In this document: in pieces, positions 1 to 64,000 of the stretch
Numbering within the stretch: the first letter of the stretch is position 1
How the letters are laid out: every line of letters begins with the position of its first letter
Source of the DNA: Lysobacter sp. HDW10
GTDB taxonomy: Bacteria > Pseudomonadota > Gammaproteobacteria > Xanthomonadales > Xanthomonadaceae
Assembly: GCF_011300685.1 (NCBI RefSeq)
Contig: NZ_CP049864.1
Coordinates: 984,885-1,048,884, forward strand
Direction: 5' to 3'
Length of the DNA stretch: 64,000 nt
Notes under the pieces: model-generated
What the model saw: the letters and a program-made list of their open reading frames with translations, nothing else
Told to the model about the DNA's origin: nothing
The model's database searches: none
Program-made: the position numbers and the translations under genes

Positions 1-148
1 CCTCTTTGCGGTACCGCGCAATAAACGGCACCGTTGCACCGCCATCCAACAAGTCGACGGCGGCCTTCACCTGCGCAAGGCGGGCTGCGGTGTCGGTGGC
101 CAGAGTTTCAAGGATTCGGTGCTGTGCGGCGGTGCTGAGAGCGGGCAT
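1..148 (-). CDS. tex: Tex family S1 RNA-binding transcription accessory protein, N-terminal fragment
   Basis: Only the first 49 codons are present; the gene leaves the window at its left edge. The translation starts MPALSTAAQHRILETL and reaches the segment DLLDGGATVPFIARYRKE, which matches the highly conserved N-terminal motif of Tex/YhgF proteins. Tex is a cytoplasmic nucleic-acid-binding protein (Tex-N, YqgF-like and S1 domains) linked to transcription; only the extreme N-terminus can be checked here. The ATG at 148 is the first start after an in-frame stop, and I see no strong ribosome binding site upstream. It is divergent from the yqhA-uvrD pair, with about 120 bp between. Confidence 0.85.
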   Translation of the reverse strand, partial: MPALSTAAQHRILETLATDTAARLAQVKAAVDLLDGGATVPFIARYRKE

Positions 149-267
149 CTAATGACAGGGTGACGACTGGGCCGCCAATTATGACGGGCGACCGCCGGGT
201 GCGCGACCGACCGTGGGGAACAGAAGCCGTGTGGGATAATCGAGCCTGAATTCATTGGCTTTCATGT

Positions 268-861
268 ATGTCGACACCGGTCCAAAAACGTCTTAACCCG
301 CTTCAAGGCTTGATCTTCTCTTCTCGTTGGCTGCAGTTGCCGCTCTATCTCGGGCTGATCATCGCGCAAGCCATCTACGTTTGGCAGTTCGGTGTCGAAC
401 TTGTGCACTTGGTTCAACAAGTGTTTGGCGGCCATGAACCGCCCGTCGGCGAAGTCAGCAAGTCGGCCGAAGTGATCATCATGTTGATCGTCTTGGGACT
501 GATCGACGTCGTGATGATTTCCAACCTCCTGGTGATGGTGATTGTCGGCGGCTATGAAACTTTCGTTTCACGTTTGAACCTTGACGGCCATCCGGATCAA
601 CCGGAGTGGTTGAGTCACGTGAATGCCAGCATGCTCAAGGTGAAGCTGGCAATGGCCATCATCGGCATCTCTTCCATTCATTTGCTGAAGACATTCATCG
701 AAGTCGGCGACCTTGGCACACCCAATAGCCAATTCACACAACAAGGTGTGATGTGGCAGACGATCATCCACGTTGTATTTATCTTGTCGGCGATCGGTAT
801 TGCTTGGACGGATCGCTTGATGTCGCACGTGGACAACGGGCGCGAGCACGAACAGCACTGA
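268..861 (+). CDS. yqhA: YqhA/UPF0114 family inner-membrane protein
   Basis: This 197-residue protein has three to four hydrophobic segments (about residues 22-50, 68-95, 125-145 and 165-180) and the family signature around DVVMISNLLVMVIVGGYETF, followed by a loop ending in VKLAMAIIGISSIHLLKTF. These features fit the UPF0114/YqhA family of small integral membrane proteins, whose function is not established. The stop codon overlaps the uvrD start by one base (TGATG), so the two genes are probably cotranscribed and translationally coupled. The start at 268 is the first in-frame ATG. The family call is confident; the role is unknown. Confidence 0.85.
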   Translation: MSTPVQKRLNPLQGLIFSSRWLQLPLYLGLIIAQAIYVWQFGVELVHLVQQVFGGHEPPVGEVSKSAEVIIMLIVLGLIDVVMISNLLVMVIVGGYETFVSRLNLDGHPDQPEWLSHVNASMLKVKLAMAIIGISSIHLLKTFIEVGDLGTPNSQFTQQGVMWQTIIHVVFILSAIGIAWTDRLMSHVDNGREHEQH

Positions 862-3032
862 TGGATGTATCGGGACTGCTTGACGGCTTAAATACCGCGC
901 AACGCGAAGCGGTTTCCGCACCGCCGGGTCACTATTTGGTGCTGGCGGGCGCGGGGTCCGGCAAGACCCGTGTATTGACCCATCGCATGGGTTGGCTGAA
1001 CCAAGTGCACGGCGTGCCTGCGCACGGCATTTTTGCGGTTACATTTACCAACAAAGCCGCGGCCGAAATGCGTCACCGTGTGCAGGACCTCATGCCCGGC
1101 AGTCGCGGCATGTGGGTCGGTACGTTCCACGGGCTTGCGCATCGCTTGCTGCGCTTGCATTGGCAAGACGCGAAGTTGCCTGAGAGCTTTCAGATTCTCG
1201 ACAGCGATGACCAACTGCGCATGGTCAAACGGGTGCTGCAGCAACTTGAGATCGACGACGCCCGCTTCCCGCCGCGTCAGATTGCTTGGTGGATCAATCA
1301 GCAGAAAGATGAAGGCCGTCGACCGCAACATATCCAAGCGGGCAAGGACGAACTCTCAGAAGTGATGTTGAAGGCCTACACCTTGTATCAGCAGCGCTGT
1401 GACAACGCGGGCTTGGTCGACTTTGCAGAAATTCTGCTGCGCGCCCATGAAGTGCTGCGTGATACACCGGTCTTGCTCGCGCACTATCGCAATCGCTTCC
1501 AAGACATTCTGATCGACGAGTTTCAAGACACCAACGCGATTCAATATGGGTTTATTCGACTGCTGGCGGGCGATACCGGCCGCGTCTTTGTCGTTGGCGA
1601 CGATGACCAAGCCATTTATGGTTGGCGCGGTGCCAAGGTTGAGAATGTTCAGCGCTTCTTGCGCGACTTTGATGGCGCGCAAACGATTCGACTTGAGCAG
1701 AACTACCGATCAACCGCGAACATTCTGAGTGCCGCGAACGCCGTCATTGCACACAATCCGGAGCGCCTAGGTAAACAGCTCTGGACAGATTCGGGTGAAG
1801 GCGAACCCATCGACCTCTATGCCGCCTACTCGGAAATCGACGAGGCGAACTACGTGGTGGGTCGCGTCAAGCATTGGGTGCAGTCGGGTGGGGCGCATCG
1901 GGATTGCGCGATTTTGTATCGGAGCAATGCGCAATCGCGTGCATTTGAGGAAGCCCTGATCGTCGCGCAAATGCCCTATCGCGTGTACGGTGGCGTTCGC
2001 TTCTTTGAACGTGCAGAAGTCAAAGACGCATTGGCCTATTTGCGATTGAGCGCATCGCGCGTCGATGACGCGGCCTTTGAGCGTGCGGTGAACATGCCGA
2101 CGCGCGGCATAGGCGATCGCACGATGGAAGAAGTCCGTCGTCTTGCGCGAGGCGCAGGCATGACCTTGTGGAATGCAGCGCGTGAAGTGGCCCACGGTGA
2201 CGCCATCGCCGCGCGCTCGCGAAATGCACTTGCCGGTTTCATGGCACTCATTGATCGCCTCGACGCTGAAACGCAGGCACTGCCCCTGCAAGACAAGATC
2301 GACCACATGTTGGTGCATAGCGGCCTGCGTGCGCATTATGAAAAAGAAGGGCGCAACAGTGTCGAAAGCCGCGTCGACAACTTGGATGAATTGATTACGG
2401 TCGCCTCGCGTTTTTCGCGCGCTGATGATGAGGCGTCGGCCGAGCTCAGTGAGCTCATCGCCTTCCTTGCCTATGCCGCACTGGAAGCGGGCGAGGGCCA
2501 AGCGCAGGAAGGCGAGGACGGCGTACAGCTGATGACCTTGCACAGTGCGAAGGGCTTGGAATTCCCCTTGGTGTTTCTAGGCGGCATGGAAGAAGGCATC
2601 TTCCCCAATCAACGCAGCGTGCAAGAGAGCGGTCGGCTTGAAGAAGAGCGTCGCTTGGCCTACGTCGGCATTACGCGCGCACGCGAGAAGCTTGTATTGA
2701 GCTTTGCTGAAACGCGTCGCCTGCACGGTACCGATATGCCGGGCATTCCCTCGCGCTTTCTGCGCGAAATACCCACGGCCTTAATTCACGAAGTGAGGCC
2801 ACGCAGTGCCTCGACGCGTGCGTTCCAATCCCCCGCACGTCGTAACTTCGGTCACGCACCGATTGCTGCGCCGGGGATCAATCTCGGTGCACTGGTGGAG
2901 CACGCCACCTTCGGCAGTGGCACGGTCGTCGACATCGAAGGTGCGGGTGCACACGCACGTGTGCAAGTGAACTTTGATGCGGTTGGAAGCAAGTGGCTGG
3001 TGTTGGCCTACGCCAACTTAACCGTCCTTTGA
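861..3032 (+). CDS. uvrD: DNA helicase II (UvrD)
   Basis: The product is 723 residues, close to E. coli UvrD (720). It begins MDVSGLLDGLNTAQREAV, with the Q-motif region followed by Walker A (GAGSGKT), motif Ia (TFTNKAAAEMRHR), the GTFHGLAHR segment, motif II (DEFQDTN), motif III (DDDQAIYGWRGA), motif IV (EQNYRST), motif V (LMTLHSAKGLEF) and motif VI (RRLAYVGITRARE). UvrD is a 3'-5' SF1A helicase acting in nucleotide excision and mismatch repair. The colinear match to UvrD rather than Rep or PcrA extends from the first residues. An upstream in-frame extension exists, but the ATG at 861 matches the family N-terminus and is coupled to yqhA. Confidence 0.96.
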   Translation: MDVSGLLDGLNTAQREAVSAPPGHYLVLAGAGSGKTRVLTHRMGWLNQVHGVPAHGIFAVTFTNKAAAEMRHRVQDLMPGSRGMWVGTFHGLAHRLLRLHWQDAKLPESFQILDSDDQLRMVKRVLQQLEIDDARFPPRQIAWWINQQKDEGRRPQHIQAGKDELSEVMLKAYTLYQQRCDNAGLVDFAEILLRAHEVLRDTPVLLAHYRNRFQDILIDEFQDTNAIQYGFIRLLAGDTGRVFVVGDDDQAIYGWRGAKVENVQRFLRDFDGAQTIRLEQNYRSTANILSAANAVIAHNPERLGKQLWTDSGEGEPIDLYAAYSEIDEANYVVGRVKHWVQSGGAHRDCAILYRSNAQSRAFEEALIVAQMPYRVYGGVRFFERAEVKDALAYLRLSASRVDDAAFERAVNMPTRGIGDRTMEEVRRLARGAGMTLWNAAREVAHGDAIAARSRNALAGFMALIDRLDAETQALPLQDKIDHMLVHSGLRAHYEKEGRNSVESRVDNLDELITVASRFSRADDEASAELSELIAFLAYAALEAGEGQAQEGEDGVQLMTLHSAKGLEFPLVFLGGMEEGIFPNQRSVQESGRLEEERRLAYVGITRAREKLVLSFAETRRLHGTDMPGIPSRFLREIPTALIHEVRPRSASTRAFQSPARRNFGHAPIAAPGINLGALVEHATFGSGTVVDIEGAGAHARVQVNFDAVGSKWLVLAYANLTVL

Positions 3033-3036
3033 AAAA

Positions 3037-3056
3037 GACCCGGCCGAAGCCGGGTC
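3037..3056. terminator. Bidirectional intrinsic terminator between uvrD and the convergent gene
   Basis: A perfect 8-bp stem GACCCGGC/GCCGGGTC with a CGAA loop lies 4 bases after the uvrD stop. On the minus strand it is followed by a T-run (from the A5 at 3032-3036), ideal for the gene ending at 3098. On the plus strand it is followed by TCCTCCTCC, a weaker tract. Confidence 0.85.
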
Positions 3057-3097
3057 TCCTCCTCCACACACGAGACGGTCATTCGCAAGGGTGCGAA

Positions 3098-3880
3098 TTA
3101 GCGACCGTCGCGATCCGCGTCGCCGGGGAGTGCGCGCTCGACACCATGCCAAGCGTCTTTCACTGCGCCCTTGGCGTCTTGCCACGCCAAGCGTGATTCA
3201 CCCTTGACGCGATGCCAACCCTTCTCAAGATCGGCCTCCATGCGATCGTCCCACTTGCCATCGAGATTCATGGAACGTGCTTGCGTGCCATAACGATAGG
3301 CGGGTCGATAGTCGTTGTCATAGCTATAGTCGCCCTTGGCGTAGTTCGAGTTCGCGTATTCGTTTTTGTAGAACTGGTCTGTTGTTGCGTAGGTGCGATA
3401 AGTGCGGTCGCTGCGATCAAATGCATCACGCACAGCATTCTTGGCTTCGTCCCACGTCATGCGTGATTTGGCCTTTGCCGATTCCCAGCCATTTTTGATG
3501 TCGGATTCCAAGCTGGCATCCCATGGGCGGTTGGCGTATTCGTTGCGAACGCGATTGCCGTAGCTAAAAGCGGGCGCGTAGTCGGTGTCGTAGTCATACT
3601 TGCTGTTGAAGTAAGGACGCGACTGGTACTCACTCTTCCAATATTCCGTTTCCAAAGTCGGGTCAATGGACTCCGCGACGTTGTGACCTGCGGCACCGCC
3701 ACCGGCTGCACCGATTGCGCCGCCGACAATCGTCCCGATTGGGCCGAACAGAGAGCCTACCGCCGCGCCTGCAGCCGCACCCCCGAGCGCGCCGACGCCA
3801 GTGCCCAGCGGATGCGAACCGGGTTCACCTGTAATCGGGTCACGATTGGTGCCGCGCGTTTCATTGATATTAGCCATCAT
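3098..3880 (-). CDS. Hypothetical glycine-zipper protein with two tyrosine-rich repeats
   Basis: I do not recognise a named family. The 260-residue protein opens with a polar stretch, then a Gly/Ala-rich glycine-zipper segment (about residues 27-65, GALGGAAAGAAVGSLFGP... GGAIGAAGGGAAG) that could span or insert into a membrane. The rest is two imperfect copies of a block of about 75 residues: tyrosine- and aspartate-rich (Y..EY....Y....YDYD.DY.PA..YG...R), then W/F-D...E.D...GW...K..SR..W..AK.AV.DAW. No signal peptide is evident. AAGGAAAAG lies just upstream of two consecutive ATGs, and the second (3877) has the better spacing. The gene ends at the terminator shared with uvrD. A stress-related role is possible but unsupported. 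Confidence 0.75.
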   Translation of the reverse strand: MMANINETRGTNRDPITGEPGSHPLGTGVGALGGAAAGAAVGSLFGPIGTIVGGAIGAAGGGAAGHNVAESIDPTLETEYWKSEYQSRPYFNSKYDYDTDYAPAFSYGNRVRNEYANRPWDASLESDIKNGWESAKAKSRMTWDEAKNAVRDAFDRSDRTYRTYATTDQFYKNEYANSNYAKGDYSYDNDYRPAYRYGTQARSMNLDGKWDDRMEADLEKGWHRVKGESRLAWQDAKGAVKDAWHGVERALPGDADRDGR

Positions 3881-4135
3881 CTTTTCCTTTTCTGTGGGGG
3901 ATGCACATCACTTGAGATGTGAACTCCACCATCAAGGAACCGCCGTGAGCATGCCGTTGCAAAAATGTATGTGATGGGTGAAGCGCTTGTCGCAAAAAAG
4001 TGAAAGCAGCGCGCGAAAAACACATCGATGCTATAGAACATCAAAAAGCCCTGCATGTTTTGCCCATTCAATAAACTGAGGGCGAGATTTGAACGCTTAA
4101 GTTTCAGCCTTCGAACTTACGGATAGAATTCACGG

Positions 4136-6883
4136 ATGAGTCAGAAAATCATCTTGATCGACGGATCGTCCTACCTCTTTCGCGCATTCCACGCATTGCC
4201 ACCGCTGAGCAATGCGCAAGGTGAACCCACCGGCGCGCTATTTGGTGTGGTGAACATGTTGCGTGCGCATTTGAAAGAGCAGCCCGACTACATTGCATTC
4301 GTCATGGATGCGTCTGGCGGCACCTTTCGCAATCAGCTCGATCCGCAGTACAAGGCGAACCGACCGCCGATGCCGGATGAATTGCGCGCACAGCTCGAAC
4401 CCTTGAAAGCAATCGTGCAAGCGATGGGTTTGCCATTGCTGTGCGTCGAAGGTGTGGAAGCGGATGACGTCATTGGCACATTGGCCAAGCAGGCATCGGA
4501 AGCAGGCGTGCAAGTAGAGGTGTCCACCAGCGACAAAGACATGGCGCAATTGGTTGCGCCCAAAGTCATGTTGGTGAACACGATGACGGGCACCAAGTAC
4601 CACTCGGATGACGATGTGATGGCAAAGTTCGGCGTCCGCGCTGATCAGATCATCGACTTCCTTGCATTGATGGGCGACAAGGTCGACAACATTCCAGGCG
4701 TCCCGAAGTGCGGCGAGAAAACTGCAGCGAAGTGGTTGGCGAAGTACGACACGTTGGATGGTGTCATGGCGCATGCCGATGAGATCGGCGGCAAGATTGG
4801 AGAAAGCTTGCGTGAGTCATTGACGCGACTGCCCCTGAATCGCGATCTCACCCGCATCAAGACGGATGTCGATTTGGGATTGGCGTTCGATGATTTGTCA
4901 CTTCGTGACAAAGACACCGACACGTTGCGCACGCTCTACACGCGTTACGGCATGAACCAAGCGTTGAAAGACCTTGATGGGAAGGCCGGCGTCACGCCCG
5001 AAGCAAAGGCGCCACCCGCACGCGCGCAACGCATCGTTGCGCCGGTTGAACCCAGCACGGTCGAAGCACCCGCGGGCTGGTCAGAGCGCGGTAGCTATGA
5101 AGCCGTGCTGGACGAGAAGCAGTTGGCCGCTTGGGTGATGGCATTGTCAGAGGCGAAAGCATTCGCCTTCGACACGGAGACCAGTGCGCTAGACCCGATG
5201 CGCGCTGATCTTGTGGGTTTGAGTTTTTCTATCGAAGCCCTGCGTGCGTGCTACATCCCGGTCGCGCATGAAGCCGGCACGCAATTGCCGATGGCCACCG
5301 TCTTAGATGCGCTGCGCCCGGTCTTGGAAAATCCGAACATCGCAAAGCTAGGGCAGAACGCCAAATACGACCTGCATGTCTTGCGTCGCCATGGCATCAA
5401 CGTTCAAGGGGTGCGAGACGACAGCTTGCTTTCCAGTTTCGTGTTGGACAGTACGCGCCGCCACGACATGGACACGCAAGCAGAGCGAAGCTTGGGTCTC
5501 GAGACCATTCCTTACGAAGCCGTTGCAGGGAAGGGTGCCAAGCAAATTCCGTTTGCACGCGTCGACATCGCGCGCGCGACCGAGTACGCCGCAGAAGATG
5601 CCGACATTACGCTGCGCCTAAACACGCTGAATGTCGCCGAGCTAGAGCAAGACCCCGCCTTGTTGTCTGTCTATCGCACGATTGAAATGCCGCTCTTACC
5701 TGTGCTCACGCGCATTGAAGCCAACGGTGTGCTCATCGATGACGCCAATCTAAAAAAGCAGTCCGCCGAACTCAGTCGACGCATGTTGGCCGCAGTCCAA
5801 CGCGCTGCAGATATCGCGGGGCGTTCGATCAACTTGGATTCACCCAAACAGTTGGGCGCCTTGTTGTTTGACGAACTCGGCTTGAAAGCTGAGGTCAAGA
5901 CGCCTTCTGGTGCGCCTTCAACCAATGAAGAAGCACTGGAAGCCATTGCCGATCAACACGAATTGCCGCGCGTCATTCTCGAATACCGCGGCTTGGCCAA
6001 ACTGCGCAACACCTACACAGAAAAGCTGCCTCTAATGATCAACCCGGATACCGGCCGGGTGCACACCTCTTACAACCAAGCGGGTGCGCAAACGGGGCGC
6101 TTGTCTTCCAACGATCCCAATCTTCAGAACATTCCGATTCGAACAGATGATGGACGCCGTGTTCGCACCGCATTCGTCGCGCCGAAAGGTCGCGTCATCG
6201 TCGCGTGTGACTATTCGCAAATCGAGTTGCGCATCATGGCGCACTTGTCAGGCGATGAAGCGTTAGTGCGTGCATTCGAAAGCGGCGATGACGTTCACCG
6301 CGCCACGGCCGGTGAAGTGTTCGGCAAAGCACCCGATGCGGTGACGAACAATGAACGTCGTGCGGCCAAAGCAATCAACTTCGGTTTGATGTACGGCATG
6401 AGCGCATTTGGGCTGGCCAAGCAACTGGGCGTTGAACGTCACGAGGCGGCAGAGTACATCGCCTTGTATTTCAGTCGCTACCCGGGTGTGCGTGACTACA
6501 TGGAACAAACGCGCGCCAAGGCCAAAGAACACGGCTACGTGGAAACCGTCTTCGGACGGCGCCTGTATTTGCCCTATATCCATTCCCGCAACCAAGGCCA
6601 GCGCGCTGGCGCTGAACGTGCCGCGATCAACGCACCGATGCAGGGGACGGCGGCCGACATTATCAAGCGTGCCATGGTGTCCGTCGATGCATGGATTGCT
6701 GACTACGCATCACGCGCTTTGATGATCATGCAGGTGCACGATGAACTGGTCTTCGAGTGCGACGCAGACTTTGCGGAAACGCTCGTCGAAAACGTTTCAA
6801 GATTGATGACTTCTGCCGCAGATTTGCGCGTTCCGTTAGTGGTGGATTCAGGAATTGGCGAGAATTGGGAAGCGGCGCATTGA
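4136..6883 (+). CDS. polA: DNA polymerase I
   Basis: The 915-residue protein has all three Pol I modules. The N-terminal 5'-3' exonuclease (about 1-290) begins KIILIDGSSYLFRAFHALPPL and contains GVEADDVIGTLA and a helix-hairpin-helix DNIPGVPKCGEKTA. The 3'-5' exonuclease (about 320-510) keeps its catalytic motifs, FDTETSALDP (Exo I), GQNAKYD (Exo II) and YAAEDAD (Exo III), so proofreading is predicted active. The polymerase domain has motif A (CDYSQIELRIMAHLSGD), the O-helix (RRAAKAINFGLMYGMSAFG) and motif C (QVHDELVFE). It acts in Okazaki fragment processing and repair synthesis. It appears monocistronic, with a hairpin terminator downstream. A TAGAAT hexamer about 10 bp before the ATG may be a -10 element. 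Confidence 0.97.
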   Translation: MSQKIILIDGSSYLFRAFHALPPLSNAQGEPTGALFGVVNMLRAHLKEQPDYIAFVMDASGGTFRNQLDPQYKANRPPMPDELRAQLEPLKAIVQAMGLPLLCVEGVEADDVIGTLAKQASEAGVQVEVSTSDKDMAQLVAPKVMLVNTMTGTKYHSDDDVMAKFGVRADQIIDFLALMGDKVDNIPGVPKCGEKTAAKWLAKYDTLDGVMAHADEIGGKIGESLRESLTRLPLNRDLTRIKTDVDLGLAFDDLSLRDKDTDTLRTLYTRYGMNQALKDLDGKAGVTPEAKAPPARAQRIVAPVEPSTVEAPAGWSERGSYEAVLDEKQLAAWVMALSEAKAFAFDTETSALDPMRADLVGLSFSIEALRACYIPVAHEAGTQLPMATVLDALRPVLENPNIAKLGQNAKYDLHVLRRHGINVQGVRDDSLLSSFVLDSTRRHDMDTQAERSLGLETIPYEAVAGKGAKQIPFARVDIARATEYAAEDADITLRLNTLNVAELEQDPALLSVYRTIEMPLLPVLTRIEANGVLIDDANLKKQSAELSRRMLAAVQRAADIAGRSINLDSPKQLGALLFDELGLKAEVKTPSGAPSTNEEALEAIADQHELPRVILEYRGLAKLRNTYTEKLPLMINPDTGRVHTSYNQAGAQTGRLSSNDPNLQNIPIRTDDGRRVRTAFVAPKGRVIVACDYSQIELRIMAHLSGDEALVRAFESGDDVHRATAGEVFGKAPDAVTNNERRAAKAINFGLMYGMSAFGLAKQLGVERHEAAEYIALYFSRYPGVRDYMEQTRAKAKEHGYVETVFGRRLYLPYIHSRNQGQRAGAERAAINAPMQGTAADIIKRAMVSVDAWIADYASRALMIMQVHDELVFECDADFAETLVENVSRLMTSAADLRVPLVVDSGIGENWEAAH

Positions 6884-7062
6884 GCATCTAAATCCCCCCT
6901 GAATGCTTCCGTTTATCGACGCGTCTTTTTACGAAAATTCAACATCGAAAATGGTGTCATGCACGTGTCGGATGCAACGTTCGACGAGGATCAAAAAAAC
7001 TCCCCTCCCCTGGAGCAGATCCAAATCCGGATACCCCTCTCCCCAAGATGGTATCCAACCCA

Positions 7063-7094
7063 CCCCGCCGGTTCCCCCTCCGGCGGGGTTTTTT
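7063..7094 (+). terminator. Rho-independent terminator downstream of polA
   Basis: A 9-bp GC stem (CCCCGCCGG at 7063-7071 pairing with CCGGCGGGG at 7080-7088) has an 8-nt loop and is followed directly by a T6 run. It lies 180 bp after the polA stop and 69 bp before the DUF421 gene. Confidence 0.88.
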
Positions 7095-7162
7095 ATTGGG
7101 CCACACAAAATCCAGTCGAAGAATCCTGCAGTCACCGCACCTTTCTGGGTGAGAATGTCAGC

Positions 7163-7651
7163 ATGCACGCACTTTTCGACATGAGTTCACCGTGGTGGCA
7201 CTTCGTCTTACGCGCGATTGTCATTTACGTCTTGGTGATGGTCTTGATGCGCTTGTCGGGCAAACGCTCGGTCGGCCAATTCACGCCCTTTGATTTGGTT
7301 CTGCTGATCTTGATCGGCAACGCCGTGCAAAACGGCCTAAACGGTGGCGACAACTCGATCAGCGGTGCGGTCATTCTCGCCGGCACCTTGATCGGCCTGA
7401 ATTATTTTGTGGCCCTCATGACCGCGCGACACAAGCGCTTCAGAAAAGTGGTTGAAGGTGTCCCGGTTGTGCTCGCGCGCAATGGCGAGCTCTTCCACGA
7501 TGTGCTGCGGCGCGAGCTGGTGAGTGAAGCAGACTTCCATGAGGTGCTGCGAATGAACGACATCGACGCACTCGCCGATGTTCGAATCGCATGGCTAGAG
7601 ACCAATGGGCACATCAGCGTCGTGTCTTACAAGTCCGCCAACAAGGTTTAG
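7163..7651 (+). CDS. DUF421 (YetF-like) membrane protein
   Basis: The 162-residue product has three transmembrane helices (about 10-32, 42-60 and 64-82) containing [28 protein letters not shown], the hallmark of the DUF421/YetF family. A C-terminal cytoplasmic domain starts [20 protein letters not shown] and includes the conserved segment leading to [24 protein letters not shown]. Molecular function is unknown; family members are typical cell-surface/membrane proteins. An in-frame extension reaches back to 6959, but it would cross the polA terminator, and the ATG at 7163 is preceded by GGGTGAG and aligns with the family start. Its stop overlaps the convergent hemF stop by 4 bases. Confidence 0.88.
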
Positions 7652-8580
7652 GCCAGCCAGTCTCTCGGCTGCAGATAGTCATTCAGTTTGGCTTCTGCGC
7701 TGCCGGCCTCGGGCGTAAAGCCGTATTCCCAGCGCGCGAGCGGCGGCATGCTCATCAGAATCGATTCGGTGCGACCGCCTGATTGCAGACCAAAATGCGT
7801 GCCGCGGTCGAACACCAAGTTGAATTCGACGTAGCGGCCGCGTCGATAGAGCTGAAATTGACGTTCCCGATCCCCATAGGGATGGTCTTTGCGGCGCGCA
7901 ACAATCGGCAGGTACGCGTCTAGGAAGCCATTGCCGACGGCCTGCATATACGCGAAATCTTGCCCAAAGTCGGTTTGCAGATCGTCGAAGAACAGGCCGC
8001 CAACGCCGCGCGTCTCATTGCGATGCTTCAACAGAAAGTACGTATCGCACCACTGCTTGTGTGCCGCATAGCGGGTGTCACCGAAGGGGGCACATAGATC
8101 GCGCGCCACGGTATGCCAATGCAGTACATCTTCGTCAAAGGGATAGAACGGGGTCAGGTCGAATCCGCCGCCAAACCACCAAGCCACCGTTTCGCCGTCT
8201 TTTTCGGCGCGAAAATGTCGCACGTTGGCGTGCGTCGTCGGCAGATACGGATTCTTCGGGTGAAACACCAAAGACACGCCGCAGGCACGCCATTGCGCAC
8301 CGGCCAGTTCGGGCCGCGCGGCGGTTGCGCTCGGCGGCAATTGATTGCCAGACACGTCGGAAAAGCCGATGCCGGCTTGTTCAAACACGGTGCCATCGCG
8401 CAGGATGCGCGTGCGGCCACCGCCCCCGAGCAAAACACCTGACTTTTCACGGGTCCAGGCGTCTTCCACAAATCTTGCGCCGCCATCGGCCTGTTCGATC
8501 GCGCTGCAGATACGGTCTTGCAAGCCCATCAGCCAGTCGCGTACGTCCGTCATTTCTTCCAAGGCACCACTCGATTTCAT
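7648..8580 (-). CDS. hemF: Oxygen-dependent coproporphyrinogen III oxidase
   Basis: The 310-residue protein matches aerobic HemF throughout: [33 protein letters not shown], the substrate-site stretch [47 protein letters not shown] and the C-terminal [32 protein letters not shown] (shown here in parts). It converts coproporphyrinogen III to protoporphyrinogen IX in haem synthesis, in the cytoplasm. Two adjacent ATGs (8583 and 8580) follow GGAG; the second has the better spacing (5 nt) and was chosen. A further ATG at 8553 is possible. It is divergent from ycgL, with about 80 bp between. Confidence 0.95.
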
Positions 8581-8659
8581 CATTGCTCCGTCGTGGGCAT
8601 CCTTTTGTATGAATGCCTTCCTTACAATTACACGTTTGGAAAACGCTATTCTGCTACGC

Positions 8660-8932
8660 ATGCAGGCATATATCTATCGAAGCCAAAAGAAAGCCGACAC
8701 CTATGTGTTCCTCGCCAAGGAAGACGGGTTCGATGCTTTACCCGCAGCGCTCGATGCACAACTCTCACCTTGGGTCTCGGTCATGGCCTTGACGTTGGAT
8801 CCGTCGCGCAAACTCGCGCGCGGCAATGTCGAGCGTGTCATGGACGATTTGGCCACACGCGGATTTCATCTGCAGTTTCCACCGGCCTCGTCGATCGATC
8901 CCATGACCAGCGACTGGGGCACGGATGCTTGA
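8660..8932 (+). CDS. ycgL: YcgL domain-containing protein
   Basis: The product is 90 residues, the usual size for this family. It reads [19 protein letters not shown], then [21 protein letters not shown] and [12 protein letters not shown], matching the conserved YcgL signature across its length. The biochemical role is not established here. The ATG at 8660 was chosen over a longer open frame because the family starts with M-x-[CA]-x-[IV]-Y. The end overlaps the start of the following ankyrin gene by 8 bases, which suggests translational coupling. Confidence 0.9.
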
Positions 8933-11900
8933 GGCCGTGCCGGCGCGTTTGCGCATTGCCCTGGTGGCCGTCGCGGCGTTGATGGCCGTGGCCATGGTTC
9001 GTCCCGGCGAACAAGCTTTAGTCTTGGGCGTCGCAGCCAACTTGGCCGCTGGCCTCGCGTTCTCTGGGCGCGAACTGCTGAAGCATTGGAAAAGTGTCCT
9101 CTCTTGGGCACTGGTGTGGGGCGTCGTTGTTTTAGGCGCGCTGTTGGTGTTGATGTGGCCTTTGTCGAAGCTCATTAAAGACGGTGGCTTACATGCCGCC
9201 ATGGGCGTGAGTGCGGCGATCGGACTCTTGCTGCTCTTGGCATGGCGTTATGCAGATGCGCTGCGCATGCCAAATGTTTTTGCGAGCGCGGCGTTCAAAG
9301 GCGCTTCAGAGCGTGCAGCAACCAACGCTTGGCCCTGGCAGGGGCTCGCCGTTGCGACGACCGTGTTGTCTGCTGTGGTCGCCATTGTCTTGTTGGCGTG
9401 GCCCGACTTGTTGCAAGGCACGTCGCGCTGGGTGCTTGCCGGTGTGGCTGCGGTTTGGATTCCCGTAGTGCATTTTTTGAAGCGTCCGTCAGGACTCACG
9501 GTTGCGGCACCCAAACCGAAAGCGACGAAGCCGGCGACTGAAAAGAGCACGACCGAAAAGCCCACGCGCGAAGCCAAGGCCAAGGCCCGTAAAAAGTCGA
9601 AAGACAAAACGCCGGCGGAAACGACGAAGCCGCGTGGCTTCGCAAGTAATGCAGAAGTGGTGTCGTTGGATGCGTTGAATTCTCTCTTGCTTACGCCGGT
9701 TGCCGATGCGAAAAGTGTTTTGCCGCAAATGACCGAAGCGACGGAAGCGGCGGAAGAAGTGCATGCACCGGTAGAAGCCGTTGAAGGCGACAACGAACAC
9801 CCTGCGCAGATCCGCATCGAAGACACCACGACCGCAACTCCCGCACCCGTCGTGCACACAGAGGCCGAGCAAGCTGTCCTCAATACTTTGCTCTACGAGG
9901 CTGCGCGCGCAGGCCGCGTCGAACAAGCGCTTGGACTCTTGAGCGAAGGCGCCCAAGCCACCGCATTGCCGCAATCGAGCGATAAAGACCAACGCAGCGT
10001 CGCCGTGCTCGCAGCCGTCTTGCCGGACCTGCGCTTGCTGCGTGCATTGATTGCGCAAGGCGCCGAACTCAATCCTGACAATGCAGCGCAGGCGCCGCTT
10101 GCAGTCGCAACGCGCGACAGTTGGCATGGACGCCCGGAAGCCGTTGCAACCTTGCTCGCCAATGGCGCCGATGCACGCCGCGCGGATGTGAACGGCAATA
10201 CGGCACTTCACCATGCAGCGCACAGCACCGACCCCGCCGTCGCTGCACTGTTGCTCGATGCATCGTCCGACATCAATGCGATCAACAGTGAAGGCGTTAC
10301 GCCGCTTTTGGTTGCCGCAAAATCCGGCAACTGGCGCGTTGCAAAATTCCTCATTGAACGTGGCGCCAAGCTCAATATCGAAGGTGCCATGCCGGCCTTG
10401 AATGCCGCGGCGCGCTGTGACGATGACGATGCCGCAGGTGTCGAGTTGTTCATCAAGCACAAAGCCAAACTCGATGCGACGGATGCCGAAGGTCGAAGCC
10501 CCGTGCACATGGCGGCACGCATGGGACATATCGGCATCATCCAAGCCTTGCTGGATCACGGCATGTCGATCACTGCGCGCGATGGCAATGGTCGTGGCGT
10601 GGTGCATCATGCGATCGAAGGCGAGACAAGCCCGGACTTCGTCAAAGAACTCTTGCACATGGGCGCACGCGCCGACTTCGAAGACGTGGAAGGTTTCACG
10701 CCATTGAAGCGTGCACGTGAGAACGCACGTTGGGCATTGGTTTCGGTCTTGGATCCAAACTTCAAACCAACGGCATCGCAAGACGCAACGCCGGTGGCGC
10801 GCGCACCGTATGCCGCAGTGTCCGATGCCTTGGCCAACGATGACCTCGAAGCCGTCAAAATCGCCGCTGTCGGTTTGAACAGCGATGAGCGCATTCGTCT
10901 CTTCGAAGAGCACGGCTTGCAAAATGGCGCCTTGGCGAATTGGTTGCTCGACAACGGTCTCGATCCGCATGCCGTGAATCGGGAAGGACAAGCGCTCGCC
11001 AGTTTGGCCGTGGTGGGTGCGACGAAATCAGGTGCACACCCCGACATCGCGCGCAGCATGTTGGCGCGTGGTGCGCAAATTAACGGACGTGGCGTATTTG
11101 CCGAGTATCTGACCGGCGTCCAAAGCTCGGGGCAAATGCGTGCGCACGAAGAACGCACGGCGCTTGAATGGTTGTCGCGGGGTGCAGACGCATTCGGTGA
11201 AAACGCAGCGGGTGAAACCCCGCTGTTTCTTGCCGTCAAACTCAGGTGGCGACATCTGACGAATGAGTTGCTCGCGCGCGGGGCTTTCCCCGACGCGCAA
11301 AATGCGCAAGGCATGACGCCCTTGCATTTGTCGATCACGCAAGGTGATCGCGACATGGTCAAGGCCTTGATCGCTGCCGGTGCGTCGCCGCGACTGCGGG
11401 CGAATGATGGACAAACCGCGCATGGTTTGGCCTTGGCCGGTGGACACAAAGCACTGATCGAGTGGGTGGATTGGCGCTTGTGGCCGTCTCCGGCGCGCCG
11501 CCTCCGTGCACAGGATTTGCCGGCTGCAGCAATCGCAGGAGATCTGCATGCCGTGAGTCGATTGTTGGAACTTGGCTTCGACGTCAACACCCGCGATGGT
11601 CAAGGCTGCACCGGACTTCTGCGCGCTGCAGGGGGTGGTCATGCCGATGTATTGTCCGCATTGATCGCGCATGGCGCCGATACCCGCATCGCTGCAGATG
11701 CAGGCGCAACACCTTTGTCAGCGGCTGTATCGATGCGCAATCTGGCCATCGCGGAGCACCTGATTGACGCCGGTGCCGATGTTGAACAACGACTGCCCGG
11801 TGATGTCACGGCATTGATGTTGGCGTCTGCATTGGGTCTGCCAAAGATGGCGGCGCTGCTGATGCGTCACGGTGCACGTGTCGATGCAGTCGACGCACAA

Positions 11901-12386
11901 GGCCTCACGGCGCTGCATTGTGCCTGTCTGTTTGCATTTGGCGCGCGCGATCGTACGGCTGCGGTGACCTTGATGGATACGTTGCTGCTCGCGGGTGCCG
12001 AACCCGATCCTGAAGACTCGCAAGCGGTTGCGCCTTTGCTTTTGTTGTTGGGGGCGCGCGCCGAACCCGGTACCGCGACCGATGAAACGGTGATCCTGTC
12101 CGTGCTCGATCAGTTCCTGGCGGAAGGCGTGTCGCTCACGTCGAAGGACGCACGCGGCTTTGGTCCCTTGCATGTGGCTGCGCTGCATGGCTTGATGCGC
12201 GTCATCAAAATGTTGCTGCGTGCAGGTGCCGACCCGAGTGCGCGCGATGCGCTCAATCGCACAGCGCGCGAAGTGGCCTTGATGCGCGGTTTTGTTGACG
12301 TTGCGACTGAACTCGGTACGGGTGAAAACAAGCGGAGCCCGTCGATGGCGAGCTACTTGCGGACACCCAATTCCCCTGACACTTAA
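8925..12386 (+). CDS. Large membrane-anchored ankyrin-repeat protein
   Basis: The 1153-residue protein has three parts. The N-terminus (about 1-190) holds five or six hydrophobic helices. A charged Lys/Ala/Thr-rich linker (about 190-330) follows, with KPATEKSTTEKPTREAKAKA-type low complexity. The rest is a long array of ankyrin repeats, recognisable by repeated T-LH-A-..G, LL..GA and G.TPL blocks (for example NGNTALHHAAH, EGVTPLLVAAKSGN, EGRSPVHMAARMGH, GMTPLHLSITQGD, GLTALHCAC, GFGPLHVAALHG). Ankyrin arrays bind partner proteins, so a scaffold on the inner membrane is a reasonable inference; the partner is unknown. The gene is coupled to ycgL and ends in a 4-base overlap with the convergent kefC-type gene. 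Confidence 0.88.
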   Translation: MLEAVPARLRIALVAVAALMAVAMVRPGEQALVLGVAANLAAGLAFSGRELLKHWKSVLSWALVWGVVVLGALLVLMWPLSKLIKDGGLHAAMGVSAAIGLLLLLAWRYADALRMPNVFASAAFKGASERAATNAWPWQGLAVATTVLSAVVAIVLLAWPDLLQGTSRWVLAGVAAVWIPVVHFLKRPSGLTVAAPKPKATKPATEKSTTEKPTREAKAKARKKSKDKTPAETTKPRGFASNAEVVSLDALNSLLLTPVADAKSVLPQMTEATEAAEEVHAPVEAVEGDNEHPAQIRIEDTTTATPAPVVHTEAEQAVLNTLLYEAARAGRVEQALGLLSEGAQATALPQSSDKDQRSVAVLAAVLPDLRLLRALIAQGAELNPDNAAQAPLAVATRDSWHGRPEAVATLLANGADARRADVNGNTALHHAAHSTDPAVAALLLDASSDINAINSEGVTPLLVAAKSGNWRVAKFLIERGAKLNIEGAMPALNAAARCDDDDAAGVELFIKHKAKLDATDAEGRSPVHMAARMGHIGIIQALLDHGMSITARDGNGRGVVHHAIEGETSPDFVKELLHMGARADFEDVEGFTPLKRARENARWALVSVLDPNFKPTASQDATPVARAPYAAVSDALANDDLEAVKIAAVGLNSDERIRLFEEHGLQNGALANWLLDNGLDPHAVNREGQALASLAVVGATKSGAHPDIARSMLARGAQINGRGVFAEYLTGVQSSGQMRAHEERTALEWLSRGADAFGENAAGETPLFLAVKLRWRHLTNELLARGAFPDAQNAQGMTPLHLSITQGDRDMVKALIAAGASPRLRANDGQTAHGLALAGGHKALIEWVDWRLWPSPARRLRAQDLPAAAIAGDLHAVSRLLELGFDVNTRDGQGCTGLLRAAGGGHADVLSALIAHGADTRIAADAGATPLSAAVSMRNLAIAEHLIDAGADVEQRLPGDVTALMLASALGLPKMAALLMRHGARVDAVDAQGLTALHCACLFAFGARDRTAAVTLMDTLLLAGAEPDPEDSQAVAPLLLLLGARAEPGTATDETVILSVLDQFLAEGVSLTSKDARGFGPLHVAALHGLMRVIKMLLRAGADPSARDALNRTAREVALMRGFVDVATELGTGENKRSPSMASYLRTPNSPDT

Positions 12387-14203
12387 GTCGTTTCCATTTC
12401 GGGGCGATCGGGTTTGGACAATTGCGGCTTTTGCTCTTCGTCCGCATTGAACAACTGCTCAAGTTCGATGCGCGCTTCCTGCGCCGTTTGCTTGAGTGCG
12501 GCTTCGTCGTCCTGCACCAAACGCTGCGCTTCCAACAATGCTTCATCGTGCACGCGGAATTTCGCACTATGCGCTTTCGCTTCATTTTCAGGCACACCTA
12601 GCATCTGCATGACCTGAGTGGCGGTATCAAGCGACGCCGAAAACAGTTCACGCACGGGCACGGCGCCCCGATCTTTGATGTGCCACGCGTTACGGCGATC
12701 GCTGGCGCGCGCAATGATCTTTGCTTTTGGAAATTGGCGACGCAACATTTCGACTTGCAGCAAGGTCATGTCGGGATCATTCAAAGTCAGTACAAACACG
12801 CTGACGCCTTCTGCACCTGCGGCGCGCAGGGTTTCCGTATTCAAAATGTCGCCGTAGTAGACCTTGTTGCCGAAGCGACGCACGAACTCGACTTGTTCGA
12901 CATCGTGCTCAAACGCAACAAAAGGAATATTGCGCGACATCAGCACACGCCCAACGACTTGTCCGAAGCGACCAAAGCCAACCACCATCACGCGCGGGTG
13001 CGTGTCTTCGACCGGGTCGTGCGGACGGACTTCGAACGGCGGTGTGCTGTTCTTCGCGAGTCGCTCCATTAAAAGCACGAGCAGGGGCGTCAGGGCCATC
13101 GATACACCGACAACGGCCACCAAAGTTTCCTGCAGTTCGCCAGTGAGCAATTTGTACTTCGACATTTCGTTGAACAACACGAATGCGAATTCACCGCCAA
13201 GGGCCAAGGTCACCGCCAACTTGCCCGCCGCAACATGGGTCAGGTGGCCCACATGTCGGCCGACGCCATACAGAACGACGCCCTTGGCCAATAACAAGGC
13301 CACAACGCCGGCAAAGATCTGCGCCGGATGCGACAGGATTTGATCAACATTGATACTCATGCCGACGGCAATGAAGAACAAACCCAGTAGCAAGCCTTCA
13401 AACGGTTTGATCTGACCTTCAAGCTCGTGACGATATTCGGAATCCGTTAGCAGCACGCCTGCGAGGAACGCACCCAAGCCCGCCGACAGACCCACAGCTT
13501 CCATTAACCACGCACTGCCCAACACCACGAAGAGTGCAGCCGCCGCAAACACTTCCGGCATATGTGTACGCGCCACGGCACGAAAGATCGGTCGCAAGAG
13601 TGCGCGGCCACCCACCACCAACAATGCGATGGCGCCCGCCACCTTGAGCACTGCAACCCACCAAGGCAAATGCGCTTGCGCCGAGGCGGAATGTCCAAGC
13701 AAGGGAATTGCCGCCAACATCGGAATAGCTGCGATGTCTTGAAACAGCAGAATGGCGAAGGCGAGGCGACCGTGCTCGGTGCCCAGCGTCTTGCGTTCGG
13801 CGAGCAATTGCAAACCGACGGCAGTCGAAGACAGTGCCAGCGCGCCTGCGACAAAGACGGCAGTGATCCACGGAATATCTTGAAAGTAGACGAAGGCCGA
13901 AAGCAACAGCATGCTGAGGCCCATTTGCAGACCGCCCGCGCCGAAGATCGGTCTGCGCATGACCTTTAAGCGTGGCAACGACAGCTCGAGTCCGATCACG
14001 AACAACATCATCACGATGCCGATTTCGGAAGCCGCGAGGACGCCATCTGGATCGTTCACCACGCGCAAGGCATGTGGCCCAAGCAAAATGCCGGTGACCA
14101 AGTAGCCAAGCACACCGCCCAAACCGAAGCGTTTGAACAGCGGCACCACCAAGATGGCCGCCAAAAGAAGGATGAGGACGATGTTCAGCGAAGCGCCGTG
14201 CAT
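12383..14203 (-). CDS. KefC-type monovalent cation:proton antiporter (CPA2 family)
   Basis: The 606-residue protein begins with about twelve transmembrane helices of the Na+/H+ exchanger fold, including GYLVTGILLGP, FVIGLELSLPRLKVMRR, ALALSSTAVGLQLLAER and LLFQDIAAIPML. A cytosolic Rossmann RCK/TrkA-N domain follows, starting PRVMVVGFGRFGQVVGRVL, with FEHDVEQVEFVRRFG and VYYGDILNTETLRAAGA. The C-terminus is an acidic/Gln-rich coiled tail. This layout is that of KefB/KefC glutathione-gated potassium efflux antiporters. I cannot tell KefB from KefC, and no KefF/KefG partner gene is adjacent. A GGAA lies upstream of the ATG at 14203. It is divergent from thrB. Confidence 0.9.
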   Translation of the reverse strand: MHGASLNIVLILLLAAILVVPLFKRFGLGGVLGYLVTGILLGPHALRVVNDPDGVLAASEIGIVMMLFVIGLELSLPRLKVMRRPIFGAGGLQMGLSMLLLSAFVYFQDIPWITAVFVAGALALSSTAVGLQLLAERKTLGTEHGRLAFAILLFQDIAAIPMLAAIPLLGHSASAQAHLPWWVAVLKVAGAIALLVVGGRALLRPIFRAVARTHMPEVFAAAALFVVLGSAWLMEAVGLSAGLGAFLAGVLLTDSEYRHELEGQIKPFEGLLLGLFFIAVGMSINVDQILSHPAQIFAGVVALLLAKGVVLYGVGRHVGHLTHVAAGKLAVTLALGGEFAFVLFNEMSKYKLLTGELQETLVAVVGVSMALTPLLVLLMERLAKNSTPPFEVRPHDPVEDTHPRVMVVGFGRFGQVVGRVLMSRNIPFVAFEHDVEQVEFVRRFGNKVYYGDILNTETLRAAGAEGVSVFVLTLNDPDMTLLQVEMLRRQFPKAKIIARASDRRNAWHIKDRGAVPVRELFSASLDTATQVMQMLGVPENEAKAHSAKFRVHDEALLEAQRLVQDDEAALKQTAQEARIELEQLFNADEEQKPQLSKPDRPEMETT

Positions 14204-14242
14204 GGGGATTCCAATTGCGCAATTGCGTCTATTATCTCAATC

Positions 14243-15310
14243 ATGATCATACGAGGTGACCGCGATGTCGTTCGCGGTACTACCATCGCCTGCGCCATTG
14301 CGCCGGCCTGTGTAGGCAATATTGGTGTGGGTTTCGATTTGCTGGGGCACACCTTTTACGGCCCGGCCGATCTCGCATGCGTGCGACAGCAAGCCAAAGG
14401 CGTCACCCTCTCCGGTGTGCACAGCCAATTGCCCGGCATGGACGGCATTCCCCTCGACCCAACGCTGAACACCGCGGGTCGTGCAGTGCAGGCCATGGTC
14501 GATGCTTTGGACTTGCCGTTCGGTTTTGAGATTGAACTGCACAAAGGCATTTCCTTGGGCTCGGGGATGGGCGGTTCCGCCGCGTCCGCTGTCGCAGCCG
14601 TTGTGGCGGCGAATGCATTGTTGGACACACCGTTGCCGATGGTGGATCTGTATCCATTCGCGCGTCGCGGCGAAAGTGCCTCTACGGACGCTGCGCCCGG
14701 CGATAACGTCGGGCCGATGTTGTTGGGTGGCTTGGCGCTAGCGCCGCCACAAGTGTTACGCGCACTGCATGTACCTGCTGACTTGTACTGCGTGGTGCTG
14801 AAGCCGGGCATGTCAATTGAAACGCGACGTGCGCGCGAGGTGCTCGTTGCGCCATATGCCTTGGATGTCTGTGTCACGCAAGCGTCGCATCTGGCCTTGC
14901 TGTTAACAGGCCTGACACACGACGACTTCGATTTAATTCGATTGGGACTCGACGACGTGATGATTGAACCGCGTCGTGCGCATTTGATCCCCGGGTTTGC
15001 GGAAATAAAGCACACGGCGCAAGCCATGGGTGCCTTGGGTGCCAGCATTTCCGGCTCAGGCCCAACGATTTTTGCGTGGTTTGCATCGCGCGCAACGGCT
15101 GCGCGTGCGTTGGATGCAATGAAGCAAACCGCACATGAACACCATGCACAGGTTGAGACGTGGTTATCACCCGTAGCAGGCCCTGCCGCACAACTTGTTG
15201 CGCCCGCGCTTGCAACTCAATTGGTCAATGACACACTGTTGCCAATGAACGCCTTCGCGCACTGTTCGAACCGTGGCGCGCCGCTCGCAGCGGATGATGT
15301 GACGTGCTGA
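14243..15310 (+). CDS. thrB: Homoserine kinase
   Basis: GHMP-kinase features are clear: the N-terminal APACVGNIGVGFDLLGHTF strand, the ATP-binding motif LHKGISLGSGMGGSAASAVA, and the C-terminal LGASISGSGPTIFAWF loop. It phosphorylates homoserine in threonine synthesis. At 355 residues it is longer than typical ThrB (about 310); the excess is partly N-terminal (the ATG at 14243 is the first after a stop) and partly a C-terminal tail of about 35 residues after AAQLV. The usual thrA and thrC neighbours are absent: a kefC-type gene is upstream and a diguanylate cyclase overlaps the 3' end by 7 bases. Function is well supported; the exact start is not. Confidence 0.85.
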   Translation: MIIRGDRDVVRGTTIACAIAPACVGNIGVGFDLLGHTFYGPADLACVRQQAKGVTLSGVHSQLPGMDGIPLDPTLNTAGRAVQAMVDALDLPFGFEIELHKGISLGSGMGGSAASAVAAVVAANALLDTPLPMVDLYPFARRGESASTDAAPGDNVGPMLLGGLALAPPQVLRALHVPADLYCVVLKPGMSIETRRAREVLVAPYALDVCVTQASHLALLLTGLTHDDFDLIRLGLDDVMIEPRRAHLIPGFAEIKHTAQAMGALGASISGSGPTIFAWFASRATAARALDAMKQTAHEHHAQVETWLSPVAGPAAQLVAPALATQLVNDTLLPMNAFAHCSNRGAPLAADDVTC

Positions 15311-16311
15311 AATTCAATCGGTTTGACGGCGGCAGTTCGGCGCTCAAACGATTCAAAGAAGACTTTGGTTTCCGCCTATTGGTGCTTGTGGTCGCGGGTG
15401 CCTTCGTTGTCAGCGGGCTCATGGCTTGGCTGCGTTTTGCAGAAGGCAATCAGGTTCAGATGTGGGTCGATATCGCCCTCGCGACTGTCTTATTCGCAAG
15501 CTTTTTGGCCATGTTGGGCGGTGTTCGACCTGAATACGTTGCGCGTACCGCGGCCATTCTCTCCAATGTCGGCATCTTGATCAGTGCTTGGGTCGACCCT
15601 GCTTCGGGCACGCACTGGGTATTTGTGGTGTTCGCGGTGATGTTCTTGCTGTTCGGCCACTTCACGGCCTTGCTGCTGACTGTCGTCACTTTGCTGTGCG
15701 TCGCTGCGCGCTTATTCGTTCTGGAAAGCACGGTCGATTTCATGGGTTTCACGGCGGCAGGCGCCTTGGTCATTGGTTTCAACTTCGTGTTTGCGTTCCG
15801 GGAAGAGCGACATCGCAAACAGTTGGAAGCCATTGCGATGCAAGATTCTCTCACCGGGATCGGCAATCGTCGCGCTTTTTCTTGGCGTGTCGAAGCACTC
15901 ATGGACGAAGCGCGACGTCACGGCACTGCGCTTGGCATGTTCATGCTCGACTTGGATCACTTTAAGCAGATCAACGACCGCTACGGGCACGCAGAAGGTG
16001 ATCGCGTGTTGACCGATTTCGCGCGCATCATCCACCACAATTCGCGCAGCATCGATGAGCTCTTCCGCCTAGGCGGGGAAGAATTTGCGTTGCTGTTACC
16101 TGGCATGGACGCCGTGCATATGGCGGCGCATGCCGAGCGACTGCTCGACTTGTTCCGTCAGGAACTTAAAGCGGAAGACCAGTGCGTGACGGCGTCGATC
16201 GGCGCAACCGCGTGGCAGCCCGAAGAGCAGATCAAGGTCTGGATGGCCCGCACCGATCAGGCACTGTACGAGGCAAAAGAAGGTGGCCGCGATCGAGTTG
16301 TCGTTCACTAA
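15304..16311 (+). CDS. Membrane-bound diguanylate cyclase (GGDEF domain)
   Basis: The 335-residue protein has five to six transmembrane helices (about 18-160), then a short linker (FREERHRKQLEAIAMQDSLTG) and a complete GGDEF domain. The catalytic loop is FRLGGEEF (active GGEEF form), the metal/substrate motif is MLDLDHFKQINDRYGH, and an RSID motif sits nine residues before GGEEF, the position of the RxxD inhibitory site. It is therefore predicted to make c-di-GMP with product feedback. The start is a GTG at 15304 inside the end of thrB, so the genes are probably coupled. No separate sensory domain is visible beyond the membrane part. Confidence 0.9.
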   Translation: MLKFNRFDGGSSALKRFKEDFGFRLLVLVVAGAFVVSGLMAWLRFAEGNQVQMWVDIALATVLFASFLAMLGGVRPEYVARTAAILSNVGILISAWVDPASGTHWVFVVFAVMFLLFGHFTALLLTVVTLLCVAARLFVLESTVDFMGFTAAGALVIGFNFVFAFREERHRKQLEAIAMQDSLTGIGNRRAFSWRVEALMDEARRHGTALGMFMLDLDHFKQINDRYGHAEGDRVLTDFARIIHHNSRSIDELFRLGGEEFALLLPGMDAVHMAAHAERLLDLFRQELKAEDQCVTASIGATAWQPEEQIKVWMARTDQALYEAKEGGRDRVVVH

Positions 16312-16392
16312 GCGTCAAGCACAAAGCTTGGCTCAACTTTGTCAATTGCATCTACTAGACATTCCAGTGGTCATTTGTGACCGGGGGCCTCT

Positions 16393-16845
16393 ATGAGAGC
16401 GTTAGCGATTTTGTTGCTCATCTTGGTTGAATGCGCCTGCACTACATCTATTGCAGCGAAGAGTCGAGACGCATTGCGTCTGTCCGAGCTCATTTCGCGC
16501 ATTGAAGCCAATTATTTCGACAAGGCTGAGATTTCGAAGGCGCCCGTTTCAGGGCAAGATTTTTCATTGGCCAAGACTGAGGTTCGCGAGAACCCGATGA
16601 AATTGATCCATGCATACTGGTTTGAGCAAAAACCGTGCGTACCTTGGGAAAAGGCCGTTCAAGCATTTGAGAAATCGGGTTACGAAAGGGTTCCGCTCGG
16701 TCTGCCGACAGAACACGGGATGCCAGAGGATGCGCCAAGCTTTACCAAAGTTTCAAAGAATGGGTCATTAAGGGTTAACTTGTTCTTCAAGCGCGACTCC
16801 TCAGCATTGTTATGCCTGTCGTCAATACACGCTGCTTCGAGCTAA
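16393..16845 (+). CDS. Hypothetical exported protein
   Basis: I do not recognise this 150-residue protein. It starts MRALAILLLILVECACTTS, a hydrophobic signal-like segment; ECAC could be a non-ideal lipobox. The mature part is mixed alpha/beta in composition, with ENPMKLIHAYWFEQKPCVPWEKAVQAFEKSGYE and a C-terminal FFKRDSSALLCLSS. G-rich GGGGGCC precedes the ATG at 16393. Base composition is less GC-rich than the neighbours, suggesting later acquisition or weak selection. It sits alone between a cyclase gene and the convergent rho. Confidence 0.6.
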   Translation: MRALAILLLILVECACTTSIAAKSRDALRLSELISRIEANYFDKAEISKAPVSGQDFSLAKTEVRENPMKLIHAYWFEQKPCVPWEKAVQAFEKSGYERVPLGLPTEHGMPEDAPSFTKVSKNGSLRVNLFFKRDSSALLCLSSIHAASS

Positions 16846-16960
16846 CTTGTATCGCTAAGAATCGCTTTTGTTCCGCGCGAAACGGCACTTGCGGTCCAAA
16901 TTTTCTTTAAGCGTTCGCGGGTGCATTCGTTGCAAAGCACCAAAATTGCTTTCAAACACA

Positions 16961-17012
16961 AGAAAGCCCTGCTTGTGAAGTGGCCTTATTGATAAAGACC
17001 TAAGCAGGGCTT
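16961..17012 (-). terminator. Terminator downstream of rho
   Basis: An 11-bp perfect inverted repeat (AAGCCCTGCTT at 16964-16974 and AAGCAGGGCTT at 17002-17012) encloses a 27-nt loop. Read on the minus strand it lies about 36 bp after the rho stop and is followed by TTTCTTG. The long loop makes it less typical than the other terminators here. Confidence 0.65.
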
Positions 17013-17047
17013 CCAGTACATTTCAGAAGAAAACAAATTTTCTGTGT

Positions 17048-18775
17048 TTAGCGCTTCATTGAGCTAAAGAACTCATCGTTACTCTTGGTGTTCTTCATCT
17101 TGTCGAGCAAGAACTCCATGGCGGCAATTTCGTCCATCGGATGCAACAACTTGCGCAAGATCCAAATCTTTTGCAGCAGTTCCGGTTCGATCAACAAATC
17201 TTCGCGACGCGTGCCGGACAAGTTCACACCGATGGCGGGGTAAACGCGCTTCTCGGTGATGCGACGATCCAAGTGGATTTCCGAGTTACCGGTACCCTTG
17301 AATTCTTCGTAGATCACCTTGTCCATCGCAGAGCCGGTATCGACCAGTGCCGTGGCAATGATGGTGAGCGAGCCACCTTCTTCCACGTTACGTGCCGCAC
17401 CAAAGAAACGCTTCGGACGGTGCATGGCGTTCGAGTCCACACCACCCGTCAACACTTTGCCGGAACTCGGCAAGACGTTGTTGTAAGCGCGTGCGAGACG
17501 GGTGATCGAGTCGAGCAAGATGACCACGTCTTTCTTGTGTTCGACCAAGCGCTTGGCGCGCTCGATCACCATTTCGGCGACTTGCACGTGGCGTGCTGCG
17601 GGTTCGTCGAAGGTCGAAGAAATGACTTCGCCGCGCACGGTGCGCTGCATTTCAGTCACTTCTTCCGGACGTTCGTCGATCAACAACACGATCAAATGCA
17701 CGTCGGGATGGTTGTGCGTAATCGCCGTGGCGATCTGTTGCATCATCATCGTCTTACCGGCTTTCGGCGGCGACACGATCAGTGCACGTTGGCCTTTACC
17801 TTGCGGCGCCATCAAGTCGAGGATGCGGCCCGTGATGTCTTCGCTGGAGCCGTCACCACGTTCCAAACGGAAACGCTTGCGCGGGAACAAAGGCGTCAAG
17901 TTTTCAAACAAGGTTTTGTTCTTGCTGGCTTCAATCGGCTCGGCATTGATGGTGTCGACCACGGCGAGCGCGAAATAACGTTCGCCATCTTTCGGCCAAC
18001 GGATACGACCACTCAGGTGGTCACCCGTGCGCAGGTTGAAGCGACGAATTTGGCTCGGCGAGATGTACACGTCATCCGGACCGGCAAGGTAGCTCGCTTC
18101 CGCAGCGCGCAAGAAGCCATAGCCATCGGGCAAAATTTCGAGCACACCGTCTGCGGCGACACCGTCACCGTGGCGGGTCAGCACTTTCAGAACCGCGAAG
18201 ATCACGTCTTGCTTGCGCGCACGCGCCACGCCTTCTTGAATCTGCAGTTGTTCAGCAATATCCAGCAACTTAGCTGCCGGCATGCGCTTCAGATCGCTCA
18301 AGGAATATTGCGGGAAGCCTTCCGGAATGGTCGGCATCGGGCGGCCGTAGCCCGGTTGCGCGTTCGGGTCGCCATTGTCGTCTTGCGGCAAACCGGGATC
18401 GCGATAGCGATCACGTTGGCGGTCGCGGCGGTTGCGGAAACGTTCGCGACGATTGTTGCGCTGGCCGTAGCCGCCGTTGTCTTGGCCGCCTTCGTCTTGG
18501 CCGTTATCGCCACCGTCGTCGCGTTGACGTGCCGGCGGCGCATCGGCGTGTGCCGATTCGGTCGCTGCGGGTGCCGTGTCGGCGGAGGTGTCGGGGTTGC
18601 GTTCGCGCGGCGGTCTAGGGCTGCGCGGTGCAGCTTCGGCTGCTGGCGAAACATTCGCAGCCGAGCTTTCAGAGGGGGTGTTTTCTACGGGGGCGGCAGC
18701 GGATTTGCTCACGCGCGGCTTGCGAACACGCTTAGTCGTAGCGGTTTCGCCGGTGCTTTCGATTTCGTCGGACAA
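17048..18775 (-). CDS. rho: Transcription termination factor Rho
   Basis: From the TTG at 18775 the protein has 575 residues, much longer than E. coli Rho (419). The core is canonical: Rho-N ([20 protein letters not shown]), the CSD RNA-binding region ([14 protein letters not shown]), Walker A (PPKAGKT), Walker B ([16 protein letters not shown]), the Q/R-loop region ([16 protein letters not shown]) and [11 protein letters not shown]. The excess is an N-terminal extension of about 155 residues: Pro/Ala-rich, then Asp/Gly-rich, then an Arg/Asn/Asp-rich block ([20 protein letters not shown]). I chose TTG because GAGGA sits 7 nt upstream; the alternative ATG at 18790 overlaps that ribosome binding site. 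It follows trxA, the usual arrangement. Confidence 0.95.
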
Positions 18776-18886
18776 GTGGTTTCCTCGCAAAGGGCGAGCG
18801 CCTGAAGGTCAGGCGGATGGGTGGGAGTAAAGGGAATTGGGCGGCGGGGACGCACGCCAGATGGGTGAAACTTAGCACTGAAGCCG

Positions 18887-18908
18887 CGCCGCGGCAAGCA
18901 CCGCGGCG
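18887..18908. other. GC-rich hairpin in the trxA-rho spacer
   Basis: CGCCGCGG (18887-18894) and CCGCGGCG (18901-18908) form a perfect 8-bp stem with a 6-nt loop just after the trxA stop on the minus strand. There is no T-run, so it may stabilise the trxA 3' end or attenuate readthrough into rho rather than act as a full terminator. Confidence 0.5.
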
Positions 18909-18923
18909 GGCTGGGGTTCATTC

Positions 18924-19262
18924 TTAGGCGATGGCTTTGTCAATCATGCCGCCCAAAACGCCGGCCACATTCGGCGGTGCGCCGACCTGGGTGGCGGCCG
19001 GTTGGCCGTCCTTGAACATGACCAACATCGGGATGCTGCGCACGTTGTAGCGCATGCCGATTTGCGGGTGGGCCTCGATATCGACTTTAACGACCTTGGC
19101 CTTACCTGAATATTGGTCGGCCAATTGATCGAGGACCGGCGCAATCGAGCGGCACGGACCACACCAAGGGGCCCAGAAATCCACCAACACGGGTTCCTTC
19201 GACGACAAAACAAGCTGATCGAAGTCTGCAGTGGTGGCATGTACGACGTTGGGGCTAGACAT
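18924..19262 (-). CDS. trxA: Thioredoxin
   Basis: This 112-residue thioredoxin carries the active site FWAPWCGPCRSIAP, the buried Asp region VDFWAPW, KVVKVDIEAHPQIGMRYNVRSIP with the cis-proline (IP), and the C-terminal FKDGQPAATQVGA turn. It is a general cytoplasmic disulfide reductase that works with thioredoxin reductase. It lies upstream of rho on the same strand and is divergent from rhlB, the same order seen around trxA in other gammaproteobacteria. Length and motifs are standard. Confidence 0.96.
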   Translation of the reverse strand: MSSPNVVHATTADFDQLVLSSKEPVLVDFWAPWCGPCRSIAPVLDQLADQYSGKAKVVKVDIEAHPQIGMRYNVRSIPMLVMFKDGQPAATQVGAPPNVAGVLGGMIDKAIA

Positions 19263-19434
19263 TCTTTACTCCAAAAACGGGGGGTTCAAACAAGACGTGC
19301 CGACGTGCATCGGAGGTCATTGGTAACATGGGGCTCTTACTAAACAACTACAAGCGCGTCACCGCGCACCCTAGCTTCCAGTCTGAACAGACATGCGGCT
19401 GTGTGCAAGGGTGTTCTGCCCAACTGAGCCATTC

Positions 19435-21057
19435 ATGTCCGATAAACCGCTGACCGATATCACCTTCAACGCCTTGCCGATCGAGCCTGCACTGCTCGGG
19501 GGGTTGGAATCAGCCGGTTTCGTCCGCTGCACACCGATTCAAGCATTGACCTTACCGTTCGCACTGGCGGGCCGCGATGTTGCGGGCCAGGCACAAACCG
19601 GCACCGGGAAAACCTTGGCCTTCTTGGTGGCGGTGATGAATCGCTTGATGAGCCGTCCTGCGTTGGCCGAGCGCAAGCCGGAAGATCCGCGCGCATTGAT
19701 CCTCGCACCGACACGTGAGCTCGCAATTCAAATTCACAAAGATGCTGTTAAGTTCGGCAGTGATCTGGGTTTGCGTTTTGCATTGATCTACGGCGGGGTC
19801 GATTACGACAAGCAGCGCGCGCAGTTGCAAGAAGGTGCGGACGTCATCATTGCGACGCCGGGTCGACTGATTGACTACGTGCGTCAACACAAAGTGGTGT
19901 CGCTGCATGCCTGCGAAATGTGTGTGCTGGACGAAGCCGATCGCATGTTCGATCTGGGCTTCATTAAAGACATCCGCTTCTTGTTGCGCCGCATGCCGCC
20001 GCGCACCGAACGTCAAACCATGTTGTTCTCCGCCACGTTGTCGCATCGCGTGCTGGAGCTTGCCTATGAGCACATGAACGATCCCGAGAAGTTGGTGGTG
20101 GAAAGCGAATCCATCACCGCTGCGCGCGTGCGTCAGGTGCTGTATTTCCCTTCAGACGACGAAAAGCTGAAATTGCTGATCGGTCTGATGTCGCGCGTGC
20201 CCGATGCCCGCAGCATGGTGTTCGTCAATACCAAGATGTTCGTCGAGCGCGTGGCGCGCGGGCTTGAAAAGGCCGGCTATGCAGTCGGTGTCTTGAGTGG
20301 TGATGTGCCGCAGAAGAAACGTGAAAGTTTGCTGCGCAAATTCCAAGCAGGTCAGCTCGAAGTGTTGGTGGCGACAGACGTGGCGGCGCGCGGTTTGCAT
20401 ATCGCAGGCGTCACCCACGTGTTCAACTACGATTTGCCGTTCGATGCGGAAGACTATGTGCATCGCATCGGTCGTACCGCACGTTTGGGCGAAGAGGGCG
20501 ATGCCATCAGCTTCGCTTGCGAACGCTATGCCATGTCATTGCCCGATATCGAAACCTATATTGAGCAAGCCATCCCGCGTGGCACCGTTACCGAAGAATT
20601 GATGACGGCCGTGCCGCGCGAGGCACGCGTCATTGCCGACGAAGACAAGGAAGACCTCGGCGAAGTTTTCAAAGAAGCGCGCGAGTTCCGCAAGACGCAA
20701 CAAGAAAAGCAAAAGCCGCGCAGTGCCCGACCGGGCGAGCGCTGCCGAAAGCCACGCACCCCACGTGCCGAAGGCGACGCGGTGCCGCGCACGCACAGCA
20801 GCGACACATCCACAGCAGCACCTGCAGTGGCGCAAGCCGGTGAGGGTGCAGAACGCAAGCGTCGTCGTCGCCGTCGCGGCAAGCGGATTGAAGGTCAAGA
20901 GGGTGCTTCCGCCAACCAGACCAACGGTGGCGCACAGAAGCGTGATTCACGTACGTCGCAACCCACGGTGCCGGCACCGAGCGGCCCCGGTCTTTTGCGC
21001 AAAATCGGCAGTGGATTACGAAATCTGCTGAAACGCGGTCCGCAAAAGCAACATTGA
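19435..21057 (+). CDS. rhlB: ATP-dependent RNA helicase RhlB
   Basis: The 540-residue DEAD-box protein has the Q motif ([21 protein letters not shown]), Walker A (AQTGTGKT), [65 protein letters not shown] and [13 protein letters not shown]. The match with RhlB, a degradosome helicase in RNA turnover, is supported by its place divergent from trxA-rho. The C-terminal 130 residues are a basic, low-complexity tail ([10 protein letters not shown]) ending in a short amphipathic [16 protein letters not shown], longer than in E. coli RhlB. I chose ATG 19435 ([12 protein letters not shown]) rather than an upstream in-frame start because it fits the family N-terminus. Confidence 0.93.
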
Positions 21058-21106
21058 GTGCTTGCACACGGTAGGCGAAGTTCACAACGCTGGGCATAAT
21101 GGGCGC

Positions 21107-21796
21107 ATGAGTATTCTTCGCTTCGATGGCGTCGGAAAAACCTATACGGGCGGTCGAGAAGCCCTACGTCACGTGACCTTTGCGGTTGCGCCGGGTGAGA
21201 TGCTGTTTATCACCGGTCATTCCGGTGCGGGCAAAAGTACGTTGCTCAAATTGATTCAACTCACCGATCGCCCGTCGATTGGATCGGTGATGTTTGATGA
21301 GCGGAATCTGAGCAATGTCACCGGCCGCAAAATTGCGTTTCATCGTCGCGAAGTCGGCGTGGTGTATCAGAACCATCAACTGTTGGCAGAACGATCGGTC
21401 GCAGAAAACATCGGCCTGCCGTTGGTGTTGCGCGGGATGCCGCGCGCAGAAATCCAAAAGCGCGTCAACAGCATGTTGGAACGCATGGGCTTAGGCGGCC
21501 GCGGCAAGGCCTTGCCTTCGCAGCTGTCAGCAGGTGAGCAACAACGCGTCGGCATTGCGCGCGCCATGATCGGCGAACCGCGCATGTTGATCGCCGATGA
21601 ACCGACCGGCAACTTGGACCCGACACTCAGCGCGGAAATCATGGAAATCTTTGCGGCCCTGCCGCAACGAGGAACGAGCGTGATGGTGGCGAGCCACGAC
21701 CTCGCACTGGTGAAACGTATGAAGAAACGCGTGCTCGTGTTGTCAGAAGGCGAGCTGGTTGACGACATCGCGCCGGAGGACCTCGCCGATGAATGA
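21107..21796 (+). CDS. ftsE: Cell division ATP-binding protein FtsE
   Basis: The 229-residue ABC ATPase has Walker A (GHSGAGKST), the Q-loop (VYQNHQLL), the signature LSAGEQQRVGIARAM, Walker B (MLIADEP) with TGNLDP, and the switch histidine (ASHD). The N-terminus MSILRFDGVGKTYTGGREAL fits FtsE. FtsE pairs with FtsX to control peptidoglycan hydrolases at the septum. The end overlaps ftsX by 8 bases. I chose the ATG at 21107 over an upstream in-frame one because the ABC fold begins there. Confidence 0.95.
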   Translation: MSILRFDGVGKTYTGGREALRHVTFAVAPGEMLFITGHSGAGKSTLLKLIQLTDRPSIGSVMFDERNLSNVTGRKIAFHRREVGVVYQNHQLLAERSVAENIGLPLVLRGMPRAEIQKRVNSMLERMGLGGRGKALPSQLSAGEQQRVGIARAMIGEPRMLIADEPTGNLDPTLSAEIMEIFAALPQRGTSVMVASHDLALVKRMKKRVLVLSEGELVDDIAPEDLADE

Positions 21797-22727
21797 TGCA
21801 AAGCGCGTCGCCGCACCTTCTGCGTTTTCGATTTGGCTCGACCATCACTGGCGCAGCCTGACCGCCAGTGTGCGTTCGTTAGTGCGCAAGCCGTTTGCGT
21901 CATTGCTTACGATCGCTGTCTTGGCATTGGCGCTCGCTTTACCTTTGGGCTTACTCGCCAGCCTGCAAAATATTGAGCGCTTCGCCGGCAATGTGCAGCA
22001 GTCGCGCGAGATCAGCGTGTTCTTGAAACAAGACGTGACGACCGAAGATGCGCGTGCATTGACGGAATCGATCCGCGCTCGCAGTGACGTTGCGAATATC
22101 GTGTGGAAAACACCTGAAGAAGGGTTGGCAGACCTGCGCAAAACGTCGAATTTAGGTGAAGCCCTGGATAGCTTGGACAGCAATCCCTTGCCGCATTTGT
22201 TGATCATCACGCCCAAAGCTGACGACGCGGGTTTGGTGGCAGAAATGCAAACCTCGCCGAAAGTCGACATCGTGCAGCACGATCAAATTTGGCGCCAACG
22301 TTTGGACCAATGGCTTGGTTTCGGCGCACAGCTCGCGTGGATCTTGGCCATTGTCTTGGGCGCGGCCGCCGTGCTCGTGATCGGTAACACCGTGCGCTTG
22401 GATATCCAATCGCGTCGTGAAGAATTGGGCGTGCTGCAATTGTTGGGCGCCACCGATGGTTTCATTCGTCGACCCTTCCTGTATTTGGGTGCGTGGTACG
22501 GCATTGCAGCGGGCGTGTTGGCTTTGGTGTTGCTCGGTGGCGTGAATCGCGCCTTGCAACCGTCGCTCTCTGCACTTGCAGGCAGTTATGGCAGTCAGTT
22601 TTCGTTGCAAGGATTCAACGTGGTGCAAGCCGTCGCAGCGGTATTGGTCGCAGGTTTCCTCGGCTGGATGGGCGCCGGTTTTGTCACCGGTCACTTCTTG
22701 CGTCAAACCCGACCAATGGGACGCTGA
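21789..22727 (+). CDS. ftsX: Cell division protein FtsX
   Basis: The 312-residue membrane protein has a cytoplasmic N-terminus, a first transmembrane helix (about 36-58), a large periplasmic domain (QQSREISVFLKQDVTTEDAR ... PLPHLLIITPK), then three helices near 180-200, 233-255 and 280-300. RREELGVLQLLGATDGFIRRPF lies between helices two and three, the conserved FtsX-family coupling loop. It forms a complex with FtsE. The start at 21789 overlaps the ftsE stop, and only 3 bp separate its stop from the next gene, so ftsE-ftsX-receiver-ung looks like one operon. Confidence 0.94.
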   Translation: MNDAKRVAAPSAFSIWLDHHWRSLTASVRSLVRKPFASLLTIAVLALALALPLGLLASLQNIERFAGNVQQSREISVFLKQDVTTEDARALTESIRARSDVANIVWKTPEEGLADLRKTSNLGEALDSLDSNPLPHLLIITPKADDAGLVAEMQTSPKVDIVQHDQIWRQRLDQWLGFGAQLAWILAIVLGAAAVLVIGNTVRLDIQSRREELGVLQLLGATDGFIRRPFLYLGAWYGIAAGVLALVLLGGVNRALQPSLSALAGSYGSQFSLQGFNVVQAVAAVLVAGFLGWMGAGFVTGHFLRQTRPMGR

Positions 22728-22730
22728 CGC

Positions 22731-23564
22731 ATGAGTACTACGCCACGCGATCTGCGCCACGTCGTTGCCGACAACCCGCGCGTTTTGATTGTTGAAAGTT
22801 CCAGGATGGTGCGCAAACTGATCAGCGACTTGCTGAAGAAGGAATTGCCGAATGTCACGGTGGTGGAAAGCACCGGCCTGAAGCAAGCGCGCGCGTGTTT
22901 GAATCTTGGCGCCGTAGATCTCGTCACGACTTCATTGAGTTTGGACGACGGTGACGGCCTGCAAGTTGCGAAAGCCGTGCGCGATGCCGCAGGCCAAGCC
23001 TATGTCCCGGTCATTGTGGTGTCGTCTGATGTAAACAGCCGACTTGCTTCACGCACGTTGGGTGATGACGTCACCGACTACTTTGACAAGAGTGCAGGGT
23101 TTCCGGCGCTTGCGGCGTTTGTACGCGGCTACATCCAGCCGCAACCCATCGACGGCGCACGCATCTTGTATGTTGAAGACAGCCGCGTCGTTGCATTGGC
23201 GACCAAGCGCATGTTGGCCGCGCAAGGCCTGACCGTCATTCATGTCGACAGCGCGGAAGCCGCGATTGAGTACCTCGACTTGCATCATGGTGCGGTCGAT
23301 GAAGTCGGCGCCGACTTGGTGCTCACCGACGTCTATTTGAATGGTCCGCTCGGCGGTCTCGATGTGCTGAAGCATGTGCGCCATGGTCTGGGTTACAGCA
23401 AGCGTTTGTTGCCTGCACTCGTCATGACCGGCGATGAGAACCCCGACAAGCAACGTGAGTTGTTCTTAGCAGGTGCGAACGACTTGGTCTTGAAGCCGGT
23501 GGAAGAACGCATGGTGGTGACCAAGATCTTGTTCCAACTGCGTGCAGCCCGACTTCATTCGTGA
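22731..23564 (+). CDS. Two-receiver-domain response regulator; first receiver degenerate
   Basis: The 277-residue protein consists of two CheY-like receiver domains (about 15-135 and 142-270) with no output domain. The second looks functional: acidic pair E149-D150, phospho-acceptor D200 in DLVLTD, and a K in LKPVEER. In the first the equivalent of the phospho-acceptor is S68 (DLVTTS), the acidic pair is E22-S23, and only K120 (YFDKSAG) remains, so it should not be phosphorylated. Such proteins usually act by protein contact. It lies 3 bp after ftsX and overlaps ung by 4 bases. No cognate kinase is encoded nearby. Confidence 0.88.
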
Positions 23565-24256
23565 CCGCGAACGACGCCTTGAAGCTTGAAGCTTCTTGGA
23601 AGCACCATGTGGGTGAGTGGTTCCAGCGCGACGACATGCAAGCGCTCTCTGGTTTCTTGCGCGAACGTATTGCCGCGGGTCACACCGTATTCCCGCCGCC
23701 CGCGCAAATCTTCGCAGCCTTCGACGCCACACCGTTTGATCAGGTCAAAGTCGTCATCCTCGGCCAAGATCCGTATCACGGCGCAGGGCAAGCCCATGGT
23801 TTGTGTTTTTCGGTTTTGCCAGGCACACCCGTGCCGCCGTCGCTGCAGAACATTTACAAAGAACTGAAAACCGACGTTGGCTTCGTGCCGCCCGCGCACG
23901 GCTACCTGATGCCTTGGGCGCAGCAAGGCGTGCTGCTCTTGAACTCAGTGCTGACGGTGGAAGAAGGCAAAGCCGGAAGCCACCAAAACCGCGGCTGGGA
24001 AGGCTTCACCGACCACGTGATCGAGACCCTCAATCGCGAGCGCGAAGGGCTGGTTTTCCTGCTCTGGGGCAGCTACGCCCAAGCCAAGGGGCGGGTGATC
24101 GACGATCGCCGCCATCGGGTACTGCGGGCGCCGCATCCGTCACCCCTGTCTGCCCATCGCGGCTTTTTCGGTTCCGGCCACTTTTCCAAAGCAAATCAAT
24201 GGCTTGAGAAGGGCGGGCGCGGGCCGATCCGGTGGCAATTGCCAGTTTCTGTCTAA
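23561..24256 (+). CDS. ung: Uracil-DNA glycosylase
   Basis: This 231-residue family-1 UDG has the catalytic water-activating loop [22 protein letters not shown] (Asp in GQDPYHG), the uracil-binding [10 protein letters not shown] (Asn), [11 protein letters not shown], and the DNA-intercalating loop [13 protein letters not shown]. It removes uracil from DNA at the start of base excision repair. The start codon is GTG at 23561, in a GTGA overlap with the upstream receiver gene, implying coupled translation. Length is standard. Confidence 0.96.
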
Positions 24257-24320
24257 AGCCCCCTTTTGTTCTGCCAAAACCGCCCCCAGCTGAATAAAAG
24301 GATTCGAGGGGTGCGCCTAA

Positions 24321-24347
24321 TTAGCACTCCCGGGGGACGACTGCTAA
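24321..24347. promoter_or_regulatory. CIRCE-like HrcA operator at rpoH
   Basis: TTAGCACTC (24321-24329), a 9-nt spacer, then GACTGCTAA (24339-24347) matches the CIRCE consensus TTAGCACTC-N9-GAGTGCTAA at 17 of 18 arm positions. It ends one base before the first rpoH ATG and covers the ribosome binding region (GGGGGA). CIRCE is the binding site of the heat-shock repressor HrcA, so HrcA control of rpoH is inferred; hrcA is not in this window. Confidence 0.8.
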
Positions 24348-24348
24348 A

Positions 24349-25236
24349 ATGACTGCCATGACTACTTTGACCCCCTCGCGGGCGCTTGTCACAAACAATC
24401 TGCCCGTACCCAACGCGCTCGGCTCGCTCGAGGCGTATATCTCCGCGGTGCATCAAATTCCCGTCTTGACGGTTGAAGAAGAGCAAGCACTCGCAACGCG
24501 TCTGCGCGACAACAACGATCTCGCCGCTGCGCAGGAACTCGTGCTCTCGCATTTGCGTTTCGTTGTGCATGTTGCACGCGGTTATGCAGGCTACGGCTTG
24601 CAAGTGGGCGACCTGATTCAAGAAGGCAATATCGGTTTGATGAAAGCCGTCAAACGTTTCGACCCCGAGGTCGGTGTGCGCTTGGTGAGCTTTGCGGTGC
24701 ATTGGATTCGTGCAGAGATGCATGAGTTCATCATCAAGAACTGGCGCATCGTCAAAGTCGCAACGACCAAGGCGCAACGCAAGTTGTTCTTCAACCTGCG
24801 CAAGAGCAAGAAGCGTTTGGGTTGGATGAATGCCGAAGAGGTGCGTGCTGTCGCGCGTGATCTCAATGTGTCCGAACGCGAAGTGTTGGAAATGGAATCC
24901 CGCTTGTCGGGGCGTGATATCGGCTTCGATGCACCTGCAAACGAAGACGAAGAACGCGCGCCGCCCGCACCTGCTGCGTATCTCATGACGGATGACGAAG
25001 ATCCGTCGCAAGCCTACGAGCGCGCAGATGGCGAAGACCACCAACTCGGTTTGTTGCGCGAAGGTTTGGCCGGCTTGGATGCGCGTTCGCGCGACATCAT
25101 CAAGCGTCGCTGGTTGGACGAAGACAATAAAGTCACCTTGCAAGATCTCGCGGCCGAGTATGGCGTCTCTGCAGAACGCATTCGCCAGTTGGAAGCCAAT
25201 GCGCTGAAGAAGATGAAAGCTTTGTTCGCGGCCTGA
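24349..25236 (+). CDS. rpoH: RNA polymerase sigma-32 (heat-shock) factor
   Basis: The 295-residue sigma factor carries region 2 ([60 protein letters not shown]), the RpoH box [15 protein letters not shown] that distinguishes sigma-32 from other sigma-70 proteins, and region 4 with [21 protein letters not shown]. It directs polymerase to heat-shock promoters. Two in-frame ATGs occur (24349 and 24358); only GGGGGA, inside the CIRCE-like element, resembles a ribosome binding site. The gene follows ung and ends at a strong hairpin terminator. Confidence 0.96.
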
Positions 25237-25258
25237 GTGCTTGCGTGAGTGATCTCGA

Positions 25259-25285
25259 AAAGGGCGCCTGACGGTGCCCTTTTTT
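25259..25285. terminator. Bidirectional terminator between rpoH and priA
   Basis: A stem AAAGGGCGCC (25259-25268) pairs with GGTGCCCTTT (25273-25282), one G-U pair, 4-nt loop, inside a T-run on the plus strand. On the minus strand it is followed by TTTTC, so it can also serve the convergent priA gene, which stops at 25291. Confidence 0.88.
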
Positions 25286-25290
25286 ATGCC

Positions 25291-27501
25291 TCAATACAAA
25301 TCGATCGGGTCGACGTCGAGAGACCAACGCACCTTCCGTGCTTCGGGTGCGGCATAGAGTTGCGGCACCACGCGCGCGAGTGCTGCTTGCAATGCCTTGC
25401 GATCTTTCGCGGTTACCATCAACTGCATGCGCAGAAAACCTGCACGACGTTGCATCGGCGCGGGCACGGGGCCTGAAACATCCAAGCCATCTTGCGCAAG
25501 CAGATCACGTGCGACATCTAAGAAGTCGCGTGGCGGATGTGCATGCTTTGCTTCCGCACGCAGCAACGCCATATGTGCAAAGGGCGGAAAGCCTGCCGCT
25601 TCGCGTAAGGCCAGCTCTGCATCCGCAAACGCGTGATAGCCGCCTTCGATCAAAGTATTCAATAAAGGATGATCGGGGTAATGCGTTTGCAGAATCACTT
25701 CGCCTGGCATGTCTGCACGTCCGGCGCGTCCAGCGACTTGAATCAACAGCTGCGCGACGCGTTCGCTGGCGCGGAAGTCGGTTGAAAACAGTGCTTCATC
25801 AATGCCGAGCACGACGACCAACGCGAGCTTGGCGAGGTCATGCCCCTTCGCCAGCATTTGCGTGCCCACCAAAATGCCAGGTTGATCACCTAGCGTTTCA
25901 AAGTGTCGCGCCAAGGCGTCTTTGCGTTGCGTGCTGCCGCGATCAATGCGAATCACGGGCACATCATCGAAATGATCCGCCAAGAACGTTTCAATGCGTT
26001 CAGTGCCTTGGCCTTGCGGTTCAAGCGCCAAGTTGTTGCAGTTGGGGCAGGCAGACGGTGAGGGGCGATGCGCACCGCAGTGATGACACTGCAAGCGTTT
26101 GCCACTGCCGTGCACCGTCATCGCCGAATCGCAGCGCGAACATTGCGCCGTCCATCCGCAATCGCGACACATCAATACCGGCGCAAAGCCGCGACGGTTT
26201 CGGAATACCAAGACCTGTCCGCCCGCATCCAACGCTGCACGCATGCGCGTGATCATTGCGCTGGATAAACCCGCTTCCAGGGGCAGCTTGCGTACATCCA
26301 TGATGCGCACACTGGGTGCGCGTGCAACGCCGGCGCGCTTGGACAAGCGCAGATACTCGAAACGACCTTGTCCCGCCGCGTGCAAATCTTCCATCGACGG
26401 TGTCGCCGTGCCCATCACAATCGGCACACCTAAAGCACGTGCGCGCACCAAAGCAAAATCGTGCGCGTTGTAACGCATGCCATCCATCTGTTTGTAACTG
26501 GCGTCGTGGGCTTCATCGACCACTATCAATCCGGGATGCGCCAAAGGCATAAACACTGCCGAGCGCGTGCCGAGCACGACCGGTGCAACGCCTGTCCGCG
26601 CGGCTTGCCAAGTGTGCAAGCGTGCGGTGTCAGTCATGCCGGAATGAAATGCATGCACCGGAATCCCCAAGTGCTTTTCAAAACGCCGCACGGTTTGTGG
26701 TGTGAGCCCAATCTCTGGCACCAACACCAAGGCTTGTTTGCCCGATTGAATACAGCTGCGAATCGCTTCTAGATAGACCTCGGTTTTGCCACTGCCGGTG
26801 ACGCCATCCAACAAGTAGGCTTTGAAGCCTTGTGTCTGCTGAATCTGCGTCGCGGCTGCGCGCTGTTCCTCATTCAACTCAAATCCGCTCGCAGCAGCTT
26901 CGGGCGATTCAGGTGCATGCTGCGGTCGCACTTCACTTTCGACCCAGCCGCGTGCTTGCAAGCTGCGCAACGCGGGATGTAAGCCTTTGAGCTCAGGCGC
27001 TTCGTTCGGACGCTCACCCTCGGCCAAAACTGACAGTACTTGACTCTGTTTGGCACCCCGTACGCCGCTGCGCGCCGTCGCACCTGCTTCCGTGAGACGC
27101 CAAAAGGTGGTTTCCAGAACGGGGACATCAGCCCCGTTCCTGAGCGCGGTCGGCAGCGCGGTGGCCAGCACCTCGCCCAAAGGTGCGTGCACGTAGCGCG
27201 CCAACCAGCCTAGGCTCGACCAGAGCTCGCTACCGAAAATCGAAGCCGAATCGAGCCGCGCTTCAATCGGTTTCAGTGGGCTGTCGCTATCCGTCGCTTC
27301 CGGTTCTGAGATGACGACACCGACCGTTGTCGAGGCACCAAAAGGCACCCGAACACGGCAACCGACCCAGCCCGTTTGCGGTGCCTGATCGTCGATGGTG
27401 TAGTCGAAGGCCTGAAGCATCGGGCGAGGGACAACCACCTGAATCTTCAGACGCTGAGACGCCGGGGCAGCGGGGGTGTTCAAGGGTTTGAGGTTATCCA
27501 C
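25291..27501 (-). CDS. priA: Primosomal protein N' (PriA helicase)
   Basis: The 736-residue protein has the PriA N-terminal DNA-binding domain (VVVPRPMLQAFDYTI ... GCRVRVPFG), Walker A (LLDGVTGSGKTEVYLEAI), the DEAH box (LIVVDEAHDASYKQMDGMRYN), the zinc-binding cysteines (CRDCGWTAQCSRCDS, LQCHHCG, CPNC) and motifs V-VI (GTQMLAKGHDL, QVAGRAGRADMPGEV). PriA restarts stalled replication forks. The annotated GTG at 27501 gives about 20 residues more than E. coli PriA before the first strand, so the true start may be internal. Two DnaA boxes overlap this start region. Confidence 0.95.
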   Translation of the reverse strand: MDNLKPLNTPAAPASQRLKIQVVVPRPMLQAFDYTIDDQAPQTGWVGCRVRVPFGASTTVGVVISEPEATDSDSPLKPIEARLDSASIFGSELWSSLGWLARYVHAPLGEVLATALPTALRNGADVPVLETTFWRLTEAGATARSGVRGAKQSQVLSVLAEGERPNEAPELKGLHPALRSLQARGWVESEVRPQHAPESPEAAASGFELNEEQRAAATQIQQTQGFKAYLLDGVTGSGKTEVYLEAIRSCIQSGKQALVLVPEIGLTPQTVRRFEKHLGIPVHAFHSGMTDTARLHTWQAARTGVAPVVLGTRSAVFMPLAHPGLIVVDEAHDASYKQMDGMRYNAHDFALVRARALGVPIVMGTATPSMEDLHAAGQGRFEYLRLSKRAGVARAPSVRIMDVRKLPLEAGLSSAMITRMRAALDAGGQVLVFRNRRGFAPVLMCRDCGWTAQCSRCDSAMTVHGSGKRLQCHHCGAHRPSPSACPNCNNLALEPQGQGTERIETFLADHFDDVPVIRIDRGSTQRKDALARHFETLGDQPGILVGTQMLAKGHDLAKLALVVVLGIDEALFSTDFRASERVAQLLIQVAGRAGRADMPGEVILQTHYPDHPLLNTLIEGGYHAFADAELALREAAGFPPFAHMALLRAEAKHAHPPRDFLDVARDLLAQDGLDVSGPVPAPMQRRAGFLRMQLMVTAKDRKALQAALARVVPQLYAAPEARKVRWSLDVDPIDLY

Positions 27502-27516
27502 ACAAGTTGTGGATAA
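27494..27516. promoter_or_regulatory. Pair of inverted perfect DnaA boxes at the priA start
   Basis: TTATCCACA (27494-27502) and its inverse TGTGGATAA (27508-27516) are both exact copies of the high-affinity E. coli DnaA box, separated by 5 nt. They straddle the priA start codon. A third, one-mismatch site (TTGTGCACA on the minus strand, 27697-27705) lies 180 bp away over a predicted promoter. DnaA binding here is inference from the motif. Confidence 0.65.
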
Positions 27517-27816
27517 GTCTGTGCAATGAACGGCGAAACGCCAAGCGCGGCCGCACTTTCACAATAGAGCGCACTGATGGACAAAAAAGTGCCATCTGCG
27601 CAAATATCAGTAAAATCAATAGCTTGCATGTTAATTTTCATTCATTTTGCAGTCATTTACGTACAAGTGAGCAATCTTTGACACTTTGATGACCGCTGTG
27701 CACAATTTTCCCCGAACGGCATAGATGTCGCGCAAATGCAAGTGCTAATTGCAGCTTGAAGTGGCACATCCGGACGTTATCATCCTAGCTGATGAGGGCG
27801 ACTGCAGAGCTTTGAA
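27502..27816. other. AT-rich divergent intergenic region (priA / sigma-like gene)
   Basis: This 315-bp gap contains the outer DnaA box, an AT-rich stretch (about 27590-27670, with TGTTAATTTTCATTCATTTTG) and a sigma-70-type promoter reading rightward. I see no convincing gene in it. The AT-richness stands out against the neighbouring coding DNA. Confidence 0.6.
27678..27706 (+). promoter_or_regulatory. Predicted sigma-70 promoter for the sigma-like gene
   Basis: A perfect -35 TTGACA (27678-27683), a 17-nt spacer and CACAAT (27701-27706; 4 of 6 matches to TATAAT). The start site would be near 27713, leaving a leader of about 100 nt before the gene at 27817. The -10 overlaps a near-consensus DnaA box. 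Confidence 0.55.
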
Positions 27817-28707
27817 TTGACGACGGGTTTGACCTCTGCGGGACAGCTCGATGCCCGCCTACGCGGTGATGAAAGGAAGGCATTGGCCTTCTGCGATTGG
27901 GCCCTAGGTTCGCCTGAGCGGGCCACCGCCGTCGCGACCGCTTGGTTGGCCCAATGGCACACTTTGGGCACCATGAATGCCGATGCCAGTCCAACCTCGC
28001 GCGGCATGCTGTGGCGGCCCCTGCTGACGCGCATGCCCGCCCAAGCACCCGCCTTGGCCGAGGCAAGTCCCGAGTTCGAAGACCTTGCCATGCTGCCCTT
28101 GCCGGCGCGCACGGCCGTCTTGCTGACCCTGTTGGGGCTCACGGCCGAAGACAGCGCAGAAGCCATGCGGCTGTCCATGCACGCCCATTCCGAGCGCCTG
28201 AACGCCGGCGTCCCGCGTCTGGCGGACGGCTCGGTCGACGGCACGCGTTGGCAGGCCTGGTCGCGCGCAATCACCGCCTATGTCGAACATCTGCCGTTGT
28301 CGCGCACCGCGCCGCTGGTCCAGGCGCGCATGTCAGGGGAAGTGGTCGCCGCAGCCGACGAAGAAGATGACGACGCCTTAAAGCGCACAACACGCCGCAA
28401 CCTGATGTTGGTCGGCGTCGTTTGCGCGACACTGCTGGCGTTGACCTTCGTGCCGAGTGTGCAAGAGCGCATCAACGATCACAGCGTACGCGTCGAAACG
28501 CGACAGCTGGATGACTTGCCCGTGATCACCCAGGCTGCGGCACCCGCGCGCGCGGTGACGCCCGTAAGCTTGGCGCCCGAAGTACAAGACCTCGCGTTCT
28601 ACGCGTGGTATGCGCAACAAACACAACACGCACACCCCAAGTACGCACCTGAGCCGACCGCCATTGAGACGAACGGTGCCTTGCCGGAGACCGAAGATGC
28701 GCCTTGA
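27817..28707 (+). CDS. Membrane protein with sigma-70 region-4-like segment
   Basis: The 296-residue protein is not a standard family I can name. Residues 93-130 (LPLPARTAVLLTLLGLTAEDSAEAMRLSMHAHSERLN, given here in outline) resemble the helix-turn-helix of ECF sigma region 4, but a clear region 2 is lacking. An acidic stretch (ADEEDDD, 180-186), a single transmembrane helix (about 195-213) and a C-terminal, probably periplasmic, tail follow. Other proteobacteria often have a sigma factor gene and a small DUF3619-type membrane gene before DUF3106; this may be a fused or diverged form. That is inference. The start is TTG at 27817, the only usable start after the upstream stop besides CTG. The end overlaps the DUF3106 gene by 11 bases. 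Confidence 0.65.
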   Translation: MTTGLTSAGQLDARLRGDERKALAFCDWALGSPERATAVATAWLAQWHTLGTMNADASPTSRGMLWRPLLTRMPAQAPALAEASPEFEDLAMLPLPARTAVLLTLLGLTAEDSAEAMRLSMHAHSERLNAGVPRLADGSVDGTRWQAWSRAITAYVEHLPLSRTAPLVQARMSGEVVAAADEEDDDALKRTTRRNLMLVGVVCATLLALTFVPSVQERINDHSVRVETRQLDDLPVITQAAAPARAVTPVSLAPEVQDLAFYAWYAQQTQHAHPKYAPEPTAIETNGALPETEDAP

Positions 28708-29242
28708 TCGACGGTTGTGGGGTGTTGCGTGCGCGGTGATCGTACTCAGCGCATGTACTAAAAATGCCGGCACGCGCGTCGACAACGTTGGCGAAGCAGA
28801 TCCGAACTATGTGCAAGCAGTGGCCGCGACTGTGCAGCAACGACAAGCCAACACATTGCAGATGCAGTTCTCCGCGTTGCCCGCTGCCGAGCAAAACGCG
28901 GTGCGCGCTGCGGCGCAAAGTTTTGCCACTTTGTCGACTGACAAGCAGCAAGTGATGCGTGCTGAGTTTGAAGCGCTGGACGACGTGACGCGACGTGGCT
29001 ACTTGCTGGGCCCGACCTTGGGTCGTGCATGGCCGCATCTGCAACCCGCGTTCGGCTACGTGCCCGAATCAGAGCGTGCGGCTGTGCTTGCGATGTTGCG
29101 CGGTTTAGATCGCGAGCACTTGAGCAGCCTGGAACGCGTCGCTTGGCGCACACCCGTCGATCAACGCGAAGCCCTTCGCGCAAAGCTCCTCAGCATGTCG
29201 GCGACAGAACGCAACACGTGGCTGTTCGAGCAAAGTTTCTAA
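28697..29242 (+). CDS. DUF3106-type lipoprotein
   Basis: The 181-residue product has a lipoprotein signal peptide (RLWGVACAVIVLSACTKN, lipobox LSAC) and a helical body with the DUF3106-like pattern QMQFSALPAAEQNAVRAAAQSFATL, LSTDKQQVMRAEFEALD and LSSLERVAWRTPVDQREALRAKLLSM. DUF3106 proteins are of unknown function. The ATG at 28697 lies within the end of the upstream gene, indicating a two-gene operon. The family call is moderately sure. Confidence 0.72.
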   Translation: MRLDRRLWGVACAVIVLSACTKNAGTRVDNVGEADPNYVQAVAATVQQRQANTLQMQFSALPAAEQNAVRAAAQSFATLSTDKQQVMRAEFEALDDVTRRGYLLGPTLGRAWPHLQPAFGYVPESERAAVLAMLRGLDREHLSSLERVAWRTPVDQREALRAKLLSMSATERNTWLFEQSF

Positions 29243-29252
29243 CAGCGACGTC

Positions 29253-30365
29253 TTACTTCAAGAAGATCATCACGCCGGCGATGGAGGCCACCATGATCAT
29301 CAGGAAGAAATGCATGCTGCCCAACATCAAATACTTGATGGTCGTCTTCAAGGTCGACTGTTGATAGATGCGCTTCTGAGATTGATACAAATACACCGCG
29401 GCCCAAATCAATACCGGCACGATGCAATACAGCAACACTTTCTGCAGCAAGGTGCTGCCCGTAAAGTGCACGAAGGTTGCGCCGATCAATAACACCGCAC
29501 TGAGCATCAACAAATGTGCGTGGCTATACAGCGCGACCACCAAATGCTCGAGATAAGTAAACGAACTGCGCCAATAGAACACGCGCAACAACAGCGCAAA
29601 AATCGGCACCATGAAAAACAACGCGGTGGGCACTGAGCTCAACCACAACGGCCCCAATTCGTCTTGCCCTTTCGAGAGCTTGGCGATATTGGCCAACATC
29701 CGCAGACGCAGCTTCTGAATCATCGCGTCATACCAATCCGGCATGCTCGCGGAGTGATAGGGATTCGCGCGCGCCTTGTCCAACTCTTTCTCAACATTTG
29801 TTTTCACAGACACGTTGAGATCGTTCGCGCTGCCACTTGGCGCGCGATGTTCGAGCTCTGCAATACGCATGTTTGCCGCTTCATTCACTTTGTCGATGCT
29901 GATCGACCTGCCCGGTTCTGGCACCTCGGCCAATGCCGCAATCGTGTCAGTGCGCATCTTCTGCACTTCAGCGACTGTTTTCACGCTATTAAAAGTGCTG
30001 TCATCTCGAATCCTGAACTCTGTGCCTTCCGGCATTGCGAGATGCGCCAGAAAGAAGGTGAAAATCGACAAGATCAGGAAGATGCGCAGCGGCGGCAAAT
30101 AGCGCACACGCTTACCGGATAAGTAATTGATCGCGGCGCGACCCGGGATACAAATGTCACGCAAGGTGCGGAAGATCCGCCCGTCGACGTGCCAAAAAGA
30201 CTCGAACACTTCCTCAAGGGCGTGCTTCACGCTTCGCAAGGGATTGTGGGCGTGTTGGCCACAGCCGTGACAGTACTCACCGACCAAAACGGTAGCGCAG
30301 TTTTCACACGTACTTGCGTGCGTGATTTCCGTTGGAAGCGGTTCGTTGCCCGTCGACGTCCCCAT
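29253..30365 (-). CDS. DUF3667 membrane protein with N-terminal zinc-ribbon cysteines
   Basis: The 370-residue protein opens with CENCATVLVGEYCHGCGQ, a four-cysteine CxxC...CxxC zinc-ribbon pattern. The DUF3667 core follows (VKHALEEVFESFWHVDGRIFRTLRDI ... YLSGKRVRYLPPLRIFLILSIFTFFL, given in pieces), with a first helix near 95-115 and four more hydrophobic segments after residue 230. The central 120 residues are a hydrophilic domain. Function is unknown. I chose the ATG at 30365 because longer in-frame starts run into the divergent MATE gene. It converges on the DUF3106 gene. Confidence 0.8.
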   Translation of the reverse strand: MGTSTGNEPLPTEITHASTCENCATVLVGEYCHGCGQHAHNPLRSVKHALEEVFESFWHVDGRIFRTLRDICIPGRAAINYLSGKRVRYLPPLRIFLILSIFTFFLAHLAMPEGTEFRIRDDSTFNSVKTVAEVQKMRTDTIAALAEVPEPGRSISIDKVNEAANMRIAELEHRAPSGSANDLNVSVKTNVEKELDKARANPYHSASMPDWYDAMIQKLRLRMLANIAKLSKGQDELGPLWLSSVPTALFFMVPIFALLLRVFYWRSSFTYLEHLVVALYSHAHLLMLSAVLLIGATFVHFTGSTLLQKVLLYCIVPVLIWAAVYLYQSQKRIYQQSTLKTTIKYLMLGSMHFFLMIMVASIAGVMIFLK

Positions 30366-30426
30366 GAAGTCCGATTGATAAGATACCCGCTCGCCGAATC
30401 TTTTGCGGCGTTTCATTCGGAAGCCC

Positions 30427-31794
30427 ATGACGTCCACGACCGGCAAGCGCGTGCTGATGCGCCACGAAATGCGAACGACTGCGGTGCTTGCCGCACCGTT
30501 GGTATTGGGCCATGTGTCGTCCGGATTGATCGGCTTTGTCGACTCCGCATTGGCCGGTCACCACGGCACCCAAACCTTGGCCGGTGTGTCGGTCGGCAAC
30601 GCGCTGTACTGGTTGCCCATGACCGTGCCCATGGGCGTGTTGATGGCTTTGCCACCGCACGTGTCGGAGTTGGATGGTGCAGGCCGTCGTCATGAGGTGC
30701 CCGTCGTGTTCAGGCAGGCCCTATGGCTAGCGCTTGGTCTCGGTATCGCCTTGTTCGCCATCTTGAGCACCTGGCGCTACCTGCTCGGACCAATGGGCAT
30801 TGATGCGGAAGTGATTCCCCATGCCGTGGGTTTCATCGATGGCATCCGCTGGGGCATTCCTGCGTTCACGTTCTACTTGTGCATGCGCTATCTGAGTGAT
30901 GGCTTGCACTGGACACTGCCAACGATGCTATTGGGCTTCGGCGGCTTGCTGGTTTTGGTGCCTCTGGGCTATGCGATGGCCTTCGGTGTGGGGCCATTGC
31001 CTGAAATGGGCGCGAATGGTCTGGGTGTCGCGTCGGCCATCATGCTGTGGGCACAAGCGATTTGTTTTGCGTTGTATCTATGGCGCTCGAAGCGCTTTGC
31101 TGACCTCGCATTGTTCAGCACGTTTGAACGGCCCAACAAAGCGATCTTGGTCAAGCTGCTCCGCACCGGTCTGCCCATTGGCGGCATGGTGGCGATGGAG
31201 GGTGGCTTGTTCATCGCGACGTCATTACTCATGGGGCGACTCGGTGCCACACCCGCCGCTGCGCATCAAATCGCAATCAATGTGGCGAGCTTGTGCTTCA
31301 TGATTCCGATGGGCATTGCCGAAGCGACAACCGTGCGTGTCGGTCACGCCATGGGGCAAAGCGATACCGGCAAATTGCGCCGCGCAGTCATCGCCGGCTA
31401 CACCTTGCTGCTGATTACGCAAACGCTGTCGGTGATCTTGCTGATCTCGGGCAATCGCTGGGTCGCCGATATCTATACCAATGATGTGGTCGTCGCCACA
31501 CTCGCCAGCCACTTGCTGATTTTCGCCGCGATCTTCCAACTGCCCGATGGCGTTCAGGTGATCTCAGCAGGTGCACTGCGCGGACTCAAGGACACTCGTG
31601 TGCCGATGTTGTTGGCGGCATTTTCCTATTGGGGGATCGGCATGCCCGTGGGGGCAGGCCTAGGTTTGGCCGCAGGCTACGGCCCGGCGGGCATGTGGGT
31701 GGGTCTGACCGCTGGTCTGACGGTGGCTGCCATTTGTCTGTGCTGGCGTGCCATGCGCACCATCCGAAAACTGGAAACACACGGCATTCGGTGA
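30427..31794 (+). CDS. MATE family multidrug/cation exporter
   Basis: The 455-residue protein has twelve predicted transmembrane helices in two homologous halves, starting MRHEMRTTAVLAAPLVLGHVSSGLIGFVDSALAGHHG, the typical N-terminal MATE segment with the conserved Asp in the first helix region (FVDSALAG). The second half contains PAAAHQIAINVASLCFMIPMGIAEATTVRVGHAMG and LPDGVQVISAGALRGLKDTRVPM. It likely exports cationic toxins with Na+ or H+ in exchange, NorM-like. GGAAG lies just before the ATG at 30427; a TTG start at 30403 is possible but less likely. Confidence 0.92.
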   Translation: MTSTTGKRVLMRHEMRTTAVLAAPLVLGHVSSGLIGFVDSALAGHHGTQTLAGVSVGNALYWLPMTVPMGVLMALPPHVSELDGAGRRHEVPVVFRQALWLALGLGIALFAILSTWRYLLGPMGIDAEVIPHAVGFIDGIRWGIPAFTFYLCMRYLSDGLHWTLPTMLLGFGGLLVLVPLGYAMAFGVGPLPEMGANGLGVASAIMLWAQAICFALYLWRSKRFADLALFSTFERPNKAILVKLLRTGLPIGGMVAMEGGLFIATSLLMGRLGATPAAAHQIAINVASLCFMIPMGIAEATTVRVGHAMGQSDTGKLRRAVIAGYTLLLITQTLSVILLISGNRWVADIYTNDVVVATLASHLLIFAAIFQLPDGVQVISAGALRGLKDTRVPMLLAAFSYWGIGMPVGAGLGLAAGYGPAGMWVGLTAGLTVAAICLCWRAMRTIRKLETHGIR

Positions 31795-31866
31795 CCTATG
31801 GCGCATCCGTCTTCAGGGTGCGACTGCTACGCTATGGCCATTCCTTAATGGCTTGAGCCGCTCCCG

Positions 31867-33762
31867 ATGAACGAAGTTGTCGTCCGCCGCCGTGGTCCCA
31901 TCGCCCGCTTTTTCTTGGGGCTGTGGAACGCAGTGAATTTCACCCGTCGCTTGATCATGAATATCGTGTTCTTCGCGGTGTTGCTTTTCATCATCGGTTT
32001 GCTGATGCGGGAAGAACAGCCGACAACGCTGGCTGCGAACTCCGTGTTGTTGCTTGAGCCCAAAGGTCGCCTTGTCGAGCAGGACGATCGCGATCCCATC
32101 ACGCGCTTGTTGTCGACCGCTGACTCACGCAACGAACAAAATCGCGTCGTTCAATTGCGTGACTTGATCGGCGTCATTGATGCCGCGACGAAAGACAAGA
32201 GCGTCAAACATATCCTGATGGATGTCGACAGTTTCAATCCGTCGGGCTTTGCGTCTTTGCATGAAGTGATGGCGGCTCTGCAGCGCTTCCGCGCAAGCGG
32301 CAAAAAAATTACTGCGTTCTCGCAAGGCATGTCGCAAGGCCAGTATTTGATGGCCGCACAAGCCGACGAAATTTTCCTTGATCCGCAGGGCTATGGCGTG
32401 ATGCTGGAAGGTCTGGCGAGCTACCGCCCGTATATGCGCGAAGGCTTGCAAGACAAACTCGGTGTGGATTTCCGCTTGTTCAAAGTGGGCGAGTACAAAT
32501 CTGCGGCAGAGCCCTACGTGCGTGACAACGCGTCGCCAGAATCCAAAGTCGCCGACTTGTTCTGGATGAATGATCTGTGGACGCGCTATATCGACGATAT
32601 CGCCAAAGCGCGCAAGCTCTCGCCGGATACGGTGCGTGCCAGCATCGACAACATGGCCAGTGGTGTCGCAGCGGCGCAAGGCGATCTTGCCGCGTATGCC
32701 GTGCAACAGAAATGGGTCGATGGTCTGAAGACGCGCGAAGAAGTTGAAGCCTATTTGGCCAAGAAGGGTTTTGGCGATGACGCGTCTGACGACGGGCTGC
32801 GATCCATCGGCATGAACGAATACATCGCGAGCAATCGTTTGAAAGTGCCCAGCCTCTCGACTACGTCGATTGGTGTGGTTGTTGCCGAGGGTGAAATCGT
32901 CCCGGGCCGACAAGATCCTGGCAGCATCGGCGGTGAATCCACCGCGGAGTTGTTGCGTTCGGCGCGCGAAGATGACGCCATTAAAGCGGTTGTTCTGCGC
33001 GTGAACTCGCCGGGCGGTGAAGTGTTTGCATCCGAGCAAATTCGCCGCGAAGTTGAAGCGTTGAAGGCAGCGGGCAAACCCGTTGTTGTTTCGATGGGTG
33101 ACGTCGCTGCTTCCGGCGGTTATTGGATCAGCATGAATGCCGATCGCATCTATGCAGACCCGTCGACCATTACCGGTTCAATCGGCATCTTCGGCTTGGT
33201 GCCGAACGTGACGCGCGCACTCGGCAAGATTGGTGTGCATACCGATGGTGTCGGCACGTCACCGCTCGCAGGTGCCACCGATCCGACCCGTCCGCTTGAT
33301 GAAGGCTTGGCCACCTTGATTCAAAGCGTGATTGAAAAAGGCTATCGCGACTTCACGGGCAAAGTTGCCGCTGCACGCGGCAAGCCGGTCGATGCCATCG
33401 ATGCTGTGGCACGCGGCCGTGTGTGGAGCGGTGCACAAGCCAAGGAACGCGGTTTGGTAGATGCCTTCGGTGGCTTGTCAGATGCCGTGAACGATGCCGC
33501 CACACGCGCAAAGCTCGGCAAGGCCGGCACCTACAACGTGCGATACATCGAAAACACAGCCGCGCCGTTTGGTGGCTTGTTCGGTAGCCGTTTGGAATCG
33601 CGCATTGCGGTGAGCATGCTGAAGCACTCCAGCACCCTGCAAGGTTTTGCTGCCGGTTTTGTGCCTGATGCACAAAAGCAATTGCAAGCCGTGCAAGCAC
33701 AATTGATTCGTCGTGATGCGTCGCCGGTCAAGGCGATGGCGCATTGCTTCTGTGTTTTTTGA
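31867..33762 (+). CDS. sppA: Signal peptide peptidase SppA, 67-kDa (long) type
   Basis: The 631-residue protein has one N-terminal transmembrane helix (about 30-47) and two tandem S49 peptidase domains, as in E. coli SppA (618). Both halves of the catalytic dyad are visible: K211 in FKVGEYKSAAEPY and S416 in MGDVAASGGYWIS; RVNSPGGEVFASEQI and TITGSIGIFG flank the active site. It degrades cleaved signal peptides in the inner membrane, active site facing the periplasm. The C-terminus ends KAMAHCFCVF. It is followed after 25 bp by a small exported protein. Confidence 0.95.
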   Translation: MNEVVVRRRGPIARFFLGLWNAVNFTRRLIMNIVFFAVLLFIIGLLMREEQPTTLAANSVLLLEPKGRLVEQDDRDPITRLLSTADSRNEQNRVVQLRDLIGVIDAATKDKSVKHILMDVDSFNPSGFASLHEVMAALQRFRASGKKITAFSQGMSQGQYLMAAQADEIFLDPQGYGVMLEGLASYRPYMREGLQDKLGVDFRLFKVGEYKSAAEPYVRDNASPESKVADLFWMNDLWTRYIDDIAKARKLSPDTVRASIDNMASGVAAAQGDLAAYAVQQKWVDGLKTREEVEAYLAKKGFGDDASDDGLRSIGMNEYIASNRLKVPSLSTTSIGVVVAEGEIVPGRQDPGSIGGESTAELLRSAREDDAIKAVVLRVNSPGGEVFASEQIRREVEALKAAGKPVVVSMGDVAASGGYWISMNADRIYADPSTITGSIGIFGLVPNVTRALGKIGVHTDGVGTSPLAGATDPTRPLDEGLATLIQSVIEKGYRDFTGKVAAARGKPVDAIDAVARGRVWSGAQAKERGLVDAFGGLSDAVNDAATRAKLGKAGTYNVRYIENTAAPFGGLFGSRLESRIAVSMLKHSSTLQGFAAGFVPDAQKQLQAVQAQLIRRDASPVKAMAHCFCVF

Positions 33763-33787
33763 TTGACGTAACAAGAGGAAGTCTGTT

Positions 33788-34231
33788 TTGAAGGGTGTCG
33801 TACGTGTTGTGTCCGCATGGGGTTTAGTCGTTTCGTTGTTGTTCGCGCCGGCGATGCAAGCGAAGGATGCTTCAGCAAAGCCAATGGTCGTCGAGCACAC
33901 CTATTGGGTGAAGCCGGGTCGCGCTTTGCAGTTCATCACCTTGTACAAGCGCAGCGAAGTGCCGAAGTTGGACGCATGGGTGGCGGCAGGAAAATTGCGT
34001 GGCTATCGCATCACGCAGCCGCAGTTCATGGCGGGCAATGATCAATGGGATTACCGCATCACCCTGTTCTGGCGGGATGCTGAGTCGGCCATTGAAGCCG
34101 CATCGCAAGACTTGAGCCGACGTAAAGCCGACTCAAACGATCGTTACGAAGATCAGATGATGCTCGAGCTCGTCGTCGACCACAACGAAGTGATCGTGCG
34201 CGAAACCGAGAAGGGTGTGACCGACAACTGA
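33788..34231 (+). CDS. Hypothetical periplasmic protein
   Basis: The 147-residue product begins with a signal peptide (VVRVVSAWGLVVSLLFAPAMQAKD, likely cleavage after MQA). The mature part, about 120 residues, contains VVEHTYWVKPGRALQFITLYKRSEVPKL and WDYRITLFWRDAESAIEA, the layout of a small ferredoxin-like (ABM/EthD-type) fold, which is only a suggestion. The start is a TTG at 33788 preceded by AGAGGAA at 7-nt spacing, which decides the start. It may be cotranscribed with sppA. Confidence 0.7.
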   Translation: MKGVVRVVSAWGLVVSLLFAPAMQAKDASAKPMVVEHTYWVKPGRALQFITLYKRSEVPKLDAWVAAGKLRGYRITQPQFMAGNDQWDYRITLFWRDAESAIEAASQDLSRRKADSNDRYEDQMMLELVVDHNEVIVRETEKGVTDN

Positions 34232-34244
34232 GACGTGCCGGCGT

Positions 34245-34448
34245 TTATTCTCCGGCCGCTTCTTTCAACGCCTTTTCGTTTTCTTCGGCCTGCGCCTTGG
34301 CGGTCGCCTCGGCTTCATGGGCGCGGTTCAGTGGCTTTTCGATCTCACGGCGCAAGGCTTTCTGGTCTTCCTTCTGGGCAGGCGTTTGTCGCTCGGTACA
34401 CGCAGCCAAACTGAAAACACACAACAGCAAGGCAAGTCGATAGATCAC
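34245..34448 (-). CDS. Small lipoprotein with charged helical tail
   Basis: Read from GTG at 34448 the 67-residue protein starts MIYRLALLLCVFSLAACTE, a clear lipoprotein signal (LAAC lipobox), followed by a Lys/Glu/Ala-rich helix (EDQKALRREIEKPLNRAHEAE, given in outline) that may form a coiled coil. I prefer GTG 34448 over TTG 34460 because GGAG lies 6 nt upstream of the GTG. Envelope location is likely; function is unknown. Confidence 0.68.
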   Translation of the reverse strand: MIYRLALLLCVFSLAACTERQTPAQKEDQKALRREIEKPLNRAHEAEATAKAQAEENEKALKEAAGE

Positions 34449-34523
34449 GGGCCACTCCAATGCGGGGATGCTTCAGGCACTCTATCGCGATAGTCTTGTG
34501 AAAACCACGAATCCGGAAAGCGC

Positions 34524-35297
34524 ATGGGTAACGCACGTTGGCGATTGGATGGCAGTGTCGCCTTGGTCACAGGCGGCAGCGCGGGCATTGGCTTGGCCAC
34601 CGTGCGCATGCTGCTGTCATTGGGCGCCGATGTGCGCGTCGTTGCGCGCGACGAGGCTGCGCTGACGGCGCTGCAAGACGAACTGGCCGACGAATTCCCC
34701 GGGCGTGACATCGCTGTCTTTGCATCCGACGTGGCGGACGAAGTGTCAAGACGCGATTTACTTGATTGGGTGGAAGACCAAGGCGACTTGCACATCTTGG
34801 TGAACAACGCAGGCACCAATATCAGTAAGCCGACCGTCGAGTACAGCGAAGAAGAATGGCGCACTATTTTTGAAGTGAACCTGTTTAGCGCATTTGAACT
34901 CTCGCGCTATTTGCACCCCATGTTGTCGCAACACGCCGCCTCAAGCATCGTCAACGTGGGCAGCGTATCTGGCCTCATGCATGTGCGTACAGGCTCACCC
35001 TACGGCATGAGCAAAGCCGCGATGCATCAGATGACGCAGAATCTTGCGGTCGAATGGGCGGAAGACGGTGTGCGTGTGAATTGCGTGGCGCCTTGGTATA
35101 TCCGCACGCGTCGCACGTCGCCCAAGTTGTCGAATCCTGATTATCTCGATGATGTCTTGCTACGCACGCCGATGGGTCGTATCGGTGAGCCCGATGAAGT
35201 TGCCTCGGCGATTTGTTGGTTGTGCATGCCGGCTGCAAGTTACATCACCGGACAGTGCCTTGCCGTCGACGGCGGATTTAGCCGTTACGGATTCTGA
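34524..35297 (+). CDS. Short-chain dehydrogenase/reductase (tropinone-reductase-like SDR)
   Basis: The 257-residue classical SDR has the cofactor motif [17 protein letters not shown] (ILVNNAGTN), the catalytic Ser in NVGSVSG, and YGMSK (Y-x3-K), with the C-terminal [33 protein letters not shown]. The R in VVARDE after the second strand points to NADP(H). The N-terminus [21 protein letters not shown] fits tropinone-reductase-like SDRs; the real substrate cannot be read from sequence. The stop overlaps the convergent DUF4124 gene by 13 bases. Confidence 0.88.
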
Positions 35298-35944
35298 GCA
35301 GGGCTTGCGCAGGTACTTTGCGCCATTACTTTTCCGGTGCGTGTCGAAAGTGCAATCGCATCGTTGATGAATTCCGGATTGCCCATTTCGACCAAAGCCT
35401 TGGCTTCCAAATCATATTGCTGCCATGACGCGCAGGCGTCTTGATCCGGAATACGCTCGCAGGTGTCTTGTTGCATGTCACACATCTTCGGCGTGTTGGG
35501 GTCGTTCGGATCTGCATTGCTCGGCATCAGCGGAATACACCGCGCCTTCGGTGCACCGTTATCGCTTAAATAACTTTTTTGCTGCGGCGTATAGCAGCGA
35601 TAGATCGGCGGTGGCGGCAAGGTCGTGCGTGCGATGGGCGCGGGTTGCGTCACGGGCGCGACGGGAGGCGCGACGACAGGTGCAGGCGGGTAGGTCTCAG
35701 GTGCAACGGTGTAGGTGGGTGCTGCGGGCTTTTGCATCACCTGCTTGGTTTGCTTCTGACCCTTGGCGCAAGGCACATCGTTTTGCAAACTGACCATGCC
35801 TTGGCGATCGACACAGCGATAGAACACAACGCTATTGGGATCTGCCTTCGCGCGCGTGCCCTTCTTCTGCGCATGGCCCGACTGCGCCAGCATCATCAAG
35901 AGGCCCGCACCCAGCGTCACGCACAGCATTCTGAAAACAGTCAT
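35285..35944 (-). CDS. DUF4124-containing exported protein
   Basis: This 219-residue protein has a signal peptide ([21 protein letters not shown]), a DUF4124-like N-terminal unit ([25 protein letters not shown]), a Pro/Ala/Thr-rich linker (about 70-115) and a second cysteine-containing domain ([16 protein letters not shown] ... CIPLMPSN ... [20 protein letters not shown]). Disulfides in the periplasm are likely. It overlaps the preceding gene by 4 bases (ATGA), and the two proteins share the same plan, so they look like a duplicated pair. Confidence 0.75.
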
Positions 35945-36642
35945 CGATTGCAGTCTGCACGCAAGCGGGCATCAATGCTAGCGGCTTCCGCGTCCAAGGC
36001 ATTGCGGTCGCTGGCTTGCAAGGCAACATTCTTACGACGGATTTCTGCGCGACGGGCATCCAACAGTGCGCAGGATTGCGCACGTGGCATTGCAACACAG
36101 GTGTCACGCACCCAGAGACCGCCACCGATATACACGGGTGGATACATCACCGGCGGGCGCGCGTAGCCGCCGCCGATTTGTACGCTCGTGTGGCGATCGG
36201 CGTAGTTGACCCATGCGCCACCACCGGAATAGGTAGGTGGTCGTGGTGTGCCGAGCACGCTGTAGGTGGTGCCATAGGCGGGCACCCAACGCGCAATGCC
36301 ATCGGCACTTTCGCTGGTATAGCGTTCGCCGTCGGGCGAGGTGCATTGATAGATCGGTCGCGATGCACTCGTGCCGTTTTGAATGACATAGGTGATCTGT
36401 TGCGGTGGCTGCGCGGGCACTCGCGTGGTGGGAAGGACAGCAGGCTTCGCGGGATCACGCGGTCGCGTCATGTTTTGCCGCGAGACTTCTTGGCCCGGCT
36501 TGCAGGGTTTGTCTTGTGTGACCGTGCGCCCATCGACTTTGCAGCGAAAAATTTCTACCTGATCGGCGGCGTGGGCGATGGCCGAAGGCAGGCAAGCCCC
36601 AAGCGCCGTACACAGCCAAATCGCGCGTATAGTGATCGTCAT
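35941..36642 (-). CDS. DUF4124-containing exported protein, paralogue of the next gene
   Basis: The 233-residue product starts with a signal peptide (cleavage likely after AIAHAAD), then a DUF4124-like unit EIFRCKVDGRTVTQDKPCKPGQE, a Pro/Thr linker and a second unit YQCTSPDGERYTSESADGIARW. A Gly/Tyr-rich stretch (GGGAWVNYADRHTSVQIGGGYARPP) and a C-terminal helical region with two cysteines follow. It has the same architecture as the downstream protein. Function is unknown; an envelope role is inferred from export. Confidence 0.75.
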   Translation of the reverse strand: MTITIRAIWLCTALGACLPSAIAHAADQVEIFRCKVDGRTVTQDKPCKPGQEVSRQNMTRPRDPAKPAVLPTTRVPAQPPQQITYVIQNGTSASRPIYQCTSPDGERYTSESADGIARWVPAYGTTYSVLGTPRPPTYSGGGAWVNYADRHTSVQIGGGYARPPVMYPPVYIGGGLWVRDTCVAMPRAQSCALLDARRAEIRRKNVALQASDRNALDAEAASIDARLRADCNR

Positions 36643-36717
36643 ACGCCTATAGTGCGACGCCGACGTGCGTTAGGGGTGATCTAGCGTCACGTGTTTGCGA
36701 ACGGGCTGTGCCGCGAT

Positions 36718-37278
36718 TCAGGCGCGCAGCGTGTCGCCCGTGGCCGCATCACGAATCGGGGTCGGGGCACTCAGCCCGCCGGTTTCCCCTTCGACAACGC
36801 CTTCGATCAGGGCCAGCACCCGTGGATCGAGGTCAGCGGCAGAAGTTACCGCGGGCAGGCCGCTCAGGTTGGCACTGGTCGACACGAGCGCGCCGCCGAA
36901 GGCATTGCACAGGGCGATGACCGCAGGATGCGCAGTCACGCGAACAGCAATGCCCGTGTGTTTGCCGGTAATCCACTTCGGCGCCCAGAGCGACGCCGGC
37001 ACGATCCAAGTGTTTGGACCTGGCCAGGATTCGCGCACGCGCGCACGCGCCACCTCAGAGAGTGCAGACATATCCACAAACGGCGCGAGTTGCGTTTCAT
37101 CGGCGGCGATCAAGATCATCCCGCGCGACACTTCACGTTGCTTGATCGACAAGACATGCATCACCGCTGCTTCATTGCGCGGATCGCACCCCAAGCCCCA
37201 TACGCCTTCCGTCGGATAGGCAACGACGCCCCCAGACTTGATGCAACGCGCAGCATTTGGGTGGTCGAGTCTATCCAT
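36718..37278 (-). CDS. tsaC: Threonylcarbamoyl-AMP synthase (TsaC/YrdC)
   Basis: The 186-residue protein is a single-domain Sua5/YrdC protein: the KSGGVVAYPTEGVWGLGCDP loop, the LSIKQREVSRGMILIAADE segment with its K-R pair, WPGPNTWIVPAS, VRVTAHPAV and ALVSTSANLSGLPAV. It makes threonylcarbamoyl-AMP for the t6A37 modification of ANN-decoding tRNAs. The downstream rare tRNA-Ile(CAU) at 54.2 kb is one such substrate. It starts 6 bp after topA; the ATG at 37278 was chosen over a TTG two codons earlier. Confidence 0.93.
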   Translation of the reverse strand: MDRLDHPNAARCIKSGGVVAYPTEGVWGLGCDPRNEAAVMHVLSIKQREVSRGMILIAADETQLAPFVDMSALSEVARARVRESWPGPNTWIVPASLWAPKWITGKHTGIAVRVTAHPAVIALCNAFGGALVSTSANLSGLPAVTSAADLDPRVLALIEGVVEGETGGLSAPTPIRDAATGDTLRA

Positions 37279-37284
37279 GAACAA

Positions 37285-39795
37285 TTAGAAGGGGGGTGCG
37301 TCGTCTGCGCCCGTCTTAGTCGCCGCGCGCTTGGTCACTTTCTTGGTTGCGGTTTTCTTCGTGGCCGTTTTTGAAGCGGTCTTCTTGGTTGCTTTCTTCG
37401 TCGCCTTCTTTGCGACTTTCTTAGTGGCTTTCTTCGTAGCCGCTTTCTTGGCGGGTGCTTTCTTCGCCGCCACTTTCTTCGTTGCCTTCTTGCCCCATCC
37501 CTTGCGCACCGGCTTGCCGGTGTCAGCCAGGAATTGCGTCACTTCTTCCAAAGTCAGCGAAGCAGGTTCGCGATCCTTCGGAATCTTGCCATTCATTGCG
37601 CCGTCACTGATGTACGGACCAAAGCGGCCATTCAAAACTTGAATGTCACTGCCCTCGAATGACTTGATGATGCGATTGCGCGCGATCTCTTCCTTTTCTT
37701 CGATCAAGAAAACGGCGCGTTCCAAATCGATCTTGTAGGGGTCATCTTCTTTCTTCAAAGATGCGTAGGTGCTGCCGCGTTTGGCGAACGGACCGAAACG
37801 ACCCACACCCACAGTCACCACTTCGCCGTTGGACTCACCCAAGGTGCGCGGCATGTCGAACAATTTCAAAGCCGCTTCAAGCGTGATCGAGTAAATGCTT
37901 TGACCCGGTTGCAGCGACGCGAACTTCGGCTTCTCTTCGTCTTCGACCGTGCCGATTTGCACCATCGGACCAAAGCGACCAATGCGCGCGCTGACAGGTT
38001 TGCCACTGACCGGGTCGGCACCTAGCACCACCGCGCTGCCGGCGTCGGTGCGGTCCACGCTTTCGGTCTTGACGTCGACGAGTTCTTTGAACGGGCCCCA
38101 GAAGCGTTCCATCAAGGGCACCCATTGCTCTTCGCCACGGCTGACAGCATCCAGCTCGTCTTCCATTTTCGCGGTGAAGTCGTAATCCACATAACGCGTG
38201 AAATGCGCGCCCAAGAAATTCGATACGGCGCGACCCACGTCCGTCGGACGGAACGCGCGACCTTCCATTTCTGTGTATTTGCGGAACAACAAGGTTTGAA
38301 TGATCGACGCGTAGGTGGAAGGACGGCCAATGCCGAACTCTTCAAGCGCCTTCACCAACGACGCTTCGGTATATCTCGGCGGCGGCTGCGTGAAATGTTG
38401 ATCGGTATGGATGCTGCCCAGCGGCACGTTGTCGCCCGGTTTCATGGCCGGCAACTTGCGACCTTCATCATCGTCATCGGCGGCTTTGGTGTCTTTGCCT
38501 TCTTCGTACACAGACAAGAAGCCGGACACGACGACGGTGGTGCCAGAGGCGCGGAAGACATGCTCAGAGCCCGCAGACAATTCAACCGAGACCGTATTCA
38601 AGGTCGCCGGAATCATTTGCGACGCGACTGCGCGCTTCCAAATCAGCTCGTACAGTTTGCGTTCGTCGTCGGTCAAGAAACGTGCAATTTGCGCAGGGGT
38701 GCGCAATGCAGACGTCGGGCGTACCGCTTCGTGGGCCTCTTGTGCGTTCTTCGATTTCGTTTGGTAGAAATTCGGTTTGTCAGGCAGCGATTGCGTGCCG
38801 TAGTCGCGCGCGATGACATCACGAATATCCGCCAGTGCATCTTGCGACAGACTCACCGAGTCGGTACGCATATAAGAGATCAAACCCACGGTGCCTTCTT
38901 CACCGATGGCCACACCTTCATACAACTTTTGCGCCACTTGCATGGTGCGACGCGTGGTGAAGCCAAGTTTGCGTGAGGCTTCTTGTTGCAAGGTTGAGGT
39001 GGTGAACGGCGGCGACGGACGACGCTTACGTTCTTTGCTCGCCACATCTGTCACATGCAGTCGACCACCTGCAGCTTTAACGATGCGTTCGCGCGCAGCT
39101 TCTGCGGTGTCGCCATCGGTGATGGTGAACTGCTCGAACTTCGCGCCATCGAGTTTCACCAACTTCGCGGTGAAGTTCTGCGAGGTATGCGCGCACTCGG
39201 CTTCGATCGACCAGTATTCCCGTGCGATGAACGCTTCGATTTCTTCTTCGCGTTCAACAATCATGCGCAGCGCAGGGGACTGCACGCGGCCTGCGGACAA
39301 TCCACGTTGCACCTTGCGCCACAACACCGGTGACAAATTGAAACCCACCAAGTAGTCGAGCGCGCGACGTGCTTGTTGTGCATCGACCAACGGTGCGGCG
39401 ATCTCTCTCGGTTGTGCAATGGCTTCTTTGATGGCGCGCGGGGTGATTTCAGTGAACACCACGCGATGCAAAGGTTTGCCCTTCAGCAAATTGCGCTCTG
39501 CCAAGATCTCGGCGATATGCCAACTGATCGCCTCACCTTCGCGATCCGGGTCAGTGGCGAGATAGATGTCTTCGGCGACTTTCGCTGCGCGCGCGATTGC
39601 ATCGACGTGCTTCTCATTCTTTTCAATGAGGTCGTAGCGCATCTTGAAGCCATTCGCGGGATCGACGGCACCTTCTTTGGGGACCAAGTCGCGCACATGC
39701 CCGTAGCTGGCAAGAACGGTGAAGTCCTTCCCGAGGTACTTGTTGATGGTCTTCGCTTTCGCGGGAGACTCGACGATGAGCAGGTGTTTCGACAT
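37285..39795 (-). CDS. topA: DNA topoisomerase I, with Lys/Ala-rich C-terminal tail
   Basis: The 836-residue type IA topoisomerase has the Toprim start KHLLIVESPAKAKTINKYLG, DPDREGEAISWH, the catalytic tyrosine region GTVGLISYMRTDSVSLS and the domain GIGRPSTYASIIQTL. Instead of the Cys4 zinc fingers of E. coli TopA, the C-terminal part has repeats of the GRFGP type (GRFGPMVQIG, GRFGPFAKRG, GRFGPYISDG) and no cysteine pairs. The last 65 or so residues are a KKA/TKK low-complexity, histone-H1-like tail ending DDAPPF. It relaxes negative supercoils. It lies between smg and tsaC, a common gene order. Confidence 0.95.
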   Translation of the reverse strand: MSKHLLIVESPAKAKTINKYLGKDFTVLASYGHVRDLVPKEGAVDPANGFKMRYDLIEKNEKHVDAIARAAKVAEDIYLATDPDREGEAISWHIAEILAERNLLKGKPLHRVVFTEITPRAIKEAIAQPREIAAPLVDAQQARRALDYLVGFNLSPVLWRKVQRGLSAGRVQSPALRMIVEREEEIEAFIAREYWSIEAECAHTSQNFTAKLVKLDGAKFEQFTITDGDTAEAARERIVKAAGGRLHVTDVASKERKRRPSPPFTTSTLQQEASRKLGFTTRRTMQVAQKLYEGVAIGEEGTVGLISYMRTDSVSLSQDALADIRDVIARDYGTQSLPDKPNFYQTKSKNAQEAHEAVRPTSALRTPAQIARFLTDDERKLYELIWKRAVASQMIPATLNTVSVELSAGSEHVFRASGTTVVVSGFLSVYEEGKDTKAADDDDEGRKLPAMKPGDNVPLGSIHTDQHFTQPPPRYTEASLVKALEEFGIGRPSTYASIIQTLLFRKYTEMEGRAFRPTDVGRAVSNFLGAHFTRYVDYDFTAKMEDELDAVSRGEEQWVPLMERFWGPFKELVDVKTESVDRTDAGSAVVLGADPVSGKPVSARIGRFGPMVQIGTVEDEEKPKFASLQPGQSIYSITLEAALKLFDMPRTLGESNGEVVTVGVGRFGPFAKRGSTYASLKKEDDPYKIDLERAVFLIEEKEEIARNRIIKSFEGSDIQVLNGRFGPYISDGAMNGKIPKDREPASLTLEEVTQFLADTGKPVRKGWGKKATKKVAAKKAPAKKAATKKATKKVAKKATKKATKKTASKTATKKTATKKVTKRAATKTGADDAPPF

Positions 39796-39943
39796 TTGAT
39801 CGCTTCCAATGCCGCGCCCTTTTGGCGCAGGCAGACAATGATGCGTGAACGCCCGGAGATATTCCGGGCGCTCTCGACTTCCTATTTATAGTGGAATCAC
39901 GTTGATGGGCGGTCTGTCAAGCAGGAAAACCTGCAAGTCGCGG

Positions 39944-40420
39944 TCAATGCACCGATTCGGGCTCTTCCTCGCACATCTGCGTTTCCATCCAAGCATAGGC
40001 TGCTTCTGAGCCCGGCTGGTTGAAAAGCACCATCAAAACGACCCATTTCATGTCGTCCAGGTCGATTTCGTCCTGGTCGAGTGCCATGGCACGGTCGACC
40101 ACGCGCTCACGCTGGGCCGGCGAAAGAACGCCCTGCTGTTCGAGATATGTCAGGAAACCACGGCTTTCTACGTCGAACTTCGTCAATTCGGGCCCGAAAA
40201 ACACGCGCGTCGGTCCGGCGTTGCCCGTGTTCGAGGCCGTCATTGGACGCTCGTCCGCCAAGCCTTCCAGCCATTCGAAGGCACGGTTGATCTCAGCGGG
40301 GCTGAAACCGGCGCCAATCAAGGTGCTTTGCAGCGAGTCGCGATCACGGCCAATGTCGGTATCAGCGGTGAAGTAGTGTTCAAAGAGGTACAACAGCACG
40401 TCCAGAATACTTTCCTTCAT
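39944..40420 (-). CDS. smg: Smg family protein (DUF494)
   Basis: This 158-residue protein begins [17 protein letters not shown] and ends with [26 protein letters not shown], both hallmarks of Smg. The protein is cytoplasmic and acidic; its role is not established. The ATG at 40420 is preceded by AGGAGGGG, a strong ribosome binding site; the open frame extends 43 codons further but would overlap dprA. Its place between dprA and topA is the conserved order. Confidence 0.93.
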
Positions 40421-40460
40421 GACCCCTCCTGTTGCCGTACCGGCGAAATGATTCGGCGTT

Positions 40461-41624
40461 TTACACCCGTGCTGGAAGCTTCCGGCGGTAGCGACCAAAG
40501 TGCTGCTCGACCCGACCATCCAATTCCATTCCAAGCAGAATGGGGCCAATATTCGGATACGTCAATCCACTGCGCTCAATCAGCTCGTCCATAGGGGTTG
40601 GGTCATCCCCCAGCGCCGACCACAGCCGCTTGTGGTCGGCCGGCCAATCGTCCGGGGCGGCCGCGGCCGCTTGGGCCGCGGTAGACGCGATCGGCGCACC
40701 CGACACATCGCCTGAAATTCGATCACGCAGCTGCGGGGCGAGGCTCTCAATGACATCCATGGGCGAAGTGGTCAGGCCTGCGCCTTCGCGGATCAATCGA
40801 TGGCAGCCTTCCGCAGCGAGGTTGCGGAGTGAGCCAGGAACCGCGAAGACATCCCGGCCGGCTTCTGCCGCCAAGCGCGCGCTGATGAGGGCGCCAGAAC
40901 GCAGGCGCGCTTCGATCACCACGGTCGCCAATGACAAGCCCGCGACAATTCGATTGCGCTCCGGAAAATGTGTGCGCTGCGGATGCACACCGGGCGGGTA
41001 TTCCGTGAGTAGCAAGCCCGTTTCCGCAATCTCGCGCATCAGCCGCGCATTGCCCGTTGGAAAGACAATGTCCGGCCCGCACCCCAACACCGCGATCGTT
41101 TTGCCAGGCAGCACAAGTGCAGCCGTGTGCGCCGCTGCATCAATGCCAGCGGCAAGCCCACTGATCACGCAAATACCGGCCGCTGAAAACCCACGCGCGT
41201 ACTCAGAGGCCACATCAATGCCCATCGGCGATGGTGTACGACTTCCCACAACGGCAATGCTCGGTGATTGCAGGAGCGCGGCGTCACCTTCCGCAAACAG
41301 CAACATCGGTGGCGAAGGTGCATCGCGTAATGCAGCAGGGTAGTGCGCAGCCGCGAAGGGCAAAACACATCGGTGCGGGCCACGCGTCAACCACGCCATC
41401 ACCGCATCAACGAGTGCAGGCGGCGCAGGCGTTGCCAATGCGGTTTCCAACTCACGCGTCAGCGTCGACGCCCCCAAAAGTTGCCCACGCGCGTCGAGCC
41501 ACTGCGTCCAACCGCCCGCAGCCAATATCGCCTCGCGTAATGGCGCGCGCCGCCCGCGCAAATGCAACAGCCGTAGTGCGAACGCAATGTCGTCCAAAGA
41601 ATGATGTGCTTCCAACATCCACAC
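40461..41624 (-). CDS. dprA: DNA-processing protein DprA (Smf)
   Basis: The 387-residue protein has a SAM-like N-terminal region, the Rossmann DprA core ([118 protein letters not shown]; given in parts) and a C-terminal winged-helix domain ([26 protein letters not shown]). It loads RecA on incoming single-stranded DNA during transformation. The start may be GTG 41624 or ATG 41618; neither has a strong ribosome binding site. Confidence 0.94.
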
Positions 41625-41634
41625 ATCATCGAGC

Positions 41635-41664
41635 GCAAAAACAAACGGCGCCGTAAGGCGCCGT
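41635..41664 (-). terminator. Terminator downstream of the lysM gene
   Basis: On the minus strand ACGGCGCC (41664-41657) pairs with GGCGCCGT (41652-41645) over a 4-nt loop, then TTTGTTTTTG. It lies 28 bp after the lysM gene stop and just before dprA, separating the two transcription units. Confidence 0.82.
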
Positions 41665-41692
41665 CTGAAACAATTATCAGTGGAATCCGAAT

Positions 41693-42865
41693 TTAGTAAG
41701 TCGCGTCCGGATGCTTCACTTCATAGCCCACGCGTGCAGGCTTGATGCTGTCCATGATCAAGGCATAGGCCATTTTGTCGAAGGTGCGGAACACCATCGC
41801 GTGACCTGCAAACTCATCCGGCAAACGCACCTTGGCGCCGTCCGACACAGATTCTTCCGTGCGGAACTTACCGTATTCGACGCGATCCACTTTGTTTGCA
41901 CCGACGCGCCACAGCGAGAACACCGTGCCGTTGTCGATGCCGTCTTGTGAACCGAGCGAAATCGCAATCACGTCGCGCGGTCCGCCGGTGGTGAACATGT
42001 CCGCCACAGCGACGATGCGACCACGGCCGTATTCGGTCGTTTGCTTCGGTGCATGCGGCATGAAGTAGAGGTCATACGGTTGGGCGTCGACAGGAACAAT
42101 GCGATCGCCTTCACGGATTTCCTTGATCGGATCGTCCACACGCAAGGTCGACGCTTCGATACCGCCGACTTCACCGCGCGTGAGCGTGGCAATGCCGACC
42201 TTCTGCAGTTCATAACCGAGTAGCTCATGACCGTTATCCGGCGTCACTGCATTGGTCCAGAACGTTTGACCATCACGAATGACGTCGCCCTTGTAATCCA
42301 AGTCTTTACGCCAGTGGATATCGCAGCACACGGTGCGATCCAAGCGCGAGAACTTGTAGGTCGGACGCAAGATTTGGAAGCGACGACCGACGTCGGCACC
42401 GGTCAAGCCGCGTGCGTACACCACTTGGCCCGAAGTGCCGCGGGTGTGATCCTCTTCAATGCCAACCACATAGGGCAGGTCCTTGAAGCTGTCGTCCATC
42501 ACGCGCATGTCTTTCAGGAACGGTTCGATTTCCGACAAGGGAATCGCGCCGATGGCGTTACCGCTGCGCGGGCCGGGTTGAACGGCCACGCGATTGAGAT
42601 ATGCCAGGCTCAAGACATCGCCCGGATAAATCAGGTGTGGATTCTTCACCTGCGGGTTGGCCTGCCAAATTTCCGGCCATAGCCACGGGCGCTTCAGGAA
42701 GCGTCCCGCAATATCCCACAAGGTATCGCCCTTTTTCACCACATAGGTGTCCGGGTGGTCTGCGCGCAGGTCCACTGCGGCGACCCCCGCGGTAGCGAGC
42801 GATACAGCCAAAACCGCCGCGCACACGCGCATCGGTGCTTTCAAATGCGTGAGAATGCCGTGCAT
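41693..42865 (-). CDS. LysM-domain peptidoglycan-binding protein
   Basis: The 390-residue exported protein has a signal peptide (VCAAVLAVSLATAGVAAVD) and then one LysM domain (YVVKKGDTLWDIAGRFLKRP ... NPQVKNPHLIYPGDVLSL). The remainder, about 280 residues, is a conserved domain with no name known to me. It contains two adjacent cysteines (VCCDIHWRKD). LysM binds N-acetylglucosamine chains, so it probably sits on the cell wall. I chose the ATG at 42865, with AGGGGAG 7 nt upstream, over a GTG two codons earlier. It is divergent from def, a conserved arrangement. Confidence 0.88.
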   Translation of the reverse strand: MHGILTHLKAPMRVCAAVLAVSLATAGVAAVDLRADHPDTYVVKKGDTLWDIAGRFLKRPWLWPEIWQANPQVKNPHLIYPGDVLSLAYLNRVAVQPGPRSGNAIGAIPLSEIEPFLKDMRVMDDSFKDLPYVVGIEEDHTRGTSGQVVYARGLTGADVGRRFQILRPTYKFSRLDRTVCCDIHWRKDLDYKGDVIRDGQTFWTNAVTPDNGHELLGYELQKVGIATLTRGEVGGIEASTLRVDDPIKEIREGDRIVPVDAQPYDLYFMPHAPKQTTEYGRGRIVAVADMFTTGGPRDVIAISLGSQDGIDNGTVFSLWRVGANKVDRVEYGKFRTEESVSDGAKVRLPDEFAGHAMVFRTFDKMAYALIMDSIKPARVGYEVKHPDATY

Positions 42866-43015
42866 GGGCACACTCCCCTTTATCTAATTTCCCCAATCAG
42901 GACTTATATTTACACCACATTCTTCACGTTTAGACAAGCGTCTGACGACAATTTCGATACACTTGGAACAATTCAGCGACGCACGGTCGCGTACTGAGCA
43001 CCTCCGGAGACACCC

Positions 43016-43528
43016 ATGGCATTGTTGCCAATCCTTGAATTCCCAGACCCGCGGCTCCGTACCAAGGCCGTCACGGTCGCCGTTGAAGCCATCACGACCC
43101 CCGAATTCCAGACCCGCCTCGATGACATGTTCGAAACCATGTACGACGCGCCGGGCATCGGACTTGCGGCAAGTCAGGTCGACGTGCACGAGCGTTTCAT
43201 GGTGATCGACGTGTCCGAAGAGAACGATGCACCGCTGGTCTTCATCAACCCGGAAATCCTGAGCAAGGACGGCGAGCAGGTCTATCAAGAAGGCTGTTTG
43301 TCGGTGCCGGGCATTTTTGCCGACGTCACCCGCGCGAATGAAATTGTGGTGCGTGCCTATGGCCGCGACGGTCAAGCGTTTGAAATGAACGCCGACGGTT
43401 TGCTGGCGGTGTGCATTCAACACGAAATGGATCACTTGGAAGGCAAGTTGTTTGTCGACTACCTCTCGCCGCTGAAGCGCGAAATGGTGAAACGCAAACT
43501 CGCCAAGCGCGCTAAAGACGCGGCTTAA
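43016..43528 (+). CDS. def: Peptide deformylase
   Basis: The 170-residue protein has all three catalytic motifs of bacterial peptide deformylase: [16 protein letters not shown] (zinc/iron-binding Cys) and QHEMDHLEG (HExxH). It removes the formyl group from nascent proteins at the ribosome. GGAG lies 8 nt before the ATG. It is followed 2 bp later by fmt, whose product adds the formyl group to initiator tRNA, in the classical def-fmt-rsmB operon. Confidence 0.97.
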
Positions 43529-43530
43529 AC

Positions 43531-44463
43531 ATGGCCCTTCGCGTTGTTTTCGCCGGCACCCCGGAATTCGCGGTGCCCAGCTTGCGCGCAGCAGCGCAAC
43601 GCGCAGAAGTCGTCGCCGTCTACACACAACCGGATCGACCCGCAGGTCGCGGACGTGCGTTGATGCCGTCTCCTGTGAAAAAGGAAGCGCTCTTGCGCGG
43701 TATCCCGGTGTTTCAACCGGAAAATCTGAAATCACAAACAACCGTTGATGCGCTCACGGCATTGAAGCCGGATCTGATGATCGTGGTGGCCTACGGTTTG
43801 ATTTTGCCCAAACGCGTCTTGGCCATTCCCGGCGGTGGATGCTGGAATGTGCACGCATCGATGTTGCCGCGTTGGCGCGGTGCTGCGCCGATTCAACGTG
43901 CCATTGAAGCGGGTGATACGCAGACAGGTGTGTGTTTGATGCAAATGGAAGCGGGTTTGGATACCGGCCCCGTGTTGCTGTCGAACAGCACGGAGATTGG
44001 TCCGAATGAAACAGGTGGCGAACTGCATGATCGACTAGCCGAACTCGGTGCGCGCACTTTGTCGGATGCGCTTGCGCTCACATCGATGACCATGCGTTTG
44101 CAGCCCGTGCCGCAACCGGACGAAGGCGTGACTTACGCACACAAGTTGGACAAAGCAGAAGCCCGATTGGATTGGCACGTTTCTGCGCAAACGCTGGCAA
44201 ACAAAGTGCGCGCGTTCAATCCTTGGCCGATGGCTGAAGGCGTGTTGGCAGGTGAGCGTGTGCGAATTCATTCGGCGATTGCTGTGCCGCTGACGCGCGC
44301 GATGGCGCCGGGTCAAATCGTGCAGGCCGATCGAAATGGCATCGACATCGCGTGTGCAGATGGCGCATTGCGCATTCGCACTTTGCAACGTGAAGGCGGC
44401 CGCATGATTACTGCGGCGGACTTCATCAACGCGCGTAAAGACTTGCAGCAGTTGTCTGCATGA
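43531..44463 (+). CDS. fmt: Methionyl-tRNA formyltransferase
   Basis: The 310-residue protein has the N-terminal formyltransferase domain ([16 protein letters not shown], the flexible loop [30 protein letters not shown] and the catalytic [20 protein letters not shown]) and the C-terminal OB-type domain beginning near [11 protein letters not shown]. It formylates Met-tRNA(fMet) using 10-formyl-THF. Its end overlaps the start of rsmB by 4 bases (ATGA). Confidence 0.97.
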
Positions 44464-45758
44464 AAGGCGATCGCCACCCGGGCGTAGCGAGTCGCTTGGC
44501 AGCAGCACAAGTCGTCGATCAGATTCTGCACAAAGGCGTGTCATTGAAGGCGGCGATCAATAACGTGCTGCCGAAGTTCGATGATGTGCGTGATCGCGCT
44601 TTGGTTGAGGCGATGGTGTTTGCGGTGGTGCGACAACACGCCCGATATGCGCATGCCTTGAACACCTGGATGGACAGACCCCTCACCGCGCGTGATGACG
44701 TATTGCGTTCGCTGTTGTATGTGGGTTTTGCGCAATTGGATACGATGAAACTTCCCGCGCATGCTGCACTCGATTCAACCGTTGAAGCGGTGCGACATAT
44801 GCATCGCCCGAAGCAGGCCGGCATGGTGAACGCCTTGCTTCGCCGTGCGCAACGCGAAGGCATTCCGGGCTCGCCGGCATTGGCATGGCCCGAGTGGTTA
44901 CGAACGCGCGTCGAGCACGCATGGCCCGCGCAGGCGGACGCCATTTTCGAGCACAGCGCGTTGCCGGCGCCGTTGTGGCTTCGCGTAAATCCCGAAAAAA
45001 TGCCGGTCGATGCGGTGCGAGAAGCGCTGCAAGCATCTGACATCGACGTGCAATTGGATGCAGATCTGCCAAACGCACTGTGCTTGACTGAAAGCGTGCC
45101 GGTGACGCGGTTGCCGGGCTTTGATATCGGCGCAGTCGCTGTGCAAGATGGCAGTGCGCAACATGTGGCGCTTGCATTGGCGCCGGCAACCGGCGCACGC
45201 ATCTTGGATGCCTGTGCAGCACCGGGCGGCAAGACGATCCATCTGTCTGAACATATGCCGAAGGCCGACATTCTCGCCTTGGAAATTGACCCGCGAAGAA
45301 CGCGTCGGATGCAAGATGCGTTTTCGCGTTTGAAGCTGCCCATCGAGACACGCACTGCAGATGCGGTTGCCACAGCGCAGTGGTGGGATGGCGTGCCGTT
45401 TGATGTGGTCGTGATTGATGCGCCATGCTCCGCCACGGGTATCGTGCGTCGCCAGCCTGACGTCTTGTTGCACCGTCGCGAAACCGATTTGGCCGAACTC
45501 GCCGTCACCCAATCCGAATTGCTGAAAGCACTCTGGCCCTTGCTGAAGCCGGGCGGGACACTGCTCTACGCGACGTGCTCGATATTGCCGGAAGAAAATG
45601 CCGATCAAGTCAGCGCGTTCTTGGCGAGGCACGCAGACGCACGACTGAATCCATTGGACGCGCGCTTCGGACACGACACCGGCAGCGGATCACAACGATT
45701 GACCGGCGAGCGTGGGATGGATGGCTTTTTCATCGCGCGTATAGAAAAATCCGATTAA
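44460..45758 (+). CDS. rsmB: 16S rRNA (cytosine-967-C5)-methyltransferase RsmB
   Basis: This 432-residue protein has an N-terminal NusB-like domain ([23 protein letters not shown] ... [15 protein letters not shown]) and a C-terminal SAM methyltransferase domain with [15 protein letters not shown] (SAM binding), [17 protein letters not shown] (one catalytic Cys) and [17 protein letters not shown] (the second Cys). It methylates C967 of 16S rRNA. It is coupled to fmt upstream; the next gene starts within its stop codon (TAATG). Confidence 0.95.
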
Positions 45759-47479
45759 TGAGCACCTTGGCCGACGTCAAAGACGCCACTGCGCGTACGC
45801 GCGACACCTGGATCTTCTGGGGCATGGCGCTGTTGATGATCGGCGTCGGCTTGGGTCTGCGTGATCCTTGGCCTGCAGATGAGCCTCGCTTTGCTTTAGT
45901 CGCGAAGCAGATGGTCGAAAGCGGCGATTGGTTGTTCCCGCATCGCGGGCACGAACTCTATGCCGACAAGCCGCCGATGTTGATGTGGTTGCAAGCGGTG
46001 TTGCTTAAGGCGACAGATGAAATGCGCATTGCGTTCTTGTTGCCCTCGCTCATCGCGGCACTCGGCACCTTGGCCTTGGTGCGCGATCTCGGCACGCGTT
46101 TGTGGAATCGTCAGACCGGTATCTGGGCCGGTTGGATGTTGCTGGTTGCGTTGCAATTTACCTATCAGGCCAAGAAGGCGCAGATCGATCCGCTGGTGAC
46201 GTTCTTCATCACTTTGGCGAACTACGGTCTGTTGCGACATCTGCTGACCGGTCCGAGTTGGCGTTGGTGGTGGATTGGCTGGGCGGCAGCCGGGCTCGGC
46301 ACGATCACCAAGGGCGTCGGTGCGCTTGCCTTGTTGATGTTGGTGCCGGCCATCGTGCTGTCACTGCGCGGCAAGCATGTGCAGTTGCATGCGCGTCGTT
46401 GGCAGTTTTGGTTCGGGCCTGTGATGTTTTTTGCGGCGATTGCAGTGTGGCTGGTGCCGATGGTATTGGCCGTGCACGCACGCAACGCGCCGGAATACAC
46501 CGCGTATATGAACAATATTTTGTTCAAACAAACGGCAAAGCGTTATGCCGCGTCTTGGCATCACGTGCAGCCGTGGTGGTATTTCATTGAAGTGGTGATC
46601 ACGCAGTGGTTGCCGCTCTCGCTAGCCTTGCCCTGGGTGCTGCCGCGTTGGGTTGAACGTTTCAAAGCACGCGATGCACGATTCATTCTGCCACTGGCGT
46701 GGATTGTGTTGATGCTGCTGTTCTTCAGCATTCCTGCGGGCAAGCGTGATGTGTACATCCTGCCGGCCTTGCCGATGTTTGCATTGGTGTTGGCGCCGTT
46801 CGCCGATGCGTTGATGCAACGCGCCGGATTGCGTCGGTTGCTCGCTGCATTTGCGCTCATCGTTACTGCGGTCCTGCTGGTTGCCGGTGGCATGCTGGCG
46901 TTCGGCACACCGAAGTTTGAACTCAAGCTCGTGGCCGATCGCGGTCTGGCTTCGGGCGACGCCTTGGGTTGGATGTTGCTCGCGATGGGTGCCGCAGGTG
47001 TGTTGTCTTGCGCGTTGTTCATCCGTCGCAATGCCGCGATCGCTGTGTTCGGTGTGTTCGCCGGTGTGTGGATGCTTTACGGCGTGTTGGGCTATCCGAT
47101 TCTCAACGATTCGTCTTCTTCGCGCGGATTGATGCAAGAAGTCTCAGCGAAGATCGGGCCGGATGCCGCCTTGGGTATGGTGGGTTGGAAAGAACAAAAT
47201 CTTTTGATGGCGGGAAGACCCGCTGAGACCTTCGGTTTCACACCCGATGCTGAAAAAGCGTTGGATCAAGCAGACAAGGGCATTGCCTGGGCGATACAAG
47301 ATCCCGAGCATCGTTGGCTCTTGATCCAAGACATCTCTACCCCCGACTGCATTCCCGTCGAAAAGCGTGAGGCCTTGCAGAACGCAAATCGTCGCGGATG
47401 GTGGTTGGTGAAAGGCGACGCGCTCTCAGCGTGTTCGCAGTTGCAGAAACCTGCGAACACGATGCGCTCAGGCTTTTAA
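45758..47479 (+). CDS. ArnT/PMT-like membrane glycosyltransferase (GT-C fold)
   Basis: The 573-residue protein has about twelve transmembrane helices and the GT-C signature WPADEPRFALVAKQMVESGDWLFP (catalytic acidic residues in the first periplasmic loop) followed by HELYADKPPMLMWLQA. This fits the PMT_2/ArnT group, which transfers a sugar from a polyprenyl-phosphate donor to lipid A or protein on the periplasmic side. The acceptor is unknown; lipid A is an inference helped by LPS-type genes alongside. The ATG at 45758 overlaps the rsmB stop by one base. It converges with the GT2 gene with a 12-base overlap. Confidence 0.87.
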   Translation: MSTLADVKDATARTRDTWIFWGMALLMIGVGLGLRDPWPADEPRFALVAKQMVESGDWLFPHRGHELYADKPPMLMWLQAVLLKATDEMRIAFLLPSLIAALGTLALVRDLGTRLWNRQTGIWAGWMLLVALQFTYQAKKAQIDPLVTFFITLANYGLLRHLLTGPSWRWWWIGWAAAGLGTITKGVGALALLMLVPAIVLSLRGKHVQLHARRWQFWFGPVMFFAAIAVWLVPMVLAVHARNAPEYTAYMNNILFKQTAKRYAASWHHVQPWWYFIEVVITQWLPLSLALPWVLPRWVERFKARDARFILPLAWIVLMLLFFSIPAGKRDVYILPALPMFALVLAPFADALMQRAGLRRLLAAFALIVTAVLLVAGGMLAFGTPKFELKLVADRGLASGDALGWMLLAMGAAGVLSCALFIRRNAAIAVFGVFAGVWMLYGVLGYPILNDSSSSRGLMQEVSAKIGPDAALGMVGWKEQNLLMAGRPAETFGFTPDAEKALDQADKGIAWAIQDPEHRWLLIQDISTPDCIPVEKREALQNANRRGWWLVKGDALSACSQLQKPANTMRSGF

Positions 47480-48226
47480 GTCGCGCAATCGCGCGTACTT
47501 CCGATACACGTAACGCGTATGCAAGAAGTGGTAGCGATGCGCTTGGCCACCGTCTAAGAAGCCACCGCGCAGCACGTAATTTTTCAGGTTATAAGCCAAC
47601 GCATGTAAGAGAGGTGAGAGGGCGTTCGCGCGCTTCCCTGCGGCGTTCTTTTGTGTTGCCCATAGCGCCGCGTAGCGATCCAATTTGGTCGCGTATTCGT
47701 CATCGTTGCGTGCGGTGTCATGTTCGATGCGTGCGTTCAAAGAGCTGACGCGTTTGCCGCGCAGGTCGAGCGCCTCGTGCACGTCGGCCTGTTTGTAACG
47801 CAGGTCGTTGCGAAACAAGCGCGCAACTTTTTCCTTGCCCCAGCCACCATGATTTAACTTGGTGCCCAAATAATGCGTGCGACGCACTAACTGCCACACA
47901 TCAGCGGATTCGATGTCGCCTGAATGAAAGCGTGCCGCGATCTCCGCGCCTGCGGAATCATCAAGCCATTCATCCGAGTCCAACAACAAGACCCATGCAT
48001 GTTTCGCTTCAGCGATGACTGCATTCTTCTGTGCAGAAAACCCTAGCCAAGGTTGCTGCACCACGCGCGCACCAAGAGATGTTGCAATCTTCGCCGTGTC
48101 GTCCGTGCTGCCAGAATCCATCACCACCACTTCGCTGCACACGCGCATCAAGCTTTCAACACAGGGCGCAATTCGATCCGCCTCGTTGAATGCAATCACC
48201 ACACCACTGATGGGAAGGGTCGACAT
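47468..48226 (-). CDS. Family 2 glycosyltransferase (WaaE/KdtX-like)
   Basis: The 252-residue protein starts LPISGVVIAFNEADRIAPCVESL and contains VVVMDSGSTDDTAKIA and LLLDSDEWLD (the DxD-like metal-binding site), the classic GT-A fold of family 2. The downstream WQLVRRTHYLGTKLNHGGWGKEKVARLFR and ADVHEAL are typical of the LPS-core WaaE/KdtX subgroup. It probably adds a hexose to the LPS inner core in the cytoplasm. The ATG at 48226 overlaps the stop of the lpxL-type gene by one base (TGATG), so they form one operon. Confidence 0.88.
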   Translation of the reverse strand: MSTLPISGVVIAFNEADRIAPCVESLMRVCSEVVVMDSGSTDDTAKIATSLGARVVQQPWLGFSAQKNAVIAEAKHAWVLLLDSDEWLDDSAGAEIAARFHSGDIESADVWQLVRRTHYLGTKLNHGGWGKEKVARLFRNDLRYKQADVHEALDLRGKRVSSLNARIEHDTARNDDEYATKLDRYAALWATQKNAAGKRANALSPLLHALAYNLKNYVLRGGFLDGGQAHRYHFLHTRYVYRKYARLRDLKA

Positions 48227-49152
48227 CAATGGGTTTCCAGATCGCGATACGGATTGGGCGGGACAGTGCCGGGCGGCGTCATCGTGAAGCGCTTGTACGT
48301 CCACTGATATTGCTTCGGGTCACGCGACGCAATGCGTTCGATATCGGCGTTCAACACGCTTGCGGCAACAGCGTCGTCTGCGTCAGACACCGCAGGATCC
48401 GCGGCCTCGACATGCAAGGTGAAATGTCGACCATCGGCTGCACGCTCGCACCACGCATGCAGCACTTCGGCACCCGTCTTGTGTGCGAGGCGATTCAACA
48501 AAGTCATCGTCAGGGCGGGGCGGCCGAAGAAGGGCGCAAACACGCCGTCGCGCAAATCGCCCGGTTGTTGGTCGGGCAAGATGCCGACCACGCCGCCGCT
48601 TTGCAGCGTGCGAATCAAAGTCCGCAGACCGGCGCCACCTGCACGCACTTGGTGCACTTCATGACGTGTGCTGTGGCGAACCAAACGCAAAAACGCTTCG
48701 CCTACTTCGGACTCTGGCGGACGATACAAAATCGCCAAGTCGGTGGTATCCGCCAGCCATTGGTTTAACAACTCCCAATTGCCGTAATGCGGTGCCGACA
48801 CAATCACGCCGCGTCCGCGTGCAATCGCATCAAGAAAACGCTGCTTGTCCGCCGGATCGACCTTCAGCGCGCGCAAATTGCGCTCAGGGGGATGTGTCCA
48901 GAACCGCAGGGTTTCTAAGAACTGCTGACCGGTGGTCCGCAAGATATCGCGGGTCAGGATTTCGTGCGTGGCGTCCGAAGCAGCGGGGGCGATCAAGGCC
49001 ATGTTCCGACGCGCAATCCGCGCTTCACGCGCGTCCGTCTGCCGCCACAGCCAGCCCACAAACCGTCCCAGGGCATTTGCCATCGAGACGGGCAATCGCC
49101 CGAACATCCAAGCAAGGGCATACAGAGCGCGGGCAGCAAAAGGCGTATTCAC
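48226..49152 (-). CDS. lpxL: Lipid A biosynthesis lauroyl-type acyltransferase (LpxL/HtrB family)
   Basis: The product (about 308 residues from GTG 49152) has the N-terminal segment [27 protein letters not shown] and the catalytic H-x4-E motif in [55 protein letters not shown] also fits the LpxL/LpxM family (given in outline). It adds a secondary acyl chain to Kdo-lipid A at the inner membrane. The start is uncertain: GTG 49152 or GTG 49182 both fit before the divergent dtd start at 49201. Confidence 0.88.
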
Positions 49153-49200
49153 ACCCCAAAGTCTAAAGGGCGTGCCCAGCACCTGCTTTATGATTTCGCC

Positions 49201-49638
49201 ATGATCGCGCTCATTCAACGTGTCACTGAGGCTGAAGTCACCGTAGCCGGCGAAAGTACGGGCAAAATCGGCGCGGGCCTCTTGGCCCTCGTTGCGGCAC
49301 AGCCCGACGATACCGACGCGCAATTGGAGAAGATGGCCGAAAAGCTGCTCAATTACCGCGTTTTCGCCGACGATGACGGCAAAATGAACCGATCTTTGCG
49401 CGATACCGGTGGCGGACTGCTGTTGGTGAGTCAGTTCACGCTCGCCGCCGACACCCGCAGCGGCTTGCGCCCCAGCTTCTCGACCGCCGCGCGCCCCGAG
49501 CTGGCTGAACCGTTATTCGAAACTTTCGTAGAAATGTGTAGAAAACGCCACGCAGGGGTGGAAACCGGTCGCTTCCGTGCCCATATGGAAGTCAGGCTAG
49601 TGAATGACGGCCCCGTCACTTTCCTGCTGCAGACCTAA
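49201..49638 (+). CDS. dtd: D-aminoacyl-tRNA deacylase
   Basis: The 145-residue protein begins [15 protein letters not shown] and carries both signature motifs, SQFTLAAD and NDGPVTF (the GP-containing loop), with the catalytic Thr in the latter. DTD hydrolyses D-amino acids wrongly attached to tRNA. A longer in-frame start exists upstream, but the ATG at 49201 fits the family exactly. It is divergent from lpxL and followed by rpoD. Confidence 0.95.
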
Positions 49639-49701
49639 GAAAAAACGTCTTCAGCGTGTTAAAATTAGGGGTTCACTCTCTGTATCTGGTGTGTGCCACA
49701 C

Positions 49702-51561
49702 ATGGCCAACGAGCGTCAAGTTCAGCAGTCCGAAATCAAGCAACTGATCAGCAAAGGCCTAGAACAGGGCTATCTGACCTACGCCGAAGTTAACGACCAT
49801 CTTCCCGACGATGTCGTCGATCCGGAACAGCTCGAAGACATTATCGGTTTGATGACCGGTATGGGTATCGACGTGCTCGAAAGCGCACCGGATGCCGAAA
49901 CCCTTTTGCTCGCCGGTCAAACTTCGGGCGGTCGTGATGTTGACGACACCGCTGCAGAAGAAGCTGCGGCTGCATTGTCATCGCTCGATACCGAAACCGG
50001 TCGCACCACCGACCCCGTCCGCATGTACATGCGCGAAATGGGTACGGTCGAGTTGCTGACCCGCGAAGGCGAAATCGCCATCGCCAAGCGCATCGAACAT
50101 GGCCTGTATCAAATGCTGTTGGCGCTCGCCAGCTTCCCGCTGGTCAACAAGCAAGTGCTTGAAGACTATGCACTGGTGACTGCCGGCAAAAAGCGCCTCG
50201 CTGAAATGGTGCTCGGCTTCCACGAAGAAAACGTCGAGCCCGAAGAAGAAATCGAAAACGAAGACGCGCTTGCTGCCATGGACGTGGCCGTCGACGAAGA
50301 AGACACCGACGATGCCGACACCACCGACGACGATCCGGCACCCACCGGCCCGAATCCGGAAGAAGTGCGCGCGCGCATGGAAAACCTGGCCGACCTCTAC
50401 GCCAAGTTCGAAAAGGCTTATGCCAAGCACGGTCCCTCGCACAAATCTGTGCTGAAACTGCGCGAAGAAATGGCCGAAGTGTTCTCTGCTTTCCGTTTGC
50501 CGCTGCCGATGCTGGAATCGCTGGTCACCTTGTTGCGTGACTCGATGGACACCATCCGTGAGCGCGAACGTCGCATTGCGCATTTCTCGATCGTGCGCGC
50601 AAAAATGCCGCGTAAAGATTTCATCCGCAGCTTTGAAGGCAACATCACCAATCTCGATTGGGTAGATGAAATGCTGAAGCGCAAGCAGAAGTGGGGTTCT
50701 GAACTCCGCGAAGTGCGCGATCAAATTCTCGCCCAGCAAGACTCCGCGATTGAGCTTGAAAAAGCCGTCATGGTCACCGTGCCGGATATGCGCAAGATTG
50801 AGCGCATGCTGGACGAAGGTGAGCGCACTGCGCGCGAAGCCAAGCGCGAAATGGTTGAAGCCAACTTGCGTTTGGTGATCTCGATTGCGAAGAAGTACAC
50901 CAACCGTGGTTTGCAATTCCTCGACTTGATCCAGGAAGGCAACATCGGTTTGATGAAAGCCGTCGATAAGTTCGAACACCGTCGCGGCTTCAAGTTCTCG
51001 ACCTATGCCACCTGGTGGATTCGTCAGGCCATCACCCGTTCGATCGCCGACCAAGCGCGCACCATTCGTATCCCGGTGCACATGATCGAAACGATCAACA
51101 AGTTGAACCGCATTTCCCGCCAAATGCTGCAGCAGTTCGGTCGTGAGCCGACGCCGGAAGAATTGGCCAAAGAAATGGAAATGCCGGAAGACAAGATCCG
51201 TAAGGTGATGAAGATCGCGAAAGAGCCGATCTCCATGGAAACGCCGATCGGTGACGACGAAGATTCGCATTTGGGCGACTTCATCGAAGATTCGAATGCC
51301 GAATCGCCGATCGAAGCCACAACCAATATCAGCTTGGTCGAAACCGTGCGTGATGTGTTGGCAGGCCTCACCCCGCGTGAAGCCAAGGTGCTGCGCATGC
51401 GCTTCGGCATCGACATGAATACCGATCACACCTTGGAAGAGGTGGGCAAGCAATTCGATGTCACGCGTGAGCGTATCCGCCAGATCGAAGCCAAGGCCTT
51501 GCGCAAGCTGCGCCACCCCAGCCGTTCGGAAACGCTGCGCAGCTTCCTCGACGTGGAATAA
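49702..51561 (+). CDS. rpoD: RNA polymerase primary sigma factor RpoD (sigma-70)
   Basis: The 619-residue protein has region 1.1 (about 5-80, [26 protein letters not shown]), region 1.2 ([21 protein letters not shown]), a large acidic non-conserved region, region 2 ([56 protein letters not shown], in outline), region 3 and region 4 ([33 protein letters not shown]). An acidic low-complexity stretch ([19 protein letters not shown]) sits in the non-conserved region. The ATG at 49702 matches the family start; an in-frame GTG at 49693 is an alternative. Confidence 0.97.
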
Positions 51562-51572
51562 GATAGGTCCAA

Positions 51573-51595
51573 GGTGCCTGAATCAGTCAGGCACC
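51573..51595 (+). terminator. Stem-loop downstream of rpoD
   Basis: A perfect 9-bp stem GGTGCCTGA/TCAGGCACC with a 5-nt loop starts 11 bp after the rpoD stop. No T-run follows on the plus strand, so it may be a weak terminator or an mRNA 3' stabiliser. Confidence 0.5.
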
Positions 51596-51623
51596 CGCTC
51601 AAGCCGCAACATGAGGGCTGCAG

Positions 51624-52964
51624 ATGCGGGACCAGGTCAGAACGAAGGCAGCACAAGCACCGATAGATACGGCGCTCTTGCTGTGTGCGTTTGATGCGCC
51701 CGATTTTCCGCTCGGCTGCGTACAGCTCGATCGCCAGTTCCATATCGTGTCGGTCACTGCCGCAGCGTTGCGTGACATCGGCGGCACTACAGAAGACGCC
51801 TTAGGCCACGCGCTCAAACAATGGCGCTACTTGCGCCTCGAATTTGCCGTTAAGTTGATGGACGCCTTGACCTGCTTGAGTGAGGCCAATCAAACGTCGA
51901 CGGTATTTACGGAAGACGCCGAGATTGAACGTTGCTTGCGTTGGACGGTTGTGCGTTGCGAGGGGGCGAACCCGGCCGACGATCAAACGCCTGCGTACTT
52001 GCTCATCGTTGGACAAGTGCCTTACACAGGCAATCGCGACGGCGCGCAACGCCGCCTGCAAGAAGTGATGCGCGACTTATTCGAACAATCGCCTTTGGGC
52101 GAAGCGTACGTCAGCATCGAAGGCGAGTTCTTAAAATCCAACCAGTCGCTATGCAACATGCTCGGGTATACCGAAGGCGAACTGCGCAACTTGGACTTTC
52201 AACAGATTACGCACCCGGAAGATTTGTCGCGCGACTTGATGAAGGTCACCGACATGCTCGATAACAGAATCCGTTCGTACCATATTGAAAAGCGCTACAT
52301 CCGCAAGAACGGCGAGATCATGTGGGGGCATCTGTATGTCTCTGCGCACCGGGATGAGCATGGCAAAGTCACGCACTTCGTCGTCTTGATTGAAGACGTC
52401 ACCCCACGCAAGCACCTTGAGCAAAAATTCGAAGGTGAAGTTGCAAAGCTGCAAGATCAGCTGTTGATGCGGCAACAAGAAGTGACGGCGCTGCACGCAC
52501 GTTTGGATCGCTTGGCTTTGGTGGACCCCATCACCGGATTGCTCAACAAGCAGGGTTTGGATATTGAGTTGGCGCGCGCGTTTCTACTCGCCAGTGAAGA
52601 TGCCGAACCCTATGCCGTGATCGACCTGCGGTTTGAGGGCTTTGAGGCGTTTGCAAATGCACAAAGCGTCGATGCAACCAACAAACTCTTGCGCTTGATC
52701 GGCGAAAGCTTGCATCACTTGGTGCGACGCAGCGATGTGGTGGGTCGGCGTGCACAAGACAATTTTGTGGTGGCCTTGGGGCAACGTGCTGTACTTGGTG
52801 TGGGTGTGGAAGAGATTGCGCGCCGAATCGGCAATGCGATGACGAAGGACTACGACATTGACGGCGAGAGCGTGCCGCTAAAAGTGGAACTGGGGATGTC
52901 TGAGCGGCAAGAGGGCGATAGCTTGGAAGACATGTTGGCTCGTGCGCAGGTGATGCCGGCCTGA
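51624..52964 (+). CDS. PAS protein with degenerate GGDEF domain
   Basis: The 446-residue protein has an N-terminal domain of PAS type (about 25-130), a clear PAS/PAC pair (about 140-270: FEQSPLGEAYVSIEGEFLKSNQSLCNMLGYTEGEL ... RKNGEIMWGHLYVSAHRDEHGKVTHFVVLIEDVT, given in outline), a coiled-coil linker (FEGEVAKLQDQLLMRQQEV) and a GGDEF-like domain starting LVDPITGLLNKQGLDIELA. The catalytic loop is RRAQDNFVVAL instead of R-x-GGDEF, so cyclase activity is not expected. It may bind c-di-GMP or GTP, or act as a partner protein. GAGGG sits 6 nt before the ATG. It follows rpoD. Confidence 0.85.
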   Translation: MRDQVRTKAAQAPIDTALLLCAFDAPDFPLGCVQLDRQFHIVSVTAAALRDIGGTTEDALGHALKQWRYLRLEFAVKLMDALTCLSEANQTSTVFTEDAEIERCLRWTVVRCEGANPADDQTPAYLLIVGQVPYTGNRDGAQRRLQEVMRDLFEQSPLGEAYVSIEGEFLKSNQSLCNMLGYTEGELRNLDFQQITHPEDLSRDLMKVTDMLDNRIRSYHIEKRYIRKNGEIMWGHLYVSAHRDEHGKVTHFVVLIEDVTPRKHLEQKFEGEVAKLQDQLLMRQQEVTALHARLDRLALVDPITGLLNKQGLDIELARAFLLASEDAEPYAVIDLRFEGFEAFANAQSVDATNKLLRLIGESLHHLVRRSDVVGRRAQDNFVVALGQRAVLGVGVEEIARRIGNAMTKDYDIDGESVPLKVELGMSERQEGDSLEDMLARAQVMPA

Positions 52965-53164
52965 ACTGCATGGCGTTGCGCTGTGCAGCACTCGCGCGTT
53001 AGATCGCGCCAGAATTGTTTTGCGAACGCCGGAATCAGTAGCTACCTGCAAATGCAGAAAAAGCGGCCAAAACGGCGGCTGAATCATGCACGCGTCTTTC
53101 GCTTCCGTTTCACGTGAAGACTTGCAGTGTTGGGTAAACACCGCTTGGAAGTCACGAGAACCCT

Positions 53165-53641
53165 ATGACTGACGCTACTGAACTGCGTGAAAAATTCTGG
53201 AAGCATCTTGATTCAGACCGCACCGTCATGCTCTGTGCGGATGGCGTGCCGCCGCGTCCGATGACAGCGATGCGCGAAGATGAAAGTGGTCCTATTTGGT
53301 TTTTTACCTCGATTGAAACTGAAATGGGGCAAGCCAGTGAAAAGGGTCGAACACTTTCTGCAGTCATGATGCTGACCTCGAAAAATCACGAATTGTTTGC
53401 AAGCGCAGTCGGTCAGCTAAAACAAGATAACGATCGTACGGTGATCGACGCCCTTTGGAATCCCTTCATCGCTGCTTGGTTCAGCGGTAAGGACGATCCG
53501 AAGTTGCGCTTGTTGCGATTTGAACCGGAACAAGCCGAGGTGTGGGAGAACGCAAATAGCTTGTTTGCCGGGATCAAGTTGTTGCTCGGTGTTGACCCGA
53601 AAAAGGACTTCAAGGATCAAGCGAAAAAAATTGCGCTCTGA
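53165..53641 (+). CDS. Pyridoxamine 5'-phosphate oxidase-like general stress protein
   Basis: This 158-residue protein has the split-barrel FMN-binding pattern of the general-stress-protein-26 group: LREKFWKHLDSDRTVMLC, RPMTAMREDESGPIWFFTSIET, and FIAAWFSGKDDPKLRLLRFEPEQAEVWEN near the C-terminus (in outline). It probably binds flavin; the substrate is unknown. It lies after a 200-bp gap and 11 bp before the next small stress-type gene, with which it is probably cotranscribed. Confidence 0.85.
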   Translation: MTDATELREKFWKHLDSDRTVMLCADGVPPRPMTAMREDESGPIWFFTSIETEMGQASEKGRTLSAVMMLTSKNHELFASAVGQLKQDNDRTVIDALWNPFIAAWFSGKDDPKLRLLRFEPEQAEVWENANSLFAGIKLLLGVDPKKDFKDQAKKIAL

Positions 53642-53652
53642 GGCTTTAAGTG

Positions 53653-54150
53653 ATGAACCATCGCGAGGTTTACAGCACCCAAGACGTTGCCGTGGCGCGA
53701 CGCGCACTAGCCGCGTTGCACATGCATGGTATTAAGAACGATGCGATCTCCATGGTGGCGCGTGCGGATATCGAGTTGGAGCGCATTCCCAATACTTTAA
53801 AAGAAGCAGATACCGACGCGATGCCTGCTGCGATTCGCGGCATGGAAATCGGCGGCGCCACAGGATTGCTTGCAGGTCTTGTTGCGGTCGCCATACCGCC
53901 ACTTGGCATCACACTCGCCGGTGCAGTGGGCATTGCTGCAATGAGTGCATTGGTCGGTGGGTGGGCGTCCGCATTGATGGGGTCTACGGTGCCTGATCCC
54001 GTGCGTCAGCAATTTGAAGCGGAGATTGCCGCAGGGCGCGTGTTGGTGTTGGTGGATGTGCCGAATGAAGCGCGTGAGGCGGTGAATGACGCGATGGCAG
54101 AAGCCGGCGCGACGCGACTCAACTACGCCTCGCCGATGGGCGCGAAGTAA
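53653..54150 (+). CDS. Small glycine-zipper protein, stress-type, function unknown
   Basis: The 165-residue protein has an N-terminal soluble segment (NHREVYSTQDVAVARRALAALHMHGI, an alpha/beta unit of about 45 residues), a central Gly/Ala/Ile-rich hydrophobic stretch (about 70-115: GGATGLLAGLVAVAIPPLGITLAGAVG, in outline) and a C-terminal VLVLVDVPNEAREAVNDAMAEAGA unit. The layout resembles membrane-linked stress proteins of the DUF1269/general-stress 17M type, but I cannot assign it firmly. The ATG at 53653 directly follows a GTG; either may be the start. It ends 49 bp before the tRNA gene. Confidence 0.7.
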   Translation: MNHREVYSTQDVAVARRALAALHMHGIKNDAISMVARADIELERIPNTLKEADTDAMPAAIRGMEIGGATGLLAGLVAVAIPPLGITLAGAVGIAAMSALVGGWASALMGSTVPDPVRQQFEAEIAAGRVLVLVDVPNEAREAVNDAMAEAGATRLNYASPMGAK

Positions 54151-54199
54151 GTTCTTCCACGCCGGAAACGGCAGAGCGCTGCTGATAGAATGGCCGCTC

Positions 54200-54517
54200 G
54201 GGCCTATAGCTCAATGGTTAGAGCAGAGGACTCATCGAAAGGTGCCGCCACGTGGAAACACGTGGACGGGAACGGGATGAATTCAAGGAACCCTCAGCGG
54301 CGCGCAAGCGGACGGTGGGAACCCTGAGCCAAGCCGGTGGTACACCATCGGAAGGTGCAGAGACTACCTGAGGGCTGAAGTGCCCTTCATAACAGGCTAG
54401 AGCGTCCCGCACCCTACCTGCCCAAGGCAGCGGGTGAAGAGATAGTCCGTCCCTGCGGGAAATCGTGGGAAAAGGCGAATCCTTTGGTTCCAGGTTCGAG
54501 TCCTGGTGGGCCCACCA
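54200..54517 (+). tRNA. ileX: tRNA-Ile(CAU), split by a group I intron
   Basis: Joining 54200-54235 to 54478-54517 gives a perfect 76-nt cloverleaf: acceptor GGGCCTA/TGGGCCC, D-stem GCTC/GAGC, anticodon stem GAGGA/TCCTT with loop CTCATAA, T-stem CCAGG/CCTGG, encoded CCA. The CAT anticodon (54233-54235) with this body fits tRNA-Ile2, whose C34 is converted to lysidine to read AUA, rather than either methionine tRNA. The intron lies directly after the anticodon. A -10-like TAGAAT sits at 54186-54191. It borders a defence island, so it may be the attachment site. Confidence 0.93.
54236..54477 (+). ncRNA. Self-splicing group I intron (IC3-like) in tRNA-Ile(CAU)
   Basis: The 242-nt insert has the hallmarks of a group I ribozyme. 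P1: exon CAT pairs with GTG at 54241-54244 across a 6-nt loop, with the required U-G pair at the 5' splice site. P2: CCACGTG-GAAA-CACGTGG (54248-54265), a GNRA-capped stem. P3 candidate: CGGGA (54273-54277) with TCCCG (54405-54409). P4: TTCAAGG with CCCTGAG. P6-type hairpin near 54334-54351. R element GGTGCAGAGACTA and S element AAGAGATAGTCC form P7 (GACTA 54362-54366 with TAGTC 54443-54447). P8: CTGCC-CAA-GGCAG. The last base is G (54477). No endonuclease ORF is present. Confidence 0.92.
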
Positions 54518-54807
54518 AATTCGACGATATGGCGCTCCGTCTGACTTCATTCGAATAAAACCAAATTGTTATACATGTTTTCAGAACGTGTATAGAAAAC
54601 GGCGAAATGTATATATGTGATGTTGGATCTGTCTAAGAAAACGGACTTCTTGAATAGATCGGCGTCGATCTACGCTCCAAGTCCGCTACAAGCGAGCCTG
54701 TCGAGCTAACGGCGGAAAAGCAACGCTGTTGCGAAAGGTGGCTTTTGACCCAAGCGATCATCGAGCAATGCATTCCACTGAGACCAGTGGCGCCGGGAAA
54801 TTGGCTA
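54518..54807. other. Spacer between the tRNA and the hamB-type gene
   Basis: This 290-bp spacer is more AT-rich near the tRNA and holds an inverted repeat but no convincing gene. I found no integrase fragment and no second copy of the tRNA 3' end in the window. Confidence 0.5.
54570..54594. repeat. Inverted repeat downstream of the tRNA
   Basis: TATACATG (54570-54577) and CGTGTATA (54587-54594) are inverted copies with one mismatch and a 9-nt spacer. It could be a protein-binding site or a recombinase arm site next to the tRNA; the sequence alone does not tell. Confidence 0.4.
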
Positions 54808-57800
54808 CTATGAATCTGCCAGATCGTCGGGACCAAGATATACGATGTGGATATCGCGGACGTCCTGAGCCAATTGTGCGCGAAGCATGCCGCCTCGATG
54901 GGGATTGAGTGCGGCCCGAACGGTGCCTAGTGGAGTTCCGTCTGGAGACAGCACCCAAGACTGGCCTGCCCACTGGTGTATCTGGACGACCGAGCCGGGC
55001 GGCGCGGGCGCAGCCATCCACGTGATGCTGCCCCGATAGTGCCGAGCCGCCCAAATGTGCTCCTCGCTCGGCGTGAAGCGCTGGACAAAATCCATCCAAA
55101 TCGGACGGGTCTCTCTAGTTGGCCAGTCCGCATGTGCACTCCAAGTGGCGACTTCCTCTGTATTCAGCCATTGCCGCAGCTCGTTTCCGGTTGCGAATGT
55201 CGCGCCTGTATCCGTGACCGCTTTGATTGCAGCGAGCCGCGAATTGAAGCCGGCTTGGATGAGGATTGACGCGGAGCGGTTGAGCGTGCCGGTAACGATC
55301 GCGGGCACCGCAAGGCCAAGTTCATAGTCTTCTAGACCTAGGCCATCTACGTCTACCACATCGCCATTTGCGATCGCGCGGACCCTAATCGCCTCCATTG
55401 CCCATGGCAGCCGGTAAATGAGGCTTCCTTCAACAAACTGAAGCATTTTGCTTGGCTGATCCCCGCCCAGCGCGGCAAGTGGCTCGCCCAGCACCCAAGC
55501 CCGCAGGATGTCGCGCCAGTTTGCGGGGAACGGGTCGGGTATAAAGGGATAGATGGTGAATACCCGCTCAGCAAGATTTGTGAGAGCAGTGATCGCAGCA
55601 TCGGCGTCACCCTCAAGAATCGCGCCATTGGCCTGGACCAGAAGTAAGTTGACCTCGGCGGCAATGGCGTCGAGGGCGTGACCCGTGGTCAAACCTACGC
55701 CTGCAAGAAAGTAGCCGCGGCGTTGAGCGGCGGTTGACTGATTCCAGATCAGCCGGCTACGGGAAAGGAGACCTGCCTTCAACAACTGTTGGAGCTGATC
55801 GTCCAGACGCTCCAGGCGTCTCTGCCACAGAGAAGATCGGAGAATGTTGTCCAAGGCAGCCTCAATCCCTTCATCGGGAACATCGTTCTCGCCGATGAGG
55901 CTGAGAATGGCTGTATCGAGCGTCGAAACGTGCCTTTCCCAATCCGCCAGGGCGCGATCCCGGTCATTTCGATCTTCGTTTTCAAGCTCGGGAAAGGACC
56001 AGGCGGCGGCGTTGTTGACGACATAATCAACGAGCTGATTCGCGTCCCCGTCGACGCGCGCTCGCATCCGCTTCAGCAGCGTAACGACCAATAGAACGAG
56101 ACCGCTCTCCATCTCGCGCGCGCCAACGTCGCTGATGAGCGTTTCCCAGTTCCGCCGCTTCGTGCGGATGTCGTCAAACATGGGGAAGAGGACTATGCCC
56201 TCAATGTCGACATAGGCCCGTCCGGCGCGCCCGATGACGTTCTTGAACTCGCTGACCGCAATCGGCTTACCGGCGCGATGTAGGGAATACATGATGACGG
56301 CTGTCGCCGACAGATTGAGGCCTTGGGCAAGAGTTGGCGAAGAGATCGTGACCTTGAGGACGTTTTCGCGTAGCAGACGCTCGACTTCCTTGCGATAGGC
56401 CGTCGGAAGCGCGCCATGGTGAAGGGCAACCCCAAGGCGCAGGCATTTGAGGATGGGGCTGCCGGCGCCTAGCCATTCCTCGCCCAGCGCGATCGCGGTA
56501 TTCAGTACGTCCGGATCGGCCGCAAGCAGCGAGACCAAGGCGCCGCGCTCATGTAGATCGACGATAACGTCGGCGAACGGTTCAACGCTGCGCCGCTCAG
56601 GGCAAAAGACAAGGACGGTCTGGCCGTCATCGACTAACCGCCACGCGGTGGCGAGGCAGAGTTCGCGCTGGTCTTTGGGGAATAGCTGGGTGCGTTGGCG
56701 CTTAGGTGGATTCCAATTTGGAGGTGCGGCGCCGCTAAGGAACCGTTGAACCCAAGGACGTTCGTCTCCTACCCTGAGGTTGAGTCGGGCGGTTGGTGAC
56801 GTCCAAACCACCTCACCGAAGCGCAGGCGGGTTGGTCGCCAGTCATTCTTGATCAGCCCGCCAGGATGATCACGGCGCAGCCAAGCGGCGAAGTCGTCGA
56901 GTTGGTCCCCATCGGGAAGGATGGCCGATAAGCAGACGATTCGGCGTTCACTAGCATCGGCACGACGCAATAGCCGTTGAATCTGCACTTCGTAACGAAC
57001 TTCACGTTCATTGAGGCCAATCATGTGCCCTTCATCAAAGATTAGAAGACCAACGTCGTCGAGCAGAGAAGGATCGTTACGGAGCGCGAAGTCTAGCTTC
57101 TCCGGAGTTGCAACCACGATGTCGCGCTCGCGAATCGCGTCTTCATCAAAGCCGGTGGCGCCGATGCTGCCGTAGAGGGCGGAGATGGTCTTGCCGAGCG
57201 GGCCGAAGGTTCGCTGGAGCGTCGCTTCAGTCTGAGCCGAGAGCGCGCGCAGTGGCGTAACAAACACCACCCTTTTGCCTCCCGCGAGGCAACGCAGGAT
57301 ACACAGTTCTGCAATTCGCGTCTTGCCGGCGCTTGTCGGCAGCGATACGACTAAGTCGTCGGACTGATCGACGGCGCGGGCGGCCGCCTCTATCTGTGAT
57401 GGCCAAAGGTCGATCTCGGCCCTATCGCGACGCTGCAACTGCGCGATGAACAGTTCGCGCAATTGCAGCCAGTCCGACGCCGGTCCTCCGGCGTGCTGCA
57501 GCGGAACCTGTTCATGTAAAGTGCTCGACCATAAGTCCGACAGAAGATGGATGGCAACACGATGCGCCCACCATTGCGGCAGCATGTTCATCTCGCCGCA
57601 GATCGCCAAACTCACACGCAGCCGTTCGAGCGCCTGATCAACCAGTTCTCGCTCGCCACGCTCGAGCGCAAGCAGATAAAGTGACATTGCAGCCATGAAT
57701 GTGTCGGTGAGCGCGGTAATCAGGCCGTCGAAAAGGAAGTCGTCACCACCGGCATCCGGAGGCTCGGCAGCTACCTCTACTTGCTCGAGGTGGGACTGCA

Positions 57801-58329
57801 TTTCAGAAGCAATCCGCTCATCTCTACCTTGACCGGAGGTCCGGTAGTCAAGGACGCTGCTGCGCAAAGCAGCGAAATTCCGCAGCATTAACTGAGCCAG
57901 CGCTCGCTCGATCAGTGAGAAATTCTCATCTGCCTCGACAATTGCGAGAAGCGAATAAGCTCTTGCTGACAGGTGGGCGAGATGATAAGCGGCTGCGGCC
58001 ATGACGAAGTGGAAATCGCGATCAGACTCCTGTCGGTTACCCTTTGCTATCACCGCCTCAAGAGATGCCGCTGCAAGTTCGAATGCCGCGCGAGCCTCAT
58101 TCTGATCGCCGCCCACCTCACGAAGACGCAGGCCTAGGCCGAGCAGGGCATAGGCATAGCTATGCAGGTCGTAGCTAAGCTGCGGTGCAAAGTCTGGCGC
58201 GTCGAGTGGCAGTGTGCCGTCACGCCAAATGATCGCGCGGGCCTGCCCGCGAGCAACCAGTTGGCCACGAAAGCCGGCGACCGTCGCCTCAGCGATATTT
58301 GCGGCGATAGCCTCAGGAGTTGTTGGCAT
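54808..58329 (-). CDS. hamB: HamB-like SF2 DEAD-box helicase (Hachiman-type defence)
   Basis: The 1173-residue protein has a helical N-terminal region (about 1-290) followed by a Ski2-like SF2 helicase: Q-like motif LWPSQIEAAARA, Walker A PTSAGKT (331-337), TPLRALSAQ, ATPEKLDF, DEGH box (432-435), SAI motif (468-470), LHHGALP, SSPTLAQGLNLSA and motif VI VIGRAGRAY. A long C-terminal region of about 430 residues follows. Together with the adjacent HamA-type nuclease this is a Hachiman-like helicase-nuclease pair, known to protect against phage. The start overlaps the hamA stop by 17 bases, implying coupling. Codon usage (GCC, GGC, CTC-rich) differs from the core genes, suggesting horizontal transfer. 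Confidence 0.82.
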   Translation of the reverse strand: MPTTPEAIAANIAEATVAGFRGQLVARGQARAIIWRDGTLPLDAPDFAPQLSYDLHSYAYALLGLGLRLREVGGDQNEARAAFELAAASLEAVIAKGNRQESDRDFHFVMAAAAYHLAHLSARAYSLLAIVEADENFSLIERALAQLMLRNFAALRSSVLDYRTSGQGRDERIASEMQSHLEQVEVAAEPPDAGGDDFLFDGLITALTDTFMAAMSLYLLALERGERELVDQALERLRVSLAICGEMNMLPQWWAHRVAIHLLSDLWSSTLHEQVPLQHAGGPASDWLQLRELFIAQLQRRDRAEIDLWPSQIEAAARAVDQSDDLVVSLPTSAGKTRIAELCILRCLAGGKRVVFVTPLRALSAQTEATLQRTFGPLGKTISALYGSIGATGFDEDAIRERDIVVATPEKLDFALRNDPSLLDDVGLLIFDEGHMIGLNEREVRYEVQIQRLLRRADASERRIVCLSAILPDGDQLDDFAAWLRRDHPGGLIKNDWRPTRLRFGEVVWTSPTARLNLRVGDERPWVQRFLSGAAPPNWNPPKRQRTQLFPKDQRELCLATAWRLVDDGQTVLVFCPERRSVEPFADVIVDLHERGALVSLLAADPDVLNTAIALGEEWLGAGSPILKCLRLGVALHHGALPTAYRKEVERLLRENVLKVTISSPTLAQGLNLSATAVIMYSLHRAGKPIAVSEFKNVIGRAGRAYVDIEGIVLFPMFDDIRTKRRNWETLISDVGAREMESGLVLLVVTLLKRMRARVDGDANQLVDYVVNNAAAWSFPELENEDRNDRDRALADWERHVSTLDTAILSLIGENDVPDEGIEAALDNILRSSLWQRRLERLDDQLQQLLKAGLLSRSRLIWNQSTAAQRRGYFLAGVGLTTGHALDAIAAEVNLLLVQANGAILEGDADAAITALTNLAERVFTIYPFIPDPFPANWRDILRAWVLGEPLAALGGDQPSKMLQFVEGSLIYRLPWAMEAIRVRAIANGDVVDVDGLGLEDYELGLAVPAIVTGTLNRSASILIQAGFNSRLAAIKAVTDTGATFATGNELRQWLNTEEVATWSAHADWPTRETRPIWMDFVQRFTPSEEHIWAARHYRGSITWMAAPAPPGSVVQIHQWAGQSWVLSPDGTPLGTVRAALNPHRGGMLRAQLAQDVRDIHIVYLGPDDLADS

Positions 58330-59092
58330 TTGCGATCACTCGATCGTAGACCGCGCCGATAAATTCGGCATGGCCTTCCACGCGAAGTCCGATACCCCAT
58401 TGAGTGATAGGGCCGGAATACGCTTGCAGGGAAGCGGTTAGCAATGCGTCTGGGGCATTGCCTGAGAATGTGAAAAGCAGATGCCGAACACTCTGCGGCG
58501 GGACGCCATGCTTGAGCAGCGCGTCGTCGATTGAATCGGCCAGCGGCTGATTGCCAAGTTCGAGGAGACGTGCGGAAATAAAGTGCAGTGCGTGGGCTGA
58601 GGGCAATCCTCCATCTTTGTCCAGACCGGCGCGCGCCTCGGTCAGGACTTGCGCGGACAAACGGACGCGGCTCTTCGCCTCAGTCTTCAGGAACTGAAGA
58701 CGATGAGTTTGTGGGTCTTGGAAGATGCCGATTACGTCATCACCCCGCATTGCCATGTTGCGATGATCTTTCCATCGCAGTCGTTTGATGGGCGCGCGGT
58801 AGCCGCCGCTATGAGCGTCTATCCATTCCGCCGCGTAGATTTCAGCGAGGTCGCCGGAGCGGATCTGCTTAGTCGTGGGCAGCAGACTCTCGATCTGGGC
58901 GGCGGCCGCTTGCTTGCCAAGTCGCGCGAGTGCACGCGCGATCTGCTCCGCCGAGGCGTAATGCGTAGGCACGACAGCCGCCGTCGCCTGAATGCCGACC
59001 CCTAGGTTGGAGGTCTGTCCTGTTATGACTCGCAGGCGATTGTTACCCACCGGCGCTTCAACCGAAATGCACCAATCATCGAACTGCGCCAT
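58313..59092 (-). CDS. hamA: HamA-like nuclease (DUF1837, Hachiman-type defence)
   Basis: The 259-residue protein matches the DUF1837/HamA layout: SGDLAEIYAAEWID (acidic residue E84), LRWKDHRNMAMRGDDVIGIF (D118/D119) and LQFLKTEAKSR (E138, K140), i.e. an E...D...ExK PD-(D/E)XK active site. The C-terminal half (ARLLELGNQPLADSIDDALL, HLLFTFSG) fits family members. HamA is the effector nuclease activated by HamB. It starts 6 bp after the upstream nuclease gene and overlaps hamB, so the three genes look like one transcription unit. All catalytic residues appear intact. Confidence 0.8.
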   Translation of the reverse strand: MAQFDDWCISVEAPVGNNRLRVITGQTSNLGVGIQATAAVVPTHYASAEQIARALARLGKQAAAAQIESLLPTTKQIRSGDLAEIYAAEWIDAHSGGYRAPIKRLRWKDHRNMAMRGDDVIGIFQDPQTHRLQFLKTEAKSRVRLSAQVLTEARAGLDKDGGLPSAHALHFISARLLELGNQPLADSIDDALLKHGVPPQSVRHLLFTFSGNAPDALLTASLQAYSGPITQWGIGLRVEGHAEFIGAVYDRVIANANNS

Positions 59093-59098
59093 CGTCTT

Positions 59099-60043
59099 TC
59101 ATTCCTGCCAGTTAGGGAAAAGGTCGCGTATGCGGATGAAGGGTGCGCCGGTTTCTGCTGCGCGACGGACTTTGCGCTCGAGGACCTGAGTAAGAGGGAT
59201 TTCACGGTTGAGCATTTCGTATAGATCGAGACCATCCATGCAGATGACCCTTTTTCCGCGTCCAAAAGCGGCGAGGCCATCTTCAGTGAAGCCACTATTG
59301 CTCACAAAAAGACCGCGGGTCCAGGCCGCCTTTTGTTCGATCTTGCCATGGAAGGTGTGCAGCTCAGAGACGCCGATCGGCGGCCCGTGCCATTTGGCCT
59401 CTAGCAGATAAATCTCGCTCGCGAGCTGAAAGCTGCCGTCGATCTGTTCACCGCGAAGCCGGAACGGCTCTTGTGCGGCTAGACCAAAGGCGTCGAACAG
59501 GCCTTTTAAGAAGCCCTCAAATGCATAGCCGCGAGCTTGCGGCGCCATCGCCGCTACGGCCAACAGATCCGCTTTGATCTTGGCGATAGTCGCGGGGTTT
59601 ACGGGAGGAGGCTGTGGGCCCAATGAAGACCGCGACGGATTGGAGCCCCGCGTTAGGCGGGTGATCAAACCTTGGTAGCGGATCTGGGCATTCACGATCG
59701 GATCGACACTGCCGGAACGAGTCAGAAACTCGCTGCGATGCTCCCAGAGCGCTTCAAGGGTGCGAACGGCGGTCCAGTCATCACAGGTCTGAATGAAATG
59801 TCGGAGGCGCTTGCCCTTCGATCGGCCATTGACCGCGTATTTAGGATCGTCGATGTTGATCTTTAGTTCGGTGGCGAAGAAGTCCGAGAAGCTTCTGTCG
59901 GAAAAATCCAACACGAAGCCTGGTCCTCTGACGAATTCGACGAGGTCGTCAACTAAACGTAGGTCAATAGATCGAAGCGAGTTGATGATTCCCCCCTTCC
60001 CCGCAGGCAGCCGAAAGAGGCTGTCGATCGCCTCTTGAAGCAT
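59099..60043 (-). CDS. Mrr-like PD-(D/E)XK restriction endonuclease, first gene of the defence operon
   Basis: The 314-residue protein has a C-terminal Mrr-cat-type nuclease (about 160-285): GYAFEGFLKGLF (E176), RGEQIDGSF (D202) and LLEAKWH (E215-x-K217), then LHTFHGKIEQKAAWTRGLFVSNSGFTEDGLAAF, which is typical of Mrr-type domains. The N-terminal half (LVEFVRGPGFVLDFSDRSFSDFF ... YAVNGRSKGKRLRHFIQT) is a separate domain that I recall in other defence-associated nucleases but cannot name with certainty. It is first in a tight minus-strand cluster, 6 bp before hamA. Whether it is part of the Hachiman-like system or an independent defence gene is inference. Confidence 0.78.
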   Translation of the reverse strand: MLQEAIDSLFRLPAGKGGIINSLRSIDLRLVDDLVEFVRGPGFVLDFSDRSFSDFFATELKINIDDPKYAVNGRSKGKRLRHFIQTCDDWTAVRTLEALWEHRSEFLTRSGSVDPIVNAQIRYQGLITRLTRGSNPSRSSLGPQPPPVNPATIAKIKADLLAVAAMAPQARGYAFEGFLKGLFDAFGLAAQEPFRLRGEQIDGSFQLASEIYLLEAKWHGPPIGVSELHTFHGKIEQKAAWTRGLFVSNSGFTEDGLAAFGRGKRVICMDGLDLYEMLNREIPLTQVLERKVRRAAETGAPFIRIRDLFPNWQE

Positions 60044-60853
60044 TTTGATCTTCGCATGATGCCATCGCGCGAAGGCGATGTCTCGTCAAAGATCAATAGA
60101 GTTCATCAGATACCCTCGCGCGCAAATCCTTGGCTCGCGTCTTTAAAAGCTGCGCTTGGCCGAATCCCGATGCTCGGCCAAAACCCAATTCCCCTTTGAA
60201 AGTGGGTTTTCGCAAACAGTTAGTTGAGGTGAAGCGGTTTCAACAACGCAGGTTTCCCGGTAACCATTCGTATATCAGAGGAAGCTATCCAGAAGAGGAG
60301 TCTCGACTCTCTGATAAATCTTCGGGTCAGAGGGTTAACGAAGCCGTCTCACTGACCAATCCATTGTTAGTCAACTGGGCCAAATTGCATCTGTATCCCA
60401 ACATTGCAGGCGTTCAACATTCTGAGGTCTTTGCGCGGGAGCAGCGCTCATGGTGGAAACGAAAAGTCCCTTGATCAAATGATCCGCGTCAGGTGCACCT
60501 TAAGACAACGCTTGATCAATCTTTGTACGGGCGCTTTGAGGCGGCGTGCGTCTTGAACAGATACAGTGAGATTCCCTATCGTCCAGAGTCGCTTCGTAAC
60601 CATGTGGGTCTAAAGCACTATTATTGATTATTTGGGCAAATCGAACGCCCGAAATGACGTTGGTATTCTGTCTTGCTGGACAGTCCGCGAGTTCTATGTG
60701 CATCGAATATCGACACTAAGCGTTTGATCGATTTTTCTAACCCATGGCCGAATGAACTGACGCCTCCGGCCAAACGCATCCCATCCGGTAGAATCGACTC
60801 CGTTGGCCAAACATTGAAACGTAGGGCGAGAATAAACAAGGGACGGAGTCGTC
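60044..60853. other. 810-bp gap between the two defence loci
   Basis: No convincing gene is visible. The only sizeable open frame (60130-60474, plus) has no family features, no ribosome binding site and a composition unlike a real protein. The region contains two overlapping inverted repeats near its left end and probably holds the divergent promoters of the nuclease operon (leftward) and hsdR (rightward). Local AT-richness around 60600-60660 fits that. Confidence 0.55.
60156..60210. repeat. Two overlapping perfect inverted repeats
   Basis: TTGGCCGA (60156-60163) with TCGGCCAA (60174-60181), and AAAACCCA (60180-60187) with TGGGTTTT (60203-60210). The two 8-bp perfect repeats share two bases, so the two stems are mutually exclusive at the junction. 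They could be operator sites, or hairpins in the leader. Confidence 0.5.
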
Positions 60854-63800
60854 ATGCGCGTCAAGGAATGCACAATCGAGCAAGAGCTGATTGAAAAGCT
60901 CGGCGACCTGAAATACACCTTGCGCGCTGACATCCGCGATCGAGCTGCGCTGGAACGCAACTTCCGCGAAAAGTTCGAGGCGCTGAACAACGTCACCCTC
61001 ACCGACGCAGAGTTCCACCGTCTGCTAGATGAAATTGTCACGCCCGACGTGTTCAAAGCAGCGCAAACGCTGCGCAACCGCAACGCCCTCACTCGCGATG
61101 ACGGAACGCCCCTGAATTACACGTTGGTGAACATCAACGATTGGTGCAAGAACGATTTTGAGGTTGCCAGTCAGTTGCGTATCAACACTGATTACAGTCA
61201 TCACCGCTACGACGTAATCCTGCTCATCAATGGCGTGCCCGCCGTGCAGATCGAACTAAAAACACTGGGTATCACCCCGCGCCGCGCCATCGAGCAGATC
61301 GTCGAATACAAGAACGATGCCGGCAACGGCTACACCCGCACATTGCTTTGCTTCATACAACTTTTCATCGTCAGCAATCGCGACGCGACGTACTACTTTG
61401 CCAACAACAACACCCGTCATTTCGCCTTTAATGCGGACGAGCGCTTCCTGCCGATCTACCAGTACGCCGCACCGGACAACAGCAAGATCGGCGGCCTTGA
61501 TGCTTTTGCCGATGCTTTCCTACCGAAGTGCACGCTAGGCCAGATGATCAGCCGCTACATGGTGCTGCTGGCGAGCGAACAGAAGCTGCTGATGATGCGG
61601 CCGTATCAAATCTACGCCGTGAAGAATATCGTCGAGTGCATCGATAAAAACCTAGGCAACGGCTATATCTGGCACACCACCGGCAGCGGAAAAACGCTCA
61701 CCAGTTTCAAGGCATCAACTCTGCTCAAAGCCAATCCGGCAATCGAGAAGTGCTTGTTCGTGGTTGATCGCAAAGACCTCGATCGCCAGACCCGCGAAGA
61801 ATTCAATCGCTTCCAAGAAGGCTGCGTGGAAGAGAACACCAACACCGGCGCGCTCGTGCGACGCATGTTGTCCGACGATGCCGCCGACAAGGTCATTGTA
61901 TGCACTATCCAGAAACTGGGCTTGGCGTTGGACGGTGGCAGCACGCGTAACCAAAGTCGCGAGAAGCGCGGTCTCAACAGCCATGCCGAACAATTGGAAG
62001 TTCTGCGCGACAAGCGCATTGTCTTCATCTTCGACGAATGCCACCGCTCGCAGTTCGGAGAGAACCATCAAGCCATCAAGACGTTCTTCCCCAACGCCCA
62101 GTTGTTTGGTTTCACCGGTACGCCGATTTTCGAACAGAACGCCAGCTACAAGCGCATCGAGGGCGAGGAACAGACTTTAAAAACCACCGAAGACCTGTTC
62201 CAGAAGCCCCTGCACGAATACACGATCACCCACGCCATCGAGGATCGGAACGTCCTGCGTTTCCATGTCGATTACTTCAAGCCCGACGGCAAGCACCCGG
62301 TGAAGCCTGGCGAGCCACTTGCCAAGCGCGCCATAGTCGAGGCCATCCTAAACCGACACGATACGGCCACGGGCGGTCGCTGCTTCAATGCGCTACTAGC
62401 CACCGCGTCGATCAATGATGCCATTGAGTACATCACGCTGTTCAAAAGCGCGCAGGCTGAGAAGCAGCAATCAGATTCAAACTTTGTGCCGCTCAAAATC
62501 ACTGCAGTGTTTTCACCGCCCGCTGACGTCAGCGCCGACGTGAAGCAGTTGCAAGAAGACTTGCCGCAGGAGCAGGCCGACAACAAGAAGAATCCCGAAG
62601 AAAAGAAGACCGCGCTGGCGGCCATCATCGCCGACTACAACGCTGCGTTCGGCACCAACCATCGTATCGAGGAGTTCGATGGCTACTACCAAGATGTGCA
62701 AAAGCGCATCAAGGATCAACAGTTCGCCAATGCCGACCTGCCAAGAAAAGGCCGCGAAAAGCTGGACATCGTGATCGTGGTGGACATGCTGCTCACCGGC
62801 TTCGACAGCAAGTATTTGAACACCCTGTACGTGGACAAGAACCTCAAGCACCACGGCCTGATCCAGGCGTTCAGCCGCACCAACCGCGTGCTCAACGACA
62901 CGAAACCGTATGGCAACATCCTCGACTTCCGCGGCCAGCAGAAGGAAGTGGATGCCGCCATCGCGCTGTTCTCCGGCGTCAAGGCCGAACAGGCGCGCAC
63001 CATCTGGCTAGTGGACACCGCACCGGTGGTGATCGAGAAGCTCAAGGAAGCGCGCGACCAGCTCGCCAGCTTCATGGCCTCGCAGGGCCTCAGCGGGAAA
63101 CCCGAAGACATCGCCAACGTCAAGGGCGACGCCGCCCGCGCCGGCTTCGTCGAGCGCTTCAAACAGGTGCAGAAGCTGAAGACCCAGCTGGATCAGTACA
63201 CCGATCTGGACGACGCACAGAAACAGCAGATCGAAACGATCCTGCCCCGTGATGAACACAACGCGTTCCGCGGCGCGTATCTGGAAACCGCGCAGCGCCT
63301 GCGCGCGCAGCAGGCCAAGCCGGACAGCAAGAAAAACGAGGACATCGACCAGCTCGATTTCGAGTTCGTGCTGTTCGCCTCCGCCACCATCGACTACGAC
63401 TACATCATGAAGCTGGCGGCCGATATCTCCATGCAGCCGGCCGGCAAGGCCAGCATGAGCCGCGAGCAGTTGATCGGCCTGATCGCCGGCGATGCCAAGT
63501 TCATCGACGAGCGCGAGGAGATCAGCGAATACGTGCGCGGCCTCAAGGCCGGCGCCGGCCTGGACGAGGCCGCCATCCGCGCCGGCTACGAGGCCTTCAA
63601 GCAGGACAAGGCCGCCCGCGCGCTGGCCGCGGTGGCGGACACGCACGGCCTGCCGGTCGCCCGCCTGCAGGCCTTCGTCGAAGCCGTGCTGGCCCGCCGC
63701 ATCTTCGACGGCGAGGCGCTGACCGCACTGCTGGCGCCACTGGAACTGGGCTGGAAGGCGCGCGCACAGAAGGAGGAGGCACTGATGCGCGACCTGATCC

Positions 63801-63868
63801 CGCTGCTGCGCAAGCGCGCCGGCGGGCGCGAGATCGCCGGGCTGAAGGCTTGGGAGGAGGCGCGGTGA
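60854..63868 (+). CDS. hsdR: Type I restriction enzyme, R subunit
   Basis: The 1004-residue protein begins with an HsdR N-terminal nuclease domain: RYDVILLINGVPAVQIELK supplies D120, E134 and K136 of the PD-(D/E)XK site. The SF2 motor follows: Walker A HTTGSGKT (274-281), LFVVDRKDLDRQTREEF, the DECH box (FDECHRSQFG), FGFTGTPIF, DIVIVVDMLLTGFDSKYLNTLYVD and QAFSRTNRVL. A helical C-terminal domain binds the methylase core. It is closest in style to type IC (EcoR124I-like) HsdR. GGAG sits 5 nt before the ATG. Codon use becomes markedly richer in GC after about 62750. The stop overlaps the hsdS start by one base. Confidence 0.95.
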   Translation: MRVKECTIEQELIEKLGDLKYTLRADIRDRAALERNFREKFEALNNVTLTDAEFHRLLDEIVTPDVFKAAQTLRNRNALTRDDGTPLNYTLVNINDWCKNDFEVASQLRINTDYSHHRYDVILLINGVPAVQIELKTLGITPRRAIEQIVEYKNDAGNGYTRTLLCFIQLFIVSNRDATYYFANNNTRHFAFNADERFLPIYQYAAPDNSKIGGLDAFADAFLPKCTLGQMISRYMVLLASEQKLLMMRPYQIYAVKNIVECIDKNLGNGYIWHTTGSGKTLTSFKASTLLKANPAIEKCLFVVDRKDLDRQTREEFNRFQEGCVEENTNTGALVRRMLSDDAADKVIVCTIQKLGLALDGGSTRNQSREKRGLNSHAEQLEVLRDKRIVFIFDECHRSQFGENHQAIKTFFPNAQLFGFTGTPIFEQNASYKRIEGEEQTLKTTEDLFQKPLHEYTITHAIEDRNVLRFHVDYFKPDGKHPVKPGEPLAKRAIVEAILNRHDTATGGRCFNALLATASINDAIEYITLFKSAQAEKQQSDSNFVPLKITAVFSPPADVSADVKQLQEDLPQEQADNKKNPEEKKTALAAIIADYNAAFGTNHRIEEFDGYYQDVQKRIKDQQFANADLPRKGREKLDIVIVVDMLLTGFDSKYLNTLYVDKNLKHHGLIQAFSRTNRVLNDTKPYGNILDFRGQQKEVDAAIALFSGVKAEQARTIWLVDTAPVVIEKLKEARDQLASFMASQGLSGKPEDIANVKGDAARAGFVERFKQVQKLKTQLDQYTDLDDAQKQQIETILPRDEHNAFRGAYLETAQRLRAQQAKPDSKKNEDIDQLDFEFVLFASATIDYDYIMKLAADISMQPAGKASMSREQLIGLIAGDAKFIDEREEISEYVRGLKAGAGLDEAAIRAGYEAFKQDKAARALAAVADTHGLPVARLQAFVEAVLARRIFDGEALTALLAPLELGWKARAQKEEALMRDLIPLLRKRAGGREIAGLKAWEEAR

Positions 63869-64000
63869 TGGCGAAGCAGGGTGCAGCGATGGTGACGCCG
63901 CGGTTGCGGTTTCCGGAGTTTCGGAAGGCAGATGCATGGGCGGAAAAACCGCTGAAAGAAATTTGCACCGTTAACCCACAAAACGACGGCTTGCCGGACT
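63868..64000 (+). CDS. hsdS: Type I restriction enzyme S subunit, N-terminal fragment
   Basis: The gene runs off the right edge; 44 codons are present. The translation contains VTPRLRFPEFRKADAWAEKPL followed by EICTVNPQND, the typical opening of an HsdS target-recognition domain. HsdS gives the complex its DNA target sequence. It starts in a TGATG overlap with hsdR. No hsdM is visible upstream, so the M subunit must lie beyond the window if the system is complete. An in-frame GTG one codon before is an alternative start. Confidence 0.85.
   Translation, partial: MAKQGAAMVTPRLRFPEFRKADAWAEKPLKEICTVNPQNDGLPD

Follow-up and report, generated by a model that had tools for sequence, protein, structure and literature searches.

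A group I intron with a P7.1/P7.2 extension in the anticodon loop of tRNA-Ile(CAU) of Lysobacter sp. HDW10, and structurally different group I introns found at that position in bacteria

Here we report a 242-nt group I intron that interrupts the tRNA-Ile(CAU) gene of Lysobacter sp. HDW10, a member of the Xanthomonadaceae, immediately 3' of its CAT anticodon. The split gene occupies positions 54200-54517 of the window, by which we mean the whole 64,000-nt stretch of contig NZ_CP049864.1 that was analysed, and the intron lies at 54236-54477 (Table 1). The Rfam group I model RF00028 matches positions 54224-54469 with 52.2 bits (E 2.2e-10, cmscan), barely over its gathering score of 50, and this is its sole match in the whole genome. 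In silico splicing at 54236/54477 yields an intact 76-nt tRNA with the three-letter anticodon CAT at position 34; when the 5' site was fixed at 54236 and 16 candidate 3' ends (54470-54485) were tried, only 54477 gave a 76-nt CAT tRNA. ARAGORN finds no tRNA in the unspliced window and labels the spliced product Met(cat), because it cannot separate Ile2 from Met.

A first-pass annotation, made from the DNA letters alone, had proposed an intron with these boundaries, which proved exact to the base. Its further claims about the host tRNA, the insertion directly after the anticodon and the restoration of the tRNA by intron removal agree with the 76-nt ARAGORN product; the P1 helix with a U-G splice pair, the GAAA-capped P2, P7 and the terminal G that it listed were every one found, and the group I class that it named is upheld by the significant Rfam match and by covariation in homologues. 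Its attribution of the DNA to a probable xanthomonad was right as well. Single-strand folding of the pre-tRNA (z = -3.15) is supportive, not decisive. A promoter and terminator scan returned none on the plus strand. A 110-aa open reading frame on the minus strand (54218-54550) overlaps the whole intron and was judged mechanical. The intron has no room for an endonuclease gene beside its core, and no homing-endonuclease family was found by Pfam among 8 neighbouring proteins.

Table 1. Features of the intron-bearing tRNA-Ile(CAU) gene, in window coordinates
Feature	Position	Strand	Evidence or details
tRNA-Ile(CAU) 5' exon	54200..54235	+	ends with anticodon C34-A35-U36
Group I intron, 242 nt, terminal (omega) G at 54477	54236..54477	+	RF00028 match and in silico splicing
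tRNA-Ile(CAU) 3' exon, encoded CCA included	54478..54517	+	
P1: exon CAU and intron C1 with G6 and guide GUG; U36-G7 wobble; GAAA loop	54233..54244	+	
P2, 10 pairs, GAAA loop	54245..54269	+	two-sided changes in 6/10 pairs (11 homologues)
P3 5' strand, partner 54403-54409	54273..54279	+	
P4 5' strand, partner 54322-54327; A-C mismatch 54286/54324	54283..54288	+	
P6 and P6a	54328..54356	+	
P7 5' strand (R element), bulged A; partner 54443-54448 (S element)	54360..54366	+	
P7.1/P7.2 extension between P7 and P3	54367..54396	+	P7.1 CCUG/CAGG around P7.2 AGGGC/GCCCU
P3 3' strand	54403..54409	+	
P8	54410..54436	+	
P9.0 (54449-54450 with 54475-54476) around P9 (54452-54469, GAAA loop)	54449..54476	+	

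The window intron contains the P3/P7 pseudoknot core together with P4, P6 and P8, with one A-C mismatch in P4. Covariation was assessed in 11 homologues from 13 loci, omitting L043, which has the same intron as L042, and L044, which has degenerate exons. In this alignment 95.1% of cells pair and two-sided changes occur in 22 of the 74 proposed pairs; the covariation score of 0.249 compares with a shuffled mean of 0.103, and none of 500 shuffles scores as high. Two-sided changes also affect 20/64 pairs in 23 more distant introns of the window type, and 3 of the 5 pairs of P7.2 in the same set; P7.1 is invariant there and therefore offers no covariation test. All 6 pairs of P7 are invariant in both sets, and the U-G at the 5' splice site is present in 11/11 close homologues and 23/23 wider window-type introns. 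In the 23 distant introns, P9 as drawn is formed in just 60% of cells. The 3' splice site at G54477 is supported by the 2-bp P9.0 adjoining the omega G, which holds in 59 of the 60 class-B introns among those listed (the window type, defined below, the window itself included), with pairs of the GC, GU and AU kinds. The P4 A-C mismatch, which could weaken folding, is shared with a sister genome (G003), the pair being otherwise G-C (9/11 close and 23/23 window-type introns); the intron of another carrier in the genus (G008) is free of it. The introns of the window and of G003 show 4 differences, of which 3 fall in unpaired stretches and 1 keeps its pair. P10 appears weak by eye.

Scanning a collection of one genome per species (84,980 species) yielded at least 118 loci, at least 92 of which splice to an intact CAT tRNA that is of the Ile2 type by sequence; all classes agree in their insertion point. 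Such introns are thus commoner here than the first-pass annotation had supposed, and some of this ground is already covered in print (PMC8450103). Classes were set by the segment after P7, and their counts, which are taken among the matches listed, are not frequencies. The IC3 class, without an extension, comprises at least 21 loci (20 spliced, 201-224 nt), and the window type, class B, at least 62 (59 spliced, 228-334 nt). The GCGG variant B2 accounts for at least 6 loci (5 spliced) and the GUGAGGAGCC variant D for at least 12 (8 spliced); judged by eye, both variants appear to bear P7.1/P7.2. Of the 118 loci listed, 17 fitted no class, some being plainly no introns, and for another 9, although a class was assigned, no spliced tRNA could be obtained within the limits applied. 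By their record titles, the listed IC3 loci are betaproteobacterial in 20 of 21 cases, the other (L101) being titled only Proteobacteria; the titles of the listed B loci mostly name gammaproteobacteria or Proteobacteria.

Several related elements were observed elsewhere. A genome of the same class carries, in a different tRNA, an intron with a P7.1 segment like that of class D (L237). Three viral contigs (L224, L225 and L227) start within an intron of the window type and continue across the 3' exon of tRNA-Ile, and a tyrosine integrase gene then follows in L224 and L225. Temperate phages appear to integrate in intron-bearing tRNA-Ile genes. Another viral contig of 14.6 kb (L226) holds five group I matches to the model R1 (see below) within about 2 kb (9199-11266). 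In a further viral sequence (L228, 9574-9829, minus strand), an intron with P7.1/P7.2 interrupts a tRNA-Leu-like gene, its insertion point apparently lying immediately ahead of the anticodon loop.

The structural subgroup of the window intron was evaluated with three models, namely R1, built with the window included; R2, built from 20 of the 21 listed IC3 introns of the tRNA-Ile(CAU) site; and R3, built from 23 of the 62 listed class-B introns with the window's own genome excluded. The sources searched were hand-chosen from all loci (54 for R1, 57 for R2 and R3). The window intron scores 228.1 bits with R3 and 51.4 bits with R2 (E 1.3e-15), and the R1 scores give the same gradient. Sixteen exon letters are common to each model and the Ile introns, an advantage to the latter that leaves the order of scores unchanged. 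Introns of other genes each side with one type: the psbA introns of cyanophages S-SRM01 (138.1 bits with R3, 36.3 with R2) and S-PM2 (127.7 and 26.0) with the window type, and the introns of tRNA-Leu (L242; 52.3 bits with R3, 99.6 with R2) and tRNA-Arg (L238; 51.1 and 105) with IC3.

P7.1 and P7.2 together are given as the mark of subgroup IA2 in the available parts of PMC3428280, PMC4227781 and PMC4498298. This hallmark is present in the window intron and absent from the segments of the 21 listed loci classed as IC3. An IC3 assignment was rejected, since P7.1/P7.2 are present, P7.2 covaries and R3 scores 177 bits above R2. A strict IA2 assignment was rejected as well: only P9.0 and P9 fit in 54449-54477, and because P9.1/P9.2 are absent we use the label IA-like rather than IA2. 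We therefore class the window intron as an IA-like, P7.1/P7.2-bearing group I intron rather than an IC3 intron. The first-pass annotation, which made no mention of P7.1/P7.2, had proposed that it is a relative of the Azoarcus tRNA-Ile intron and had suggested searching with IC3 models; close kinship with that IC3 intron is not supported, given the extension and the far worse fit of an IC3 model of the very same site.

The occurrence of two architectures at one splice site raises the question of how often this site was colonised. A core tree of 125 sequences, with P7.1/P7.2 removed and 124 columns kept (L236, which has no clear intron, and some other phylum loci were omitted), parts the window type from the IC3 set by a branch with support of 98/99, the odd one out being L136; these support values need care, because the search missed a better tree, with the Leu/Arg introns on one side and a log-likelihood 11.29 above that of the core tree. 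The exceptional L136, on an Opitutia contig, interrupts tRNA-Ile(CAU) and combines an IC3-like core with P7.1/P7.2, scoring 118.4 bits with R2 and 154.5 bits with R3; it may be a mosaic or an intermediate, or its contig may be mis-binned. An IC3-like 3' end is found in 6/8 class D and 4/5 B2 introns among those listed.

It is likely but unproven that the IC3 and window types colonised the site separately, a course that we judge about twice as probable as a single colonisation. It remains a probability because the AU tests do not reject a single clade of all Ile introns (p 0.153) and a better tree was found. Change in situ or recombination is possible, given the mixed character of L136 and the IC3-like 3' ends of classes D and B2. 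A single ancient insertion, from which all tRNA-Ile(CAU) introns would descend, the IC3 and P7.1/P7.2 forms having developed at the site itself as the extension was gained or lost or as phage introns recombined with them, is rather unlikely yet deserves serious weight. The insertion point is identical in all classes, and the AU result, the higher-likelihood tree, the double match of L136 and the 3' ends of the D and B2 introns all speak for it; against it, phage psbA introns side with the window type and tRNA-Leu/Arg introns with IC3, in the model scores and, with caution, in the core tree. Returning to separate colonisation, we find it conceivable, if somewhat short of probable, that the anticodon of tRNA-Ile2 is a hot spot taken by IC3 ribozymes and by IA-like ones, kin to those of phage psbA, independently or through core swapping, since the tRNA serves the rarest of the isoleucine codons and for that reason would tolerate slow splicing. 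If this were true, mosaics such as L136 would be snapshots of subgroup conversion at a fixed splice site.

On a shorter evolutionary scale, the intron is present in 3 of the 17 genomes of the genus, whereas 11 have an intronless tRNA and 3, which are 83-91% complete, show neither. In two carriers (G003 and G008) the upstream flanks correspond to those of genomes with an empty site, and rpoD lies upstream of the tRNA in both G003 and the genome of the window (G000), which points to a single orthologous locus at which the intron was gained or lost among sisters. In G000 about 2.6 kb of other genes separate rpoD from the tRNA. Relocation of the tRNA in G000 was considered, as its immediate upstream flank matched no sister locus, and rejected, as rpoD lies upstream just as in G003. 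The interval between rpoD and the tRNA (51624-54150) encodes PAS-GGDEF, pyridoxamine-oxidase-like and unknown 166-aa proteins and differs from that of G003.

Within the family, 39 of 297 genomes match R1. Thirty of the matches, at 231-302 bits, all show P7.1 and on splicing yield a CAT tRNA with an Ile2 sequence. Of the remaining 9, at 30-62 bits, 8 resemble, by eye, IC3 introns in tRNA-Leu(UAA), 5 of which could be cut out by pattern, and the ninth ends at a contig edge. Two group I types hence occupy two tRNAs within one family, tRNA-Ile(CAU) and tRNA-Leu(UAA) (L203, L204 and L206-L211). Downstream of the window tRNA, a defence cluster begins about 290 bp past the gene (54808-60043 on the minus strand and 60854-63868 on the plus strand) and contains Hachiman HamB (1839 bits) and HamA (376 bits), an Mrr-like endonuclease and a type I restriction HsdR. 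An att duplication flanking the defence genes was sought and rejected, the 25-nt tRNA 3' end being single-copy in the genome with up to 3 mismatches allowed.

The genome consists of one contig of 2.18 Mb, in which 40 intact tRNAs are visible. Two of them have a CAT anticodon, and these we take from their sequences to be the elongator and initiator Met tRNAs. No tRNA with a TAT anticodon is among the 40, and a 46-nt pattern, with as many as 3 mismatches allowed, found no intronless Ile(CAU) tRNA in this genome. The 16S rRNA model RF00177 has 0 matches in this copy of the genome, and tRNA-Ile(GAU) and tRNA-Ala(UGC) were likewise not seen; with the rRNA region out of view, the sole-copy claim has a gap. 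The intron-bearing gene is thus probably the only Ile(CAU) copy in the visible genome, rRNA region aside, and the count of other such genes that the first-pass annotation had proposed gave none within that scope. The tilS gene is present, above its cut-off. AUA accounts for 29 of 18548 codons, or 3.4% of Ile codons, in 41 mechanically chosen window ORFs of at least 200 aa. From these data we infer that splicing would be essential for the cell. A dead pseudo-tRNA with a decayed intron, AUA being read in some other way, would accord with the P4 mismatch, the marginal RF00028 score and the rarity of AUA, and is nevertheless very improbable: the exons are intact, the core is conserved, only 4 mild differences separate the intron from that of G003, tilS is kept, and no other Ile(CAU) or TAT tRNA is visible.

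We consider it very probable that the only tRNA-Ile(CAU) gene in view bears an IA-like group I ribozyme in its anticodon loop. Splicing would proceed as follows. On folding of the pre-tRNA, P1 would form between the anticodon CAU and the intron guide GUG; a guanosine bound in P7 would attack after U36, and the freed U36 would then attack after the terminal G54477, joining the exons. The exons are probably kept in place by the anticodon stem and not by a P10 helix, much as the anticodon stem of an Anabaena pre-tRNA reportedly aligns its exons. TilS would finally make lysidine at C34, and the tRNA would read AUA. The two transesterifications, self-splicing and guanosine dependence are predicted from the anatomy of the intron and from knowledge of its family.

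The tRNA-Ile intron of Azoarcus ranks among the leading model ribozymes, and a second architecture at the same bond provides a natural matched pair, in which exons and guide pairing are equal and the periphery is different, and makes testable both the role of P7.1/P7.2 in folding and speed and the interconversion of subgroups. Genomes like this one may seem to be without an essential tRNA, as ARAGORN found none here, and annotators should be warned that such an apparent absence may reflect an intron.

Among known systems, the intron of Azoarcus BH72 is inserted after U36 in pre-tRNA-Ile(CAU). It belongs to IC3 and shares with the window intron the host tRNA, the insertion point, the U-G splice pair, a core of about 200 nt and the terminal G; in this comparison the 20 IC3-type Ile introns stand in for the Azoarcus sequence. 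The Azoarcus type is without P7.1/P7.2 in the available part of PMC4498298, whereas the window intron has 242 nt, P7.1/P7.2 and a different P9/P9.0. That the window intron is itself of the Azoarcus type is extremely improbable, since the identical tRNA and site, the broadly similar core and the significant R2 match are outweighed by the extension, by the advantage of R3 over R2 and by the better fit to R2 of the L242 and L238 IC3 introns, which lie in other tRNAs.

Phage T4 td and other IA2 introns likewise carry P7.1/P7.2 between P7 and P3, and td is said to resemble the Syn and Azo IC3 introns save for the P7.1/7.2 extension (PMC4498298, in the portion accessible). The IA2 introns of IStrons carry P9.1/P9.2 too, according to the accessible text of PMC4227781, whereas in the window intron P9 is accompanied by P9.0 alone. 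The cyanophage psbA introns are close to it in the P7.1/P7.2 segment, with identity over 62 nt of 80.6% (S-PM2) and 85.5% (S-SRM01), but differ in their protein-coding host gene, in the endonuclease genes annotated nearby and in their ends. The psbA region of S-SRM01 (L229) contains three R1 matches (188-436, 885-1121 and 1336-1575), which suggests several introns in a single gene. The tRNA-Leu(UAA) IC3 introns of the same family are also group I introns in a tRNA anticodon loop, but occupy another tRNA and are without P7.1/P7.2, and the three tested score 62.0, 38.0 and 30.8 bits with R1.

For tRNA-Ile2 itself, the tRNAscan-SE 2.0 paper (PMC8450103) reports, in the part available, group I introns in Acidovorax and Burkholderia and attributes to group I introns the apparent lack of fMet or Ile2 tRNA in 36 genomes. 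These introns occur in the same tRNA of other taxa, and that part of the paper does not give their subgroup, structure or site. Within the accessible sections of the open-licence papers searched, no P7.1/P7.2 intron in tRNA-Ile2 was found described. The tRNA-Ile(CAU) introns of Azoarcus, Acidovorax and Burkholderia are already in print, and the P7.1/P7.2 structural type, with its gammaproteobacterial spread in tRNA-Ile2, is described here.
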